From NCBI GenBank assembly GCA_020072565.1, contig JAIQGI010000001.1, forward strand, positions 62,001 to 126,000: a stretch of DNA of 64,000 nucleotides. Direction: 5' to 3'. How positions within the stretch are numbered: position 1 is the first letter of the stretch; each line of letters starts with the position of its first letter. The position numbers and the translations under genes are program-made. This stretch comes from Terriglobia bacterium. GTDB taxonomy: Bacteria; Acidobacteriota; UBA6911. The notes beneath the pieces are model-generated. The model made no database searches and was not told where the DNA came from. It saw only the letters and a list, made by a program, of their open reading frames with translations. Shown here piece by piece: positions 1 to 64,000 of this stretch.

Positions 1-1096
1 TGGCGCCCGTCAGAGGTTTGCAGCCCTTCACGAGAGCACGCCGCCCTTCGATCGTTATGTCTGCGCCCATGCGGACCAGTTCCTGCGCGTGCATGAAGCG
101 GTTTTCGAAAATCGTCTCGGTTATGACAGCGGCGCCGTTCCCTTGCGTCATCAGGGCCATATACTGGGCCTGCATGTCGGTGGCGAAACCCGGATACGGA
201 AGCGTGGTCACGTCCTGAGACTGAATAGGATCCCGGCCGCGCACGCGGACGGTGCCCGGGCCTGGGACCTCAATCTCGGCGCCGGTGCGTTCGAGCTGGG
301 AAAGCAGTGCACCCATGTGATCCGGCCGGCATCCGGAGATCTCGACGTCGCCGCGTGTGATGGCAGCCGCGGCAGCGAATGTGCCCGCCTCAATGCGGTC
401 GGGTATGATGCGGTGGCGGCAGCCGCGCAGCCCGTCGACGCCCTGGATCCGGATGGTACGCGTGCCGTCCCCATCGATGCGCGCCCCCATCTTCCGGAGC
501 AGATCGGCAAGGTCGACAACCTCAGGCTCACAGGCGGCATTGTCGAGTATGGTCTCGCCCCGCGCCAGGCAAGCGGCCATCATCAGGTTCTCGGTGCCTG
601 TGACCGTGACGGTGTCCATCATGATTTGGGCGCCCGTCAGGTGGCTGCAGCTGGCTTCCACATAGCCGTGGACGATGTCGCAGTGCGCCCCCATTTTCTC
701 CAAGCCCATAAGATGGAGATTCACCGGCCGCGCGCCGATGGCACAGCCTCCGGGGAGTGAGACGCGTGCGAACCCGAACCGCCCCACCAGTGGGCCAAGA
801 ACGAGGATGGAGGCACGCATGGTCTTCACCAGCTCATAGGGCGCGTCGCGGGAGGTGAGCTGGTGATCGGCCTTCAGCCTCGCCAGGCCGGACGGGGTGA
901 TTTCCGCCGCAACGCCCATCTCGGCCAGAAGCCGCCGCGCTGTGAAGATATCCTGCACGCGCGGTATATTCTCGAGTTCAATGGTTTCCGGCGTGAGCAG
1001 TGAAGCGGCCATGGCAGGCAGGGCTGCGTTCTTGGCACCGCTGATCTCCACACGGCCGGCCAGCCGCGTTCCTCCCGTGATGCGAATCTTGTCCAT
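1..1096 (-). CDS. murA: UDP-N-acetylglucosamine 1-carboxyvinyltransferase MurA (C-terminus cut by window edge)
   Basis: MurA transfers enolpyruvate from PEP to UDP-GlcNAc, the first committed cytoplasmic step of peptidoglycan synthesis and the target of fosfomycin. The frame starts [20 protein letters not shown] and contains the substrate-binding AKNA segment (Lys about 22) and the active-site loop [13 protein letters not shown] with the catalytic Cys at about residue 116, so a fosfomycin-sensitive Cys-type enzyme is expected. About 365 of the usual 420 residues are present; the C-terminus lies beyond position 1. The ATG at 1096 follows a purine-rich GGGGGTTAAG. It is the last gene of a minus-strand run with rpmE, the DUF1385 gene, prfA and prmC, with a 94-base gap after prmC. 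Confidence 0.96.
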
Positions 1097-1190
1097 CTTA
1101 ACCCCCGTCAGTCAAAGACGAAACATGCCACCGACTGCACGCACTGGGCGCATTCTAATCGGTCCGATCCGTGACGCCTTGTGGTGGCCG

Positions 1191-2078
1191 TCACTGGATC
1201 CTCCGCTGCGCGACGAGGCAACGGGGGATGCTCTGCAGATCCTTGATAGTCAAGGTCACGGTCAAATCCGCCCGCTTGATGAGTTCCGCAGCCTCGCTCG
1301 CCTGCCCGGCGCCGACTTCCAGCAACAGGCAGCCTCCCGCTGCGAGACGCGCAGCTGCCTGCGGTATCAGGCGGCGCGAAGCCTCGAGCCCCGATTCCCC
1401 CCCGAACAGAGCCTGGTGAGGTTCGTGCTCGCGGACCACGCGGGGCAGTTCGGGCACATCCGCCCCGGAAATGTAGGGCGGGTTGCTGAGAATAAGGTCG
1501 AACAACGGCCGCGCCGGAAAGCAATCCAGGAGATCGCAGCAGACAAACCCGATGCGCGCCGCGGCGCCGAGCCGGTCCGCATTTTCCCGCGCCAGCACCA
1601 GCGCTTCTCTCGAAATGTCGGTCGCCCAGCCGCGCGCGCCGGGAAGCTCGCGCGCCACGGAGATCGCGATGCATCCCGAGCCGGTCCCGACATCCACAAA
1701 CCGCACGCCTCCTCCGCGCCTGCGCACCCATTCCACCGCATGCTCCACCAGGATCTCAGTCTCCGGCCTGGGAATCAGCACCGCGGGCGTCACTCGAAAA
1801 GGAAGCCCATAGAATTCCCGTTCGCCTGTCAGATAGTGCAGGGGTTCCCCCGCCGCGCAATGCCTCGCCAGCGTCCGGAATTTCTCCCAGGCACCGGCAG
1901 CCAGCGGATCGTAGATGTGGCCGATAAGGCGTGCCCGTTCCCAACTCAGAATGTGCGCCAGAAGCACCTCAGCAGTCAGCCGGGGAGAGTCGACTTTCGC
2001 CCGCCGAAATTCCTCGGTCGCCCAACTGAGCGCGGCCCCGACGGTGGCGACCTCTTGCACCATGTGCTCCGAATTCAT
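1191..2078 (-). CDS. prmC: Peptide chain release factor N5-glutamine methyltransferase
   Basis: PrmC (HemK) methylates the glutamine of the GGQ motif in release factors, using S-adenosylmethionine, and so tunes translation termination. Visible features are an N-terminal helical substrate-binding part, the LIPRPETE element, the SAM-binding motif DVGTGSG near residue 129 and the catalytic SNPPYISG motif near 198-205. Its substrate prfA lies immediately upstream on the same strand, which fits co-expression. The start is uncertain: a GTG at 2111, ATG at 2078 and ATG at 2063 are all in frame; the family usually begins close to the latter two, and none has a strong ribosome-binding site at ideal spacing. 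Confidence 0.95.
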   Translation of the reverse strand: MNSEHMVQEVATVGAALSWATEEFRRAKVDSPRLTAEVLLAHILSWERARLIGHIYDPLAAGAWEKFRTLARHCAAGEPLHYLTGEREFYGLPFRVTPAVLIPRPETEILVEHAVEWVRRRGGGVRFVDVGTGSGCIAISVARELPGARGWATDISREALVLARENADRLGAAARIGFVCCDLLDCFPARPLFDLILSNPPYISGADVPELPRVVREHEPHQALFGGESGLEASRRLIPQAAARLAAGGCLLLEVGAGQASEAAELIKRADLTVTLTIKDLQSIPRCLVAQRRIQ

Positions 2079-2193
2079 ACTTCGACCCAAGTCCGGCGAG
2101 AGGATGCGCACTCCCCGATTCCGGCCTGAAATGCCCGGCCTGCGCTGTTTTGATGGAAATCAGGAAACGGGCATCCTGCCACCGCACTTCTCG

Positions 2194-3285
2194 TTAGTCT
2201 GCCTGGGATACGGGCATCACAACAGATTGCTTCAGTTTCTCAGCCTGGAAATGGGTGATCAGGGCTTCGATGACCGAACCTATGTTGCCGTCGAGGACAC
2301 CGGCAAGGTTATGCACCGTCAATCCGATCCGGTGATCGGTCACGCGGTTCTGAGGGAAGTTATAGGTCCGGATCTTCTCGCTACGATCGCCGCTGCCCAC
2401 CTGGCTGCGCCGGTTCTCGGCGATGGACTTCAGCTGCTCCTGCAGGGCGAGGTCGTACAACCGCGAGCGCAACACACGCAGCGCCTTGGCTCGGTTCTTG
2501 ATCTGGGACTTTTCGTCCTGGCACGAAACCACCAGCCCCGTCGGGAGGTGGGTGATGCGCACTGCAGAGTAGGTCGTGTTGACGGATTGGCCCCCCGGCC
2601 CGGAAGAGCAGAAGGTATCGGTGCGGATGTCCTTGGGATCGATCTTGATCTCGACGTCATCGGCCTCGGGCAGGACTGCAACCGTCACGGCGGAAGTGTG
2701 GATCCGGCCGCTGGCTTCGGTGGCCGGAACCCGCTGGACCCGATGCACGCCGCTCTCGTACTTGAGCTTGCTGTAGACGCGCTCCCCTTCCACGATCGCG
2801 ATGATCTCCTTGTACCCGCCCACCTCCGAAAGATGCTCCTCGGTAACCTCCACGCGCCATCCGCACTGCTCCGCGTAGCGTACGTACATGCGGAAGAGCT
2901 CGGCGGCAAACAACGTCGCTTCGTCGCCTCCGGTGCCGGCGCGGATCTCAAGCAGCACATTCTTTTCATCGTTGGGATCTTTGGGCATCAACAGCAGCTG
3001 AAGGTCCTTCTGGCAGGCGCCGGTCCGGGCTTCAAGCGCCGCCAGCTCCTCTTCCGCCAGCTTCCGCATTTCGGGGTCGGCTTCCGCTTCGAGCAGCATC
3101 TTGGTCTCTTCCATGCCGTGCAGAAGATCCTTATACTCCTTGAATTTTTCGACGATTCCGCTCAGGTCCCGGTGCGCCTTGGCATACTTCTGGTAGGCAG
3201 CCGGATTGGCATGAACCGCCGGGTCAGCCAACTGCCGGTTGAGCTCTTCGAATTTCTGCTCGAGTTCATTCAGCTTGTCGATCAT
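2194..3285 (-). CDS. prfA: Peptide chain release factor 1
   Basis: RF1 recognises UAA and UAG stop codons in the ribosomal A site and triggers peptide release. The 363-residue product has the expected length, the codon-recognition tripeptide PAT at about 187-189 (RF2 would have SPF) and the peptidyl-hydrolysis motif [10 protein letters not shown] with GGQ at about 231-233, the glutamine that PrmC methylates. I chose ATG 3285 ([10 protein letters not shown]), which matches the family N-terminus; the open frame continues 21 codons further upstream to 3348 without a family match. It sits between the DUF1385 gene (71-base gap) and prmC. Confidence 0.97.
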
Positions 3286-3356
3286 GGGATTGCCCGTCGA
3301 AATTATAGGATATTTCCCTGGGCGCGGCCAGGAATGAGGGAGGCACAAAAGGTCCG

Positions 3357-4334
3357 CTAAGCGGCAGCCTGAGCCTCGCGCGCTTTGATGCTGTCGAGTG
3401 CAAGCGCTTCCTGGAGCGCGCGGATCGCGACTTCCAGCTGCTCGTCGCCGGGCTCTTTGGTCGTAATGCGCTGGAGCGTCAGACCAGGAAGAACCACCAG
3501 CCGGAAGAAGCCCTGCCGGCTGCGGGGAGCCGAGAAACGGATCAGCTCGTAGGACAGGCCCGAGATAAGCGGGATCAGTACCACACGCGAAAGGAAAATG
3601 GCCCAGAAGGCCTGGAACTTAAAAATGGAGAAGACCACGATGCTGACCACCATCACGAACAGCAGGAAGCTGGTGCCGCAGCGGGGGTGCAACGTGGACT
3701 TCTTACGGGCGTTTTCGACCGTCAGTTCTTCACGGGCTTCCCAGGTATAGACCACCTTGTGCTCGGCGCCGTGATATTGAAAAACGCGCTTGATGTCTTT
3801 CATCCTGCTTATCAGCAGGATGTAGGAAAGAAAGAACACGACCCGGATCACGCCGTCGACGAGGTTGAAGACAACCCAGTTGTGAACGGCCGCAAAATAC
3901 CCCTTCAGCCACGTCGTGATGTAGAGCGGCACCAGGATGAAAATTCCGATAGCAACGATCGCGGCCGCACCCATTGACAACGCGATCGGCAGCCAGCTGC
4001 TGTCCCGGGATGTCTGGCCTGATGGGGTGGTCGCCGCAGCATCGGGTTTCGCTTCAGCATGCGCAACCGCCGCATTAAAGGAGAAGTTGAGCGTGCGGAT
4101 TCCCAGCACCAGGGATTGCAGCAGGACAGCGAAACCGCGGACGACAGGCCACGTGAGGGGCTTCCAGACGTCGGCCAGACGGCGCACGGGCTCCTTCTTG
4201 ACAGTCATCGAACCATCCGCGCGCCGGACCGCCACCGCATAGGCGTACGGCGTGCGCATCATGACGCCTTCGATCACTGCCTGCCCGCCGACAAGAATGT
4301 CTTCGGGTGACCCCTTTTTGTCGCTACCCGGCAT
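3357..4334 (-). CDS. DUF1385 (YqhQ-like) membrane protein
   Basis: A 325-residue DUF1385 protein. The N-terminus carries the family signature [14 protein letters not shown] (about residues 17-30), followed by several hydrophobic stretches likely to span the membrane (about 130-155, 170-190 and 230-260) and a conserved segment [13 protein letters not shown] with HGAEHK, often interpreted as metal-binding. The biochemical role is not established; Bacillus YqhQ is the usual reference. Placement between rpmE and prfA is a recurrent arrangement in several phyla, so it is probably co-transcribed. The ATG at 4334 is preceded by GAGGA at suitable spacing. Confidence 0.9.
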
Positions 4335-4362
4335 GGATATATCCTCTATCCGTGGGCAGCCG

Positions 4363-4563
4363 CTATTTCAGACTGTACTTTTTCTGGAAACGTTCGATGC
4401 GGCCGGCAGTATCGATCAGCTTCTGCTTCCCGGTGAAGAAAGGATGGCAGGCCGAGCAGATCTCCAGGCGGATCTCCTTCTTCGTGGATCGAGTCTCAAA
4501 CTGGTTCCCGCAGGCGCAACTTACCTGCACCTTATGGTATTGGGGATGTATATCCTTTTTCAT
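4363..4563 (-). CDS. rpmE: 50S ribosomal protein L31
   Basis: L31 binds the large ribosomal subunit near the central protuberance and helps bridge the subunits. The 66-residue protein starts [10 protein letters not shown] and keeps four cysteines (about 16, 18, 36, 39; CxC then CxxC), so it is the zinc-containing (C+) form, which can also act as a zinc reserve. The ATG has GAGG seven bases upstream, and an extended -10 promoter lies about 22 bases before it. It is the first gene of the minus-strand housekeeping run towards murA. Confidence 0.97.
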
Positions 4564-4581
4564 GTACGCCTCACAAAAACC

Positions 4582-4593
4582 TTTATTATACCA
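4582..4593 (-). promoter_or_regulatory. Extended -10 promoter for rpmE
   Basis: On the minus strand the sequence reads TGGTATAAT (TATAAT at 4590-4585 with the TGn extension at 4593-4591). No convincing -35 hexamer lies 16-18 bases upstream, as is common for extended -10 promoters. The predicted start would leave an rpmE leader of only about 15 bases. Confidence 0.55.
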
Positions 4594-4668
4594 GATGCTG
4601 CAAGAAACCGGCCACGGATTCCAGGAAACGCCTGGTTCGTGGAATCCACAGCTGAGGTTTCTTTCCGA

Positions 4669-7521
4669 CTATCTAAATGTCACCGGCTCAGCCGGGCCAT
4701 AGTAGATCCCGTTGAACAGGAACTTGAACGTGCCGTGCGGCTGGCCGCGGAAGAGAATCTCGGGCCCAAACAGAAACAGCTTGCCTTTCCCGACCGGCAC
4801 CGCCACAACCGCTACTGTTTGTTCCAGATATCCCTGGCCCAGGGCCCAGCCGCTGCGCAGTGGCGTCTTGCTGTCAAACCAGGCCACCGGCCGCAGGTCC
4901 GCAAGAGAAGCAGCGGGTTCGAGGTGGAACACGGGGCTGTTGTCGAAGAAGAAGTCCACCAATTCCTCCATGCCGTAGGCCAGTGGATCGCTTGAATTCA
5001 CGCGGCCCTGGAGCACGGAGCCGGGGACATAAAACTTGTCGCGCGCCAGATGCCTTTCTGTGCCGTCGGCCTGCTTCTCGGCCAGCCCGTCCGCGATCGG
5101 GAGGCCAAGGTGGTAGGCGAGGTTCGTCGAACTGCCGATCGTGAGAATGGTGCCGCCCTCTTCCAGGAACCTGCGCAGCTGCGGAACGGTCGTCGCCACG
5201 CTTATTGTGCCTACCCGATCCTTATATTCAGGGGGGATGGTCGCCTGGGCCCCCCCGCCAAAACCGCCACCACCACGGCCGCCGCGACCGCCGCCTTCCG
5301 CAGGGAGCGCCGGCATGGCGCCGCTGACAAAGATCAGCACGTCAAAATTAGAAGCGAGGTTGCCCGCGTCCAGCCTGGGTGGAAAAACCAGCTCGAACGG
5401 AGCCTCGAATTGCTCGAGCAACCATCGGGTCCAACCCGAATTCATATTGCCGCCATACTGGTCCCAGAGGCCGATGCGCACCGGCCGGAGCTTCAGAGCG
5501 TCGCCGGTCGGTCTCGTGGTGACCGCATCGAAGTTCAGGCCGAAGTCCCTGGCCAGCGTCCCCAAGACCGCTGCAGTGGTCGGCTTGGCGGGAATAAACA
5601 GCGTACCCGCCGGATAGTTCTTTCCATTGGCGCTGATCGGCTTTTTGAGCCAATACACTTCTTCATTGGCCTTCAACAACCGGTTGGTCGCGATAAATGC
5701 GTCGTTGATCTGATGGCTCAACAGGAAGCCAGCCGTCCCCTGGACAGACAAGACCTTGCCGGCAGGCGGCTTCGCAAAGCCGGTGATTTTTTCGAATGGT
5801 CCGTCAAAGCCATCGAGGATGCGGTCGAATTTGACGCCCATCTGGTAGGCCAGGGTCCAACCGGCGATGTCGTACGGAGGCCGCGGAGGACCACCCGGAT
5901 ACTGGAGGTCGTTCGGGTGATCCTGGGGTTCGAACATGTCCATGATGTGCGGCCGGAATGCCTGGGCGGCTTTGACGACGTAGGAACCGGCGGGATAGCT
6001 CTTGCCGCCGACCTGGAACGGAGCGGTAGCTCGATGAATGGTGATTCCGTTCTTGATCAGAGCGTTGACGAACTTGGTTGCGGTGAGAAAGTCGGGCTGG
6101 TCCGAGGGGATGATAAAGCCGCGAGGATCACGCCGCGAGGGATCCCGCATCATATCGTAATACTTCAACGCGACGCCGCCACCCCTGCCGCCGCTCCCAC
6201 CCGGAGCCCCGCCGCGCCCGCCGGCCTGACCCGGGGCTCCGGCGCCAGCTGCTGTACTTGCAGCCGCACGGTCTCTCGCCTGAGCCTCTTCAATTGCCGT
6301 GATTTCTTTCGGATGCACGGTCCAGTTGTCACGGTTTCCTTTGTCGATGGAGTTTTTCCCCATGCGGTAAATGTTCATGAGGAACTCCTCCCGATACTTG
6401 GATGCCACGTCCAGAACCGCGCGGTCAGCCGTGATCGAATAGTCGATGGACTGCCGGAAATGCCACTCCTGCTGGGGCTGGATCGGGTAGGGAAGGTCCG
6501 CCCTCGGGAGCTGCTGCTGAGGGACAAACGAGATGCTCTGGGGAGTCGGATTGCCGATCGCTTCGGTCAGGAGTCCGATCATGTTGTGAAAGTAGACATC
6601 CGTCCGCAATCCTCCGTTCCACCAGGTAGAATAGCTCGAGCCGGTGCGCATCGTGGCCCCCGGTTTACCCTCGGCGATAAAACGGTCGTGCATGGCCGCC
6701 GCGACCAGGTCGATGCCGATGGGCACGAGCGGATCGAAATTATAATTGAACGGATCGCGGAAAGGCGGCGCAAACAGCACGGTCCCGGCTGGTCCGGTCT
6801 GGTGGTGGTTATAGACGATCAGGGGGAACCACTCGTGATAGAAAACGTTGTTGATGGCCGTGGTTTCCGGCATGTTCGACATGTAGAAGTCCCGATTGTC
6901 GTCATGGCCGACGTACTTGTGATATAGGACCGGCAGCCCGCTCATCGTGCGCTTGGCCGGATCCGGAGTCTGCATGTACCAGTTGGATACCAGATCCATC
7001 CCGTCGGGATTGACGATCGCGGCCAGGAGAATATCGTCGTTGAGCAGCCTAAGCGTCTCGGCATCATTCATGCTCACCATCTGCCAGACCAGTTCGATGA
7101 GCTGCTGCGCGCCCAGGCATTCGGTGGCGTGCAGACCTCCGTCGATCCATACGACGGCCTTGCCTTCACGCGCCAGGGCTCTAGCCTGCTCGTCGGTCAA
7201 TCCTTCCGCCAGCGCCAGGCGGCCTGCGATCTCCTTCAGGTGCGGGAGTTTCTTCTGATTCTCAGGCGAAGTGATGACGGCCATAAACATCGTGCGATTG
7301 TCGGCAGTCTTGCCGATCTCGACGAGCTTGATGCGATCCGACTGCTGGGCCAGCTTTTTCCAGTAGTCGACCATTTGCGCGTAGTTCGCAAGCTGGTAGT
7401 CGTCACCGATGTTGAACCCGAAGTGCTCTTTGGGAGTCGTGATCTTGCTCTGGGCTGCGGCCGACAGCACGGTCAGCGTCACGGCCAGCAGACATACGAG
7501 GAAATGAGTTTTGAGCTTCAC
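4669..7521 (-). CDS. Secreted M14-family zinc carboxypeptidase-like protein
   Basis: A large (950-residue) exported protein. The first 23 residues form a signal peptide ending LSAAAQS. An M14 metallopeptidase domain follows: zinc ligands are seen in GGLHATE (HxxE, about residues 131-134), with a further histidine in VYNHHQTG (about 240) and the catalytic-glutamate region LTEAIG near 325. Two glycine/arginine-rich low-complexity stretches (near residues 425-450 and 770-790) separate the peptidase from C-terminal parts that may form a glutamine-amidotransferase-like fold, as in related acidobacterial proteins (inference). The GTG at 7521 has GAGGA about nine bases upstream; an in-frame GTG at 7536 is less well placed. 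Probably periplasmic peptide degradation; single-gene unit. Confidence 0.9.
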   Translation of the reverse strand: MKLKTHFLVCLLAVTLTVLSAAAQSKITTPKEHFGFNIGDDYQLANYAQMVDYWKKLAQQSDRIKLVEIGKTADNRTMFMAVITSPENQKKLPHLKEIAGRLALAEGLTDEQARALAREGKAVVWIDGGLHATECLGAQQLIELVWQMVSMNDAETLRLLNDDILLAAIVNPDGMDLVSNWYMQTPDPAKRTMSGLPVLYHKYVGHDDNRDFYMSNMPETTAINNVFYHEWFPLIVYNHHQTGPAGTVLFAPPFRDPFNYNFDPLVPIGIDLVAAAMHDRFIAEGKPGATMRTGSSYSTWWNGGLRTDVYFHNMIGLLTEAIGNPTPQSISFVPQQQLPRADLPYPIQPQQEWHFRQSIDYSITADRAVLDVASKYREEFLMNIYRMGKNSIDKGNRDNWTVHPKEITAIEEAQARDRAAASTAAGAGAPGQAGGRGGAPGGSGGRGGGVALKYYDMMRDPSRRDPRGFIIPSDQPDFLTATKFVNALIKNGITIHRATAPFQVGGKSYPAGSYVVKAAQAFRPHIMDMFEPQDHPNDLQYPGGPPRPPYDIAGWTLAYQMGVKFDRILDGFDGPFEKITGFAKPPAGKVLSVQGTAGFLLSHQINDAFIATNRLLKANEEVYWLKKPISANGKNYPAGTLFIPAKPTTAAVLGTLARDFGLNFDAVTTRPTGDALKLRPVRIGLWDQYGGNMNSGWTRWLLEQFEAPFELVFPPRLDAGNLASNFDVLIFVSGAMPALPAEGGGRGGRGGGGFGGGAQATIPPEYKDRVGTISVATTVPQLRRFLEEGGTILTIGSSTNLAYHLGLPIADGLAEKQADGTERHLARDKFYVPGSVLQGRVNSSDPLAYGMEELVDFFFDNSPVFHLEPAASLADLRPVAWFDSKTPLRSGWALGQGYLEQTVAVVAVPVGKGKLFLFGPEILFRGQPHGTFKFLFNGIYYGPAEPVTFR

Positions 7522-7744
7522 GGTGATTATCCTCACTGTTTACAGTTCGGTGGTTGATACGGGCCCACAGGTGCGCCTATTCTTTCATTACCGTCGATTC
7601 CGGGGCAAGCTCAAAAACTGCGGGGCGTCCGCGCGTATGGCGACTCGCCGCCGCCGTGGAGCGGAGCGACCCGCAGCGGGGAAAAATCAGGTGCGGGCAG
7701 ACCTGCGCACCCCAGGGAGCCGTAACTTACATAAAAGCTTGTAC
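7522..7744. other. Divergent intergenic region, M14 peptidase side
   Basis: No gene is seen. On the minus strand TTGAGC (7614-7609) and TAATGA (7590-7585), 18 bases apart, could form a weak promoter for the M14 gene. The rest is GC-rich with no clear motif until the rpsA promoter at 7745. Confidence 0.4.
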
Positions 7745-7773
7745 TTGACAATACCGGGGGGCTGGGGTATAAA
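7745..7773 (+). promoter_or_regulatory. Near-consensus sigma-70 promoter for rpsA
   Basis: TTGACA at 7745-7750 and TATAAA at 7768-7773 are separated by exactly 17 bases. This is the best housekeeping promoter in the window and fits the high expression expected of rpsA. The spacer is unusually G-rich. Transcription would begin about 7780, leaving a leader of roughly 175 bases. Confidence 0.8.
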
Positions 7774-7779
7774 AGCGTT

Positions 7780-7955
7780 TTTATACTTCTTGTGATCGAA
7801 GGAATGATGACCCTTGGATTTGCTGCAGGCTTGGAACTTAAACCTTTCGGGTAATCCTCTTTTATTCCCGCCAGATCACAAAGCCATTATAGTATTTGCA
7901 AAGATCCTGAGCCGGTGCGATCCAAGCCGGTTTGGGTCAAATTCAGGAGGAGAGA
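7780..7955 (+). promoter_or_regulatory. Long structured 5' leader of rpsA
   Basis: The leader contains a perfect 8-base inverted repeat TTGTGATC (7790-7797) and GATCACAA (7874-7881) that could close an approximately 90-base domain, then an open region ending with the strong ribosome-binding site AGGAGGAGAG just before the ATG. In enterobacteria the rpsA leader is structured and mediates autogenous repression by S1; a comparable role here is inference. Confidence 0.45.
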
Positions 7956-9743
<1,788 letters not shown>

Positions 9744-9768
9744 TCTGCAGTCGGCAGGATCTGAATCC

Positions 9769-10674
9769 ATGCCTGAACGGCGATCCAATCTCTTGCTGTG
9801 GCTGGTAGTGGGGGGTGGGGCTGTGCTCTTTTTTGCCATCTCCCTCCTGGCGCTGGCTCTGTATTTTTCCGGCGGCGCGGGCTCTTCCTTTTCCTTTTCG
9901 AGCAACGCGGTTGCGGTGCTCGACCTGGAAGGAATCATCTTCGATTCCAAGGAATTCACAGATCAACTCAAAGACATCGGCAGCTCGCCGGGAGTACGGG
10001 CTGTGGTGCTGCGAGTCAACAGCCCCGGCGGCGGCGTTGCGGCCTCCCAGGAAATGTTCGAGGCGGTGCGGAAGTTTCGCGCCGAAACTCGCAAGAAGGT
10101 GGTCGTCAGCATGGCGTCTGTGGCCGCTTCCGGCGGCTATTACGTCGCCTGCGCAGCCGACAGGATTTACGCCAATCCCGGCAGCATCACCGGCAGCATC
10201 GGCGTTATTGTCGAGTGGTATAACTACTCGGAGTTGCTGAAGTGGGCGAAGCTGCAGGACATCGTTTTCAAGAGCGGCGAGTTCAAGGATACCGGATCTC
10301 CCTCCCGCCCGCTCACGGATGCCGAGAAGGCCTATTTCCAAAGCCTCATTCAAAACATGTACGGCCAGTTCATCAAGGATGTGGCCGCCAGCCGCAGGAT
10401 GAACCAGGCCGACGTGGAAAAGCTGGCCGATGGTCGCGTCTATACCGGCCTGGAGGCCAAGAACAATGGCTTGGTGGATGAGCTGGGCGCGCTGCAGGAC
10501 GCCGTCGCTGCAGCCGCCAAGATGGCCGGCATCGTCGGCGAACCGAGAATTGTCACTCCACCGAAGAAGAAGATTTCAATCTTGGATATACTGCTGGGAG
10601 ACGCCCGATCTGTCCTCACCTTGAATCCGGATCGTTCGGAGTCTCACATACGATTTCAATACCTTTGGAAATAA
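9769..10674 (+). CDS. sppA: Signal peptide peptidase SppA, short form
   Basis: A membrane-anchored serine protease that digests cleaved signal peptides. The 301-residue protein starts with a single membrane anchor (about residues 9-31) and a glycine/serine/phenylalanine-rich linker, followed by one ClpP-like S49 domain. The nucleophile is the serine of VAASGGYYVACAAD, and the general-base lysine is expected in EFKDTGSPSRPLT, giving the Ser-Lys dyad of the Bacillus-type enzyme rather than the double-length E. coli form. It lies 25 bases after rpsA and 18 before the HU/IHF gene, consistent with one transcript. Confidence 0.93.
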   Translation: MPERRSNLLLWLVVGGGAVLFFAISLLALALYFSGGAGSSFSFSSNAVAVLDLEGIIFDSKEFTDQLKDIGSSPGVRAVVLRVNSPGGGVAASQEMFEAVRKFRAETRKKVVVSMASVAASGGYYVACAADRIYANPGSITGSIGVIVEWYNYSELLKWAKLQDIVFKSGEFKDTGSPSRPLTDAEKAYFQSLIQNMYGQFIKDVAASRRMNQADVEKLADGRVYTGLEAKNNGLVDELGALQDAVAAAAKMAGIVGEPRIVTPPKKKISILDILLGDARSVLTLNPDRSESHIRFQYLWK

Positions 10675-10692
10675 TCTTGGAGACAAATCGTA

Positions 10693-10968
10693 ATGACTAA
10701 AGCAGAATTGGTTGAAGAAGTCGCCGGCCAGTCAGAACTGACCAAGAAGGATGCAGAAGTCATCGTCCAGACCGTCCTGGACAGCATCACCGATTCCCTG
10801 CAGCGGGGTGAGAAGATCGAACTCCGCGGCTTCGGTTCCTTCCGCATCCGCCACCGGGCTTCACGCCAGGGTCGAAATCCCAAAACGGGCAGCGGCGTGA
10901 CTGTCCCGGCCAAAAAGGTCCCATACTTCAAGCCCGGCAAGGAAATCAAGGATCTGATCAACGTCTAA
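10693..10968 (+). CDS. HU/IHF-family DNA-binding protein
   Basis: A 91-residue nucleoid protein of the HU/IHF family, acting as a dimer to bend DNA. The N-terminus MTKAELVEEVA, the GFGSFRIRHRASRQGRNPKTG core and the C-terminal KKVPYFKPGKEIKDLIN are all conserved. The RQGRNPKTG arm tip and the KVPYFKPGK segment resemble IHF beta slightly more than HU, but sequence inspection alone cannot settle which. TTGGAG lies upstream of the ATG. The stop codon overlaps the next start by one base (TAATG), indicating translational coupling to the HIT gene. Confidence 0.93.
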   Translation: MTKAELVEEVAGQSELTKKDAEVIVQTVLDSITDSLQRGEKIELRGFGSFRIRHRASRQGRNPKTGSGVTVPAKKVPYFKPGKEIKDLINV

Positions 10969-11462
10969 TGGACCGATTGTGGACGCCCTGGCGTTATGAC
11001 TATATAACCAGGATCGATCACACTGACGCCGGTTGCGTTTTCTGCCGCATAGTCGCCGCGCGCGAAAAGGACCGGGAGAACTTCCTCCTCTTCCGCGGCA
11101 GAACGCTGTTCGTCATCCTGAACCTCTTTCCCTACACGTCCGGGCACATGCTGATCGTCGCCAACCGGCACATCTCCCTCCTCGGCGATGCTGCCAAAGA
11201 GGAGCTTCACGATTTTCTCATCGTGGCCCAACGGTGTGAGGCTGCGTTGCAGAACGAATACCATCCTGATGGATTCAATCTCGGTTTCAACCTGGGCAGA
11301 ATGGCCGGCGCGGGGGTCGATCACCACCTGCACATGCATGTCCTGCCGCGTTGGACCGGCGACACCAGCTTTGTTTCGATCGTGTCGGAGACGCGAGTTT
11401 TGCCCGAGCAACTCCCCAAGACTTACCAGCGCCTGCTCCCCCATTTTCACGATCTCGAATAG
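10968..11462 (+). CDS. HIT-family nucleotide hydrolase or phosphorylase
   Basis: A 164-residue histidine-triad protein, probably acting on dinucleoside polyphosphates such as AP4A or on AMP conjugates. It begins MDRLWTPWRYDYI, typical of the AP4A phosphorylase-like branch, has a CVFCRI segment near residue 25 that could bind a metal, and ends with the triad HHLHMHVLPRW near residues 118-128 (HxHxH), which holds the nucleophilic histidine. It overlaps the HU/IHF stop by one base and is the last gene of the rpsA unit. Confidence 0.92.
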   Translation: MDRLWTPWRYDYITRIDHTDAGCVFCRIVAAREKDRENFLLFRGRTLFVILNLFPYTSGHMLIVANRHISLLGDAAKEELHDFLIVAQRCEAALQNEYHPDGFNLGFNLGRMAGAGVDHHLHMHVLPRWTGDTSFVSIVSETRVLPEQLPKTYQRLLPHFHDLE

Positions 11463-11516
11463 CGGGGAGCGGCGGAGCGGCGGCGGGCTCCAGCCTGGAA
11501 CGCCGAGGAATATGAC

Positions 11517-11798
11517 TTAGGGTTCGTCCCTGGGTATGAAGCCACGCGCCCAGAGCGCTGCACGAGCTCGCGCCCGAGACTGCGGACTGATATAAAAGAA
11601 AGCACCCACTCTTCGAGAGCTGAAGAAAATCCCGCCGGTATATTGTTCCGGGACGACAGCATAATCCACCGCACCCGCATTCAGTGCGTCCTCAACAGCG
11701 CGCGCCTCCTTCAATCGCTTTGCCATGTAAATAAGTACAAGTTCCTGATCTCCGAAAAATTCCGGGTCGCGCAACATATCCACCCAATGATACCCCAT
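11517..11798 (-). CDS. Small uncharacterised protein
   Basis: A 93-residue frame, MGYHWVDMLRDPEFFGDQEL onward, with a regular charged helix (AKRLKEARAVEDALNAGAVDY) followed by VVPEQYTGGIFFSSRRVGAFFYI. This pattern, an address-like helix then a short beta region, resembles small proteins of the DUF2007 kind, but I do not assert membership. The start is unclear: ATG 11798 or ATG 11777, the latter with GGGTGG close upstream; the open frame extends to 11966. It is convergent with the HIT gene (54-base gap) and divergent from the repeat-protein gene at 11873. Protein-like composition supports a real gene; function unknown. Confidence 0.55.
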   Translation of the reverse strand: MGYHWVDMLRDPEFFGDQELVLIYMAKRLKEARAVEDALNAGAVDYAVVPEQYTGGIFFSSRRVGAFFYISPQSRARARAALWARGFIPRDEP

Positions 11799-11872
11799 GA
11801 AACCGAGTGGCGGGCGGCAATCGCGGGGGAATCTGACCGCAACCTCGCGAGGCGGGCCTTGAGTCGCAGAGA

Positions 11873-12280
11873 TTGAAAAAATGCGGCAAATCAGGCCCTG
11901 CTGCCGGTGGGCTGAGCCTCGGGACAGCTTACAGTGGAACGGCTGCGCAGCTCCAACCCGCAGCACGGGACAAGAAGCAGGACGCCAGGAATATCAAGCG
12001 GGACATCAGAGATCTGAAGCGGGACCGCAAAGATCTGCGAGCGGACAAGCGGGACATTCGCAATGACACGAAGGACCTCCGCGCCGATCGCAAGGATCTC
12101 AGGCAGGATATGAAAAACAAGGAGAATCCCGCTGACATCAAGGCGGATCGTCGCGATATCAGGAGCGACAAGAGAGACATCAGGAACGATGTCCGTGACA
12201 AGCGTCAGGATGTGCGTGACATCCGCCGCGACAGGCTGGATTTGAAGAAAGACCTCAAGGACCGCAAGCAGGACCGTTGA
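11873..12280 (+). CDS. Highly charged heptad-repeat protein
   Basis: A 135-residue frame starting at TTG. After a short N-terminal part with a small-residue stretch (LSLGTAYSGTAAQLQPA) that could be a weak signal peptide, nearly the whole protein is a seven-residue repeat of the form D-I/L-R/K-x-D-K/R-R/x, about 13 units, made almost only of Asp, Arg, Lys, Ile and Leu. A Pro-containing break (NKENPADIK) near the middle divides two arms. It should form long charged helices or a coiled coil. Similar KD/RD-repeat exported proteins occur in Acidobacteriota and Deltaproteobacteria without known function. The DNA repeats with a 21-base period. No strong ribosome-binding site precedes the TTG, so the start is uncertain. 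Confidence 0.6.
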   Translation: MKKCGKSGPAAGGLSLGTAYSGTAAQLQPAARDKKQDARNIKRDIRDLKRDRKDLRADKRDIRNDTKDLRADRKDLRQDMKNKENPADIKADRRDIRSDKRDIRNDVRDKRQDVRDIRRDRLDLKKDLKDRKQDR

Positions 12281-12740
12281 TCCGCGGACCCATCCGATCC
12301 CGCCTCCTCGTATGCGGCTGCGGTGCACATGAGTGCCACACGCCATCCGGAACTCGTGAGTTGCACCGGAGCCGCGCCCCCCGCTGCAAGAGCCGATGCG
12401 ACCGAATTCAGGAGCAACTCCGAGGAAACATCTCCCCAAAAACGGGCCCTTCCAATTTGCAAAACAGGCACGGTTTCCGCACCCGCATCGGGATTACCTC
12501 CGAAGGCCAGAGTGTCTCAAAACCCGCGCCAGTCGCTGGTTTCAGCGTCATCGTGCCGGAAATTTATTTTTGTTTTTTTTGGTTGCAAGCATCTAACCTG
12601 TGTGTTACTTTCACGCCCGTTGTTGGGTCGAAACGCTTCGCGCCACCCCAAGAGGGTTGGCAAATTGAAATCCCCTGAATTTGAAGTCTCGGGGGCAGTA
12701 GGAGAACAAGAAGTACCTGCTGCACGAGGGGGTGGTGCGC
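12281..12740. other. Long non-coding stretch upstream of dnaA
   Basis: No convincing gene; in particular rpmH/rnpA, which often neighbour dnaA, are not here. A T-rich patch at about 12550-12580 (tttatttttg then eight T) stands out from the GC-rich surroundings and could be an unwinding element or terminator. The remainder holds no motif I recognise. Confidence 0.5.
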
Positions 12741-12772
12741 TTTTCCACAGTTGTGGAAACACCTGTGGAAAT
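12741..12772. promoter_or_regulatory. Cluster of three DnaA-box-like sites upstream of dnaA
   Basis: TTTTCCACA (12741-12749, plus) and, on the minus strand, GTTTCCACA (12760-12752) and ATTTCCACA (12772-12764) match the DnaA-box consensus TTATCCACA with one or two changes. Three sites in 32 bases directly ahead of dnaA suggest autoregulation of dnaA or part of a bipartite origin. The stretch from 12790 to 12830 is AT-rich. Confidence 0.65.
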
Positions 12773-12840
12773 TTTGACACATCCAGCGGAGATCACCTAA
12801 TTCATCATAATCATCTATTCGTTTCTCCTAAGAGTGTCGT

Positions 12841-14157
12841 ATGGAAGTTTGGACCCAGGTGTTGTCCAGTGTCTGCAAGCGGGTCAACTCACAGTGTTTT
12901 GAAACCTGGTTTCGCCCGATCGTCTTCGATTACTGCGACGGCCACGCACTTCACCTTACCGTCCCCAACGAAAGCTTCAAGAAGTGGCTGCTGGAGAACT
13001 ACTCGGACGTGCTGCGTGAAGCGGTAAAGGAAGCTGCCCGCAGTCCGCTCCAGCTGAAGGTTTCCGTGGGAACCCCGCCGGCGAGTGAAACTCCGGTTGC
13101 AGCGAGCCAGGCGGCAGACGGCCCCGCCGGATCCTTCCCTCTCAACCCCAAATACACCTTTGATTCGTTTGTAGTGGGCTCCAGCAATCAATTCGCGCGC
13201 GCTGCGGCCCTGGCTGTGGCAGAACAGCCTTCGAAGGCGTATAACCCGTTATACATTTACGGTGGTGTGGGGTTGGGCAAAACCCACCTCATGCATGCCA
13301 TCGGGCACTTCATCCAGAGCAAGGCTCCCAGGCTGCACCTCAGTTACATGTCCTCGGAGCGGTTCATGAACGAGCTCGTCAACTCAATTCGATTTGACCG
13401 CACCAGCCAGTTCCGGGAGAAGTATCGCAACATCGATATCCTGCTTATGGATGACATCCAATTCATGGCGGGCAAGGAACGCACGCAGGAAGAGTTCTTT
13501 CACACGTTCAACGCGCTCTACGACGCACAGAAGCAGATCGTGATCAGCAGTGACTGTCCGCCGCGAGAAATCCCCACGATCGAAGAGCGGTTGCACTCCC
13601 GCTTCGAGTGGGGCCTGATAGCGGACATTCAGCCGCCCGATCTCGAGACCAAGATCGCGATCCTCAGAAAGAAGGCGGAGTCGGACCTCGTGGCGCTGCC
13701 AGACTCGGTCGCGGTCTATGTGGCCAGCAGCATCCGCTCCAACATCCGGGAACTCGAGGGGGCTCTGATCCGTCTCACCGCCCGCGCTTCTCTCGACGGC
13801 ATGGACGCCTCGGAGATCGACATCAGCTACGCCAGGGAGGTCCTCAAGGACCTCGTAAAGGACGACCGGCGTTCGATCACCTCGGAGATGGTCATCCGCG
13901 CCGTCGCCGGCTATTTCGGCCTGAAACCCACGCAACTCAAATCAAAAAACAACGCCCGTCGCATTTCGCAGCCGCGGCAGATCGCCATGTACATCTGCAA
14001 GGAAGTCACGGGGCTGTCCCTGCCCCAGATCGGCAAGGATTTCGGCGGCAAGCATCACACCACGGTACTGCATTCGATTCGCAAGATCGAGGAGCAAAAA
14101 AAGAAAGACTCCGAAATCGCCGCCGCCCTCACCAAGATCCTGCCCTCGTTCCGCTGA
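12841..14157 (+). CDS. dnaA: Chromosomal replication initiator protein DnaA
   Basis: DnaA binds the origin as an ATP-bound oligomer and opens it. The 438-residue protein has all four domains: domain I (1-70; WTQVLSSVCKRVN...FETWFRPI), a short linker (about 75-100), the AAA+ domain III with Walker A GGVGLGKTHL at 141-150 and Walker B LLMDDIQF near 200-207, and the DNA-binding domain IV with the signature LPQIGKDFGGKHHTTVLHS. ATG 12841 matches the family N-terminus; the leader has only a weak CTAAGAG ribosome-binding site. It heads the dnaA-dnaN-recF-gyrB-gyrA series. Confidence 0.98.
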   Translation: MEVWTQVLSSVCKRVNSQCFETWFRPIVFDYCDGHALHLTVPNESFKKWLLENYSDVLREAVKEAARSPLQLKVSVGTPPASETPVAASQAADGPAGSFPLNPKYTFDSFVVGSSNQFARAAALAVAEQPSKAYNPLYIYGGVGLGKTHLMHAIGHFIQSKAPRLHLSYMSSERFMNELVNSIRFDRTSQFREKYRNIDILLMDDIQFMAGKERTQEEFFHTFNALYDAQKQIVISSDCPPREIPTIEERLHSRFEWGLIADIQPPDLETKIAILRKKAESDLVALPDSVAVYVASSIRSNIRELEGALIRLTARASLDGMDASEIDISYAREVLKDLVKDDRRSITSEMVIRAVAGYFGLKPTQLKSKNNARRISQPRQIAMYICKEVTGLSLPQIGKDFGGKHHTTVLHSIRKIEEQKKKDSEIAAALTKILPSFR

Positions 14158-14531
14158 TTCAAAACCTCATCGTTTGGCACAGGAAGATCAACAGGCTAAT
14201 TGGTTTGACACGTAAGATTAGCGTTCTTATTCACACGGGTACCGCCGCAAATCCTGTGGATTGCCGCATGGTTCGATGTTTTCCACAAATCAGGACCCAT
14301 TTCCTCAGCGTGCCTTTTTTTAATCCAATCTTCAGCTCGTTCGGAAATTTCGTCTTAGCCCTCTTTTCAACAGATTCACCGGCCCTACTATTTCTTCTAG
14401 TAAAGATGTAATCTATTAATCTTCAGAAAAGGAAAAAATCGGCGCTTGGACTCAACTTCAAGGTCGCGCTGCCGGCTGGTTTTGTTTATAATCGCTTCCT
14501 TTGCAGTTTCTTCTCCAAGGAGCAGGGTTTC
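14158..14531. other. dnaA-dnaN intergenic region, candidate oriC
   Basis: A 374-base gene-free stretch with two DnaA-box-like sites: CAATCCACA on the minus strand (14263-14255) and TTTTCCACA on the plus strand (14279-14287). They are followed by DNA that is AT-rich for this genome (about 14310-14450, including a T-run near 14315-14321). The dnaA-dnaN gap is the classical oriC position in many bacteria. A TATAAT at 14487-14492 may be the -10 of a dnaN promoter; no matching -35 is obvious. Confidence 0.55.
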
Positions 14532-15641
14532 ATGGAATTCACGGTTGAAAGAAATTTGCTGTTGAATGAGTTGAACCTCGTTCAGGGAGTGATCGAGAAA
14601 AAAAGCACGATTCCGATTCTCTCGAATATTTTGCTGGAAGCATCGGGAAACGGGCTCGGAATTGCCGCGACGGATCTGGATGTCAGCATCTGCTGCGGCT
14701 GTGCGGCGGAAGTGCATGCGCCCGGCACCCTGACGGTCTCGGCGCGGCGGCTTTTCGACATTGTGCGTCTGCTCCCTGAAGAATCCGAGATCCACTGCAC
14801 TCTGCTCGAAAACGACTGGGTGAAATTGAAGGCGGGGAGGTCGGAGTACAAAGTGGTGGGCCTGCCTCGTGAAAACTTTCCATCCATACCGCAGACGCCG
14901 GCGGCAGGGATCCCTCTCCCGGGAAACGACCTGAGGGCCATGATCCTGCGCACCATGTTTGCGATCACCCAGGAAGAGTCCCGCTATTCGCTGAACGGCG
15001 CGCTTCTTGTTCTCGGCCCGCACGAGATGCGCATGGTAGCCACGGACGGCCACCGACTGGCATTGGTAACCAAGACGGTGGAGATCGAGACCGGCGAAGC
15101 TGAAATTCGTGCTCTGATCCCACGCAAGACCCTGGTGGAAATCCTCAGGCTCATCGGGGACGCGGAGTTGCCGGTCGAGTTCGGGAGGGATGAGAATCAC
15201 ATCTTTTTCTCCGTCGGGGGCAAAAAGCTGATCTCCAGGGTTCTCGCCGGCCAGTTTCCAAACTACGAAATGGTGGTTCCGCGCGACAACGACAAGCGTA
15301 TTGTCGCGCCCAGCCGCACGCTCGCGGAAGGGATCCGCAGAGCGGCGGTGATGTCCGACGAAAAGCTGCGCGCCGTGCGGCTCGCCTTCAGCCGGGGTGT
15401 GGCCGAGATCACCGCCAGCAGCGCCGATGCCGGAGAGGCTCACGAACAGGTCGAGGTCGAGTACGAAGGCGCCGAAATCAGCATCGGATTCAATCCCCAG
15501 TACCTGCTGGACTTCCTGGGCGCCTGCGAATCGGATACCATAAACATCCTGGTCAAGGATTCCGAGACGCAGGGAATGCTCGCACCGGTGGGCCCGACGG
15601 AATTGGATTACCGTTATGTCGTCATGCCCATGAAGTTTTAA
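14532..15641 (+). CDS. dnaN: DNA polymerase III subunit beta (sliding clamp)
   Basis: The beta clamp is a ring-shaped dimer that tethers DNA polymerase III and many repair proteins to DNA. The 369-residue length is normal; three clamp domains are recognisable, beginning MEFTVERNLLLNELNLVQGV, then the central part with NGALLVLG and ATDGHRLAL, and the C-terminus ending ELDYRYVVMPMKF, which matches the family C-terminal MPMR/K motif. AAGGAG lies about 10 bases before the ATG. recF begins only two bases after the stop. Confidence 0.98.
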   Translation: MEFTVERNLLLNELNLVQGVIEKKSTIPILSNILLEASGNGLGIAATDLDVSICCGCAAEVHAPGTLTVSARRLFDIVRLLPEESEIHCTLLENDWVKLKAGRSEYKVVGLPRENFPSIPQTPAAGIPLPGNDLRAMILRTMFAITQEESRYSLNGALLVLGPHEMRMVATDGHRLALVTKTVEIETGEAEIRALIPRKTLVEILRLIGDAELPVEFGRDENHIFFSVGGKKLISRVLAGQFPNYEMVVPRDNDKRIVAPSRTLAEGIRRAAVMSDEKLRAVRLAFSRGVAEITASSADAGEAHEQVEVEYEGAEISIGFNPQYLLDFLGACESDTINILVKDSETQGMLAPVGPTELDYRYVVMPMKF

Positions 15642-15643
15642 AT

Positions 15644-16750
15644 GTGCAGGTACTCAATCTCCGCCTCTATCAGTACCGCAACTTCGACCTGCAGGAGATT
15701 GAGTTTTGCCCTGGCACGAACCTCCTGTACGGACAGAACGGGCAGGGCAAGACAAACCTCCTCGAGGCGATCTACCTGCTTGGTTACGGCAGGAGTTTCC
15801 GAACCGCGACCCCGAGAGACTGCATCCAGCACGGCCGGCAGGAATGCCGTCTGGAAGGAAAAATCCAACACGGTACCACGACGCGGGATCTGGGGATCTC
15901 GATCTCCCTGGCGGAAGAAAAGCAGCTGCTGCTCTACCGCAAGCCGGTGGGATGGACTGAATTCATCGGCAACCTCCACACCCTGGCCTTTACCCAGGAA
16001 CACATGAAGGTGGTTCGCGGCGGGCCCGTCGAGCGACGGGCGTTTCTTGATCGCGCCATGATCACTGCGTACCCCGGGCACATGCAGCGCCTGGCAGCTT
16101 ACAACAGAGCGCTGCGGCAGAGGAATCATCTCCTTGGGACCATGCGGAAGAGCGCCGGAAAAACGGAGCGTGAGTTGCTCGAGAGCTGGGACGAAAAGCT
16201 GGCCCGGGAGGGGAGCCGGATTCTCTGGAACCGGCGCCGCTACATCGAGGAAATGAGCAGGGAACTCGTAAATCCGCTTTGCCGCACGGAATCGCTCGAA
16301 ATCAGATATTCATCGATCGCCGCAGCGACCGACGCCGGCGCAGAGGAGATCGAGGGCTACTTCCGGCAGAGCCTCAGGAAGGCTAGGAGCATCGACGAGA
16401 GCAAAGGTTTTACCACCGTCGGCCCTCACCGGGACGACCTGATGCTCATGCTGGATGGAAAACCTCTGGCCGACTTCGGCTCCGCGGGACAACAGCGCAG
16501 TTGCCTGCTGGCGCTCTATTTCGTTCAAATGGAGATTCACCGCAGGATTTGCGGATTCTATCCTGTCTTCCTCATGGACGACGTGGAAGCCGAATTGGAC
16601 AACGAACGACTGCAGGCGTTTCTGGATCACTTATCCCGGCGCACCCAGACTTTCCTGACGACGGCAAAGGAGCAGGTCCTTCCGCGCCTCGACGCTTACG
16701 CCTGCCGCTTGCGTGTGCACGCAGGCAAAGTCGACCCCGACAATTCCTGA
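15644..16750 (+). CDS. recF: DNA replication and repair protein RecF
   Basis: RecF is an SMC-like ATPase that, with RecO and RecR, loads RecA at single-strand gaps. The 368-residue product begins MQVLNLRLYQYRNFD, has Walker A GQNGQGKTNLL at 30-40, the RecF signature around FGSAGQQRSCLLALYF near 275-290 (ABC-type signature) and Walker B PVFLMDDVEAELD. The start is GTG at 15644, two bases after the dnaN stop, so translation is probably coupled. It keeps the order dnaN-recF-gyrB. Confidence 0.96.
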   Translation: MQVLNLRLYQYRNFDLQEIEFCPGTNLLYGQNGQGKTNLLEAIYLLGYGRSFRTATPRDCIQHGRQECRLEGKIQHGTTTRDLGISISLAEEKQLLLYRKPVGWTEFIGNLHTLAFTQEHMKVVRGGPVERRAFLDRAMITAYPGHMQRLAAYNRALRQRNHLLGTMRKSAGKTERELLESWDEKLAREGSRILWNRRRYIEEMSRELVNPLCRTESLEIRYSSIAAATDAGAEEIEGYFRQSLRKARSIDESKGFTTVGPHRDDLMLMLDGKPLADFGSAGQQRSCLLALYFVQMEIHRRICGFYPVFLMDDVEAELDNERLQAFLDHLSRRTQTFLTTAKEQVLPRLDAYACRLRVHAGKVDPDNS

Positions 16751-16763
16751 AAATGAACCGCCG

Positions 16764-16780
16764 GGACGACAAAAACGTCC
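16764..16780 (+). terminator. Small hairpin after recF
   Basis: GGACG (16764-16768) pairs with CGTCC (16776-16780) across a seven-base A-rich loop. There is no T-tract after it, so its value as a terminator is doubtful. Confidence 0.25.
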
Positions 16781-16925
16781 GTGGGCTCTCCACCTTCTCG
16801 ATGGTTTTTAAAGGAACCGTGGTTTGATCTGGGGCGGGCTTCGAGCTCAACAGAAAACCGTTTGTTATCAATAAGATATAAAGTTTGCTACCAGCCGATT
16901 TCCATAGTTTTTTTGTGCCGCTTCG

Positions 16926-16934
16926 TGGTATAAT
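16926..16934 (+). promoter_or_regulatory. Extended -10 promoter for gyrB
   Basis: TGGTATAAT at 16926-16934 is a perfect TATAAT with TGn extension. The upstream DNA is A/T-rich with no clear -35. It would give a gyrB leader of about 80 bases. Confidence 0.6.
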
Positions 16935-16969
16935 TTGGGGTTCGAGTATTCGGCAATAAGTTGTTATAA

Positions 16970-19501
<2,532 letters not shown>

Positions 19502-19509
19502 TTTCCTCT

Positions 19510-21969
19510 ATGAATCCGGCATTGGAGCAGACCCCGGTAAATCTGATTGACGAGATGCGCAAGTCCTACCTGGACTATGCGATGAGCGTCATCATCGGCA
19601 GGGCCCTGCCCGACGCCCGCGACGGACTCAAACCCGTGCATCGCCGCGTGCTGTATGCGATGCATGATCTCGGAAACACTTACAACAAGGCCTACAAGAA
19701 GTCGGCGCGCATCGTCGGCGACGTCATCGGCAAATATCATCCGCACGGCGACACGGCGGTCTATGACACGATCGTGCGGCTGGTTCAGGAATTTTCCATA
19801 CGCTATCCCCTGATCGACGGGCAGGGCAACTTCGGCTCGGTCGACGGAGACAACGCCGCCGCCATGCGCTACACCGAGATCCGGATGGCGCGCATAACGG
19901 ACGAACTGCTGGCGGACATCGAAAAGGAAACCGTCGACTTCGGTCCCAACTACGACGGGTCGCTGTCGGAACCTCTGGTCTTGCCGGCCAAGTTTCCGAA
20001 TCTGCTCGTGAACGGATCCTCCGGGATTGCCGTCGGCATGGCGACCAACATTCCACCCCACAACCTGGCGGAGATCATCAACGCGACCATCCTGTTGATC
20101 GAGAATCCGCAGGCCACATTGGGTCAGTTGATGGCCCTGGTGCCGGGCCCCGATTTTCCGACGGCCGGCTTTATCTACGGCCGATCCGGGATACGGTCCG
20201 CCTACCACAGCGGTCGCGGCATCATCATCATGCGGGCTCGGGCCGCCATTGAACACCTGGGACGCGACCGCGAGGCGATCATCGTGACGGAGATTCCCTT
20301 CCAGACCAACAAGGCCAGGCTGATCGAGCGCATCGCCGAGCTGGTCCGGGACAAGAAGCTGGAAGGCGTCGCGGATCTCAGGGACGAATCCGACCGGGAA
20401 GGAATGCGGATCGTCATCGAGATCAAGAAAGACCAGCCGGCCCAGGTCGTGCTGAATAACCTCTACAAGATGACCCCGATGCAATCCAGCTTCGGCATCA
20501 TCCTGCTGGCGATCGTCAATAACCAGCCCCGCATCCTGTCGCTGGCAGAAGCCCTGACCTGCTTCATCGACCATCGCAAGGACGTGGTCCGGCGCAGGAC
20601 AATTTTCGAACTGGGCAAGGCGGAAGCACGCCTGCACATCCTGGACGGCCTCCGGCGCGCCCTCGACATCATAGACGCGATCATCACTCTGATCCGAGCA
20701 TCCAAGGAACCGGCTGTCGCCAAAGAAGGCCTGATGACGCAGTTCCAGTTCAGCGAGCTCCAGGCGCAGGCCATTCTCGACATGCGCCTCCAGCGGCTGA
20801 CCGGACTGGAGCGGGAGAAAATCTATGCCGAGTACGAGGAGATCCTGAAACTTATCGCCCGTCTCAAGGAGATCCTGGCCAGCGAGCATGTCCTCAAGGG
20901 AGTGATCGTCGACGAACTCAAGGAATTGCAGAAGGCCTATGGTGATGAACGGCGCACCGAGATCGTGGACGAGGAAGCCGAGATTACGCTGGAAGACCTG
21001 ATTGCCGTGGAGGATGTGGTGATTACTGTCACCCATTCCGGCTACATCAAGCGCACCAACGCCTCGCTGTATCACTCCCAGGGAAGGGGCGGCAAAGGCC
21101 GCATCGGCATGACCACGCGCGAGGAGGACTTCATCGATCATGTCTTCGTCGCCTCGACGCACAGCTACCTCCTCATTTTCACCAACCAGGGACGCGTCTA
21201 CTGGCTGAAGGTATATGAAATCCCCGATGTGGGGACGGCGGGAAAAGGCAAGGCGATCGTCAACCTGGTCAACATGTCCAAGGAGGAAAAGATCGCGGAC
21301 ATCGTCTCGGTCAAAGAATTCGACGTGGACCGGTACGTCGTGATGGCGACCCGCGACGGCATCGTCAAGAAAACGGCGCTGAGCGAATACTCCAACCCGC
21401 GCAGTTCCGGAATCATTGCCATCACCGTGCCGGAAGATGATGAACTGATCGGGTGTCAGTTGACTGACGGGTCCTATGACATCTTGCTCGCGACGCGCAA
21501 GGGCAAGTCGATCCGCTTTTCGGAGAAGGACGTCCGCGAGATGGGCAGAACCGCGCGCGGCGTGATCGGAATTCGGCTGGCGCAGGGCGACAGGGTTGTG
21601 GCGATGTCGGCTCTCGCCGGCGACGGCCAGTTCCTGACCGTCACAGAAAAGGGATTCGGCAAAAGGACCGGGGTGGACGAGTACCCGCGGCAGGGGCGGG
21701 GCGGATCGGGTGTGATCAATATCCGGGTCGGTGAAAAGAACGGCGAGGTGGTCAATACCTGTCATGTCCACGAAGACGCCTGCGTCATGTTGATCACGGC
21801 CCAAGGGAAACTGATCAAGCTCTATGTCGACCAGATCCGCAACACGCAGAGCCGGGCCGCCCTCGGCGTCAAGTGCATCGACCTGGAGGAAGGAGACGTC
21901 GTAGCCAGCGTGACCGTGGTTGCGGGAGAGGAGTCGGAGGAGCCTGGGAATGAGAGCGCGCCCTTGTGA
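19510..21969 (+). CDS. gyrA: DNA gyrase subunit A
   Basis: The DNA breakage-reunion subunit of gyrase. The 819-residue protein has the catalytic tyrosine at 121 ([11 protein letters not shown]) and the quinolone-determining region [15 protein letters not shown], in which the position equal to E. coli Ser83 is threonine (residue 82) and Asp87 is conserved. The C-terminal DNA-wrapping beta-pinwheel has a GyrA-box variant SQGRGGKG near residue 525, which separates gyrase from topoisomerase IV. The acidic C-terminal tail overlaps the start of the next gene by 20 bases. Confidence 0.98.
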
Positions 21970-22876
21970 TCGGAGCCGGATAATTGCCTGGTGCCTGCTC
22001 CTGGCCCCCGGTCTTCTTGCCGGCTGCATCTCCAGCTCGCGCCAGCTTCTGGACCAGGCGGAGGCGAGCTGGCGCAAGGGGCGCTACTACGAGGCCATCC
22101 AGGCCGACGAGGACCTCTACAGGCTCGAGCGGCGCGGCAGGTATGCCCCGCGTGCCCTTCTCAACATAGGCAATATCTACTATCTCAATCTGCGCAAGAT
22201 CCCACAGGCGATCGAATTCTACGACAGGCTTACCCAGGAATTCCCCGATCGTCCGGAGGCACTCCGGGCGCGCCGCCAACTGGCCTCCATCTACGCCAAC
22301 GAGTTCATCGATCTGGACCAGGCTATAGCTCAGTACGACAAGCTCCTCGCCGCGGAGAGTCTTGATGATCGCCCGGAGATTCTGTTTCAGCGTGCCAACG
22401 CTTACTTTAAGAAAGGAGACTATGATCGCGCCCTGCGCGAGCTGCACGGCCTCGAAGAATCCGGCATCAAAGACCAGCTCGCCGCCCAGGTGTCGCTCAA
22501 GATCGGCAATATCTACCAGGTTCAAAAGAGGTTTCATGATGCCATCGAACCGTTCCGCAAAGTGCTCTCGGCGAGCTGCGCGGAGTGCTCGGAGAGCCGG
22601 CGGCGCGCGATCCTCAATCTGGCGGAGACCTACGAAAATCTCTTCGATTTCGACAACGCCATCGAAACGATCCGCAAGCTGGATGAGACCCCCGAGAACG
22701 AGCGGTACCTCCGCAGCGAGGTTGAGCGCCTGAGCAGGAAACGCAAGGAAGTCGAGAAAGGCCGTGCGGCGGACTGGGACCGCCCCCGAGTGAACCCGGG
22801 TGCAACCGGCACACCCAGGGCGCCCGTGCGTCAACCCGAAACGCCTCCGAACAAGAAGGAGAATTTTGGACTTTAG
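21950..22876 (+). CDS. TPR-repeat outer-membrane-type lipoprotein
   Basis: A 308-residue lipoprotein with signal peptide and lipobox LLAGC (Cys about 26), followed by roughly six tetratricopeptide repeats (for example [40 protein letters not shown] and [19 protein letters not shown]). The layout recalls BamD/YfiO-like assembly lipoproteins, but with more repeats and a basic, proline-rich C-terminal tail, so I give no specific function. ATG 21950 has GGAGGAG eight bases upstream and overlaps gyrA by 20 bases, implying coupled translation; the frame could also be entered at 21920 without a good ribosome-binding site. Confidence 0.85.
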
Positions 22877-22948
22877 ATTTTGGATACTGATGTCAGTCCT
22901 GTTCTCATGAATCGAAAAATCCCAAATCCGCCATCCAAATCCAAAATC
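22876..22948. repeat. Inverted repeat after the TPR lipoprotein gene
   Basis: GATTTTGGAT (22876-22885) and ATCCAAAATC (22939-22948) are perfect inverted copies, with further partial copies (cccaaatcc, atccaaat) between them. It may act as a terminator; this kind of A/T-rich simple inverted repeat is also seen as a dispersed intergenic element in environmental genomes. Confidence 0.45.
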
Positions 22949-23084
22949 CCAAAATAGTCGCGCTGCAGACCTTTTCATAGCCTGGGCACAGCCGTATAAT
23001 TAATCGGTTGAGGCAGTTGTGGCTTGACAGCCACCGGCAGGGAGAGTAAGGTATGCCGTCGTTATGGGAAGGAGGTGTTTAGGC

Positions 23085-23282
23085 TTGGCGGAAGTCATCG
23101 TCAACGAAGGCGAATCACTCGAAAGCGCACTGCGGCGCTTCAAGCGCAAAGTTCAGCAGGAAGACATCATCAAGGATGTCAAGAAGCACTCGTTCTATCT
23201 TAAGCCCGGCGAAAAGAAACGCATCAAGCAGGCACTCGCCCGCAAGCGGCTGCGCAAGAAAATGCGCGGAATGCGCGGCTGA
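23085..23282 (+). CDS. rpsU: 30S ribosomal protein S21
   Basis: S21 is a small basic protein needed for initiation on many mRNAs. The 65-residue product, read from TTG 23085, is (M)AEVIVNEGESLESALRRFK followed by the basic tail ending RLRKKMRGMRG. A perfect AAGGAGGT (23069-23076) sits upstream at good spacing, which decides for TTG over the in-frame upstream start at 23064. The family length (about 60-70 residues) agrees. Confidence 0.95.
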   Translation: MAEVIVNEGESLESALRRFKRKVQQEDIIKDVKKHSFYLKPGEKKRIKQALARKRLRKKMRGMRG

Positions 23283-23300
23283 CGCAGCAAAGAGATACGG

Positions 23301-23364
23301 AACCGCAGATGAACGCAGACGCACGCAGATCAATATCTGCGCGCATCCCCGTGCATCTGCGGTT
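23301..23364. repeat. Nested inverted repeat of the CGCAGATG type
   Basis: AACCGCAGATG (23301-23311) pairs with CATCTGCGGTT (23354-23364), and inside them CGCAGAT (23324-23330) pairs with ATCTGCG (23335-23341). The element follows rpsU and is succeeded by a short T-rich run (cattttt), so it may work as a terminator. Similar CCGCAGATGAACGCAGAT strings occur as dispersed intergenic repeats in many unrelated bacterial genomes (from memory). Confidence 0.6.
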
Positions 23365-23402
23365 TCATTTTTGATCTCATCCGAACGCCCAGAGGTCACT
23401 CG

Positions 23403-24575
23403 GTGGAGCGCAAATTTCAGCGAATCATTCTGGCTGTGCTCGACGGCGTGGGGATCGGGGCCATGCCCGATGCCGAGCGTTGGGGCGATGCCGGCAGTGA
23501 CACCCTCGGGCACGTCATCAGTGCGGAAGAGCCGCGGCTGCCTCATCTCGTTGAATTGGGGCTGGCAGCGATAAGACCATTCACCACTCTCCAGCCGCCC
23601 CAACCGGTCCGCGGTTGCTTCGGCAAGGCGGCGATTCTTTCCAATGGCAAGGACACGACGGTCGGGCACTGGGAAATGGCCGGCATCTTGAGCCTGGAGC
23701 CATTCCCGACCTATCCGGCCGGTTTTCCTGCCCGGATCCTTGAGCCGTTTGAAAATGCAATCGGGCGGCAGGTGCTCGGCAACGTGGCGGCTTCGGGAAC
23801 GGAAATCATCAAAGACCTCGGCGATGAGCACGTGGCCACGGGCAAGCCGATCGTTTACACTTCTGCGGACTCCGTTTTCCAGATCGCCGCGCATGAGGAG
23901 GTTATCCCCCTCGAGGAGCTCTACCGCATCTGCGGCATCGCCCGCAAACTGCTCGTCGGGGCCGACCGGGTGGCGCGCGTGATCGCGCGGCCGTTCACCG
24001 GCTTGTCCGGCAGGTACCGGCGTACTGCCAACCGCAGGGATTTCGCCGTGCCGCCGCCGGGAGAGACGCTGCTGGATCGGCTGAAGCGCTTGGGCCTGTC
24101 CGTCATCGGAGTCGGAAAAGTTGCTTCGATATTCGATGGCCGCGGTATCACGAGGGATCTGCCGGTCCATGGCAACGACGAGTCGATGGACGCGACGATC
24201 ACGGCGCTGGCGTTGGCGTCTGAGGGGATGATCTTCAGCAATTTCGGCGACTTCGACACGCTTTGGGGTCACCGCAATGATTGCGCCGGTTTCGCCCGCG
24301 GTCTCGAGGTATTCGATCGCCGGTTGCCTGAGCTCTGCGGAGCTCTGGGGGAGGATGATTGCCTGGTCATCACGGCGGACCACGGCTGTGATCCGACCAC
24401 ACCGGGCACCGACCACTCGCGCGAGTACACGCCGATCCTCGTCTTCAGCCGCAAGCTCGCTGGGGGCGTGAGTCTGGGCACACGCGATTCCCTGGCCGAT
24501 ATCGGCCAGACCGTCGCCGAGAACTTCGGGCTCGCGCTGCCTGCCGGCAGGTCTTTTCTCAAAGATCTGCGATAG
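23403..24575 (+). CDS. deoB: Phosphopentomutase
   Basis: DeoB interconverts ribose/deoxyribose 1- and 5-phosphate in nucleoside salvage. The 390-residue protein belongs to the alkaline-phosphatase superfamily; metal-binding motifs are visible as LDGVGIGAMPDA near residue 14, DTLGH, GNDESMDATI, NFGDFDTLWGHRN and TADHGCDPTTPGTDHSREY. The phosphoryl-accepting threonine is in KDTTVGHWEM. Translation starts at GTG 23403. The 3' end overlaps the convergent hpt gene by 17 bases; both act in purine or nucleoside salvage. Confidence 0.96.
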   Translation: MERKFQRIILAVLDGVGIGAMPDAERWGDAGSDTLGHVISAEEPRLPHLVELGLAAIRPFTTLQPPQPVRGCFGKAAILSNGKDTTVGHWEMAGILSLEPFPTYPAGFPARILEPFENAIGRQVLGNVAASGTEIIKDLGDEHVATGKPIVYTSADSVFQIAAHEEVIPLEELYRICGIARKLLVGADRVARVIARPFTGLSGRYRRTANRRDFAVPPPGETLLDRLKRLGLSVIGVGKVASIFDGRGITRDLPVHGNDESMDATITALALASEGMIFSNFGDFDTLWGHRNDCAGFARGLEVFDRRLPELCGALGEDDCLVITADHGCDPTTPGTDHSREYTPILVFSRKLAGGVSLGTRDSLADIGQTVAENFGLALPAGRSFLKDLR

Positions 24576-25131
24576 TGCCGGGCGGAAGAATCAACTCGCA
24601 GATGTAAGGTAGATTGCGATAGCGCTGGTTGAAATCCAGACCGTACCCCACGACAAACTTGTTGGGCACTTCAAATCCCACATAGTCCGCATGTACGGCG
24701 ATCTGCCGGCGGGACGGCTTGCTGAGCAGGGTGACGACGCGCAGGGAGCGCGGATTGCGGGATTGCAGGTTTTCCAGCAGGTAATGAAGTGTAAGACCCG
24801 TGTCGAGGATGTCCTCCACGAGCAGGACGTCCTTTCCGTCCACGCTCTCGTCCAGGTCCTTCAGGATGCGCACTTCGCCGCTGCTCTTGATGCCGGTTCC
24901 GTAGCTGGCGACTGCCATGAAATCGAACGAGAGGCCCACTCCGATGGCGCGAATGAGATCGGCGTGGAAAACGGTAGCCCCTTTGAGAACTCCGATCAGG
25001 TGCGGCGTTCTGCCGTCGTAGTCCGCCGTGATCTGGCGGCCGAGTTCCGCGACCCGGTTTTGAATCGTCTCCGCCTCGAACAGAATCGGGCCGAGCGCTT
25101 CATTCAGATGACGATACCAATCGACAGCCAC
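24559..25131 (-). CDS. hpt: Hypoxanthine-guanine phosphoribosyltransferase
   Basis: This enzyme makes IMP or GMP from the free base and PRPP. The 190-residue product has the PRPP-binding motif LLVEDILDTGLTL and the characteristic GVLKGATVFHADLIR and FVVGYGLDFNQRYRNLPYI segments. GTG 25131 (VAVDWYRHLNEALG) is preceded by GGGAGG and gives the family length; the frame also extends to TTG 25191 without support. The gene runs against deoB, the two stops lying inside each other's 3' end (17-base overlap). Confidence 0.94.
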   Translation of the reverse strand: MAVDWYRHLNEALGPILFEAETIQNRVAELGRQITADYDGRTPHLIGVLKGATVFHADLIRAIGVGLSFDFMAVASYGTGIKSSGEVRILKDLDESVDGKDVLLVEDILDTGLTLHYLLENLQSRNPRSLRVVTLLSKPSRRQIAVHADYVGFEVPNKFVVGYGLDFNQRYRNLPYICELILPPGTIADL

Positions 25132-25392
25132 ACAGCCTCCCTTCTCGATGCTTGCCTTCGGCACGATGCTCAGAACCGTATGCATCGGCAAGCAAGTGGT
25201 GGGGTAATCTTTATCACAAGTTGTACTGAACCGCGAAGACTCAAAGACTCTAAGATTAAAAAAAGCAGCAGCCTGGATTTTCCCTGCGTCTTAGAATCCT
25301 CGTGTTTTCGCAATCAGCTTTTGGATGCCAAGCAATAGCGCTTGATGAGGCGGTCGCGATGGACTAAATTTTTCCTCCACGGAAGGAAAGAG

Positions 25393-26640
25393 ATGCGAGA
25401 AGCTGCGGGTGATGTCGCGATGGGAATGAGAAGGAAGTCCGCACCGGTCATGGTGGGCCGGGTTCGAGTGGGCGGTGATGCGCCGATCGTCGTGCAATCG
25501 ATGACCAACACCGATACGGAGGATGCGCCGGCGACAGCGCGCCAGGTGTCTGCCCTGGCTGCCGCGGGATCCGAACTGGTCCGAATCACGGTCAACACTC
25601 ATGCGGCGGCCCGTGCGGTCCCTGAGATCATGGCGCGGCTGTCGGATCTGGGCGTCGAAGTGCCGGTGATCGGCGACTTCCATTACAACGGGCATCTTCT
25701 GCTCTCGCAGTATCCGACATGCGCGCGTGCGCTGGCCAAATATCGCATCAATCCCGGCAATGTGGGGGCTGGCAAGCATCATGACGAGAACTTCGGCCGG
25801 ATGATCAGAGTGGCCATCGAAAACGACAAGCCGGTGCGCATTGGTGTGAACTGGGGCTCGCTCGATCAGGCGTTGCTGGCCCGGCTCATGGACCAGAATC
25901 GTCTGAGCCCCGCGCCTCGCACCGCCCGCGACATCATGATTGACGCCATCATCTTGAGTGCGCTCGAATCGGCGCATAGGGCCGAGGACTATGGACTGGC
26001 GCACAATCACATCGTCCTGAGCGCAAAAGTTTCCGGAGTTCAAGATCTTATCCTGGTGTACCGCTCCCTGGCGGCACAATGCGATTACGCTCTGCACCTC
26101 GGGCTGACCGAGGCCGGTATGGGAGCCAAGGGCATCGTGGCTTCCACGGCGGCTCTTGCTGTTCTTCTGCAAGAAGGGATCGGCGACACGATCCGCGTAT
26201 CGCTCACGCCCGCTCCCGGGGGAGATCGGGCCGAAGAAGTGCGGGTGGCTCAACAGATCCTGCAGTCGTTGGAGATCAGGAGCTTTATGCCCCAGGTTTC
26301 AGCCTGCCCGGGCTGCGGCCGCACCACTTCCACATTTTTCCAGGAAATGGCCGATCAGATCGAGGTCTATCTACGGACCCAGATGCCCGCGTGGCTGAAG
26401 CGATACCGGGGGGTGGAGGAGCTCAAAGTGGCGGTGATGGGATGTGTGGTGAATGGTCCCGGGGAATCCAAGCATGCCAACATCGGGATTTCCCTCCCCG
26501 GGTCCGGGGAGGAACCCAAAGCGCCGGTCTACGTGGACGGCTGCCTGACAACAACCTTGCGCGGCGATGACATCGTCGCCGAGTTCATAAAAATCCTGAA
26601 CCAGTACGTCGCTTCACACTATTCTCCTGCGCAGAATTGA
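25393..26640 (+). CDS. ispG: 4-hydroxy-3-methylbut-2-enyl diphosphate synthase
   Basis: IspG (GcpE) is the iron-sulfur enzyme of the penultimate step of the MEP isoprenoid pathway. The protein has the TIM-barrel start with [14 protein letters not shown] and [10 protein letters not shown], and the C-terminal cluster-binding cysteines in [10 protein letters not shown] and [10 protein letters not shown], including the conserved glutamate of GPGE. ATG 25393 ([12 protein letters not shown]) follows GGAAAGAG and is preferred over ATG 25342; ATG 25420 is also possible. About 415 residues, the compact bacterial form without the plant-type insert. Confidence 0.96.
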
Positions 26641-26796
26641 ATCCCGGCCGCGGATCAGACTGATTTGACGGAAAATGACCGGCAGCCGCAATTATTTTCG
26701 CGGATTTCGCGGAATCCGTGGCAAGCTTTGTCTGAAGAATCTGCTGTGGTTAAGGCTTTGACCAAATGAAACCGCCATTCTGGAAACCGAGACCTT

Positions 26797-28557
26797 ATGC
26801 TCAAGACACACAATTGCGGTGATCTGCGCGCTTCTGACATCGGGAAGACGATCGTGCTGTCCGGTTGGGTGCACCGGCGCCGGGACCTCGGCGGCTTGAT
26901 CTTCATTGATCTGCGCGACCGGTCGGGTCTGGTACAGGTTACGGTCGATCAGGAATCCGGCGATTGCTCCGGGGTCGCGGTGCGGTTGCGCAATGAATTC
27001 GTCGTGAAGTGCACGGGCCTGGTTCAGGCTCGACCCGCAGGCATGGTCAACCCGGCCATGCCTACCGGCGAAGTGGAGGTGCTGGCGCAGGCCCTCGAAA
27101 TTCTGAACCCTTCCAAGGCGCTTCCCATCCAGCTGGACGACGATGGGTACAAGACCGACGAAAGCCTCCGCTTGAAATATCGCTATCTTGATCTCAGGCG
27201 GGCGCGGCTGCAGAAGAATATGGCCCTGCGGCACAAGACGATAAAGTTCATCCGCGATTATCTTGACCAGCAGGGCTTCTACGAAATCGAGACGCCCATT
27301 ATGATCAAGGCGACCCCGGAGGGGGCGCGCGACTATGTTGTACCCAGCCGTGTGCAGCCGGGCAAGTTTTATGCGCTCCCGCAAAGCCCGCAGCAACTCA
27401 AACAGCTCCTCATGGTGGCTGGATACGAGCGCTACTTCCAGATCGCGCGCTGCATGCGCGACGAGGACCTCCGGGGCGACCGCCAACCTGAATTCACGCA
27501 GCTCGATCTCGAAATGTCGTTCGTGGATCGTGAGGATGTGCTCGCTGTCGTCGAGGGGCTGGTCAAGGGGTTGGTACCCGCAGTCGCTCCCCACAAGCGC
27601 CTCTTCGATCCCTTTCCGAAACTCACCTATGAGGAGGCCATGGCCCGGTTTGGCACTGACAAGCCGGATTTACGCTTTGGCATGGAGCTCGCCGACGTCA
27701 CGGCCTTGTTCCGCGATTCGGAGCTCAAGATGTTTGCCGACGCCACCCGCAGCGGGCAGGCGGTAAAAGCGATCAAGGCACCCGGGTGCGCATCCTATTC
27801 ACGCAGGGACCTGGACGGGCTGACCGATCTCGTCAAGGCCTGGGGTGCGAAGGGCTTGGCCACGATAGGCTGGACTTCTGCGGGCCTGAAGGGAAGCCTC
27901 GCCAAAACGCTGGGCGCAGAGAAGGCAGCACAGCTGGCAGGCAGAATGGATGCTGCAACGGGTGATCTGGTCTGCCTGGTTGCGGAAGCACCGGCGCTGG
28001 TCCACAAGGTGCTCGGCAACCTGCGCCTCGAATTCCGCGACCGCCTGAAGCTGGCGCCGCCGGATCTGCTGGCATTTGCCTGGGTGGTCGATTTTCCGAT
28101 GTTCGAATGGGATGAGGAAACAAAGACGTGGAGCTCCACCCATCACCCTTTCACCATGCCCAAGGAGGAGCATCTGGACATGCTCGAAACTGACCCAGGC
28201 TCGGTCATGAGCAAAGCCTACGATCTCGTCTGCAATGGATACGAGCTCTCGAGCGGCAGCATCCGCATCCACCGCCGCGACGTCCAGGCGCGCATCTTCA
28301 AACGACTTGGCTACAGCGAGGAGGAGGCATACCGCCGCTTCGGACACATGCTCGAGGCCTTCGAGTATGGTGCGCCGCCGCACGGCGGGATGGCGCCGGG
28401 GATCGACCGCCTGGTAATGCTCCTGGCCGATGAACCCAACATCCGCGAAGTCATCGCTTTTCCGAAAACCGCCAGCGCCAGCGACTTGATGTTCGATGCC
28501 CCGTCCGAACTCGACCCCAGGCACCTGAAAGAGCTTCACCTTGAAATCACCGAGTGA
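26797..28557 (+). CDS. aspS: Aspartate--tRNA ligase
   Basis: A class II aminoacyl-tRNA synthetase of the bacterial type (586 residues). It has the N-terminal OB-fold anticodon-binding domain ([19 protein letters not shown]), motif 2 with the flipping-loop sequence [11 protein letters not shown] and [24 protein letters not shown], the bacterial GAD insertion (about 290-410, [20 protein letters not shown]) and motif 3 [13 protein letters not shown]. Whether it is discriminating or also charges tRNA-Asn cannot be told here; absence or presence of asnS and gatCAB elsewhere would decide. No operon partner on the plus strand. Confidence 0.96.
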
Positions 28558-28567
28558 TGCTCTATTT

Positions 28568-29401
28568 TCAGTTTTTGCGGCCGGTTCCCGTGAGGATGAT
28601 GTCGCCGGAGAGGGTCTTCAGCTTGATTGAAGGGCCACCCGCGCCAACCGGAGCACTTACGGAGCGTGCTTTCTTTTTCGCTACTACCGGCAGCGGCACC
28701 AACTCCCCTTCGACCATCTGCTCGGGGAAATCGACCGAGATTTTGCCGTCACCGGTCTCAAGCCGGAGGGCGGCGGAATAGTCGACAGGCAGCTTGAATT
28801 CAATAGAGCCGCGCCGCGTCGCGGCGATGAACCCGTAGCCCCTCCAGGACGAGCCGCTCAGTTCGACGATCAGGTCGCCTCGTTTGGTGATCCCCGAAAA
28901 ATACCCGGCCAGATCTTTCGCATCGATGTTCCCATCCTCGAGCGTCGCCTCGATCGATCCGCTCAATGAGGCCACGGAAAGGTCGCCCTTGATCATTTTG
29001 ATGCTCAGGTCGGTCCTCTCCCTGGGCACATAGACCTGAACATTCACCTCCATCATGGCGCCGGGCTTGGGCGTACCGGAGGTGCTGATTCGGGCCGAAG
29101 TCGGTGTGTTGGTGACGCGCGCCGGGTAGTGCCTGGAGACGGCCTGCGCCTCCTCGGGGGCGAGGTAGAAGAACACCTTTTCGATCTCCACCCTGACGGA
29201 AGCATTCTGCCAGCCTACGACTTTGAAGCTGCCGGGAGCGGCGGCGCTGATCTCGATCTTGCCACCGGGATAGAAAGCAAACTGCTTCTCGCTTTTCTCC
29301 ACGTAAGGCGTTTTCGCGTCGGAACCCTTCTGCGGCGCGGGTTCGCCCTGCTGCCACCCGGCAGCGAGGAGGAGAAAGGCCAGTATCCAATGAACTGACA
29401 T
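28568..29401 (-). CDS. Secreted DUF4097-like beta-repeat protein
   Basis: A 277-residue exported protein. ATG 29401 (MSVHWILAFLLLAAGWQQG) has CAGGAG nine bases upstream and begins a signal peptide. The mature part is a run of short beta-strand repeats of the form SIKMIKGDLSVASLSGSIEATLEDGNIDAKDL and ends LKTLSGDIILTGTG, the typical spacing of the DUF4097 (putative adhesin) fold also seen in the large protein at 34599. Function unknown; probably periplasmic or cell-surface. It follows a membrane-protein gene (69-base gap) and ends ten bases from the convergent aspS stop. Confidence 0.72.
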   Translation of the reverse strand: MSVHWILAFLLLAAGWQQGEPAPQKGSDAKTPYVEKSEKQFAFYPGGKIEISAAAPGSFKVVGWQNASVRVEIEKVFFYLAPEEAQAVSRHYPARVTNTPTSARISTSGTPKPGAMMEVNVQVYVPRERTDLSIKMIKGDLSVASLSGSIEATLEDGNIDAKDLAGYFSGITKRGDLIVELSGSSWRGYGFIAATRRGSIEFKLPVDYSAALRLETGDGKISVDFPEQMVEGELVPLPVVAKKKARSVSAPVGAGGPSIKLKTLSGDIILTGTGRKN

Positions 29402-29470
29402 GCGGGTACGCTCCTGTGCGCTCAAGGCGCCTTGGCGTGCGGCGGCATGACGCCACATTTGACTTCTACC

Positions 29471-30502
29471 TCACGACGGTGTCATGCCACCGCACTTGGA
29501 TGTATGCCGATGCATCTCCCTGCCCGCTGCCGCAAGCATCCTCTCGACCGCCTGAGGCCCAGCCACGCCCGGGCTTCCTGAGACGAATCGAAGCACCGTG
29601 TGGTTGTCGATCGCACGGAAAACGAGGATGCAGAAAAGACCGATGCCGAGCCAGAAGGCCGCGCGCGCAGATCCTGACCTCCATCGGTGCTGCAGTTGAT
29701 TGAGCAGGTGATAGAGGATCCAGCATTCGAGCGCAAAGGGCGGGAAACCCAGGAAACCCGGAAGGGGCATCTCAAATATTTTCCAACTCCCGAAGAACGG
29801 AACCGAATAGATCCAGTGCGATGCCGCCCAGAAATTCCAGAATTCCCACAATATGCCGCATACCAGCCCCCCGACCAGCAGGCTGAAGATCCTGCGCCGC
29901 TGCCCGGTGGCGATCTGCAGCGAAAGGCTCCGAAGCCCGAGTCGTTCCAGCAAGGGATCGAGCAGAAAGATCGGCCCTACCCAGATGGCGGCGAAAAAAT
30001 AGCGGGGCCAGAGCAGCGGTGCGACGCAGAGGCAGAGGCCGAGCACTGCGAACGCGGGAGAAGGAGCCGATTGCGGGCGCGCGGGCAAATCCTCGTGCTC
30101 GGATGCGAAAGAGGGGCCCGGACGTCCGAAAAGCAGGTGCTCGAAGAGGTCTGTAGTAATGAACACTCCGGGGAGTACGGTAGCAAAAGCCACAGAGTAC
30201 CCGATCCAGCGGATCCACATCCCGGCCGGAACACTGCTGTATGCCCAGTTCCGCAGTGCCAGGTTGTAGCCTTCGAAGCTGAGCCAGATAAAGACCGAAA
30301 GTGGAAGCATGCGCCACAGTTCGGCGCGCCGCCCGCAAAGCAGCGACCGGCCGCGCAGCCGGAGCAGAAGGTTGTCGGCGAGCAGGATGTAAGACCACCA
30401 CGCGAAGCAATAGAACCAGGAGTAGAAGGGTTCGATCTTCCGGAACAGGCAGAACTCCGCGATGAGGAGGAGCAGAAGTCCCAGCCAGCCGTAGACCTTC
30501 AT
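29471..30502 (-). CDS. Multipass membrane protein of unknown function
   Basis: A 343-residue, tryptophan- and aromatic-rich protein with about eight predicted membrane segments, starting MKVYGWLGLLLLLIAEFCLF. Notable motifs are LSFEGYNLALRNWAY and, near residue 225, GILWEFWNFWAASHWIYSVPF; these paired, similarly shaped motifs suggest an internally duplicated fold. The WEFxNxW...YxVPF pattern occurs in poorly characterised membrane proteins. I do not assign a function. The start overlaps the stop of the upstream DmpA-type peptidase gene by four bases (ATGA), so the two are translationally coupled. Confidence 0.82.
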   Translation of the reverse strand: MKVYGWLGLLLLLIAEFCLFRKIEPFYSWFYCFAWWSYILLADNLLLRLRGRSLLCGRRAELWRMLPLSVFIWLSFEGYNLALRNWAYSSVPAGMWIRWIGYSVAFATVLPGVFITTDLFEHLLFGRPGPSFASEHEDLPARPQSAPSPAFAVLGLCLCVAPLLWPRYFFAAIWVGPIFLLDPLLERLGLRSLSLQIATGQRRRIFSLLVGGLVCGILWEFWNFWAASHWIYSVPFFGSWKIFEMPLPGFLGFPPFALECWILYHLLNQLQHRWRSGSARAAFWLGIGLFCILVFRAIDNHTVLRFVSGSPGVAGPQAVERMLAAAGREMHRHTSKCGGMTPS

Positions 30503-31662
30503 TTACCTTCCCGAATGGCGTTGTATTTGCGGCAGATTTCCAGGACTCGGTCGACAGGCAGCGCTTCCACGGTGCGCCCGCCGAATCCAGTCGTCGTCCT
30601 TGCCATGAAGAGCGAATTGTAGACGGCCTCCTCCGTCGCCTCTTTTACCGCCTGGAAGAGCGGCGACACAGCATCGTTGGTCAGTAGCGGCGGCGAGAGT
30701 GTCCGGACCTTGGAATCCGCGGGGACGCGTGCGTCGGGCGCGGTGGAAAACGCGATCACATAATCGCCGCTGCCGTTGCTGCTGTAAGATCCCGTTTTTC
30801 CCAGACCCAACATGGCACGAGCTGCCAGGCGTTTCAGATTGCGGGCATCGAGAGGTGCGTCGGTCGCCACAACCACCATGCAGGAGCCGTCCGGCGTGCT
30901 ATTCGGGTTTCTGCGGCGGGTCTTCGCGAGTTCCTGCCCCACGGGCGCGCCGTTGATTTCGAGCACGCCGCCGAAGTTGGTTTGAACCAGCACGCCCACC
31001 GTGTAACCGCCCTGAGGGGCGCCGACCAGACGCGAGGAAGTGCCGATGCCGCCCTTGAAGCCGAAGCAGACAGTTCCGGTGCCGGCGCCCACCGCGCCCT
31101 CGGGAACCGGACCGCCCTTTGCGGACCGGATAGCTTCGAGCACCTGCTCCCTGCTGACGTGGCGTCCTCGAATGTCGTTGAGCGTCCCGTCGTTGGTTTC
31201 GCCCACAACTGCGTTGACGGAGCGAACCTGTTCGTTGCCCGGCTGCGCCAGCGTGTATTCGACCACCCCGGCGATGCCCTCTGCCACGTTGAGGGTATTG
31301 GTCAGGACGACAGGCGTTTCGAGATTTCCGAGTTCCTCGACCTGCGTGCTGCCCGCCAGCTTACCGAAGGCATTGCCCACGAAGACCGCAGCGGGGACCT
31401 TCTGCTGAAAGAGATTGCCCGAGTGGGGCAGGATGGCGGTAACGCCGGTGCGTACGTTCTCCCCTTGCCACAAAGTGACATGGCCCACCGCTACCCCGGC
31501 GACGTCCGTGATCGCATTCAGTGGTCCGGGCGGCATCACCCCAGGTGTGATGCCGAGCTCACGCGCCCTCTTCTGGCCCGCAGCCTGAGGGCAGAGTACG
31601 AACAAAGAGAGCGCGAGTCCCAGTCCGGTGCAGAAAGACAAGGAACAGGATCCCCACATCAT
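30499..31662 (-). CDS. P1 family (DmpA/S58) aminopeptidase, secreted
   Basis: A self-processing N-terminal-nucleophile peptidase of the DmpA type. The signal peptide (SLSFCTGLGLALSLFVLCPQAAGQ) is followed by the family opening ARELGITPGVMPPGPLNAITDVAGVAVGHVT and the region FKGGIGTSSRLVG, where autocleavage before the nucleophilic Ser of GTSS is expected (about residue 225). Length, 387 residues, is normal. Likely periplasmic release of N-terminal or D-amino acids; exact substrate unknown. ATG 31662 or ATG 31659 are the best starts, with GGGGGTG just upstream. Four-base overlap with the membrane-protein gene downstream. Confidence 0.9.
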   Translation of the reverse strand: MMWGSCSLSFCTGLGLALSLFVLCPQAAGQKRARELGITPGVMPPGPLNAITDVAGVAVGHVTLWQGENVRTGVTAILPHSGNLFQQKVPAAVFVGNAFGKLAGSTQVEELGNLETPVVLTNTLNVAEGIAGVVEYTLAQPGNEQVRSVNAVVGETNDGTLNDIRGRHVSREQVLEAIRSAKGGPVPEGAVGAGTGTVCFGFKGGIGTSSRLVGAPQGGYTVGVLVQTNFGGVLEINGAPVGQELAKTRRRNPNSTPDGSCMVVVATDAPLDARNLKRLAARAMLGLGKTGSYSSNGSGDYVIAFSTAPDARVPADSKVRTLSPPLLTNDAVSPLFQAVKEATEEAVYNSLFMARTTTGFGGRTVEALPVDRVLEICRKYNAIREGK

Positions 31663-31899
31663 TTTCACCCCCGTCGGAAGCCTTGACGCATAAAAGGCGA
31701 AAGCGGCCGGCCGCCTTCAGCGTATGCCATTGTACAGCTTTTGCGCGGAATTCGGTGACAGGATACGCATTTCCCAATTTCTCTCGGTCGCTCTTCGGCC
31801 ATCGGATCGAACCAACATCAGGAAATGGGTATCTTGTTTCAGAATTTCAGCGCTCGTTGAGGGGCGCTCGTACCGTCGCGCTTGAAAACGCATACTCGA

Positions 31900-32270
31900 T
31901 CCGCTTTACTTTAAGAACGAGGTTCCGGTTACGTTCCCGGCTCAAAGCTTATTACGAAACTGAGGGCAGATGGGATCGAGTGCTGATAGAATACCACAAG
32001 GGAAGCTATGTGCCGGTATTCACCCTTCGGGAGTTCGCGACACTCCCCGAAGAAGGAAGTCGTCGCGAAGCTCCCGCGGCGCACCCATGGAAGCGCATCG
32101 CCGTTTTGCCGTTTGCGGATTTGAGTGCGACGAGTGGCCAGGGATATATTGCGGATGAGCTCACCGAGGAGCTTATCTATGTGCTGACTCAGATGCCAAG
32201 AGTCTCTTCGTTGAGTTGCAGTTTTGCATCCCGATCGGCTCCTGGTTTGCCGATCCTGGCCGTCTGCCTG
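31900..32270 (+). pseudogene. Remnant of a winged-helix/TolB-like regulator
   Basis: Within an open frame, the segment RLRSRLKAYYETEGRWDRVL, IEYHKGSYVPVFTLRE and then KRIAVLPFADLSATSGQGYI and ADELTEELIYVLTQMPRVSS matches the middle of a regulator family abundant in Acidobacteriota (N-terminal DNA-binding-like region, then a TolB/FlgO-like domain with TPRs). The N-terminal portion before RLRSRL is not recognisable and the protein stops shortly after the beginning of the TolB-like part, so at least two thirds is missing. No start codon with a ribosome-binding site is evident. I read it as a decayed fragment; the rest of 31663-32390 holds no other gene. Confidence 0.6.
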
Positions 32271-32309
32271 TGACAGACGAGTGTGAAGTTTTGTCCGCTG
32301 GCAACAGGA

Positions 32310-32331
32310 CTTACTGCTGCCCGGCAGTAAG
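32310..32331 (+). terminator. Hairpin between the regulator remnant and glgC
   Basis: CTTACTGC (32310-32317) pairs perfectly with GCAGTAAG (32324-32331) over a six-base GC-rich loop; an alternative CTGCC/GGCAG register also exists. No T-tract follows. It may be the old terminator of the remnant or a feature of the glgC leader. Confidence 0.35.
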
Positions 32332-32390
32332 GAACGAGCTCTCTGGGCCCGGGACGGGACGCGGGCTTTTCTAGCGGAGGGTGAAAAGAA

Positions 32391-33677
32391 ATGGGTATCC
32401 TGATGCACAAGACTCTGGGCATTCTTCTTGCCGGGGGGGCGGGCGAGCGTCTGTTCCCTCTCACGCGGCACAGAGCCAAGCCGGCAGTTCCCTTCGGGGG
32501 ATGCTATCGGATCGTGGATGTCACGCTCAGCAATTGCATCAACTCCGGCCTGCGCAAGGTCTTCATCCTGACTCAATACAAATCTCTGTCGCTGCACAGG
32601 CACATCCGGAACGGCTGGTACAACGTGGTTGCCAAGGACCTCGACGAGTTCATAGAAGTCATCCCGCCCCAGATGAGGGTTGGCGACAACTGGTACATGG
32701 GTACGGCGGATGCCGTCTGGCAGAACCTCTATTCGATCAAGGGTGTCGACCAGATCAACTTTGTCATGATCCTTTCGGGCGATCACATTTACAAGATGAA
32801 CTATTACCGCATGCTGAAGCAGCACGTCGACAAGCAGGCGGACGTAACCATCGGCGCCATCCAGGTGCCGCCGGAAAAAGCCCACCTTTTTGGGATCATG
32901 CAGGTGGATGAGTCCGGCCGAATCCGCGACTTCAGGGAAAAACCGTGCGTAATGGAACAGGGCAGCACGGTATCAGGCAAGATCTACGCCTCGATGGGGA
33001 TCTATGTTTTCAACAAATCGCTGCTGGCCGAGATACTTGAGGAAGATGCCCAGAATCTCGACTCCACACACGACTTCGGCCGGGACATCATCCCCGGGCT
33101 GATCAAGCGCTGCAGCGTCTACGCCCATCATTTCGTCGACGAAAACAAGAAAGAGTTCCAGTACTGGCTGGATGTGGGAACGCTGGAGGCGTACTACGAG
33201 GCCAACATGGACCTGATCGCGGTTAGCCCCCGTTTCAATCTCTATGACAAGGAATGGCCCATTCGTACCTACCAGCCCCAGTACCCGCCGGCCAAGTTTG
33301 TCTTTGCCCAAAAGGATCAACGCATGGGCGTTGCCCTCGACTCGATCGTGTCGGGAGGCTGCATCATAAGTGGCGGCAGGGTGGTGAACTCAGTGCTCTC
33401 GCCGGGGGTGCGCATCAACAGCTACTGCGAGGTTGACCACAGTATTCTCTTTCCGCACGTCGAGGTGGGGCGTCATTCGCGGATCTCCAAGGCCATTATC
33501 GACCGGGGTGTCCGCTTGCCAGAAAAAACGATCATCGGGTTCGATCCGGAAGAGGATCGAAGGCGGTTCCACGTAACCGAAAGCGGTATCGTGGTGGTCG
33601 CGCTCGAGGACCTGCGCCGCGGGCAAAGCCAGGAAGCCGGCCTCGCCTCAGCCGCCAGCGGTTCACTCCTGGGTTAA
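32391..33677 (+). CDS. glgC: Glucose-1-phosphate adenylyltransferase
   Basis: GlgC makes ADP-glucose, the first dedicated step of glycogen synthesis. The 428-residue protein has the nucleotidyltransferase signature LLAGGAGERLFPLTRHRAKPAVPFGG, the catalytic region ILSGDHIYKMNY with the conserved aspartate, DFREKP, and a C-terminal left-handed beta-helix (GCIISGGRVVNSVLSPGVRI, HSRISKAIIDRGV) involved in allostery. ATG 32391 follows GGAGGG; ATG 32403 would give MHKTLG and is also possible. It stands alone, convergent with the toast-rack lipoprotein gene, 39 bases away. Confidence 0.96.
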   Translation: MGILMHKTLGILLAGGAGERLFPLTRHRAKPAVPFGGCYRIVDVTLSNCINSGLRKVFILTQYKSLSLHRHIRNGWYNVVAKDLDEFIEVIPPQMRVGDNWYMGTADAVWQNLYSIKGVDQINFVMILSGDHIYKMNYYRMLKQHVDKQADVTIGAIQVPPEKAHLFGIMQVDESGRIRDFREKPCVMEQGSTVSGKIYASMGIYVFNKSLLAEILEEDAQNLDSTHDFGRDIIPGLIKRCSVYAHHFVDENKKEFQYWLDVGTLEAYYEANMDLIAVSPRFNLYDKEWPIRTYQPQYPPAKFVFAQKDQRMGVALDSIVSGGCIISGGRVVNSVLSPGVRINSYCEVDHSILFPHVEVGRHSRISKAIIDRGVRLPEKTIIGFDPEEDRRRFHVTESGIVVVALEDLRRGQSQEAGLASAASGSLLG

Positions 33678-33716
33678 TCGCGGAAAAGACGTGAACCCGC
33701 CAATCGGGTGGCTGCG

Positions 33717-34577
33717 TCAGATCCAGGTGATCCGGAAGCCGCCGATGCCGGTCGTGACGACCACCGAAACATGGATCTTCTTTTCGTTGTAATTCTCGCT
33801 GTAGTAGTCGGCGCCGGATTCTCTGTGAAAACCGTCGAGCCGCAGGCCGCTTAGGAAATGCTTTTCAGCGGAAACCCTGACGCCCACATCGCGCGGCATC
33901 TTCACGTCTACACCTCCCACGCCCACCTGGACTCGCACTTCGGCGTCCTGCTTCCACAAGCCGGAGAAATCAAGGTTGGCCCCGCCTACTCCGCCTTCGA
34001 ATTCAAACCGGCGGAAATTGAGGTTGCCCAGGCCGACGGCATCCAGGCTGCCCACGCCGTTGCGGAGGCGGATCTGGTCGCAGACTGTCGGATTCGGATC
34101 GTAAGCGGAGAGTCTGGCGCCGCCGACGCCGGCTTCGAGATCGAGGCGGCTCAGGCGCAGGCGCGACAGGGCGAGCCGGGCGTCACCCACGCCGGTATTG
34201 ACCTGAAGGCTGACCGGCAGCGCATCCGTGAGGGAGAGGATTAGCCTGTTGTTCTGCCGCTCGGTCCGGATACCCCCCAGATGATTGCTTTCGAGCTTGA
34301 AAGTGAGGCGTCCTTCGGTGCCGGGCTCATAGTTGATCTCGGGTAGGTAGCTGGACTTGTCATACTCCAGGGTTGCCGAGTACAGTCGCGACGCGCTTTG
34401 CCCCGAAATCTCGAGCGAGCCGATATCGAGGCGTACATCCGCTTGCAGGGAGGACTCACTGCCGATGGGGCGGCTCTGATTCATCGTGGCCATCTCCACG
34501 GGAACCCGCTGCTCCAAGTTGCAGCCGGAGCATAGAACAGCCGCTGCAATGCTTGCCTTCCAGAGGATGTCTCTCAT
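33717..34577 (-). CDS. Toast-rack domain lipoprotein
   Basis: A 286-residue lipoprotein with signal peptide and lipobox VLCSGC (Cys about 19). The mature protein is an array of beta-strand repeats ending in GVG: NTGVGDARLALSRLRL, EAGVGGARLSAYD, RNGVGSLDAVGLG, EGGVGGANLDFSG and QVGVGGVDVKMPRDVG, then a C-terminal TTGIGGFRITWI. This ladder is the 'toast-rack' arrangement found in LiaF C-terminal regions and relatives. Probably anchored at the inner or outer membrane facing the periplasm. Last gene of the five-gene sigma-factor operon, 21 bases after the DUF4097 gene. Confidence 0.82.
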   Translation of the reverse strand: MRDILWKASIAAAVLCSGCNLEQRVPVEMATMNQSRPIGSESSLQADVRLDIGSLEISGQSASRLYSATLEYDKSSYLPEINYEPGTEGRLTFKLESNHLGGIRTERQNNRLILSLTDALPVSLQVNTGVGDARLALSRLRLSRLDLEAGVGGARLSAYDPNPTVCDQIRLRNGVGSLDAVGLGNLNFRRFEFEGGVGGANLDFSGLWKQDAEVRVQVGVGGVDVKMPRDVGVRVSAEKHFLSGLRLDGFHRESGADYYSENYNEKKIHVSVVVTTGIGGFRITWI

Positions 34578-34598
34578 CGGATTTCTCCTGGACGATGA

Positions 34599-36422
34599 TT
34601 ATTTGTCGCGCCTGCTCGCCCGCTCGACCTCCAGGGCTCGCACAAAAATGTCGTTGTTTTCCGTCTCGAGGAAGATCTTGGGGGCTCCGGGTTTCAGCTT
34701 TTTGATCGTGGTGATGTCGCCGGGTCCGGAAGTGGGTTCCAGTCCGGCAAAGTCCGTTGAGATACGACCGTTGCGGGCAGTGGCATCGATCTGGAAAACA
34801 GAGTTCGGCGGCAAAGACAGGGTGATTTCGCCGTTGCTGTTTTTGACGTTGATCTCATCTTTTCCCAACGTCGCAGTCGACAGTGTGACATCACCGCGCT
34901 CGTTCGTCACCTTGCAGCCCTTGCTGAAGTCGTTCACGATCACTTCCTTCAAGGTCGTGCTGATTTCCACCGGACCGCCCACCCGGGTCACCTGGACGAG
35001 CGCCCCCTGTGCCGTAGCTTTGACATAACCGCCGACATCGTTAAGAGTGACTGAGCCCGAATTGGCGTCGACGTCCACGTTTCCTTTGACACCTTTCATT
35101 GTGGCTGTGGCGTACTGGCTTGAGAGTGTCACATTGGCGGCCACATCGGTCACCCGGATGCGCCTGCTGTGGCTGCTGGTGATCTTCAGGCTGTCCCCCA
35201 GGTTACTCACGCTGATCTGGCTCCCGCGGGCATCGATGATCACGGGCTTTGACACATGATCGATGACAATGCCGCCCTCTTCGTTCGCGACTGTCACTTT
35301 TCCCTCAATGTCGTTGATCTGCACCGGAGAGTACTGGTCGCGGATGTCGACATCGCCTTTGACAGTTTCCACGGTGACCCGCCCGTGGGAATCGACCGAG
35401 AGGTTGCCGGTCAGGTTTGCCAGCCTCGATTCGCCGTAGCTGTTTGCCACCGAGAAGCTGCCGCTGCACTCGCGCACTTCCAGAGGTTGATGGCTCGATT
35501 GGACGTTGAGCTTGCAGTCGAGACCCGAGACGTTCACTCCGCCGAAAGGATTTTGGATATCCAGCTGCACTTTCCTCGGGACCAGGATCTCCATATCGGT
35601 ATTGAAGCGGTAGTTCTTGGAAGACAGATCGTCTCGGTTCGATTTCACTGTGAAAGACGAAGCCTCCGCCTTGCCCTCTTCCCCTCCCTCGATTTTGATC
35701 TCGTCGGCGATCTGCCTGGCGCGCGCCTCATCGTCTTCGTAAACTCTCTTGCGCAGGCGGATGCGAACCTCGCCGTCACTGCCGGGGGAAACGGTGACGA
35801 GGCCGTGGGAATTCTCAATGCGCAAGGGTATTCCTGCGGGAAGGGGGTACGTGAATTCCTGAGTGTACTCGTGCGATGTCCCGATGAACACGTCGGTGCC
35901 GCCGATGTTTATGGATGTTGACAGGATGTCCTTCATGGCGCTGTCTGGGATCTGGGAGATCGCCAAGCCGATGATGAGCACAAACAGTATGCCGAAAACC
36001 TCTCCGATCTTGAGGGAAACTCCTTCTTTTTGCCGGAAGTAGTCAATAACCTTTCCCAAGCCGAGCAGGATGAGAAGAATCGGCCAGTAACGCCGCGCAA
36101 TCGCCCACAAATCCGGCCCGATGCCGAAGTTCTTGAGCAGGAACACGATCCCCAGGGCAGCCCAGAGCAGGCCCCCCAACAACGAGGGCCGCCGTCTTCG
36201 CAAGCGCCTCGCGGCGGGATCTGCGGCTGCCGGCTCCTCCTGCCAGGTGAAATAGAAATAGAGCTTTTTCGCCCCGACCAGAATCAGCAGGACCGGCCAA
36301 TAGCGTGCGACCAACTGCCACGCTCTGAGGGTCGAATACCAGTTGGAAAGAAAAAAGGCCAGACCGATGCAGATCAGGATCACCCCGAAGATTAATGCGC
36401 CCTTGCGGGAACCAGCAGACAT
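34599..36422 (-). CDS. DUF5668-DUF4097 membrane protein
   Basis: A 607-residue protein with two parts. Residues 1-165 hold about five hydrophobic segments in the LiaI/LiaF-like DUF5668 pattern, with twice-repeated (A)RRYWPxLLILxG motifs (ARYWPVLLILVGAKKLY and ARRYWPILLILLGLGKVID). The remaining 440 residues are a long DUF4097-type beta solenoid with many short repeats (VTVETVKGDVDIRDQYSPVQ, VTLNDVGGYVKATAQGALVQ, INVKNSNGEITLSLPP) expected outside the cytoplasmic membrane. The solenoid resembles B. subtilis LiaG-type proteins in family, the membrane part LiaF. It may sense or bind envelope components; this is inference. Fifteen bases separate it from the upstream B-box gene. Confidence 0.85.
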   Translation of the reverse strand: MSAGSRKGALIFGVILICIGLAFFLSNWYSTLRAWQLVARYWPVLLILVGAKKLYFYFTWQEEPAAADPAARRLRRRRPSLLGGLLWAALGIVFLLKNFGIGPDLWAIARRYWPILLILLGLGKVIDYFRQKEGVSLKIGEVFGILFVLIIGLAISQIPDSAMKDILSTSINIGGTDVFIGTSHEYTQEFTYPLPAGIPLRIENSHGLVTVSPGSDGEVRIRLRKRVYEDDEARARQIADEIKIEGGEEGKAEASSFTVKSNRDDLSSKNYRFNTDMEILVPRKVQLDIQNPFGGVNVSGLDCKLNVQSSHQPLEVRECSGSFSVANSYGESRLANLTGNLSVDSHGRVTVETVKGDVDIRDQYSPVQINDIEGKVTVANEEGGIVIDHVSKPVIIDARGSQISVSNLGDSLKITSSHSRRIRVTDVAANVTLSSQYATATMKGVKGNVDVDANSGSVTLNDVGGYVKATAQGALVQVTRVGGPVEISTTLKEVIVNDFSKGCKVTNERGDVTLSTATLGKDEINVKNSNGEITLSLPPNSVFQIDATARNGRISTDFAGLEPTSGPGDITTIKKLKPGAPKIFLETENNDIFVRALEVERASRRDK

Positions 36423-36437
36423 GAGATCCTCCTCCTA

Positions 36438-37073
36438 CTAATCCTTATGCTCGCTCACCGCGGCCGTCTTCCTGGCTGACGACTCTTCTTCCCGTTCGCG
36501 CAGAGATCGGTAGACGAAATATGCTCCCAGCCCGATAAAGACAAGCGGCCACAGCCGGTTGAGGAAAGGGTAATGGATAAAGTTCTTCAGCAGAAACAAC
36601 ATGCCCATGCCGATGAGGAGGATGCCCCAGGCGGCAACCGTCTTGTCCTTGCCCGGGCTTTCGGGCACGGGCTTCTGCTCCATCCGTGCCCGAAGTCTGG
36701 CTTCCGCGATGCGATAGGAATCGAACATGGTGTAAATAAGGAAGACAAAGGCCCCGAATCCGAACACCCCGCTGAAATTGTCACCCATGATGGTGAGCGC
36801 CGCGAACACTGCAAACTGGGTGATGGCCTTCTGGTAGTCGCCGTTATAGACGGCTCCCATGCCGGGGATCAAAGAGAGTGCAGCTGCACGTTTGGGCGCA
36901 TCTGAGGGAATGCGGAGATCCTTGACGGCAGCCGCCCACTCCGCGCCGCGCACGAGACAATCCTGGCAATAAACCTTGCCTTTGATCTGATGCGAACATT
37001 CGGCGCACAGGGCCCTGCTGCACGTACTGCAGAATTCCTGGGACTCCACTGCGGGATGATATGCGCATTTCAT
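36438..37073 (-). CDS. B-box-type zinc-finger membrane protein
   Basis: A 211-residue protein. Residues 1-45 form a B-box-like zinc finger: MKCAYHPAVESQEFCSTCSR then CAECSHQIKGKVYCQDC, with Cys3, His6, and further CxxC pairs. After a linker comes a hydrophobic region (about 65-115, LSLIPGMGAVYNGDYQKAITQ, a TM2-domain-like pattern) and a DUF5668-like pair of membrane segments near the C-terminus (WGILLIGMGMLFLLKN, LWPLVFIGLGAYFVY). The zinc finger should face the cytoplasm. In the operon it sits between the anti-sigma factor and the DUF4097 protein; it may link membrane state to a cytosolic partner (inference). Confidence 0.85.
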   Translation of the reverse strand: MKCAYHPAVESQEFCSTCSRALCAECSHQIKGKVYCQDCLVRGAEWAAAVKDLRIPSDAPKRAAALSLIPGMGAVYNGDYQKAITQFAVFAALTIMGDNFSGVFGFGAFVFLIYTMFDSYRIAEARLRARMEQKPVPESPGKDKTVAAWGILLIGMGMLFLLKNFIHYPFLNRLWPLVFIGLGAYFVYRSLREREEESSARKTAAVSEHKD

Positions 37074-37108
37074 GAGTCATCTCCTTCCAGGCTGATGGCC
37101 TGCCCTGG

Positions 37109-37735
37109 CTAAGCGGGAAACAGCCAGACGCTGCTCTTCTGGCCGGGGTTTTTTTCCTGCTGCTTCTGCTCTGCCGGTTTCTTCTTGCCTTCGACCGGCA
37201 CATCCAGCTTCTGGATCATGTCACCCAGCGTGCCGAACACATTGTTCTTGATTGAGGAAAATTGGGTTTGCCACTCGTTTTTCGCGTTGTACAGTCTCAG
37301 CCCTTCGCTATAGAGTTGCTGCACACCGCGGTCCATTTTGAGCAACAGCCCTTTGGGCGAGAGAACGGAGGCAAGTACATTCGCGCGCGGGACCATCAGA
37401 TCCACCGCCAGGGCCACGAAGAGCAAGCCCAGACCGGCGCTCATCGCAAAGCGCGGGGTCAGGGCGGGCCGCAAGAAGTGGGTCCTGAGGCGTTCGCGAA
37501 AGGAGCGTGTCCGTGGCCGCCCTGAGGTCCGAAGCAGGATTCGGTCGAGCAGCGCCGCATCCACCTCATAGGATGGAAATGCCCTGCAGGTGACGAGCAT
37601 GGATCGCATCTCCTCCATCAGGACCAGGCAACTGTGACATTCCTGGAGGTGCTCTGCCACCTGCACCATCTCCTCGTGCGGCAAGGTGCGCTCGACGTAC
37701 TCGCTCAAGCGTTCTTCTATTAATCCGCACTTCAT
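37109..37735 (-). CDS. Zinc-binding anti-sigma factor (ZAS/zf-HC2)
   Basis: A 208-residue membrane protein. The N-terminal zf-HC2 domain has Cys3 and the ZAS motif EHLQECHSC (HxxxCxxC, His about 29, Cys 33 and 36), which in this family binds zinc and clasps the cognate ECF sigma factor. A single membrane segment (about 97-114, SAGLGLLFVALAVDLMVP) leads to a periplasmic part of about 95 residues ending in a lysine/glutamine-rich tail. It starts nine bases after the sigma-factor stop, the standard arrangement for a sigma/anti-sigma pair. Confidence 0.93.
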   Translation of the reverse strand: MKCGLIEERLSEYVERTLPHEEMVQVAEHLQECHSCLVLMEEMRSMLVTCRAFPSYEVDAALLDRILLRTSGRPRTRSFRERLRTHFLRPALTPRFAMSAGLGLLFVALAVDLMVPRANVLASVLSPKGLLLKMDRGVQQLYSEGLRLYNAKNEWQTQFSSIKNNVFGTLGDMIQKLDVPVEGKKKPAEQKQQEKNPGQKSSVWLFPA

Positions 37736-37744
37736 ACCTGCCCC

Positions 37745-38323
37745 CTAGACCTGCATTCCTGCTTTCGCCCGTCGCTTGGTCAGCAGCTTCCCCAGCTCCA
37801 AACGCCCCCGGTTGATCCGGCTCTTGATCGTGCCTTCCGGGACCCCCACCAGTTCGGCGATCTCCTGGTAGGCCATGCCTTCCAAATCGCGCAGGATGAT
37901 CGCTTCCTTGAGTTCCGGAGAAAGCGCCTGCAGGCCCTCTCTGAGAAAAATGGCAGCTTCCGATTGCTCGACGCCCCGCTGGGGATTGGGAATCTTGTCG
38001 TCCGAAAGATTCATGTTTTCCATTTCCTCGGTCCCTGCGGTCTGCTGATAGCGCCTTGTCCGCCGGTAGTGATCAATAATCAGGTTGCGTCCGACTTTCA
38101 TGATCCAGCTCTGAAAGCTGCCGGATTCGGAGCGGAAACTCTTGAGATTTTGATAAACCCGGATGAATATCTCCTGAGTTAAGTCCTCCGCCTCGTCCCG
38201 GCGACAAGTGTAACGATAAGTCAGGTTGTAAATTCGCTTGGCGTACGAATTCACAACCGTCTCCCAGGCGGCGTCATCTCCCTGGAGACAGCGCTCTACC
38301 GTTTTTTCATCGCCCGGGAGCAA
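37745..38323 (-). CDS. ECF (group 4) sigma factor
   Basis: A 192-residue RpoE-like sigma factor. Region 2 is seen as YRYTCRRDEAEDLTQEIFIR and VYQNLKSFRSESGSFQSWIM, region 4 as LSPELKEAIILRDLEGMAYQ and EIAELVGVPEGTIKSRINRG. The start is taken as TTG 38323 because AAGGAG lies six bases before it; the frame extends to TTG 38371 without support. It is the first gene of a tight operon with an anti-sigma factor and three envelope proteins, all 9-35 bases apart, so it very probably controls its own operon. I see no certain ECF -35/-10 pair upstream. Confidence 0.95.
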   Translation of the reverse strand: MLPGDEKTVERCLQGDDAAWETVVNSYAKRIYNLTYRYTCRRDEAEDLTQEIFIRVYQNLKSFRSESGSFQSWIMKVGRNLIIDHYRRTRRYQQTAGTEEMENMNLSDDKIPNPQRGVEQSEAAIFLREGLQALSPELKEAIILRDLEGMAYQEIAELVGVPEGTIKSRINRGRLELGKLLTKRRAKAGMQV

Positions 38324-38713
38324 TCGTAACTCCTTATCTCCTGTCCCAATCAACGAAAGGGGACGAGGCAAAGTTCAATAAATCGGATCAGGGCCTTCAG
38401 TCGCGGCCCGGACGGCGAGAATGGAATGATCAGGTCAGAGATTGAACTGTATCAGGCTCCGGAAAAAGAAGATACATTTTCTTATTTCTGAATGGCTTCT
38501 GCAACATCATCCGCAAAAAGGGATTCTTTCTCTCTTCCAGCTCTGACATACAGGGCTGTGATTCCAGGGTAGAAAACGGAAATGTTCGCTTGCTGCGGCA
38601 GGCGTCCAGCCGTTTCTTCTTGACCTTTTGGGCATTTTCATATTTATTTCTGTAACGTCTTTGAAATAGCTAACTTGAAGGATTTGCAAAGAGAGCGGGG
38701 ATCGTTCGAATCG
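38324..38713. other. Divergent region between the sigma-factor operon and nrdR
   Basis: A 390-base stretch without a gene. On the plus strand TTGACC (38620-38625) with an A/T-rich TATTTATT (38641-38648) could be a weak promoter for nrdR. The string TGTAACG at 38651-38657 followed about 13 bases later by GCTAAC is of ECF-promoter character, but its spacing and direction (towards nrdR) are not compelling. DNA at 38460-38490 is AT-rich. Confidence 0.35.
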
Positions 38714-39175
38714 ATGAAATGCCCTTATTGCGGACATACGAAGGATCGTGTGGTGGACTCGCGGGAAAGCCGCGACGGTGATTCGATCCGGCGGCGGCGC
38801 CAGTGTCTGCAGTGCTCACGGCGTTTTACCAGCTATGAACGGATCGATGAAATTCCTTACATGGTGGTAAAGAAGGACGGCGGAAGGGAGAAGTTTGATC
38901 GCGGCAAGATTCTGAATGGGCTCCTGAAAGCCTGTGAGAAGAGGCCGGTCAGCCTTACGCAGCTCGAAAAAATCGTTGATCTGGTCGAACTCCGGGTGCA
39001 GGAGAGTCCCGATCGCGAACTCGAGACTGTGGCTATCGGCAAAATTCTGCTTTCCGAACTCAGGCGTTTGGATAAGGTTGCTTACCTGCGCTTCGCCTCG
39101 GTATATCTGGAATTCGAGGATGTGGCGGAATTCATGACCGAAATCAACGAGTTGTTTGAAAAAAAGCCGTCGTGA
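38714..39175 (+). CDS. nrdR: Transcriptional repressor NrdR
   Basis: NrdR represses ribonucleotide reductase genes in response to bound ATP/dATP. The 153-residue protein begins [20 protein letters not shown] and has the zinc ribbon CxxC...CxxC (Cys 3, 6, then [13 protein letters not shown]) followed by the ATP-cone domain ([20 protein letters not shown]). ATG 38714 gives the invariant family N-terminus. It is followed by an Hsp20 gene and lon; no nrd genes are in the window. Confidence 0.96.
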
Positions 39176-39236
39176 GCCCGCGCGCCGAATCCGAGCGTGA
39201 TACGGGCGTTTGTCCGATCGGCTGTCTGGGTCAACC

Positions 39237-39695
39237 ATGTCGAAATCGCACAAGCGAAACCCCTACGATCAAGTCCGATCCACCCTGATTCTCGAAGCGG
39301 AGGAAATCCTGGGCCGCCTCGAGGTAGGCAATTGGATTCCCAACGTCGACATCTGCGAGACGGCAGATGCCGTCGTGGTCCGCGTGGAGCTGCCGGGCAT
39401 TGAACCTGCGGATATCCGGATTACGATAGAGGGCAACTTACTGCGGGTCCAGGGCACGAAACGCGAACCCGCGGCCGTGCGCGAGCGCATTTCCTACTAT
39501 TGTCTCGAAAGAAGGTATGGAAAGTTCGACCGCCATATCACCATTGACTGGGTTGTGGATGGCGCCCGTTCGAGTGCCACCCTGGTCGACGGCATCCTTA
39601 CCATCGCGATTCCGAGGATCGAGAATCGGCGGGGCAGGATTTTCGAGATTCCGATTACGAGTAAGCAACAGGGAAACAGAAAGGGGACAACCTGA
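39237..39695 (+). CDS. Small heat shock protein (Hsp20 family)
   Basis: A 152-residue alpha-crystallin-type chaperone that binds unfolding proteins without ATP. The domain runs from about residue 35: WIPNVDICETADAVVVRVEL, PGIEPADIRITIEGNLLRVQG, then RISYYCLERRYGKFDRHITI and the C-terminal VDGILTIAIPRI, followed by an IPI tail (IxI motif) for oligomer contacts. ATG 39237 is chosen; TTG 39210 is in frame but has no ribosome-binding site. It lies just upstream of lon, a natural protein-quality-control pair; no CIRCE element is visible. Confidence 0.92.
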   Translation: MSKSHKRNPYDQVRSTLILEAEEILGRLEVGNWIPNVDICETADAVVVRVELPGIEPADIRITIEGNLLRVQGTKREPAAVRERISYYCLERRYGKFDRHITIDWVVDGARSSATLVDGILTIAIPRIENRRGRIFEIPITSKQQGNRKGTT

Positions 39696-39827
39696 GTTTC
39701 CGGACCTGGCATGCAAGATCGACTTTAAAGGAAGGGAGGAACCGAAAACTCTCTCCTTTTTCCCTTTGGAGTGAAACTCGCCAACTGAATCCGGATCGAC
39801 AATAGGCGAAAGGACTTTAAATCGGTT

Positions 39828-42206
39828 ATGCCGACAGCAGGGTTAAAGCAAGATTCACCAATGAAGGAGGCGGGTGCCGCGCAGGACGAGCAGCTCCAGA
39901 TTCCGGAGCAACTGCCGGTGCTCCCTTTGCGGGATGTCGTTACGTTTCCGTACATGATCCTGCCGCTGCTGGTATCCTTGGACAAAGCCATTCACGCCGT
40001 GGATCAAGCGCTGACCCAGAATCGCATGATTCTACTTTTAACCCAGCGCGATCAGGAGGCAGAGAGCCCGACGCCGGAGGAGATGTACGACATCGGGACC
40101 GTGGGCATGGTGATCCGTATGCTCAAGATGCCGGATCAGGGTGTGCGGGTCCTGGTCCAGGGTGTCGCCCGCGCACGGGTGGAGGGTTGGGCCGAGGGCT
40201 TATCCTTTCTGCAGGCGAAGGTGAAGGTACTGGAGGAGGTAACTCCCGAGACCGCCGGTCTCGAGATCGAAGCGCTCACCCGCAATGTCAGAGAAGCCCT
40301 GGAAAAGGCGGCCTCGCTTGGGAAAAACATAGCGCCCGAGATCATTGCCATCTCCTCAAATATGAGTGATCCCGGCCGACTGGCCGACCTAGTCGCATCC
40401 AACCTGACGCTCAAGATCGACGATGCCCAGGCTGTTCTTTCCATCCTTGATCCGGCGCGGCGTCTGCGCCGCATCAATGAGCTGCTCACCCGCGAGGTCG
40501 AGCTCCTTACGGTCCAGCAGCAGATCAACATCCAGGCAAAGGACGAAATCGAAAAGGGCCAGCGGGAGTATTTCCTGCGCCAACAGCTCAAAGCGATCCA
40601 GAGCGAGCTGGGTGAAGGAAACGAGGTGGCCGAGGAAGTCGCTCGCTACCTGAAGAAGGCCGATGAGATCAAGATGTCCAAGGAAGCGCGCGATGAATTC
40701 GACGTCCAGGTGCACAGGCTCGAGCGCATGAATCCCGAGTCTGCCGAAACCGCGACGCTGCGCACCTACCTGGACTGGATGGTCGGCCTGCCCTGGAGTT
40801 TCCAGACAGAGGACAACCTCAATCTGCGCAAGGCGCGCAAGATCCTGAACGAGGACCATTACGGCCTCGAGAAGATCAAGGAGCGGATCCTCGAACATCT
40901 GGCCGTGCGCAAGATCAAAAAAACCACCAAGGGGCCGATCCTGTGTTTTGTCGGGCCCCCCGGAACCGGGAAGACCTCATTGGGCAAATCGATTGCGCGC
41001 GCATTGGGGAGGAAATTTGTGCGCCTGAGTCTCGGCGGCATGCACGACGAAGCCGAAATCCGGGGCCACCGGCGCACTTATGTGGGGGCATTGCCCGGCC
41101 GGATCATCCAGAGTCTGCACCAGGCCGGAACCAGAAACCCGGTCTTCATGATGGACGAGGTGGACAAGATCGGTGCCGACTTTCGCGGCGATCCATCCTC
41201 CGCCCTGCTGGAGGTCCTGGATCCGGAGCAGAACGATTCGTTCCGGGACAACTATCTTGGCGTTCCCTTCGATCTCTCGGATGTGCTGTTCGTCACCACG
41301 GCCAATGTTCTCGACACTATCCAGCCCGCCTTCCGTGACCGCATGGAGATCATCGCGCTTTCGGGCTATACGGAATCGGAGAAACTCCAGATCGCGAAGC
41401 GGCACCTGATCCCGAAGCAACTGGAGGCGCACGGCCTGGGGCCGGACGGCGTCATTTTCCCGGACAACGTCCTCGTCAGGATGATCCGCGGCTATACGCG
41501 GGAGGCCGGCTTGCGCAACCTCGAGCGCGAGGTCGCGGCGATCTGCAGGAAAGTGGCCATGAAGTTTGCCATGGGCAACCGCAAGTGCGTGCTTCTGAAC
41601 ACCGCCAACCTCCATCGATATTTAGGCTCGCAGCGGATCCTGCCGGGTGAGCACCTGGCGCACAATCAGGTGGGAGTTGCGACCGGCCTCGCCTGGACTC
41701 CGTTCGGGGGCGAGATTCTGTACGTCGAGGCTCAGGCGATGGCGGGCAAGGGATCGCTGATTCTGACCGGCCAGATGGGGGACGTGATGAAAGAATCGGC
41801 ACAGGCCGCCATGAGTTACACGCGAGCCCACGCAGCCAAATACGGTATTCCGCAGGATTTCTTCTCGGCGCATGATTTCCACATTCACATTCCGGAGGGT
41901 TCGATCCCGAAGGATGGACCCTCGGCCGGTGTCACCCTGACTTCTGCTCTGATTTCCGCTTGCACCGGTCGCCCGCTGAACAAATCCATTGCCATGACGG
42001 GGGAGATCACCTTGAGTGGAAACGTTCTTCCGGTCGGGGGGATCAAGGAGAAAGTTCTTGCTGCTCATCGAGAACAAGTCAGCACCGTGATTCTGCCACG
42101 CCCCAATAAAAAGGATCTGGAGGAGATTCCCAAAGAGGTGCGGCGGGACCTCCAGGTGATTCTTGTGGATCGATTGACCGAAGTGCTGCAACGTGCTTTT
42201 GTCTGA
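39828..42206 (+). CDS. lon: ATP-dependent protease La
   Basis: Lon degrades misfolded and regulatory proteins in the cytoplasm. The 792-residue protein has the N-terminal LAN substrate domain ([20 protein letters not shown]), a coiled coil, the AAA+ module with Walker [13 protein letters not shown] (about 363-374) and Walker [13 protein letters not shown], and the C-terminal S16 peptidase domain with catalytic Ser in [11 protein letters not shown] and Lys in [16 protein letters not shown] 39828 is taken; ATG 39861 is an alternative. The thiL open frame begins within or just after its end. Confidence 0.97.
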
Positions 42207-42240
42207 GAGCAGCCGGCGGCCTGCTGTCTACTGGTGTCCG

Positions 42241-43251
42241 GTGGCAAAACAGCCAGTCCCAAAGCTGGACGAGAACCGCATTGTGCGCCTGCTCCGGAGG
42301 CGCTTCGGGGCCGACCGCGCTCCGCTCATCAAAGGGATCGGCGATGACGCCGCTGTTTGGCACCCGCGGGGCTCACGAGAGTACTGGATCGTCACCACGG
42401 ACATGCTGCTGGAGGGGGTGGACTTTCGCGGCAGCTGGCTTACCCCTGCTCAGCTTGGGCACAAATCCCTGGCCGTCAACTTGAGCGATCTCGCGGCCAT
42501 GGGCGCCAGGCCGCGCTTCTTTACGGTGGCGCTGGCCCTGCCCACGGATGTGACGGAACGATGGATCGGGGCCTATTATCGAGGCATGTCCAAGCTTGCC
42601 CGCCAGCACAGCGCGGTGTTGATCGGCGGGGATCTCTCGCGCTCCCCTCTCGGCATTCAGGTCACGATCACCGCAATCGGTGAGACGTCCCGCCGAAGAC
42701 CCATCTACCGATCCGGTGGCCGCCCCGGCGACGTCCTCTTCGTAACGGGGATCCTGGGTAAAGCGGCAGCCGGCCTGGCCCTTTTGCTCCGGGGCCATAC
42801 TCGAGGCAAGAGCATTTCCGAGCGCAGTGCGCTGAAAGCGCAGCGGACACCCGATCCCCGCTGTGAGGTGGGTAGCTGGCTGGCACGCAGCGGCTTTGTT
42901 CACTGCATGATGGATCTCAGCGACGGATTGTCGATGGATCTGCCTCGCCTGTGCGAGGCCTCCGGCGTCGGCGCTGAGATCTTCGGAGAGCAAATCCCAA
43001 TCTACCCGGATGCGTCCAGGTGGCGGTGCGATCCTCTGGAACTTGCGCTCCATGGCGGCGAGGACTTCGAGCTTCTCTTCGCCGTCTCCGCCGGCAAAGC
43101 GGAAGACCTCGAGAAGGCGTATCCATCCGGGTTCCCAGCACTCAGCCGCATCGGGCGCTTGCGCCGGAAATCCGGTATAGTTTGGACGCCGTGCTCGGGC
43201 GCTACTCCGCGCCCACTCATACCCGAAGGATTCGACCACTTTCGCCGCTGA
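42241..43251 (+). CDS. thiL: Thiamine-monophosphate kinase
   Basis: ThiL phosphorylates thiamine monophosphate to the active cofactor thiamine pyrophosphate. Motifs: IKGIGDDAAVW, VTTDMLLEGVDFRGSWLTPA, the Mg-ATP region NLSDLAAMGARP, VLIGGDLSRS, and CMMDLSDGLSMDLPRLCEAS; C-terminal LALHGGEDFELLFAV is typical. GTG 42241 gives the usual N-terminus (336 residues), while the frame can be entered at GTG 42193, inside lon, so coupled translation is possible. There are no other thiamine genes nearby. Confidence 0.93.
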   Translation: MAKQPVPKLDENRIVRLLRRRFGADRAPLIKGIGDDAAVWHPRGSREYWIVTTDMLLEGVDFRGSWLTPAQLGHKSLAVNLSDLAAMGARPRFFTVALALPTDVTERWIGAYYRGMSKLARQHSAVLIGGDLSRSPLGIQVTITAIGETSRRRPIYRSGGRPGDVLFVTGILGKAAAGLALLLRGHTRGKSISERSALKAQRTPDPRCEVGSWLARSGFVHCMMDLSDGLSMDLPRLCEASGVGAEIFGEQIPIYPDASRWRCDPLELALHGGEDFELLFAVSAGKAEDLEKAYPSGFPALSRIGRLRRKSGIVWTPCSGATPRPLIPEGFDHFRR

Positions 43252-43346
43252 ACGAAAAAGGTGCGTTCGGTCGCGGAAGGAGGATTAGCAACTTTTCATG
43301 CCTGCCTGCATCTGAAGTAACAACGTGATTCGGGCTGGTGGGGGGT

Positions 43347-43523
43347 ATGACAAAAAACGATTTCGGATCCGATTACAGGGTGCAGGAACTGCTGAATGCC
43401 TTGAACGAGGGGATCCTGGAGGTGGAATTCGTCAAGGCCAGACTCGAGGAGTGGGCGGGGAAAGACATCGACTTGATCCATTATTCCGACGGGGAATATG
43501 GTATCGTTAGCAGTGAGCTTTGA
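43347..43523 (+). CDS. Small hypothetical protein
   Basis: A 58-residue acidic frame, MTKNDFGSDYRVQELLNALN EGILEVEFVKARLEEWAGKD continuing IDLIHYSDGEYGIVSSEL. The composition is that of a folded alpha-rich peptide, with no low-complexity DNA and codon use like its neighbours. A G-run (GGTGGGGGGT) immediately before the ATG could serve as ribosome-binding site; GTG 43338 is also in frame. Position between thiL and the DUF2062 gene, same strand. No family recognised. Confidence 0.5.
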   Translation: MTKNDFGSDYRVQELLNALNEGILEVEFVKARLEEWAGKDIDLIHYSDGEYGIVSSEL

Positions 43524-43616
43524 AGATCGACTTGAAGCAAGGTAAGTGCCTGCCAGTCTTCTTCAATAAATCGTCCTCCCCAAGGGTAGATCAAATCTGA
43601 GCCAGGGTGAAGGTTT

Positions 43617-44123
43617 ATGGGTTTAAAGCGGATAGAGAGGCATGTACGGAAGATGCTGGCGCTCAAAGAAACATCCGAGCGCCTGGCTTTGGCATTTGCT
43701 CTCGGGGTTTTCCTGGCACTCACCCCCTTTGTGGGCCTGCACACCGTGTTGGCATTTGCGATCGCATTTCTGTTTGGGTTGAACCGCGTCGCCGTTTTGG
43801 TTGGATTGTTTGTCAACAATCCATGGACCATCGTGCCTTACTATACGATCGCCACCTATTTCGGGGGCCATTTGATCGGATTTCCCAAGGGGGAGTCGCT
43901 GCGATTCTTTCACTGGTCACAGCTCTGGCACGGCAACTTCTGGGTGCAGCTGGGACACCACTGGCGGCTGCTCATGCCGTTGGCGCTCGGCTCCACAATC
44001 CTCGCGGTACTGGGCGCCGGGCTCTCCTATCCGCTGGCTCTCTATGCGATCAAGCGGGCCAGGGCTGCGCTGGGTTGGCAACCCGCCCGTGAGAATCCCG
44101 CCGAGTTCCCCTCTTCTTGTTGA
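43617..44123 (+). CDS. DUF2062 membrane protein
   Basis: A 168-residue DUF2062 protein. It starts with a basic helix (MGLKRIERHVRKMLALKETS) followed by the family core ALAFALGVFLALTPFVGLHT and FVNNPWTIVPYYTIATYFGG, then a C-terminal membrane segment (MPLALGSTILAVLGAGLSYPL). Three to four membrane spans in total. DUF2062 proteins are often found near glycosyltransferases but have no established role; nothing here adds to that. ATG 43617 is preceded by GGGTGAAGG. Confidence 0.9.
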   Translation: MGLKRIERHVRKMLALKETSERLALAFALGVFLALTPFVGLHTVLAFAIAFLFGLNRVAVLVGLFVNNPWTIVPYYTIATYFGGHLIGFPKGESLRFFHWSQLWHGNFWVQLGHHWRLLMPLALGSTILAVLGAGLSYPLALYAIKRARAALGWQPARENPAEFPSSC

Positions 44124-44189
44124 TGCCCTGATCGTGCCCGACAAGCTCGGAGCTTTTAAAAGCCCTGTGCGCCGGGTAAAATAGGCACA

Positions 44190-45047
44190 ATGCGACAAAC
44201 AATGATGGTCTGGTTCGGGGCTGTTCTCCTCTGCTGCAGTTCCTTTCCCGTGGGAGCGCAGATAAAGGAACCGCAGAAAGCGACGGAAACTGCGCCAGAA
44301 AAGCTGAGGCTGGGCCAGGCTGGGTCGCAGCCGGAGCTTGACGCCTACAACCAGATGCATAATGAAGTCGATCCCGCCCAGAAAAAGGCTCTGATTGACA
44401 AGTTTGTCGTCGACTACCCCGACTCCGGGCTGCTTGCCTATGTTTTTCAGGATGGTGTTTACCTCGGGCGGCAATCAAACAATATAGAGATGATGGCCGA
44501 ATACGGCGATAAGTCCTTGGCGCTCTGGCCCCAGAACTATACGCTCCTGACCGAGCTGGGCAGCGTTTATGTGCAACGCGACCGGGTAGGGCAAGCAGAG
44601 GATATGGCGAAGCGCGCTCTGGAGTTGGTTGACGCTGCGGAGAAGCCCACTCACATGACGGACCAGCAGTGGGCAGAAGGCAAGAAAATGCTGATGTCGA
44701 GCAACTGCACAACGCTGGGATTCGTTCACCTGCGGCGAGCGCAGGCTAGTCTGGAGGCTGCCTTCAGGAAGAGCGAATCCGCGGAGGCAATCCCATGGTT
44801 TGACCGGGCGCTCGGCTATCACCCGGCCGACGATTTCGCGTTCTACGGCCTCGGCTTCACCTACGCAATCCTCAATGACTATCCGAATGCGGAGTCGAAC
44901 CTCGCCAGGGCCGTGGCTGTCAATGGTATCGTCATGGCGAGCGCTCGCAGTCTTCTCGAGGGAATCTACAAGAGCCAGCACAATCAGTCGCTGATTGGTC
45001 TGGAGCAGGTCATTGCCAAAGCCAAGGCCGAACTCGGCCTTTCCTGA
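44190..45047 (+). CDS. Secreted TPR-repeat protein
   Basis: A 285-residue exported protein: signal peptide MMVWFGAVLLCCSSFPVGAQ with Ala-Gln-type cleavage, then helical repeats including AEYGDKSLALWPQNYTLLTE, GSVYVQRDRVGQAEDMAKRA and ALGYHPADDFAFYGLGFTYA, which fit tetratricopeptide repeats. Three cysteines near the signal end (LLCCSS) could suggest a lipobox-like site, but the spacing does not fit well. Likely periplasmic scaffold; partner unknown. rnc follows 15 bases downstream, perhaps in one transcript. Confidence 0.82.
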   Translation: MRQTMMVWFGAVLLCCSSFPVGAQIKEPQKATETAPEKLRLGQAGSQPELDAYNQMHNEVDPAQKKALIDKFVVDYPDSGLLAYVFQDGVYLGRQSNNIEMMAEYGDKSLALWPQNYTLLTELGSVYVQRDRVGQAEDMAKRALELVDAAEKPTHMTDQQWAEGKKMLMSSNCTTLGFVHLRRAQASLEAAFRKSESAEAIPWFDRALGYHPADDFAFYGLGFTYAILNDYPNAESNLARAVAVNGIVMASARSLLEGIYKSQHNQSLIGLEQVIAKAKAELGLS

Positions 45048-45062
45048 GCAGGCGAGGTCTGG

Positions 45063-45806
45063 ATGAGCGAAATGACTGAAGACGCGGCATCCGCAGCAGA
45101 GTCCCTCACTGAGCTCGAAGACCTCCTGGGTCGTCCATTCCAGGACAAGTCACTTCTCCAGCGCGCCCTGACGCACCGATCCTTCGTCAATGAGCAGGAA
45201 GGCCAGGGGCTCCGTCACAACGAATCCTTGGAGTTTCTGGGCGATGCGGTGCTCGGATTCGTGATCAGCGCGCGGATCTTCGACCGTTTTCCCGATTCCA
45301 GCGAAGGCGAACTCAGCAAGATCAAGGCTTACCTGGTGAGCGCCGCAAATCTGGTGCACCTTGCTGAAAAAATCCGCCTGGGCGAGTTCCTCCTCCTCAG
45401 CCGGGGCGAGGAGAAAACCGGGGGGCGCAATAAGCGGGCGATCCTCGTGGACGCCTATGAAGCGCTTCTTGGCGCCATTTACCTGGATGGCGGCGTCGAG
45501 GCTGCCGCAGGCTTTCTGGAGCGGCAAATAGGGAATATTCTTCTTGCACTGGACTTGCACCAGTTGACCTATGGCGACTTCAAATCCGCCCTCCAGGAAC
45601 AACTTCACAACATGGGCAGGCCTGAGCCGGTTTATCAGGTCGTCGATGAAATCGGGCCGGATCACAGGAAGGTTTTCGTCATCGAGGTGGTCGTCGGCCA
45701 CGATGTCGTCGCGCGCTCTTCCGGGCGCACCAAAAAGGAAGCGCAGCAAGAGGCGGCGCGGATGGCGCTCGAAAATCTGAAAGTGGTCATGGGTGATGAG
45801 TCATGA
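45063..45806 (+). CDS. rnc: Ribonuclease III
   Basis: RNase III cuts double-stranded RNA in rRNA processing and mRNA turnover. The 247-residue protein has the catalytic signature HNESLEFLGDAVLGFVIS with the essential glutamates and aspartate, the second acidic cluster DAYEALLGAIYLDGG, and a C-terminal dsRNA-binding domain (DFKSALQEQLHNMGRPEPVY, GRTKKEAQQEAARMALENL). GAGG precedes the ATG. A symmetrical inverted repeat after the stop probably terminates transcription. Confidence 0.97.
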   Translation: MSEMTEDAASAAESLTELEDLLGRPFQDKSLLQRALTHRSFVNEQEGQGLRHNESLEFLGDAVLGFVISARIFDRFPDSSEGELSKIKAYLVSAANLVHLAEKIRLGEFLLLSRGEEKTGGRNKRAILVDAYEALLGAIYLDGGVEAAAGFLERQIGNILLALDLHQLTYGDFKSALQEQLHNMGRPEPVYQVVDEIGPDHRKVFVIEVVVGHDVVARSSGRTKKEAQQEAARMALENLKVVMGDES

Positions 45807-45843
45807 GTATTGAGTTCAAGAGAATCACACTCATCACTCATGA
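45795..45843. terminator. Bidirectional terminator-like inverted repeat
   Basis: GATGAGT (45795-45801) and ACTCATC (45829-45835), together with TCATGAGT (45801-45808) and ACTCATGA (45836-45843), form overlapping inverted repeats around the rnc stop, between convergent rnc and the J-domain gene. The arms look like short tandem copies of one ATGAGT unit. A T-rich run (cttatttgtt) follows on the plus strand inside the opposing gene end. Confidence 0.5.
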
Positions 45844-45850
45844 GTTCGTC

Positions 45851-47290
45851 TTATTTGTTCTTGTCGAGCGCCTGCAGCATATTCAGGGCTTCTGAGTTTT
45901 CAGGATCCCAGTGCAGTACTTCCAGGAACTGCGCTTCCGCCCGCTTGGGCAGGTTCACCTTCAGATAGAGCTTCCCGAGTTGCAGATAGGTGTCCGGATT
46001 CATGTGCTCCAGTTCAATGGCTTTGAGCAAATGCTGTTCGGCCTCCTTCCGGAGGGCGGCGATTTCGACCTGAGCCACGCCCAGGAGATGATGGTAACGG
46101 GCCGTGTCTGGGCGCAGCCACACACACTCCCGGAGCTGGCTCACGGCTTTCTCGAACTCCCTGTTCTTCAGGGAAGTGCGCCCGGCGCGGAAGAGGGTTT
46201 CAGCCATCTTTTCCTTGTCAGAATCCACCGCGGCGCGACCCTGAAGGGTCGCTTCCACCTGGCTTTCCTTTTTCATGCGCGTCTCATCGTAATTTGCCCG
46301 CGCGACCGTATCGCTGAGCGTCGTGTAGGCCCCCGTGATGTAAGTGAAGAGCTTCTCCACGCGGGTGCGGAAATCGGAGCTGTATTCCTTGGATTCGAAG
46401 CGATCGGGATGATAGAGCCGGGCCATTTCATGATAAGCCGTCTTAATGTCGGCCTCACGTGCATCGCTGGGAAGCGAGAGGATCTCATAGAGGTTCGCTA
46501 CCTCGAAGCGGCGCAACAACTCGTCCACCTGTTCGGAGAGCTGTTCCTGCTGCGCGCCGCCTGCCGAAGAAGACCGTTCCGGCATCGCGGCTTCCAGCCG
46601 CAGCAGACCCAGGAGGAGCAGACGTTGAAGCAATTCCTCCGGCTTGGCTTCGCCCGGCGGAAGCATCGGGAGAAGATGCGAAATGGGAGTCGCCCCCTCT
46701 ACCTGTGCATAGGCGTATGCTTCCGCCCCATTCAGCGGGAAGCTCGCGCGCGCGCCGGCGGCAGGATCAGTGTTGATCAGCCCTGATCCCAATTGGCAGG
46801 AGGGCGGGACGCTGCGATCTTTGACCGACCGTCGGGCAGCCTCGACCAGCGCTTGCGGCACCGGCAGTGCCAACCGACAGCGCCGGCGAATCAATCCGTC
46901 CCCGTCAAAAAGCCGGAGGTCGCATGCCGACCAGGCAAACAATGAGGCCAGGATCATCACTGCCTGCTCGTGCACTCCTTCTGCCAGCCGTTTGTCATCG
47001 AGACCGGTGGTGAGAACGACCGCCTCGTCGCAGCTCTTTCCGCTCCTCATCAATGAGGAGACCTTGTGCAGATCCTTCCGGGGGAGCAGGTTCAACTTCA
47101 TCAATACCTGGGCCAGATGCTCCTGCGCAAGGTTGCTTTCGGCAAAGATGAGGGCTCCGCGGGAGAACACCAGCTGCTTTTTTGTGGTGCCGCGTTCGAG
47201 CCGCACCACGCAGCTGCGCTGCGTTCTGTGCAGTTCCAGCAAGGTTTCTACGAGCTTCAGATGGAACACGGCAATTCTCGGAGAACGCAA
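45851..47290 (-). CDS. DUF4388 - J-domain - TPR fusion protein
   Basis: A 479-residue soluble protein with three parts. Residues 1-160 resemble DUF4388 (PATAN-like) domains of signalling proteins (LVETLLELHRTQRSCVVRLE, LVFSRGALIFAESNLAQEHL). Residues 264-335 form a DnaJ domain with intact HPD motif (ARLYHPDRF, 294-296), so it could stimulate an Hsp70 ATPase. Residues 350-479 are tetratricopeptide repeats (AGRTSLKNREFEKAVSQLRE, YLQLGKLYLKVNLPKRAEAQ). There is no Zn-finger or C-terminal DnaJ substrate domain. Such fusions occur in Myxococcota and Acidobacteriota without defined role. The start (TTG 47290 or GTG 47269) is uncertain. Confidence 0.85.
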   Translation of the reverse strand: MRSPRIAVFHLKLVETLLELHRTQRSCVVRLERGTTKKQLVFSRGALIFAESNLAQEHLAQVLMKLNLLPRKDLHKVSSLMRSGKSCDEAVVLTTGLDDKRLAEGVHEQAVMILASLFAWSACDLRLFDGDGLIRRRCRLALPVPQALVEAARRSVKDRSVPPSCQLGSGLINTDPAAGARASFPLNGAEAYAYAQVEGATPISHLLPMLPPGEAKPEELLQRLLLLGLLRLEAAMPERSSSAGGAQQEQLSEQVDELLRRFEVANLYEILSLPSDAREADIKTAYHEMARLYHPDRFESKEYSSDFRTRVEKLFTYITGAYTTLSDTVARANYDETRMKKESQVEATLQGRAAVDSDKEKMAETLFRAGRTSLKNREFEKAVSQLRECVWLRPDTARYHHLLGVAQVEIAALRKEAEQHLLKAIELEHMNPDTYLQLGKLYLKVNLPKRAEAQFLEVLHWDPENSEALNMLQALDKNK

Positions 47291-47393
47291 AGACCGCTGA
47301 GAGACTTTCCCCGACTTTTTTGGTCCCGGAGGTCCTTGAGGTTCGATTTTCGAAACACGCCAACCTACATATCGGCTGGCATGGCAGGAAAGT

Positions 47394-48140
47394 CTACTTG
47401 TGCGCAGTGAACATCCAGTAGCCGAGCAGGGCGATGGTGTCGTAGGCGCCGTGTGCCACTATCGGCGCGACCAGACTGTTGCGCGCCAGATAGACAATGC
47501 CAAAGATCATTCCGAACAGCCCGGCAACGAACATTCCCTGCGTTCCCTGTAGGGAGTGTCCGAGGCCGAAAGCGACACTCCAAAGTATCAGCCCGAGATT
47601 GGCCCCACCCAGATAAACCTGGAAACGCCTCAGGATAAAGGCGCGTTGGAGTTCCTCCTTGACGCCCCCGGCAATCAGGGCAGTCCCGATGAGAATAATC
47701 AGGTCCTGGGGAGAGCGTATCAGCTCCATGAGCGGGTTGCGTTCCTGAAAATACTGGGGGAAGAAGGCCTGGAAGATTGTCGAAACAACAATGTTCAGGA
47801 CAAACAGCACGGGAACAATCGCCAAGCCGATGAGCACGTTGGATCGCCAGCGCACCCAAGACAGGCCGAATCCCTGGAGCGTCTCACCGTGTGCTCTCAT
47901 TACCAGGAACAGAAAGAGGAACGAGATAGCCGCTTCCAGCAACAAGTATGCCGACATCAGGCGGATATTGCCCAGCAGGCGCTCCAGCCCGAGGGCGCTG
48001 ACGGCGAACGGCAGCTCAGCGAGCAACCCCGAAACCAGGCCGGCCAGCAGCAGCACTTCGAACAGGGCCTGAATCCGATCCACCCAGCTCTTTGAAGGCG
48101 CAGAGTGAGGCGCAACCTGGAGATCCTCGTTCGTATTCAT
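47394..48140 (-). CDS. CPBP-family intramembrane metalloprotease
   Basis: A 248-residue multipass membrane protein of the CPBP (CAAX protease/bacteriocin-processing) family. The three diagnostic motifs are present: GGVKEELQRAFILRRF (EExxxR), SVAFGLGHSLQG (FxxxH type) and APIVAHGAYDTIALLG (HxxxD/N). About six to seven membrane segments. ATG 48140 (MNTNEDLQVAP) fits the family; the frame extends to 48209 but overlaps the likely promoter region of the divergent gene. Substrate unknown. Confidence 0.9.
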   Translation of the reverse strand: MNTNEDLQVAPHSAPSKSWVDRIQALFEVLLLAGLVSGLLAELPFAVSALGLERLLGNIRLMSAYLLLEAAISFLFLFLVMRAHGETLQGFGLSWVRWRSNVLIGLAIVPVLFVLNIVVSTIFQAFFPQYFQERNPLMELIRSPQDLIILIGTALIAGGVKEELQRAFILRRFQVYLGGANLGLILWSVAFGLGHSLQGTQGMFVAGLFGMIFGIVYLARNSLVAPIVAHGAYDTIALLGYWMFTAHK

Positions 48141-48213
48141 CGTCAAGACCCTAACAGTTGGGCTACAGACAGTCAAGCCTAAGACAAGTTGAATCTCTTT
48201 TATATTCAAACAG

Positions 48214-48243
48214 TTGTAAGTATTGGTGGATTACCGTTATAAT
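48214..48243 (+). promoter_or_regulatory. Candidate promoter upstream of the secreted protein gene
   Basis: TTGTAA (48214-48219) and TATAAT (48238-48243) are separated by 18 bases, a good sigma-70 pair. The start of transcription would be near 48250, giving a leader of about 115 bases that contains the hairpins described next. Confidence 0.6.
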
Positions 48244-48262
48244 ATCAGGGTCGACTTTGACC

Positions 48263-48315
48263 GGTTTCCCGAACAAAGTTTCGGGGGATCAGTCTGAACC
48301 CTCTGAGAGGAAACC
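48263..48315 (+). promoter_or_regulatory. Structured 5' leader (nested hairpins)
   Basis: GGTTTCC (48263-48269) can pair with GGAAACC (48309-48315), enclosing two hairpins: CCCGAAC (48268-48274) with GTTTCGGG (48278-48285), and CCTC with GAGG (48300-48310). The result is a compact three-way-junction-like fold about 50 bases before the chosen start. It matches no riboswitch class I recognise; it may be a structured leader with a regulatory role, or chance pairing in a GC-rich region. Confidence 0.4.
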
Positions 48316-48366
48316 GCATCTGTGAGGTTTAGAGGTCGCGTGACTTACGCCTCCGGGAGGTTGGCT

Positions 48367-50564
<2,198 letters not shown>

Positions 50565-50590
50565 TCAAATTGCAGCGATCGAGGACTGAC

Positions 50591-51475
50591 ATGAGCAAGC
50601 TTCGCAGAGCAGTGTTCCCGGCCGCGGGATTGGGCACCAGGTTTCTTCCGGCGACGAAAGCGCAGCCGAAGGAGATGCTCGTTCTTGTAGACAAGCCCAT
50701 AATCCAGTATGCGGTCGAAGAAGCCGTTGCTTCCGGCCTGGACAACCTGATTATCATCACCGGGCGCGGGAAAAATGCCATCGAGGATCATTTCGATGTC
50801 TCCTTCGAGCTCGAGCGCACCCTGGAAGATCGCGGCAAATCGGATTTGTTGCGCCTGGTCCGCGCCGTTTCGGACATGGTGCACATCGCCTACGTGCGTC
50901 AGAAAGAAGCTCTCGGGCTGGGCCACGCGATCCTGATGGCGCGCGACCTGGTGCAGGGGGAACCCTTCGCCGTTCTGCTGGGCGACGACATTATCGATGC
51001 CGACGAGCCGTGCATAGGACAAATGATCAAGATCTACGAGCGGCATCATGCGAGCGTGGTGGCCATCATGGAGGTGCCAAGAGAAGAGGTCTTCCGATAT
51101 GGGATTATAGACGGTGTCCCGCTCGCGAGCGGCGACGGCCGGGTTCATGAAGTGAAAAACATGGTAGAGAAACCGCGCGTCGAAGACAGCCCTTCGAATC
51201 TGGCGATCATCGGCCGCTACATTCTGACACCGGCGATATTCGATTTGCTCGAGAAGACCGAACGTGGCGCGGGCGGCGAGATCCAGCTGACCGACGGCCT
51301 GAGGGACTTGCTGGGCAAGGAGCCCATCTTCGCCTACAAGTTCCGCGGCAAGCGTTACGATGCGGGCGAAAAGCTCGGCTTTCTCAAGACAACGGTGGAG
51401 TTTGCGCTCAAGAATGCGGAACTCGGCCCGGCCTTCCGTTCCTATCTGAAATCTCTGAACCTGAACGAACTTTGA
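50591..51475 (+). CDS. galU: UTP--glucose-1-phosphate uridylyltransferase
   Basis: GalU makes UDP-glucose for envelope polysaccharides and trehalose. The 294-residue product begins MSKLRRAVFPAAGLGTRFLPATKAQPKEML, the nucleotidyltransferase signature, followed by VLLGDDIID (metal-binding) and NLAIIGRYILTPAIFDLLE. ATG 50591 follows GAGGA at five bases; the frame could be opened 30 codons earlier but without homology. purD follows 13 bases after the stop. Confidence 0.96.
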   Translation: MSKLRRAVFPAAGLGTRFLPATKAQPKEMLVLVDKPIIQYAVEEAVASGLDNLIIITGRGKNAIEDHFDVSFELERTLEDRGKSDLLRLVRAVSDMVHIAYVRQKEALGLGHAILMARDLVQGEPFAVLLGDDIIDADEPCIGQMIKIYERHHASVVAIMEVPREEVFRYGIIDGVPLASGDGRVHEVKNMVEKPRVEDSPSNLAIIGRYILTPAIFDLLEKTERGAGGEIQLTDGLRDLLGKEPIFAYKFRGKRYDAGEKLGFLKTTVEFALKNAELGPAFRSYLKSLNLNEL

Positions 51476-51488
51476 TTGAGTCCAACCT

Positions 51489-52766
51489 ATGCGGATCCTG
51501 GTAGTCGGCTCCGGGGGCAGGGAGCACGCGCTCGTCTGGAAACTGCGCCGGAGCGCGCGCGTGCATGAGATTCTCTGTGCCCCCGGCAATGGCGGCATCG
51601 AGGAGGTGGCGCGCTGCCTCCAGGTATCACCTCTGGATCAGGCCGGGTTGCTCGAGTTGGCCGGTCGCGAGCGCGTCGATCTGGTCCTGGTCGGCCCGGA
51701 AGCTCCGCTTGCGGCCGGCTTGGCCGACGGCTTGCGCACACATGGCATAGCGGTGTTGGGGCCGAGCCAGGCGGCGGCGCGTCTGGAATCGAGCAAGGTG
51801 TTCGCCAAAGAATTCATGGCTCGCCACGGCATCCCTACAGCCGGCTTCACCATTCATTCTCAGCCTCAGGAAGCTCTCTCACGGCTGGCTTCCGCCGAAA
51901 TCCGTTACCCGCTCGTCGTCAAGGCCGACGGCCTCGCAGCGGGCAAAGGGGTTGTGGTGGCACGGAGCCGGGAAGAGGCGCGCCGGGCGATCGAGTCGAT
52001 CATGATCGAGCGGCAGTTCGGCGCCGCCGGCGACAGGATCGTGCTGGAGGAATTTCTCGAAGGGAAGGAAGCCTCGTTTATCGTCTTTACCGATGGGGAC
52101 ACCATTCTCCCAGCTGCCGCTGCCCAGGATCACAAGGCTGTTTATGATCACGACATGGGGCCGAATACCGGCGGCATGGGGGCCTATTCCACCGATACCA
52201 TCCTCGGACCCGAGCTGCAGAATCGGATTCTGGCGGGGATCGTCCGGCCGGTGATTGACGCGATGCAGGCTGAGGGAGCTCCGTTCCAGGGCATCCTCTA
52301 TACCGGCTTGATGCTCACGAGCGCAGGACCACGCGTGCTCGAGTTCAACGTCCGCATGGGCGATCCGGAAGGACAGGTGATCCTGCCGCGGCTTACCAGC
52401 GATTTCGCCGAGCTGTGCGAAGCGCTGTGCCTGGAGCGGTTGAACACCTATCGGGCCGTTTGGACAGACCGGCCGACTGTGTGTGTGGTTCTTGCCTCGG
52501 AAGGCTATCCGGGCGCCTACCCGAAGGGGAAGCCGATCTCGGGCCTGAAAATGGCCGAGGAGGACGACCGCGTCGTGATATTTCACTCCGGCACGCGGCA
52601 CGAGGGGAGAGCACTGGTGACCGATGGGGGACGCGTGTTGGGAGTGACTGCCCTGGCCGATGATCTGTCTTCTGCGGTGATGGCGGCTTACGAGGCGGTC
52701 AACAGGATATACTTCGAAGGCATGCATTACCGCCGCGACATCGGAGCTAAAGGCCTAATCAAATGA
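51489..52766 (+). CDS. purD: Phosphoribosylamine--glycine ligase
   Basis: PurD catalyses the second step of de novo purine synthesis. The 425-residue ATP-grasp protein begins [20 protein letters not shown] and has [19 protein letters not shown], the [21 protein letters not shown] segment that is highly characteristic of GAR synthetase, and [17 protein letters not shown]. purE lies 102 bases downstream on the same strand; an inverted repeat in the gap may attenuate or terminate transcription. Confidence 0.97.
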
Positions 52767-52842
52767 CGAGTTACGAATAATAACGACAGAAAAGCGCCTG
52801 AGATCCCAACGCCGGGGCGCCCTCTTATTCGTCGCTCGTCAT
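52763..52842. terminator. Inverted repeat between purD and purE
   Basis: ATGACGAGTTACGAATAA (52763-52780) and TTATTCGTCGCTCGTCAT (52825-52842) pair at 16 of 18 positions around a 44-base loop that holds its own GC hairpin (cgccggggcg). It overlaps the purD stop. Possibly a terminator, or a dispersed ATGACGA-type repeat; further imperfect copies (gcgtcattcg) follow. Confidence 0.5.
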
Positions 52843-52868
52843 GCGTCATTCGCCGTTCGGAGGAGGGA

Positions 52869-53375
52869 GTGAGCAAACCAAAGGTAGCAATTGTGCTGGG
52901 CAGCGACAACGACTATCCCGTGATCCAGGATATGATCCGCATCCTGCATGATTTCGAAATCCCACACGAGATCACGGTTACGAGCGCGCACCGTTCACCG
53001 GATCGGACGCACCGCTATGCCGTGACCCTGGAGGATCGTGGAATTCAGATCGTCATTGCGTGCGCCGGAGCCGCGGCGCATTTGGCTGGCGTGCTTGCAT
53101 CCCACACCATCCTGCCGGTCATCGGTGTTCCCATCGATTCGTCGCCGCTGAGGGGAATGGATTCTCTGCTTTCCACCGCGATGATGCCTGCAGGAGTGCC
53201 GGTGGCGACCATGGGGATTGGCAAGACCGGTGCCAGCAATGCCGCCGTTTTGGCCGCCCAGATATTGGCGCGCATGGATCCCGAGCTGGCTCGGCGGCTC
53301 AAGGATTACAAAAAACAGCTCGCCGACCGAGTCGAGGAGCGCGACCGGGAACTGAAGAAATCTCATAATGCATGA
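52869..53375 (+). CDS. purE: N5-carboxyaminoimidazole ribonucleotide mutase
   Basis: PurE converts N5-CAIR to CAIR in purine synthesis (class I) and works after PurK. The 168-residue protein starts at GTG (MSKPKVAIVLGSDNDYPVIQ) behind GGAGGAGGGA, and has the active-site patterns TSAHRSPDRT (Ser-Ala-His-Arg-Ser-Pro) and IACAGAAAHLAGVLAS with GVPIDSSPLRGMDSLLSTAMMPAG continuing. No purK is found in the window. Confidence 0.96.
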   Translation: MSKPKVAIVLGSDNDYPVIQDMIRILHDFEIPHEITVTSAHRSPDRTHRYAVTLEDRGIQIVIACAGAAAHLAGVLASHTILPVIGVPIDSSPLRGMDSLLSTAMMPAGVPVATMGIGKTGASNAAVLAAQILARMDPELARRLKDYKKQLADRVEERDRELKKSHNA

Positions 53376-53525
53376 GTGCGGGAGGTCCCCATTTCGCTTG
53401 AGGAAATCCCTGGAGCGCGCGAACTCGCTTGCGCCTTGATTTCTCCCTTCCTGCGTCACTCCACACGAAGGCGATAGCAAGCTCCCATACGCCAGGAACT
53501 TCATTGCGAATGCGCCATTGTCTAT

Positions 53526-54833
53526 ATGGAAAGCAGTGCAAAATTCTTCCTCTGTACCTTCGGATGCCGCTGCAACCAGGCCGACAGTGCTGAGATGCGC
53601 GCGCGCCTCTGTGAGGGCTCGCTTCGTGAGTCGGACGACCACAGGGATGCCGACCTGATCGTGGTCAATTCGTGCACCGTCACGCGGCGCGCGGACCAAC
53701 AGGTACGCCAGACCGTTCGGCGGCTTCACCGGGAGAATCCCGGTGCCAGGATCGTTATTGCCGGCTGCTATGCCGAGCGTGACCCGGAGACGCTGGCGGC
53801 TATTCCCGGGGTCAACCTGGTCCTCGGCAACGCCGACAGGATCCGGTTGGCTGAAGTCTGGCGCTCGGAGGCCGGGCCCGGCGGCAGAATCATCAGGACG
53901 CCGATCGACGCGGCGCGCGACTGCCTGATCGACGGCGCGTCGCACATTGGCGGTAAGACGCGCCCGTTCCTCAAGCTTCAGGACGGTTGCGACGCGCGCT
54001 GCACCTATTGCATCGTGCCTTCTGTGCGCGGTCCGGGGCGCAGCGCCCTCCCAGAGGACATACTTGCGGCGATCCGGCGTCTGGTGGATCACGGCTACCA
54101 GGAAATTGTGCTGACCGGAGTCCACTTGGGATCGTACGGGCGCAAGCTGTCGCAACCGATACGGCTGACCGACTTGCTGCAGCGCATCCTCGAGGTCCCC
54201 GGCCTGGGTCGGCTGCGGCTCAGCAGCATCGAACCCATGCGCTTTGATCGTGGCATCGTGGCCCTGGCCGCTCAATACCCTGCGTTCGCACCCCACTTTC
54301 ACATTCCGCTGCAAAGCGGCAGCGATCGCATCCTGCGGCTCATGCGCCGGCCTTACAGGGCCGCAGATTTCCTCGATCTGCTCCAATACATCCATTCGAG
54401 CCTGCCGACGGTGGGGCTGGGTACGGACGTGCTCGTCGGGTTTCCAGGAGAGACGGTGGACGATTTCGAAGCGACCTGCGAACTCGTCCGCCAATCGCCA
54501 CTCACTTATCTGCATGTCTTCCCGTTTTCCGCGCGCCCAGGAACGGAAGCTTCCTTCCTGCCGGGGGAGGTGCCCCCGGGCGTGCTGCACGAACGCTGCG
54601 AGATCCTGCGCGAGCTCTCCATGGCCAGGAATCTCGCCTTCCGGCAGCGGTTTGTCGGAAAGGTCTTGCCCGCCATCAGCCTCGCGAAAGCGGAACAATT
54701 GGGGGAGTCGGTCGCGTTGACCGACAACTACATCCACGCCAGGATTACGGGGCCCGCAATACCGGCAAACCGCCTGATTCATATCCGTATCGGTGAGGTT
54801 TTGCCGGAAGGAACCAAGGCTGCCTTCGTGTAA
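53526..54833 (+). CDS. mtaB: tRNA t6A37 methylthiotransferase (MtaB-type)
   Basis: A radical-SAM methylthiotransferase that adds a methylthio group to t6A at tRNA position 37. The 435-residue protein has the N-terminal UPF0004 domain with its three cluster cysteines (FLCTFGCRCNQADS, VNSCTVTRRAD, AGCYAERDP), the radical-SAM motif CDARCTYC, and a C-terminal TRAM-like part. The opening TFGCRCNQADS matches the MtaB/YqeV group rather than MiaB (TYGCQMN) or RimO. ATG 53526 is used. Confidence 0.92.
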   Translation: MESSAKFFLCTFGCRCNQADSAEMRARLCEGSLRESDDHRDADLIVVNSCTVTRRADQQVRQTVRRLHRENPGARIVIAGCYAERDPETLAAIPGVNLVLGNADRIRLAEVWRSEAGPGGRIIRTPIDAARDCLIDGASHIGGKTRPFLKLQDGCDARCTYCIVPSVRGPGRSALPEDILAAIRRLVDHGYQEIVLTGVHLGSYGRKLSQPIRLTDLLQRILEVPGLGRLRLSSIEPMRFDRGIVALAAQYPAFAPHFHIPLQSGSDRILRLMRRPYRAADFLDLLQYIHSSLPTVGLGTDVLVGFPGETVDDFEATCELVRQSPLTYLHVFPFSARPGTEASFLPGEVPPGVLHERCEILRELSMARNLAFRQRFVGKVLPAISLAKAEQLGESVALTDNYIHARITGPAIPANRLIHIRIGEVLPEGTKAAFV

Positions 54834-54888
54834 CCGCGGTGATGCGAAGACTCAGATGGGGAGAAGGTAGCCGAGGTTGAATTGGGAT

Positions 54889-55710
54889 TTAGCCCGCCTG
54901 TGCGACCCTGCAGATGACTCCCATCATTCTGCCGGCGCGGGCTCCGTCTGCCCGGTATGAGAAGAACTCTTGCGGATGGCAGCGCGTGCACTGGCCCAGA
55001 TCGAAAACATTTTCCCCGGGGACGCCCGCTTCCGACAGTTGGATCTTGAGAGCCTGAAGCAAATCGAGGAGATACTTTCCCGGCTTTTTCGTACGCGGGC
55101 TGCAGAGGTGCACGCCGGGAAAGGCGGACTCGAAAGAAGAAGCCACATCAGAACCGACCTCGAGGCAACAGGCGCGGATGCCCGGACCGATTGCTGCCAC
55201 TGCGCGGGCCGGTTCGGCGCCGAGGTGGTCCCGCATGCCTTCCAGAGTACGGCGCAAAATGCGGGCGAGAGTTCCGCGCCATCCGGCATGTACTGCCGCG
55301 ATGATCCCTGCGATCGGATCGGAGATCAGCACCGGAAAACAATCGGCCACCTGAACGGCCAGCGCAACGCCCTTCTCACTGGTAATGAGCGCATCTCCCC
55401 GGTTTCGTGGATTCCATTGGTGAGCCCGGGTTTTTATGATATGAAACTCGGCGGAGTGAATCTGGGCCACAGTCGCCAGGCACTCGGGTGCGAGATTAAG
55501 CGCTGAAAGGAACCGGCGCCGGTTTTCCGTTACGTTGGCGGATGCGTCCCAGGCGACGTGTCCGAGATTCAACGCCCCTTCCGGGGCAGGGCTCACGCCG
55601 CCGCAGCGCGTGGAGAACCCGTGACGCAGACCGGGGTCTCGTTCGAGGGCCGCGCAGGTGTAATAGGGGACTCCTGCTGTCTGGCGTAGGACGAAGCCAT
55701 TCATCTGCAT
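54889..55710 (-). CDS. pgeF: Polyphenol oxidase/laccase-domain purine-nucleoside enzyme (PgeF/YlmD type)
   Basis: A 273-residue DUF152 protein. E. coli YfiH (PgeF) acts in peptidoglycan quality control and other members are purine nucleoside phosphorylases or adenosine deaminases; the exact role here is open. The metal-binding residues are in QIHSAEF (His), ADCFPVLISDP (Cys) and AAVHAGWRGTLARI (His), and IGPGIRACCLEVG is also conserved. Length is normal. The ATG at 55710 or 55704 (MNGF) would serve. Divergent from acpS, 57 bases away. Confidence 0.92.
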   Translation of the reverse strand: MQMNGFVLRQTAGVPYYTCAALERDPGLRHGFSTRCGGVSPAPEGALNLGHVAWDASANVTENRRRFLSALNLAPECLATVAQIHSAEFHIIKTRAHQWNPRNRGDALITSEKGVALAVQVADCFPVLISDPIAGIIAAVHAGWRGTLARILRRTLEGMRDHLGAEPARAVAAIGPGIRACCLEVGSDVASSFESAFPGVHLCSPRTKKPGKYLLDLLQALKIQLSEAGVPGENVFDLGQCTRCHPQEFFSYRADGARAGRMMGVICRVAQAG

Positions 55711-55767
55711 GACGGGAATAGTGGATCGGCCGGAGGGGCTGTGTCAATCCGGTCCTGGGAGGGTATG

Positions 55768-56145
55768 ATGATTGTCGGCATCGGCATCGATATTGTCGAC
55801 ATCCGGCGCCTGCGCCGCGCCCTGGAGAGGCAAGGCGATCGCTTCGTCCGGCGCGTCTTCACCGCCGCTGAGCAGGCGTACTGCCGTGCCCACCGTGATC
55901 CCGCTCCTTACTACGCGGCTCGCTTCGCCGCCAAGGAGGCGCTCTTCAAGGCGCTGGGAACCGGCTGGGCCCAGGGTGTGACCTGGCTCAATGTTGAGGT
56001 TCTCAGAGAGGACGGCGGGGCTCCCCGGCTTGGGCTGAGCGGCCGCGCGGAAGAAGTCAGCAAGGCACTGGGCGCCGGCGCAATCCACCTCAGCCTCTCT
56101 CATTCCGAAGATAGCGCCGTCGCGCTCGTCATCCTCGAACAGTAA
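55768..56145 (+). CDS. acpS: Holo-[acyl-carrier-protein] synthase
   Basis: AcpS transfers the 4'-phosphopantetheine arm of CoA to apo-ACP in fatty acid synthesis. The 125-residue protein begins MIVGIGIDIVDIRRLRRALE (catalytic Asp in GIDIV) and has the second motif RFAAKEALFKALGTG with the metal-binding glutamate, and SLSHSEDSAVALVIL at the end. ATG 55768 is five bases after GGGAGG; ATG 55765 is equally possible. Confidence 0.95.
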   Translation: MIVGIGIDIVDIRRLRRALERQGDRFVRRVFTAAEQAYCRAHRDPAPYYAARFAAKEALFKALGTGWAQGVTWLNVEVLREDGGAPRLGLSGRAEEVSKALGAGAIHLSLSHSEDSAVALVILEQ

Positions 56146-56298
56146 GAGACCCTGATCGTAGCGCCCTTCCGCGCTAACTCCGCACTCTAAAGCTCAGCGC
56201 AGAGCCTTGAGAGCCTCGGTTCCGCACTCTCTGCGCTCTCTGCTTCCTTTTGGGTCCTCTGCCTAGCTTTTGCTTCTCACTATTATTCCCGGAACCGG
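56146..56298. other. Convergent gap between acpS and rlmN
   Basis: No gene. An inverted repeat GCGCAGAG (56197-56204) and CTCTGCGC (56229-56236) lies between the two convergent stops and may serve as a shared terminator. The surrounding DNA is pyrimidine-rich and repetitive (tctctgcgctctctgctt). Confidence 0.35.
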
Positions 56299-57447
56299 CT
56301 ACGCCAGCTGCGCAGGCTTAGGCGGCAGGTGGGTGTCGTCCCCTTTTGGATAGTCCCTGCCGGCAAGCATGCCGCACGCCGCCGAGACATCGCCGCCCCT
56401 CGGCCGGCGGATGTAGGCGGTGAGGTGGTGTTGGTGAAGTAGGTCCTGAAAAGCCAGCACGCGCTCTTCCCCGGGAGCCTTCAGCGGCACCCAGGGATCC
56501 GCATTCAGAGGGATCAAGTTGATCTTTTTCTTCAGACCTTTGAGCAGCTGCACCAGCCGGAGCGCATCTTCCGGCGTGTCGTTGACCCCTTCGATCAGGA
56601 CATATTCGAAGGTAATGCGGCGGCGGGGTTCGAGGGGAAACCTGCGACAGGCTTCGAGGAGAGCCGCGATGTTCCACTTGCGATTGATCGGGATGAGCAC
56701 GTTCCGCACGGCGTCGGTGGTTGCATTGAGCGAGATGGCCAGGTTGGGGATGAGATCTTCCTGAGCCAGGCGCTCCAGCCCGGGCACGATGCCCGATGTC
56801 GAGAGAGTGATGCGGCGCGTGGAAATGGACATTCCCAGCGGATCGGTCATGAGTCGGAGCGCCTTCATGACGTTGTCGTAGTTGAGCAACGGCTCCCCCA
56901 TCCCCATAATCACTATGTTCAGCCGCTTCAAGTCGGTCTGCCGGTCTGCCTCCAAGGCCAGAACCTGCCCGATGATTTCACCGGCGGAGAGGTTGCGGCG
57001 CATGGGCAGCCTCCCTGTAACGCAGAAGAGGCACTCCACGGCGCACCCGACTTGCGTGGAGATGCAGAAGGTGTCGCGCTTTTCTTCGGGAATGAAGGCG
57101 GACTCGACTCTGTGCCCGGCGGAAACTTCAAACAGATAGCGGCGTGTGCCGTCGGAGGATTGAAACACCTTGACCGCATCGGGATAAGCGATGATGCAAC
57201 GTCCAGCGAGCTTGTCGCGGAGCTGCTTGCCGAGATCAGTAAAGAGGCCCCAATCATGCAACCGGCGCCGGTAGAGGCCGGCATAGATCTGCCGGCCGCG
57301 AAAGCCCGGCTCCCCTAGCTCTGAGGCAAGCATCTCGATCTCCGCGAGCGAGGTGCCGATCAGGTTCTCCTTCCTCCCATTTTCGACATCCACCCGAAAA
57401 CCATACCACCTTCGGCCACGGGCGTCACGCCCGGAGGCCACCACCAT
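56299..57447 (-). CDS. rlmN: Dual-specificity rRNA/tRNA adenine-C2 methyltransferase RlmN
   Basis: A radical-SAM enzyme methylating C2 of A2503 in 23S rRNA and A37 in several tRNAs. It has the radical-SAM motif CAVECLFC, the family segments GMGEPLLNYDNVMKAL and TLSTSGIVPGL, NAT (SLNATTDAVRN), and the C-terminal GDVSAACGMLAG whose cysteine is the methyl-carrying residue; the first motif cysteine partner is near CISTQVG. ATG 57447 gives 382 residues, but family members start near NLIGTSLAEIEMLASELG, so GTG 57393 (364 residues) is also likely. Confidence 0.95.
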   Translation of the reverse strand: MVVASGRDARGRRWYGFRVDVENGRKENLIGTSLAEIEMLASELGEPGFRGRQIYAGLYRRRLHDWGLFTDLGKQLRDKLAGRCIIAYPDAVKVFQSSDGTRRYLFEVSAGHRVESAFIPEEKRDTFCISTQVGCAVECLFCVTGRLPMRRNLSAGEIIGQVLALEADRQTDLKRLNIVIMGMGEPLLNYDNVMKALRLMTDPLGMSISTRRITLSTSGIVPGLERLAQEDLIPNLAISLNATTDAVRNVLIPINRKWNIAALLEACRRFPLEPRRRITFEYVLIEGVNDTPEDALRLVQLLKGLKKKINLIPLNADPWVPLKAPGEERVLAFQDLLHQHHLTAYIRRPRGGDVSAACGMLAGRDYPKGDDTHLPPKPAQLA

Positions 57448-57857
57448 TCGCAGTGGCCCCGGTTAGTTGTGAGGATCGGCTGTCGCCATTCTTAAAAACT
57501 TATAATATTTTGCTTGCGTTCACAGGGGATGTTCAACTATATCTCAATTCAAATGAAATCTCGTTAGAAGGGGACAGGACTAACGGAAACAGGTCGCGTG
57601 TTTTCGCGCGCGGCGCGCCGAGTATGAGGTTGTCCAGGGGTTCCCGCCGGATCCTTTTCGAGATGATCATCCAACGCCCCTGATGTACCCCTGAGTCCGG
57701 GCTCGGCCATATTGCCTGTCACGAGTTTTATTCATTCTTAAAAGACAAAGAGGGACTCAGGTTTTGGTGTCTCTTGAAGCAATTTTGGAGGCAGGGATCC
57801 TTGATCCTGGTCTCCGGAGTTTAACTAGTTGCGCACCTTTGAATGGGGAGGTTTTGG
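57448..57857. other. Leader and promoter region of the TonB-dependent receptor
   Basis: No gene. TATAAT at 57501-57506 is a good -10, without clear -35, and lies more than 340 bases before the receptor gene; CTCCGGAG near 57817 is a palindrome, and GGATCC/GATCC copies at about 57795-57808 could form a hairpin close to the start. No known riboswitch pattern is visible. Confidence 0.35.
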
Positions 57858-60800
57858 ATGATTAAAGCCCGTGTGGTTTGTTTAATCTTGCTTGCCTCGC
57901 TGATAGCCGTCCCGATGATGTTTGGACAGGGCGGCGAGAAGGGTCAAATTCAGGGAACGGTTACCGACAAGTCTGGTGCCGTTGTTCCCGGCGTGACCAT
58001 GACGATCAAGAATCTGGCGACCGGGTTTGAGATGGTCGTGGTTTCTGAAAGTGCGGGCGTTTACCGCTTCCCGGGCCTGGTCCCGGGGAACTATTCGTTT
58101 AAGGCGGAGATGACCGGTTTCACCGCCTTTGAAGTGAAGAGCGTGGTCGTCAATGTCGGCCGCACGACAGATGTCAATGTAACGCTCCAGCCGGCCGGCG
58201 CGCAGACTACGATCACGGTTTCGGAGGTGGCTCCGCTCGTTGAAACCACCAGGACCGACATTGGGGGCGTGATCGAGACCCGTCAGGTGCAGAGCTTGCC
58301 CCTCAATGCCCGGAATTTCTCGGCACTGGCAACGTTGCTGCCGGGCGCGCGCCCCGCGACCTCGTGGGATCCGACCAAGACCCGCATCGGCGCGATTTCG
58401 GTGGCAGGCGCCGGCGGCCGCAACATGGAAACCACGGTCGACGGCATCGAGAACAAGGACAACTCGGTCGGAGGCTACGTGCAGAACATCGCGCTGGACG
58501 GGGTACAGGAGTTTGCCCTTAAGACGCAGAGGTTCTCCGCCGCCGATGGCCGTTCGCAGGGTGGCTTGCTCTCGATCGTGACCAAGTCGGGATCGAACGA
58601 CTTCCACGGAACCTGGTTCACGTTCGCACGTGACAAGATCTTCAATGCCAACGACTACTGGTCCAAAAAGAATAATGTCGACAAACCGGGCTTCCGACGC
58701 TGGCAGTACGGCGGCTCCTTTGGCGGCCCGATCAAGCGGGAGAAAGCATTCTTTTTCTTCACAATTGATCGCTTTCAGGAAAGCCAGTTCACCATCATCG
58801 ACAAGAACACGCTGGCAGAACTGCAGGCGCTGGTCGATGCCAAGATCAACATTTATGGGGCGTCTCCAGGTCCGGCCGCACAGCTGCCTACGCCTTACAA
58901 ACGCACCATGTTTACGGCGCGTGCGGACTGGATCATCAACTCGAAAAATAACGTCTATCTCTCATGGAACAACAGCAAGGATCGGAACGAGAATGACCAG
59001 GCGCCTACGGATCTGACGAGCACAAACTTCAATACCAACAGAAACTATCTCATGTCGATGGTCTGGAACTCGCTGATAAGCCCCAGACTGCTCAATCAGT
59101 TTGTTTGGGGCCATTCGTACTGGAACAATCTGATCGACACGGACAACTACTCGCCTGTAACCGTGATATTTACAGGACTCTTAGGATTTGGAACCAACGG
59201 CAACGTGCCCCAGCAGACCTTCCAGAAGAAATGGCAGTTCAAGGATTCCCTGATGTGGAACAGGGGGAGCCATGGATTGAGGTTTGGCGTCGATTGGGTG
59301 ACGGAGCCATGGCTGGGCGGGTTTTTCGGGTACACGCCCGTCCCGTCCCTTACCTTCTTCGACAACCCTACCACCATCCTGACGGACAAGGTGAAGTACG
59401 AACAAGGCTTCAGCACACCAGGGATTGTTCAAGCCCTCGCTGAAACCAGTCCGTTCGTGGATTCCCGGTACACGTATCAGAACTGGAACAACTTCGTCGG
59501 CGGGTATGTGCAGGATGACTGGAAGGTCAACCGCAAGCTGACCCTCAACCTGGGCATTCGCTACGATGTCGATCTGGGCATCGTCTCAGCCGGCGGCATC
59601 CTGGCCAACGACCGCTCGCTTCTCGCCGTCTCAAAAATCGACAATCCGCTGACCAATGGATTCAAGGGCAGGCTGCCTACGGACGACCTCAACAACTTCG
59701 CCCCGCGCATCGGCTTTGCCTTGGATCCAATAGGCAATGGCAAGACCGTGATCCGCGGCGGTTACGGCATGTATTACGACCAGCTGTTCAACAACATCAA
59801 CTTGTTCGCGATGCAGCAGAGCAACCCGACCGTGTTCGGAACAGTGACCAATCTGCAAAACACGGCCATCGGCAAGGGGGACATGCCCACCTGGATAGTG
59901 AATACAACCCCGCTTCCCCCGATTCCGACAAAAGGGTTGACCGATATTCCCAACGGCTCAACCGGGCGCCTGGTCGATCCCAACTATGTGAGCCCGTTTT
60001 CGCAGCAGTTTAATATCGGTTTCTCGCAGCAGTTCGCCAAGGACTTCGTGTTGGAGGGCGATTTCACCCACCTCTTGAACATCCATGAAAACCGGACGAT
60101 CCAGCTCAATTACAGGATAGATCCCACTGGCTCCAACCCGCGTATCCTTGCCGCTGCTTTCGTCGCAGCGGGCCTGGCGTCAAACCGGTTGGCTGCTGTC
60201 AATAACACAGCATCCGTAAACCGGTCGCGTTATGACGGTCTCAACATCGTCATTCGCAAGCGCTTCTCTCACCGGCTGACCTTCCAGACCTCTTACACCC
60301 TGTCAAAGGCGCGAGGTTACGGAGGGCTGGCCGGAGAATTCGGCGGCACTGCTCTCGACCAGACGAATTACCTGGCCGCGAACGACTACATTCCCACGGT
60401 CCGGGACGAACGGCACAGCTTCGTTTGGTCCGGCGTCATCCAGCTCCCTGCGGGTTTTGAGCTTTCACCCATCGTTCGCATCGCGTCTGCCCGGCCCTAC
60501 GCCCTGACTTCGGGACAGGACACCAATAAGGACGGGACAACCAATGATAATTGTGTTCCGGGTTTCGTGTCGCCCAACGGCCGTACCTGCCCGCAGAACG
60601 TCTCGCGCAACGGCCAGCGCGGAGGGTATGATCTGGACGGCAACTTTGTCTCCGGAAGATTCTTCACGACCGATTTGCGTGTGTCAAGGATCTTCAGCCT
60701 GGGGAAGCTCCGCGAGGGGATGAACCTCGCTTTCCATTTCGAAGCGTTCAATATGACGAACCGCACCAACTTCGGAAGGAATTTCAACGGCAACATGCGC

Positions 60801-60902
60801 GCAACCAATGCCATGGTAACCCAGGGCCCGGCGACGGGTACCTATGGTATTGAAGGCGCAGCGCCGTTCCAGGCGCAGCTGGGTGTGCGCTTCACCTTCT
60901 AG
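57858..60902 (+). CDS. TonB-dependent receptor, Oar-like, with carboxypeptidase-regulatory-like domain
   Basis: A 1014-residue outer-membrane protein. ATG 57858 (MIKARVVCLILLASLIAVPM) has GGGGAGG nine bases upstream and starts a signal peptide ending near FGQGGEK. Residues about 20-110 are a carboxypeptidase-regulatory-like beta domain (GQIQGTVTDKSGAVVPGVTM, FPGLVPGNYSFKAEMTGF), followed by a plug domain (QVQSLPLNARNFSALATLLP, VDGIENKDNSVGG) and a beta-barrel with YVQDDWKVNRKLTLNLGIRY and the terminal aromatic residue of GVRFTF. This Oar-type architecture is strongly expanded in Acidobacteriota. Probable role: import of large substrates or polysaccharide-derived oligomers; substrate unknown. 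Confidence 0.94.
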   Translation: MIKARVVCLILLASLIAVPMMFGQGGEKGQIQGTVTDKSGAVVPGVTMTIKNLATGFEMVVVSESAGVYRFPGLVPGNYSFKAEMTGFTAFEVKSVVVNVGRTTDVNVTLQPAGAQTTITVSEVAPLVETTRTDIGGVIETRQVQSLPLNARNFSALATLLPGARPATSWDPTKTRIGAISVAGAGGRNMETTVDGIENKDNSVGGYVQNIALDGVQEFALKTQRFSAADGRSQGGLLSIVTKSGSNDFHGTWFTFARDKIFNANDYWSKKNNVDKPGFRRWQYGGSFGGPIKREKAFFFFTIDRFQESQFTIIDKNTLAELQALVDAKINIYGASPGPAAQLPTPYKRTMFTARADWIINSKNNVYLSWNNSKDRNENDQAPTDLTSTNFNTNRNYLMSMVWNSLISPRLLNQFVWGHSYWNNLIDTDNYSPVTVIFTGLLGFGTNGNVPQQTFQKKWQFKDSLMWNRGSHGLRFGVDWVTEPWLGGFFGYTPVPSLTFFDNPTTILTDKVKYEQGFSTPGIVQALAETSPFVDSRYTYQNWNNFVGGYVQDDWKVNRKLTLNLGIRYDVDLGIVSAGGILANDRSLLAVSKIDNPLTNGFKGRLPTDDLNNFAPRIGFALDPIGNGKTVIRGGYGMYYDQLFNNINLFAMQQSNPTVFGTVTNLQNTAIGKGDMPTWIVNTTPLPPIPTKGLTDIPNGSTGRLVDPNYVSPFSQQFNIGFSQQFAKDFVLEGDFTHLLNIHENRTIQLNYRIDPTGSNPRILAAAFVAAGLASNRLAAVNNTASVNRSRYDGLNIVIRKRFSHRLTFQTSYTLSKARGYGGLAGEFGGTALDQTNYLAANDYIPTVRDERHSFVWSGVIQLPAGFELSPIVRIASARPYALTSGQDTNKDGTTNDNCVPGFVSPNGRTCPQNVSRNGQRGGYDLDGNFVSGRFFTTDLRVSRIFSLGKLREGMNLAFHFEAFNMTNRTNFGRNFNGNMRATNAMVTQGPATGTYGIEGAAPFQAQLGVRFTF

Positions 60903-60926
60903 CGAAGTTGGGTTAACATGCTCGCA

Positions 60927-60960
60927 GCAGTGGCGCGGGATACAGCCCCCGCGCCACTGC
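60927..60960 (+). terminator. 13-bp perfect hairpin after the TonB-dependent receptor
   Basis: GCAGTGGCGCGGG (60927-60939) and CCCGCGCCACTGC (60948-60960) are exact inverted copies with an eight-base loop, starting 24 bases after the stop. It is the strongest stem in the window and probably terminates or stabilises the receptor mRNA, although no T-run follows. Confidence 0.7.
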
Positions 60961-60973
60961 CAATCCTTGGAGT

Positions 60974-60991
60974 GCGGTAGCTTGCTACCGC
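60974..60991. repeat. REP-like palindrome
   Basis: GCGGTAGC and GCTACCGC (60974-60981 and 60984-60991) are perfect inverted copies separated by TT. The context GGAGTGCGGTAGCTTGCTAC resembles a dispersed palindromic repeat known from several GC-rich environmental genomes (from memory); a REP-type element is my best reading. Confidence 0.5.
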
Positions 60992-61073
60992 CTTGGTTCC
61001 GAAAATAGGATTCGGAAAAGGCGCCCCGGAAAGCGGGATACACCCCAAGGGATCGATCGGGGTGACATCTCGA

Positions 61074-62567
61074 ATGCCTTTTCAGTTTGTGATTTCCGTT
61101 CCTGTCTTTGTCCTGCTCCTCTTTCCTGCAGCCATCCAGCAGAAGGCGCCAAAGCCCGAAAAGATAAAGGACTGGCTGCAGACCGAGGTTCAATACCTCA
61201 TTACCGAGGAAGAACGCCAGGTTTATCAGCACCTGACGACTGAGGAAGAGCGGGAACATTTTATCGAAGAGTTCTGGAAACGGCGCGACGCCAGCACGGA
61301 AAGGCGCGGAGAGTTCCAAGCTGAGTTTTACCGTCGTGCGGCTTACGCCAACGAAAATTTCCAGGCAGGGATTCCGGGCTGGAGAACAGACCGGGGCCGC
61401 ATCTACATCCTCTACGGACCCCCCAACCGCCGCGACGCTCATCCCATGGGGGGGCGCTATGAAAAGCCTCCCAGCATGGGGGGCGATACCATCACCACCT
61501 ATCCCTTCGAAATCTGGGAATACGACTACATCGATGGAATCGGGCAGGAAGTGACGATTGAGTTCGTGGATCGCACGGGCACCGGTCTCTACGTTCTCGA
61601 GACTGATCCGAACAAGAAGGATGTTTTCTACTGGCGTCGCGGTGAGCAGCCGCTGCAGCGCGTGGCGCCTCGTGCCCAAGAGATGCCGTTCGAGCGCCTG
61701 AACGTGTACGCCAAACTGCAGTCGCCGCCCGCGCTCAAATTTCCGAAGTTGAGAGAAGAAATCCGGGCCAAGGTCACCTACAATGCGCTGCCTTTCGACT
61801 CGAGCACGGCTTTTGTTCGTATGTCTCCCGACCTTTGTGCCGTACCCGTTACCGTCGTGGTTTCGAACGATCGTCTGACGTACGTCGGGATAGGAGGCTA
61901 CTTCGAGGCGGAGATCCAGTTATATGCGGCGGTGACGAACATTAACGGAGAGACCATCTATCAGCTCGATGACAGCTTCAAATCCCAAACCGGGAACACT
62001 CCCCTGCCGGAACTCCTGAAGCAGCGCACCTACCACCAGGTCATCATCCCGTTGACGGCCGGGCGGTACAAGCTGAGTCTGCTTTTGAAGGACGTGAATT
62101 CGGGAAAAATGGGAAGCCAGGTGTCGAGCTTTTGGATACCGCAGTCAAGCGAAGGTGGACTCAACACCAGCTCCTTGATCTGCGCGGACGTCATCCAGCC
62201 GGCTCCCCAAAGCAGCCGCGGCCAAGAGTTCGTTCTTGGGCCTCTGAAGGTGATCCCCAATCTGAAAGCAACCTACCCACGCAGGTACAACCTCGGTCTG
62301 TATCTGGAAGTGTATGACCTCGATCTGGACGCGGTCACGGGCAAGCCCAGCGTTGAGGTCTCTTACCTGCTGGAATCCCCGGATGGGACCAGGATTCCGA
62401 TCGGTCCGGAATCCGAGTCTCACTTTCCGGATGGACACACGATGGCCATAAGCAAGGGCATCGCGCTTGCCGACCTCCGTCCGGGCAAGTATCGCGTGGC
62501 AGTCCGAATCACTGACCTCATCAGCCGGCGCACCTGCACCCTGGAAAGCCAGATCGAAATCCTGTAA
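61074..62567 (+). CDS. GWxTD-domain secreted protein
   Basis: A 497-residue exported protein. ATG 61074 (MPFQFVISVPVFVLLLFPAA) starts a signal peptide. Then comes the GWxTD domain (about 35-190): KDWLQTEVQYLITEEERQVY, EHFIEEFWKRRDASTERRGE and the defining GIPGWRTDRGRIYILYGPPN, later FEIWEYDYIDGIGQEVTIEF. The C-terminal two-thirds are beta-rich without an assigned fold. GWxTD proteins are frequent in Acidobacteriota and Bacteroidota-like phyla; function unknown. Lies between the TonB-dependent receptor and the M16 peptidase. Confidence 0.85.
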   Translation: MPFQFVISVPVFVLLLFPAAIQQKAPKPEKIKDWLQTEVQYLITEEERQVYQHLTTEEEREHFIEEFWKRRDASTERRGEFQAEFYRRAAYANENFQAGIPGWRTDRGRIYILYGPPNRRDAHPMGGRYEKPPSMGGDTITTYPFEIWEYDYIDGIGQEVTIEFVDRTGTGLYVLETDPNKKDVFYWRRGEQPLQRVAPRAQEMPFERLNVYAKLQSPPALKFPKLREEIRAKVTYNALPFDSSTAFVRMSPDLCAVPVTVVVSNDRLTYVGIGGYFEAEIQLYAAVTNINGETIYQLDDSFKSQTGNTPLPELLKQRTYHQVIIPLTAGRYKLSLLLKDVNSGKMGSQVSSFWIPQSSEGGLNTSSLICADVIQPAPQSSRGQEFVLGPLKVIPNLKATYPRRYNLGLYLEVYDLDLDAVTGKPSVEVSYLLESPDGTRIPIGPESESHFPDGHTMAISKGIALADLRPGKYRVAVRITDLISRRTCTLESQIEIL

Positions 62568-62659
62568 CGCCCCTGCCCGAACTTCGGAGTCGGTTGCGAC
62601 GCGGGCAGTGCTGTGGTAGTAATACTTTGGCGCAGATGACAAATGATCCCGGGGCTCGA

Positions 62660-63922
62660 ATGGATGTCCAGAAGAAGGAGATGAAGAACGGCCTCGTGGT
62701 TGCCAGCGAGGTGATGCCTCATCTCCGCTCCGTGACGATCGGTGTCTGGGTAAGATGCGGCTCCCGCTTTGAAGATCCCCGGGTCTGCGGGATCTCACAT
62801 TTCATCGAGCACCTTCTTTTCAAAGGGACGAAATCACGCACGGCGGCTGATATCGCCAAGGCGATCGATTCCGTCGGCGGCCAACTCGACGCCTTTACCG
62901 ACAAGGAATATGTCGGCTTCTATGCCAGAATTCTCGATTCCCACCTGCCGCTGGCCTTCGAGCTGCTGTCGGATATCGTACTGAATCCGACTTTCCCAGC
63001 CGCCGAAATTGAGCACGAGCGCAACGTCATCTTCGAAGAGATCAGCACCGTGGAGGACTCTCCGCAGGAGCTGATCCATGACATTTTCCTTGAGAGTTTC
63101 TGGCAGGGGCATCCGCTGGGCCGGCCTATCGTCGGCACCAGAGGGTCGGTCGCGGGCATCGGGCGCAAGCAGGTGATGGAATACTTCCGGCGCACCTACC
63201 ACGCCGCGCGCAACACGGTGATTTCCGTGGCCGGCAACATCCGGCACCGGGAAGTCCAGGAGCTCGCCGAGCGCTGCTTTTCCGACTTGCCGGCCGGAAT
63301 CGAAAGCCATCCCGGGCCTCCGCCCGTTCCGCAGTCGGCGCGCTCCATCCGCTACAAGCCGAACCTGGAACAGACGCACCTCTGCATCGGCGTGCCCTGT
63401 CCCCCCCGCATATCGGAGGACCGGTTCTGCGCTCACCTGTTGAGCAACATCCTGGGTGGCGGCATGAGTTCGCGCCTTTTCCAGAACATCCGCGAGAAAC
63501 GGGGACTGGTCTATGCCATTGATTCGATCTTGAACCTGTACCGGGATGCCGGGACTCTGGTCGTCTGCGCCGCTACCGCCCCCAAGACTGCGCTGACGGT
63601 AGGAAAGCTGGTTTTGAAGGAGTTCAGGAAGCTGCGGGATGAGCTCGTTTCACTCGAAGAGCTGGAACGGGCCAAAGAGTGCCTCAAGGGATCGCTGACG
63701 CTGAGCCTGGAAAGTTCGAGCAGTCGCATGACATACCTGGCCCAGCAGCAGATCGACTTCGGACGCTTTTACACGCTGGGCGAGATTCTGGATCGAATCG
63801 ACCGTGTGCGGCGCACGGACATGCGCCGCCTGGCGCGGGAGATATTTGGTTCATCTTTGACGGTGGCAGCCTTGGGAAACAGCAACGGCAGATCACTCGA
63901 GTCGGTAAACCTGAGAATATGA
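62660..63922 (+). CDS. M16-family zinc peptidase
   Basis: A 420-residue pitrilysin-type peptidase. The inverted zinc motif HFIEHLLFKGT (HxxEH) lies near residue 50, with the third ligand glutamate in EISTVEDSPQELIHDIF about 75 residues on (ERNVIFEEIS). The second domain carries the conserved RLFQNIREKRGLVYAI. This resembles processing-peptidase-like, single-unit M16B proteins that work as dimers. ATG 62660 (MDVQKKEMKNG) fits the family; ATG 62636 is an alternative. Probably cytoplasmic or periplasmic, no signal peptide seen. Confidence 0.94.
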   Translation: MDVQKKEMKNGLVVASEVMPHLRSVTIGVWVRCGSRFEDPRVCGISHFIEHLLFKGTKSRTAADIAKAIDSVGGQLDAFTDKEYVGFYARILDSHLPLAFELLSDIVLNPTFPAAEIEHERNVIFEEISTVEDSPQELIHDIFLESFWQGHPLGRPIVGTRGSVAGIGRKQVMEYFRRTYHAARNTVISVAGNIRHREVQELAERCFSDLPAGIESHPGPPPVPQSARSIRYKPNLEQTHLCIGVPCPPRISEDRFCAHLLSNILGGGMSSRLFQNIREKRGLVYAIDSILNLYRDAGTLVVCAATAPKTALTVGKLVLKEFRKLRDELVSLEELERAKECLKGSLTLSLESSSSRMTYLAQQQIDFGRFYTLGEILDRIDRVRRTDMRRLAREIFGSSLTVAALGNSNGRSLESVNLRI

Positions 63923-63926
63923 CGCC

Positions 63927-64000
63927 ATGGCCTTAAGCTTTACTCTGCTCGGCAGCGGGAGTTCAGGCAACGCCACGCTGGTAAGTGACGGAAACACGCA
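63927..64000 (+). CDS. WalJ/YycJ-like metallo-beta-lactamase-fold hydrolase (N-terminus only)
   Basis: The first 24 codons, MALSFTLLGSGSSGNATLVS DGNT, carry the start typical of the YycJ/WalJ family of metallo-beta-lactamase-fold hydrolases (LxxxxLGSGSxGNxxxV). The window ends here, so the zinc motif HxHxDH is not visible. It starts four bases after the M16 peptidase stop and is likely in the same transcript. Confidence 0.75.
   Translation, partial: MALSFTLLGSGSSGNATLVSDGNT

Follow-up and report, generated by a model that had tools for sequence, protein, structure and literature searches.

Acidobacteriota are among the commonest soil bacteria, and to our knowledge hardly anything is known of how they sense envelope damage; we likewise know of no organism in which the toastrack and LiaF-TM domains have a settled function. 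In Firmicutes, LiaF acts as a negative regulator of LiaRS. In B. subtilis, the sigma-W targets named below lie apart from sigW-rsiW, and the ABC exporter encoded by yknWXYZ is MacB-like. The sigma-W targets include yvlB (DUF4097), yuaG/floT, yknWXYZ and pspA (PMC3498285). The main text of a 2024 PSP survey (PMC11237479) describes toastrack domains in gene contexts that include DUF2089-like, B-box and LiaI-LiaF-TM proteins as well as an "operonically linked sigma factor", and the DUF4097 domain of LiaG has been placed extracellularly (PMC9239133). A literature search for papers joining ECF, Acidobacteria and DUF4097 found none.

Organization of the operon

The window analysed here is a stretch of 64,000 nucleotides from a Terriglobia bacterium (assembly GCA_020072565.1). 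An earlier note, made from the sequence alone, had described in it five tightly packed genes of one strand for an ECF sigma factor, a ZAS anti-sigma factor and three Lia-like envelope proteins. All five open reading frames are indeed present on the minus strand at 33717-38323, with intergenic gaps of 9, 35, 15 and 21 nt, and the operon is confirmed as it was described. Its features are as follows (positions of the window):

38352..38376, minus strand: ECF-type promoter GAACTTT-N14-CGTT (-35 element GAACTTT at 38370-38376, -10 element CGTT at 38352-38355), presumably autoregulatory
37745..38323, minus strand: ECF sigma factor of 192 aa, TTG start, AAGGAG at 38330-38335
37109..37735, minus strand: membrane anti-sigma factor with an N-terminal ZAS motif (H-x3-C-x2-C), one transmembrane helix (TM) at about residues 93-111 and a predicted periplasmic tail of about 95 aa
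36438..37073, minus strand: membrane protein with a B-box (predicted cytosolic, eight Zn ligands), a TM2-like hairpin and a LiaF-TM hairpin (Pfam, invariant ligands)
34599..36422, minus strand: protein of 607 aa with a LiaI-like hairpin, a LiaF-TM hairpin, a fifth TM and a DUF4097 beta-solenoid, predicted to be periplasmic (Pfam, AF2)
33717..34577, minus strand: toast-rack lipoprotein (Toast_rack_N and LiaF-like_C in Pfam) with lipobox Cys19

The sigma factor matched Sigma70_r2 (8.7e-21) and r4_2 (6.9e-16) in Pfam; with regions 2 and 4 only, a length of about 190 aa and 114.8 bits against TIGR02937 (cut-off 42.9), it is a group IV (ECF) factor, and its score with the NCBIfam SigW equivalog (120.4 bits) is below the cut-off of 209. 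A longer reading frame could start at TTG 38371. Since that codon starts within the promoter's -35 element, we prefer the start at 38323, which has AAGGAG six bases upstream. The anti-sigma factor gave a zf-HC2 match over the cut-off (2e-07) and a single TM by hydropathy, as the earlier note had read it, and its ZAS motif is conserved across the aligned relatives. A PDB sequence search with this protein gave no match.

Membrane and envelope proteins

The third protein matched LiaF-TM (8.3e-08), LiaI-LiaF-like_TM1 (8.6e-08), DUF5683 (0.0011) and B-box (0.0039). Its description as a B-box membrane protein holds for the LiaF-TM segments and for the eight Cys/His ligands, which are invariant over 17 aligned relatives; the B-box match itself, however, lies under the Pfam cut-off (17.8 versus 24.1 bits), and a middle hairpin, PGMGAVYN (a weak DUF5683 match, TM2-like), had been overlooked; no other part of these proteins is as well conserved within the family. 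No match to this protein was found in the plasmid collection.

In the 607-aa protein, Pfam recognized two copies of the LiaF-TM/LiaI-LiaF-like_TM1 region and the DUF4097 domain, in line with the membrane segments and DUF4097 proposed before. The AF2 model (pLDDT 80) consists of five long N-terminal helices followed by the beta-solenoid; its membrane part is of low confidence, and a PDB fold search with the solenoid gave weak toast-rack matches only. In 13 sequences, Lys and Arg are found in loops 2 and 4 and almost never in loops 1 and 3. By this positive-inside charge pattern, the DUF4097 solenoid is predicted to be periplasmic. In relatives L022-L026 and L036, the reading frame is broken after the first hairpin (at about residue 73), giving a small LiaI-like ORF with the remainder directly after it, mostly in the same frame, and loci outside the window's class usually have a small LiaI-like ORF of its own. 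Therefore, the 607-aa protein is probably a LiaI-like protein fused to a LiaF-TM/DUF4097 protein.

The last gene encodes a toast-rack lipoprotein, as expected: its lipobox Cys19 is invariant in 17 relatives, its AF2 model has a pLDDT of 89, and its best PDB match is 4qrk, both by sequence (3e-31) and by fold. LiaF-like_C was narrowly reached (29.9 versus 29 bits), and the protein scored 24.2 bits with the LiaF equivalog NF040535, under the cut-off of 57. Judged from topology and lipoboxes, the toastrack domains of the operon are predicted to face the periplasm.

Repeated RYWPxLLILxG motifs in the 607-aa protein and a GVGGA ladder in the lipoprotein had been suggested to form matching surfaces. 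This was not borne out, as both are family signatures: the former is the signature of LiaI/LiaF-TM segments, and the latter marks the regular rungs of the toast-rack fold and is kept throughout the family.

A promoter upstream of the sigma factor gene

The pattern GAAC-N17-CGTT has a single match in the window, at the operon promoter. A shared ECF promoter motif, for which the earlier note had suggested looking, does exist: 68 of 69 orthologous loci carry it directly upstream of the sigma gene, the arrangement of an autoregulated ECF operon, although these loci include close relatives and the 68 occurrences are not independent events. Markov shuffles gave an expectation of about 0.5 of 17 plus 1.2 of 52 loci (about 1.7 in all). 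The spacer is 17 nt in 66 of the 68 loci, and the predominant form across loci is GAACTTTT-N13-CGTT. Given this excess over expectation, the operon very probably activates itself, which would amount to autoregulation in vivo.

The strict motif GAACTTT-N14-CGTT occurs at only 2 sites in the window's own genome, which has 50 sigma-70 region-2 genes; thus, it is no general promoter of the genome's ECF factors. In a sigma factor tree, the operon sigmas form one lineage across the phylum, apart from most paralogues of the own genome. Two of these paralogues fall inside the lineage, namely an orphan (C76) and the sigma factor (C2) of a second, shorter module, which consists of the sigma, a double-ZAS anti-sigma and a TM2/LiaF-TM protein without B-box and has GAAC-N17-CGTT at -97.

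Conservation across Acidobacteriota

Of 40 relatives, 28 have the solenoid protein and 25 the B-box protein. The neighbourhood proved to be conserved: in 17 of 20 relative loci that were fetched, the five genes are all present with order and strand unchanged, and the other three run off contig ends. The idea of a module thus withstood the refuting condition named in the earlier note, a neighbourhood that relatives do not share. Together with the Pfam assignments, this supports the view of a Lia-like domain set governed by an ECF sigma/anti-sigma pair. A scan with the B-box alignment, taking one genome per GTDB species, gave 76 loci, by title nearly all from Acidobacteriota (Terriglobia, Blastocatellia, Acidiferrales, Bryobacterales), plus Aminicenantes and one labelled Bacillota. 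For the 67 loci with at least 1.6 kb of upstream DNA, an ECF sigma gene lies ahead of the B-box/TM2/LiaF-TM gene in every case, and 65 also have a recognisable anti-sigma gene. The DUF4097 solenoid gene follows downstream in 55 of 62 loci. The lipoprotein is present in 18 of 76 loci, every one in the window's class.

The two loci without a recognised anti-sigma gene are from Aminicenantes. All three Aminicenantes loci (L117-L119) have a one-TM protein without the ZAS cysteines in the anti-sigma place, a TM2/LiaF-TM protein without B-box, a LiaI-like protein of 74-77 aa and a DUF4097 protein. The B-box is also absent in two further loci (L034/L037); here, as in Aminicenantes, the sigma, anti-sigma, TM2/LiaF-TM and DUF4097 genes remain together. 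From Aminicenantes and the phylum scan it follows that the core comprises the sigma factor, the membrane anti-sigma, the TM2+LiaF-TM protein, the LiaI-like hairpin and the DUF4097 solenoid, with the B-box, the ZAS motif and the lipoprotein as variable parts. Of 297 genomes drawn from the phylum, 212 matched the B-box family profile, many over the TM2/LiaF-TM part alone, and 59 matched from the B-box on, down to E ~1e-34. Since the core recurs throughout the phylum together with its self-activating promoter, the two look like a standing envelope-stress system of Acidobacteriota.

The TM2/LiaF-TM gene comes immediately after the anti-sigma gene in essentially every locus, and in 37 of 71 loci scored its start and the stop of the anti-sigma gene overlap by 4 nt, which suggests that the two are often translationally coupled. 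By this conservation, the TM2+LiaF-TM membrane protein appears as the constant partner of the anti-sigma factor. It may be a co-regulator, a role proposed here from gene position, with the 4-nt overlap as the one direct hint.

Further genes preceded by the promoter

The number of strict sites genome-wide showed no excess over the reversed pattern in 119 genomes. A broad regulon deduced from site counting was therefore rejected, the wider regulon being small or degenerate, and what was informative was solely the placement of sites ahead of genes and the type of gene that follows. About 30 of 71 off-operon strict sites are followed, 15-60 nt further on, by the start of an ORF of 120 aa or more, versus 2 of 30 reversed-pattern controls (p = 0.0003), where one of the approximately 30 sites (L176) belongs to a sigma gene that escaped the filter and the control loci lean to AT-richer genomes.

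The off-operon targets checked comprise five DUF4097 genes (L127, L137, L158, L192 and L178, in the last of which the longest ORF starts at +2), three DUF2807 genes (L187, L196, L200) and one band 7 gene (L128). MacB genes follow the sites in L122 and L126, and at +68 in L195. A small exported family with 45% identity is found in L184-L186 and L204, with a weakly similar protein in L179; the targets of L184-L186 and of L196/L200 are orthologues within one genus and not independent. None of five control ORFs was of the DUF4097, DUF2807, band-7, MacB or small exported kind. As genomes contain only 1-6 DUF4097 matches (nine genomes checked), the enrichment of DUF4097 at the sites is large, even allowing for relatedness. 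Which genes follow the sites varies between lineages. The second strict site of the own genome stands before a MacB/FtsX permease gene, and chance could give one such site. Stand-alone toastrack genes that share the operon-type promoter have no anti-sigma neighbour, and for this reason toastracks fit better as output; these domains look more like output than sensor.

Proposed mechanism

With the gene order, promoter and domains given above, a self-activating envelope-stress module is the explanation that we favour, with somewhat better than even confidence; that envelope stress is the signal is suggested by analogy to Lia, PSP and sigma-W. At rest, the ZAS domain of the membrane anti-sigma would keep the ECF sigma factor bound, and the TM2/LiaF-TM (B-box) protein would act as co-regulator beside the anti-sigma in the membrane. 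Damage to the envelope or membrane would weaken this hold, by proteolysis of the anti-sigma or by a conformational change. From GAACTTT-N14-CGTT, the freed sigma would transcribe its own operon and also, depending on the lineage, toastrack (DUF4097/DUF2807), band-7 and MacB genes. The output would be LiaI/LiaF-type membrane proteins with periplasmic toastracks, together with the toast-rack lipoprotein, which may bind and shield the envelope, and fresh synthesis of the anti-sigma would close the loop.

Alternatively, the signal could enter through the periplasmic tail of the anti-sigma by regulated proteolysis, the three downstream proteins being pure effectors with no regulatory role. An anti-sigma with one TM and a periplasmic tail, which in the window's family ends in hydrophobic residues, agrees with this, as does the promoter before stand-alone toastracks; however, the close and often overlapping placement of the TM2/LiaF-TM gene behind the anti-sigma gene suggests a shared complex, and we identified neither a known sensor domain nor a protease site, so that we consider this rather unlikely.

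The earlier note had proposed that the lipoprotein and the DUF4097 protein sense damage and that the B-box protein passes their signal on to the anti-sigma factor. The genes are co-located in the operon, and Firmicutes LiaF, which shares its end domain with the lipoprotein, is a negative regulator. Yet this route is unsupported as stated and is weakened because both the lipoprotein, absent outside the window's class, and the B-box are dispensable in relatives; the promoter common to stand-alone toastracks also speaks against it. We regard it as distinctly unlikely, and the note's interpretation is thus partly supported overall. That the envelope genes are co-transcribed housekeeping genes of an ECF unit answering an unrelated signal, e.g. 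metal or oxidative stress through the Cys/His zinc sites of the ZAS or B-box, is very improbable, since, although some ZAS anti-sigma factors are redox sensors, phylum-wide conservation and the extra toastrack targets point to the envelope and Aminicenantes keep the operon without either zinc site.

For the self-activating module, the conserved, self-contained operon and its identified promoter offer a direct handle, the promoter being usable as a reporter, and the extra targets predict which proteins act together.

Comparison with known systems

Similarly to LiaIH-LiaGFSR of B. subtilis and other Firmicutes, the locus combines LiaI/LiaF-type hairpins, a DUF4097 domain (as in LiaG) and Toast_rack_N/LiaF_C domains in one operon. 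In contrast to it, none of the five genes encodes LiaR or LiaS, and LiaH (PspA) is absent from the locus, the genome's single PspA_IM30 match being weak and on another contig; an ECF sigma and a ZAS anti-sigma are present instead, a B-box/TM2 protein is added, and the TMs and the LiaF_C domain are on separate proteins, the latter on a lipoprotein. The proposal that an ECF pair stands in place of LiaRS is correct for this operon, but it has a precedent in yvlB of the B. subtilis sigma-W regulon (PMC3498285, PMC9239133). That regulon (yvlABCD, yuaFGI/floT, pspA-ydjGHI, yknWXYZ) is a parallel in kind, with ECF control of a DUF4097 protein (YvlB), a band-7/flotillin protein and an ABC exporter, whereas the acidobacterial core is fused into the operon of its sigma factor, which scores under the SigW cut-off.

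The Acidobacteriota Psp network (PMC9239133) concerns the same phylum and includes envelope-stress proteins such as band 7, but is centred on PspA/PspC, and the words ECF and sigma factor are absent from its text. The contexts of PMC11237479 have the domains of our operon, and in both cases the output is ascribed to a linked sigma factor; to this extent the system was already known. The main text of that survey does not name Acidobacteriota, an anti-sigma factor, the promoter or a regulon. It predicts an intracellular toastrack, whereas topology and lipoboxes place the toastracks of our operon outside. This bears on a disagreement in the literature: a periplasmic solenoid agrees with the placement of LiaG in PMC9239133 and disagrees with the prediction in PMC11237479. 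As far as the searched papers show, including the main text of PMC11237479, the phylum-wide ECF/ZAS operon, its promoter, the predicted toastrack regulon and the topology are new. It is possible, although somewhat short of an even chance, that they represent a phylum-wide ECF system with toastracks as a dedicated output outside the cytoplasmic membrane and a two-part membrane brake (ZAS anti-sigma and TM2/LiaF-TM protein), which would be a third wiring of PSP/Lia besides two-component and PspF/HTH control.

Operon variants and other ECF modules

In the genome of the window (G000), the pairing of ECF genes with DUF4097 recurs, the sigma factors differing. Features with positions are as follows (ranges after an L-number count within that fetched locus):
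L145 (contig C3, 122000-132000), 4269-7357: ECF sigma/anti-sigma pair, then an exported solenoid protein
L143 (contig C2, 20000-30000), 4167-6282: shorter ECF module, the second in this genome
L270 (contig C76), 4030-4656: solitary sigma gene, closely paralogous to that of the window (280 bits)
Window, 37109-37160: hydrophobic C-terminal tail of the anti-sigma factor

The sigma/anti-sigma pair at L145 is an unrelated one, and the 605-aa solenoid protein is a relative of the window's DUF4097 protein. Near 65 kb on contig C30, an ECF gene and DUF4097 also lie close to each other. The paralogue at L270 has no adjoining anti-sigma or envelope genes.

The shorter module encodes an ECF sigma factor, an anti-sigma factor with two zf-HC2 stretches and a TM2/LiaF-TM protein without a B-box; DUF4097 is absent. 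A GAAC-N17-CGTT motif lies at -97, and the same promoter type precedes the module's relative on contig C106 of G005. In several genomes, the strict promoter (GAACTTT-N14-CGTT) stands upstream of genes for a family of small exported proteins (L184-L186, L204, L179) with two internal repeats that carry an (I/V)xVPLxLL-like motif; for this family a Pfam search gave no match over the cut-off.

Within the operon itself, the solenoid gene is repeatedly broken after the first hairpin (L022-L026, L036), mostly by an in-frame stop with a new start directly after it, which is fission/fusion of a LiaI-like unit. The acidobacterial form of the operon also occurs on a contig labelled Bacillota (L069); since its sigma factor clusters with Acidobacteriota sigmas, this label is probably wrong. 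The hydrophobic anti-sigma tail (SSVWLFPA and alike) is kept across the window's family and could serve for recognition by a protease or PDZ domain.
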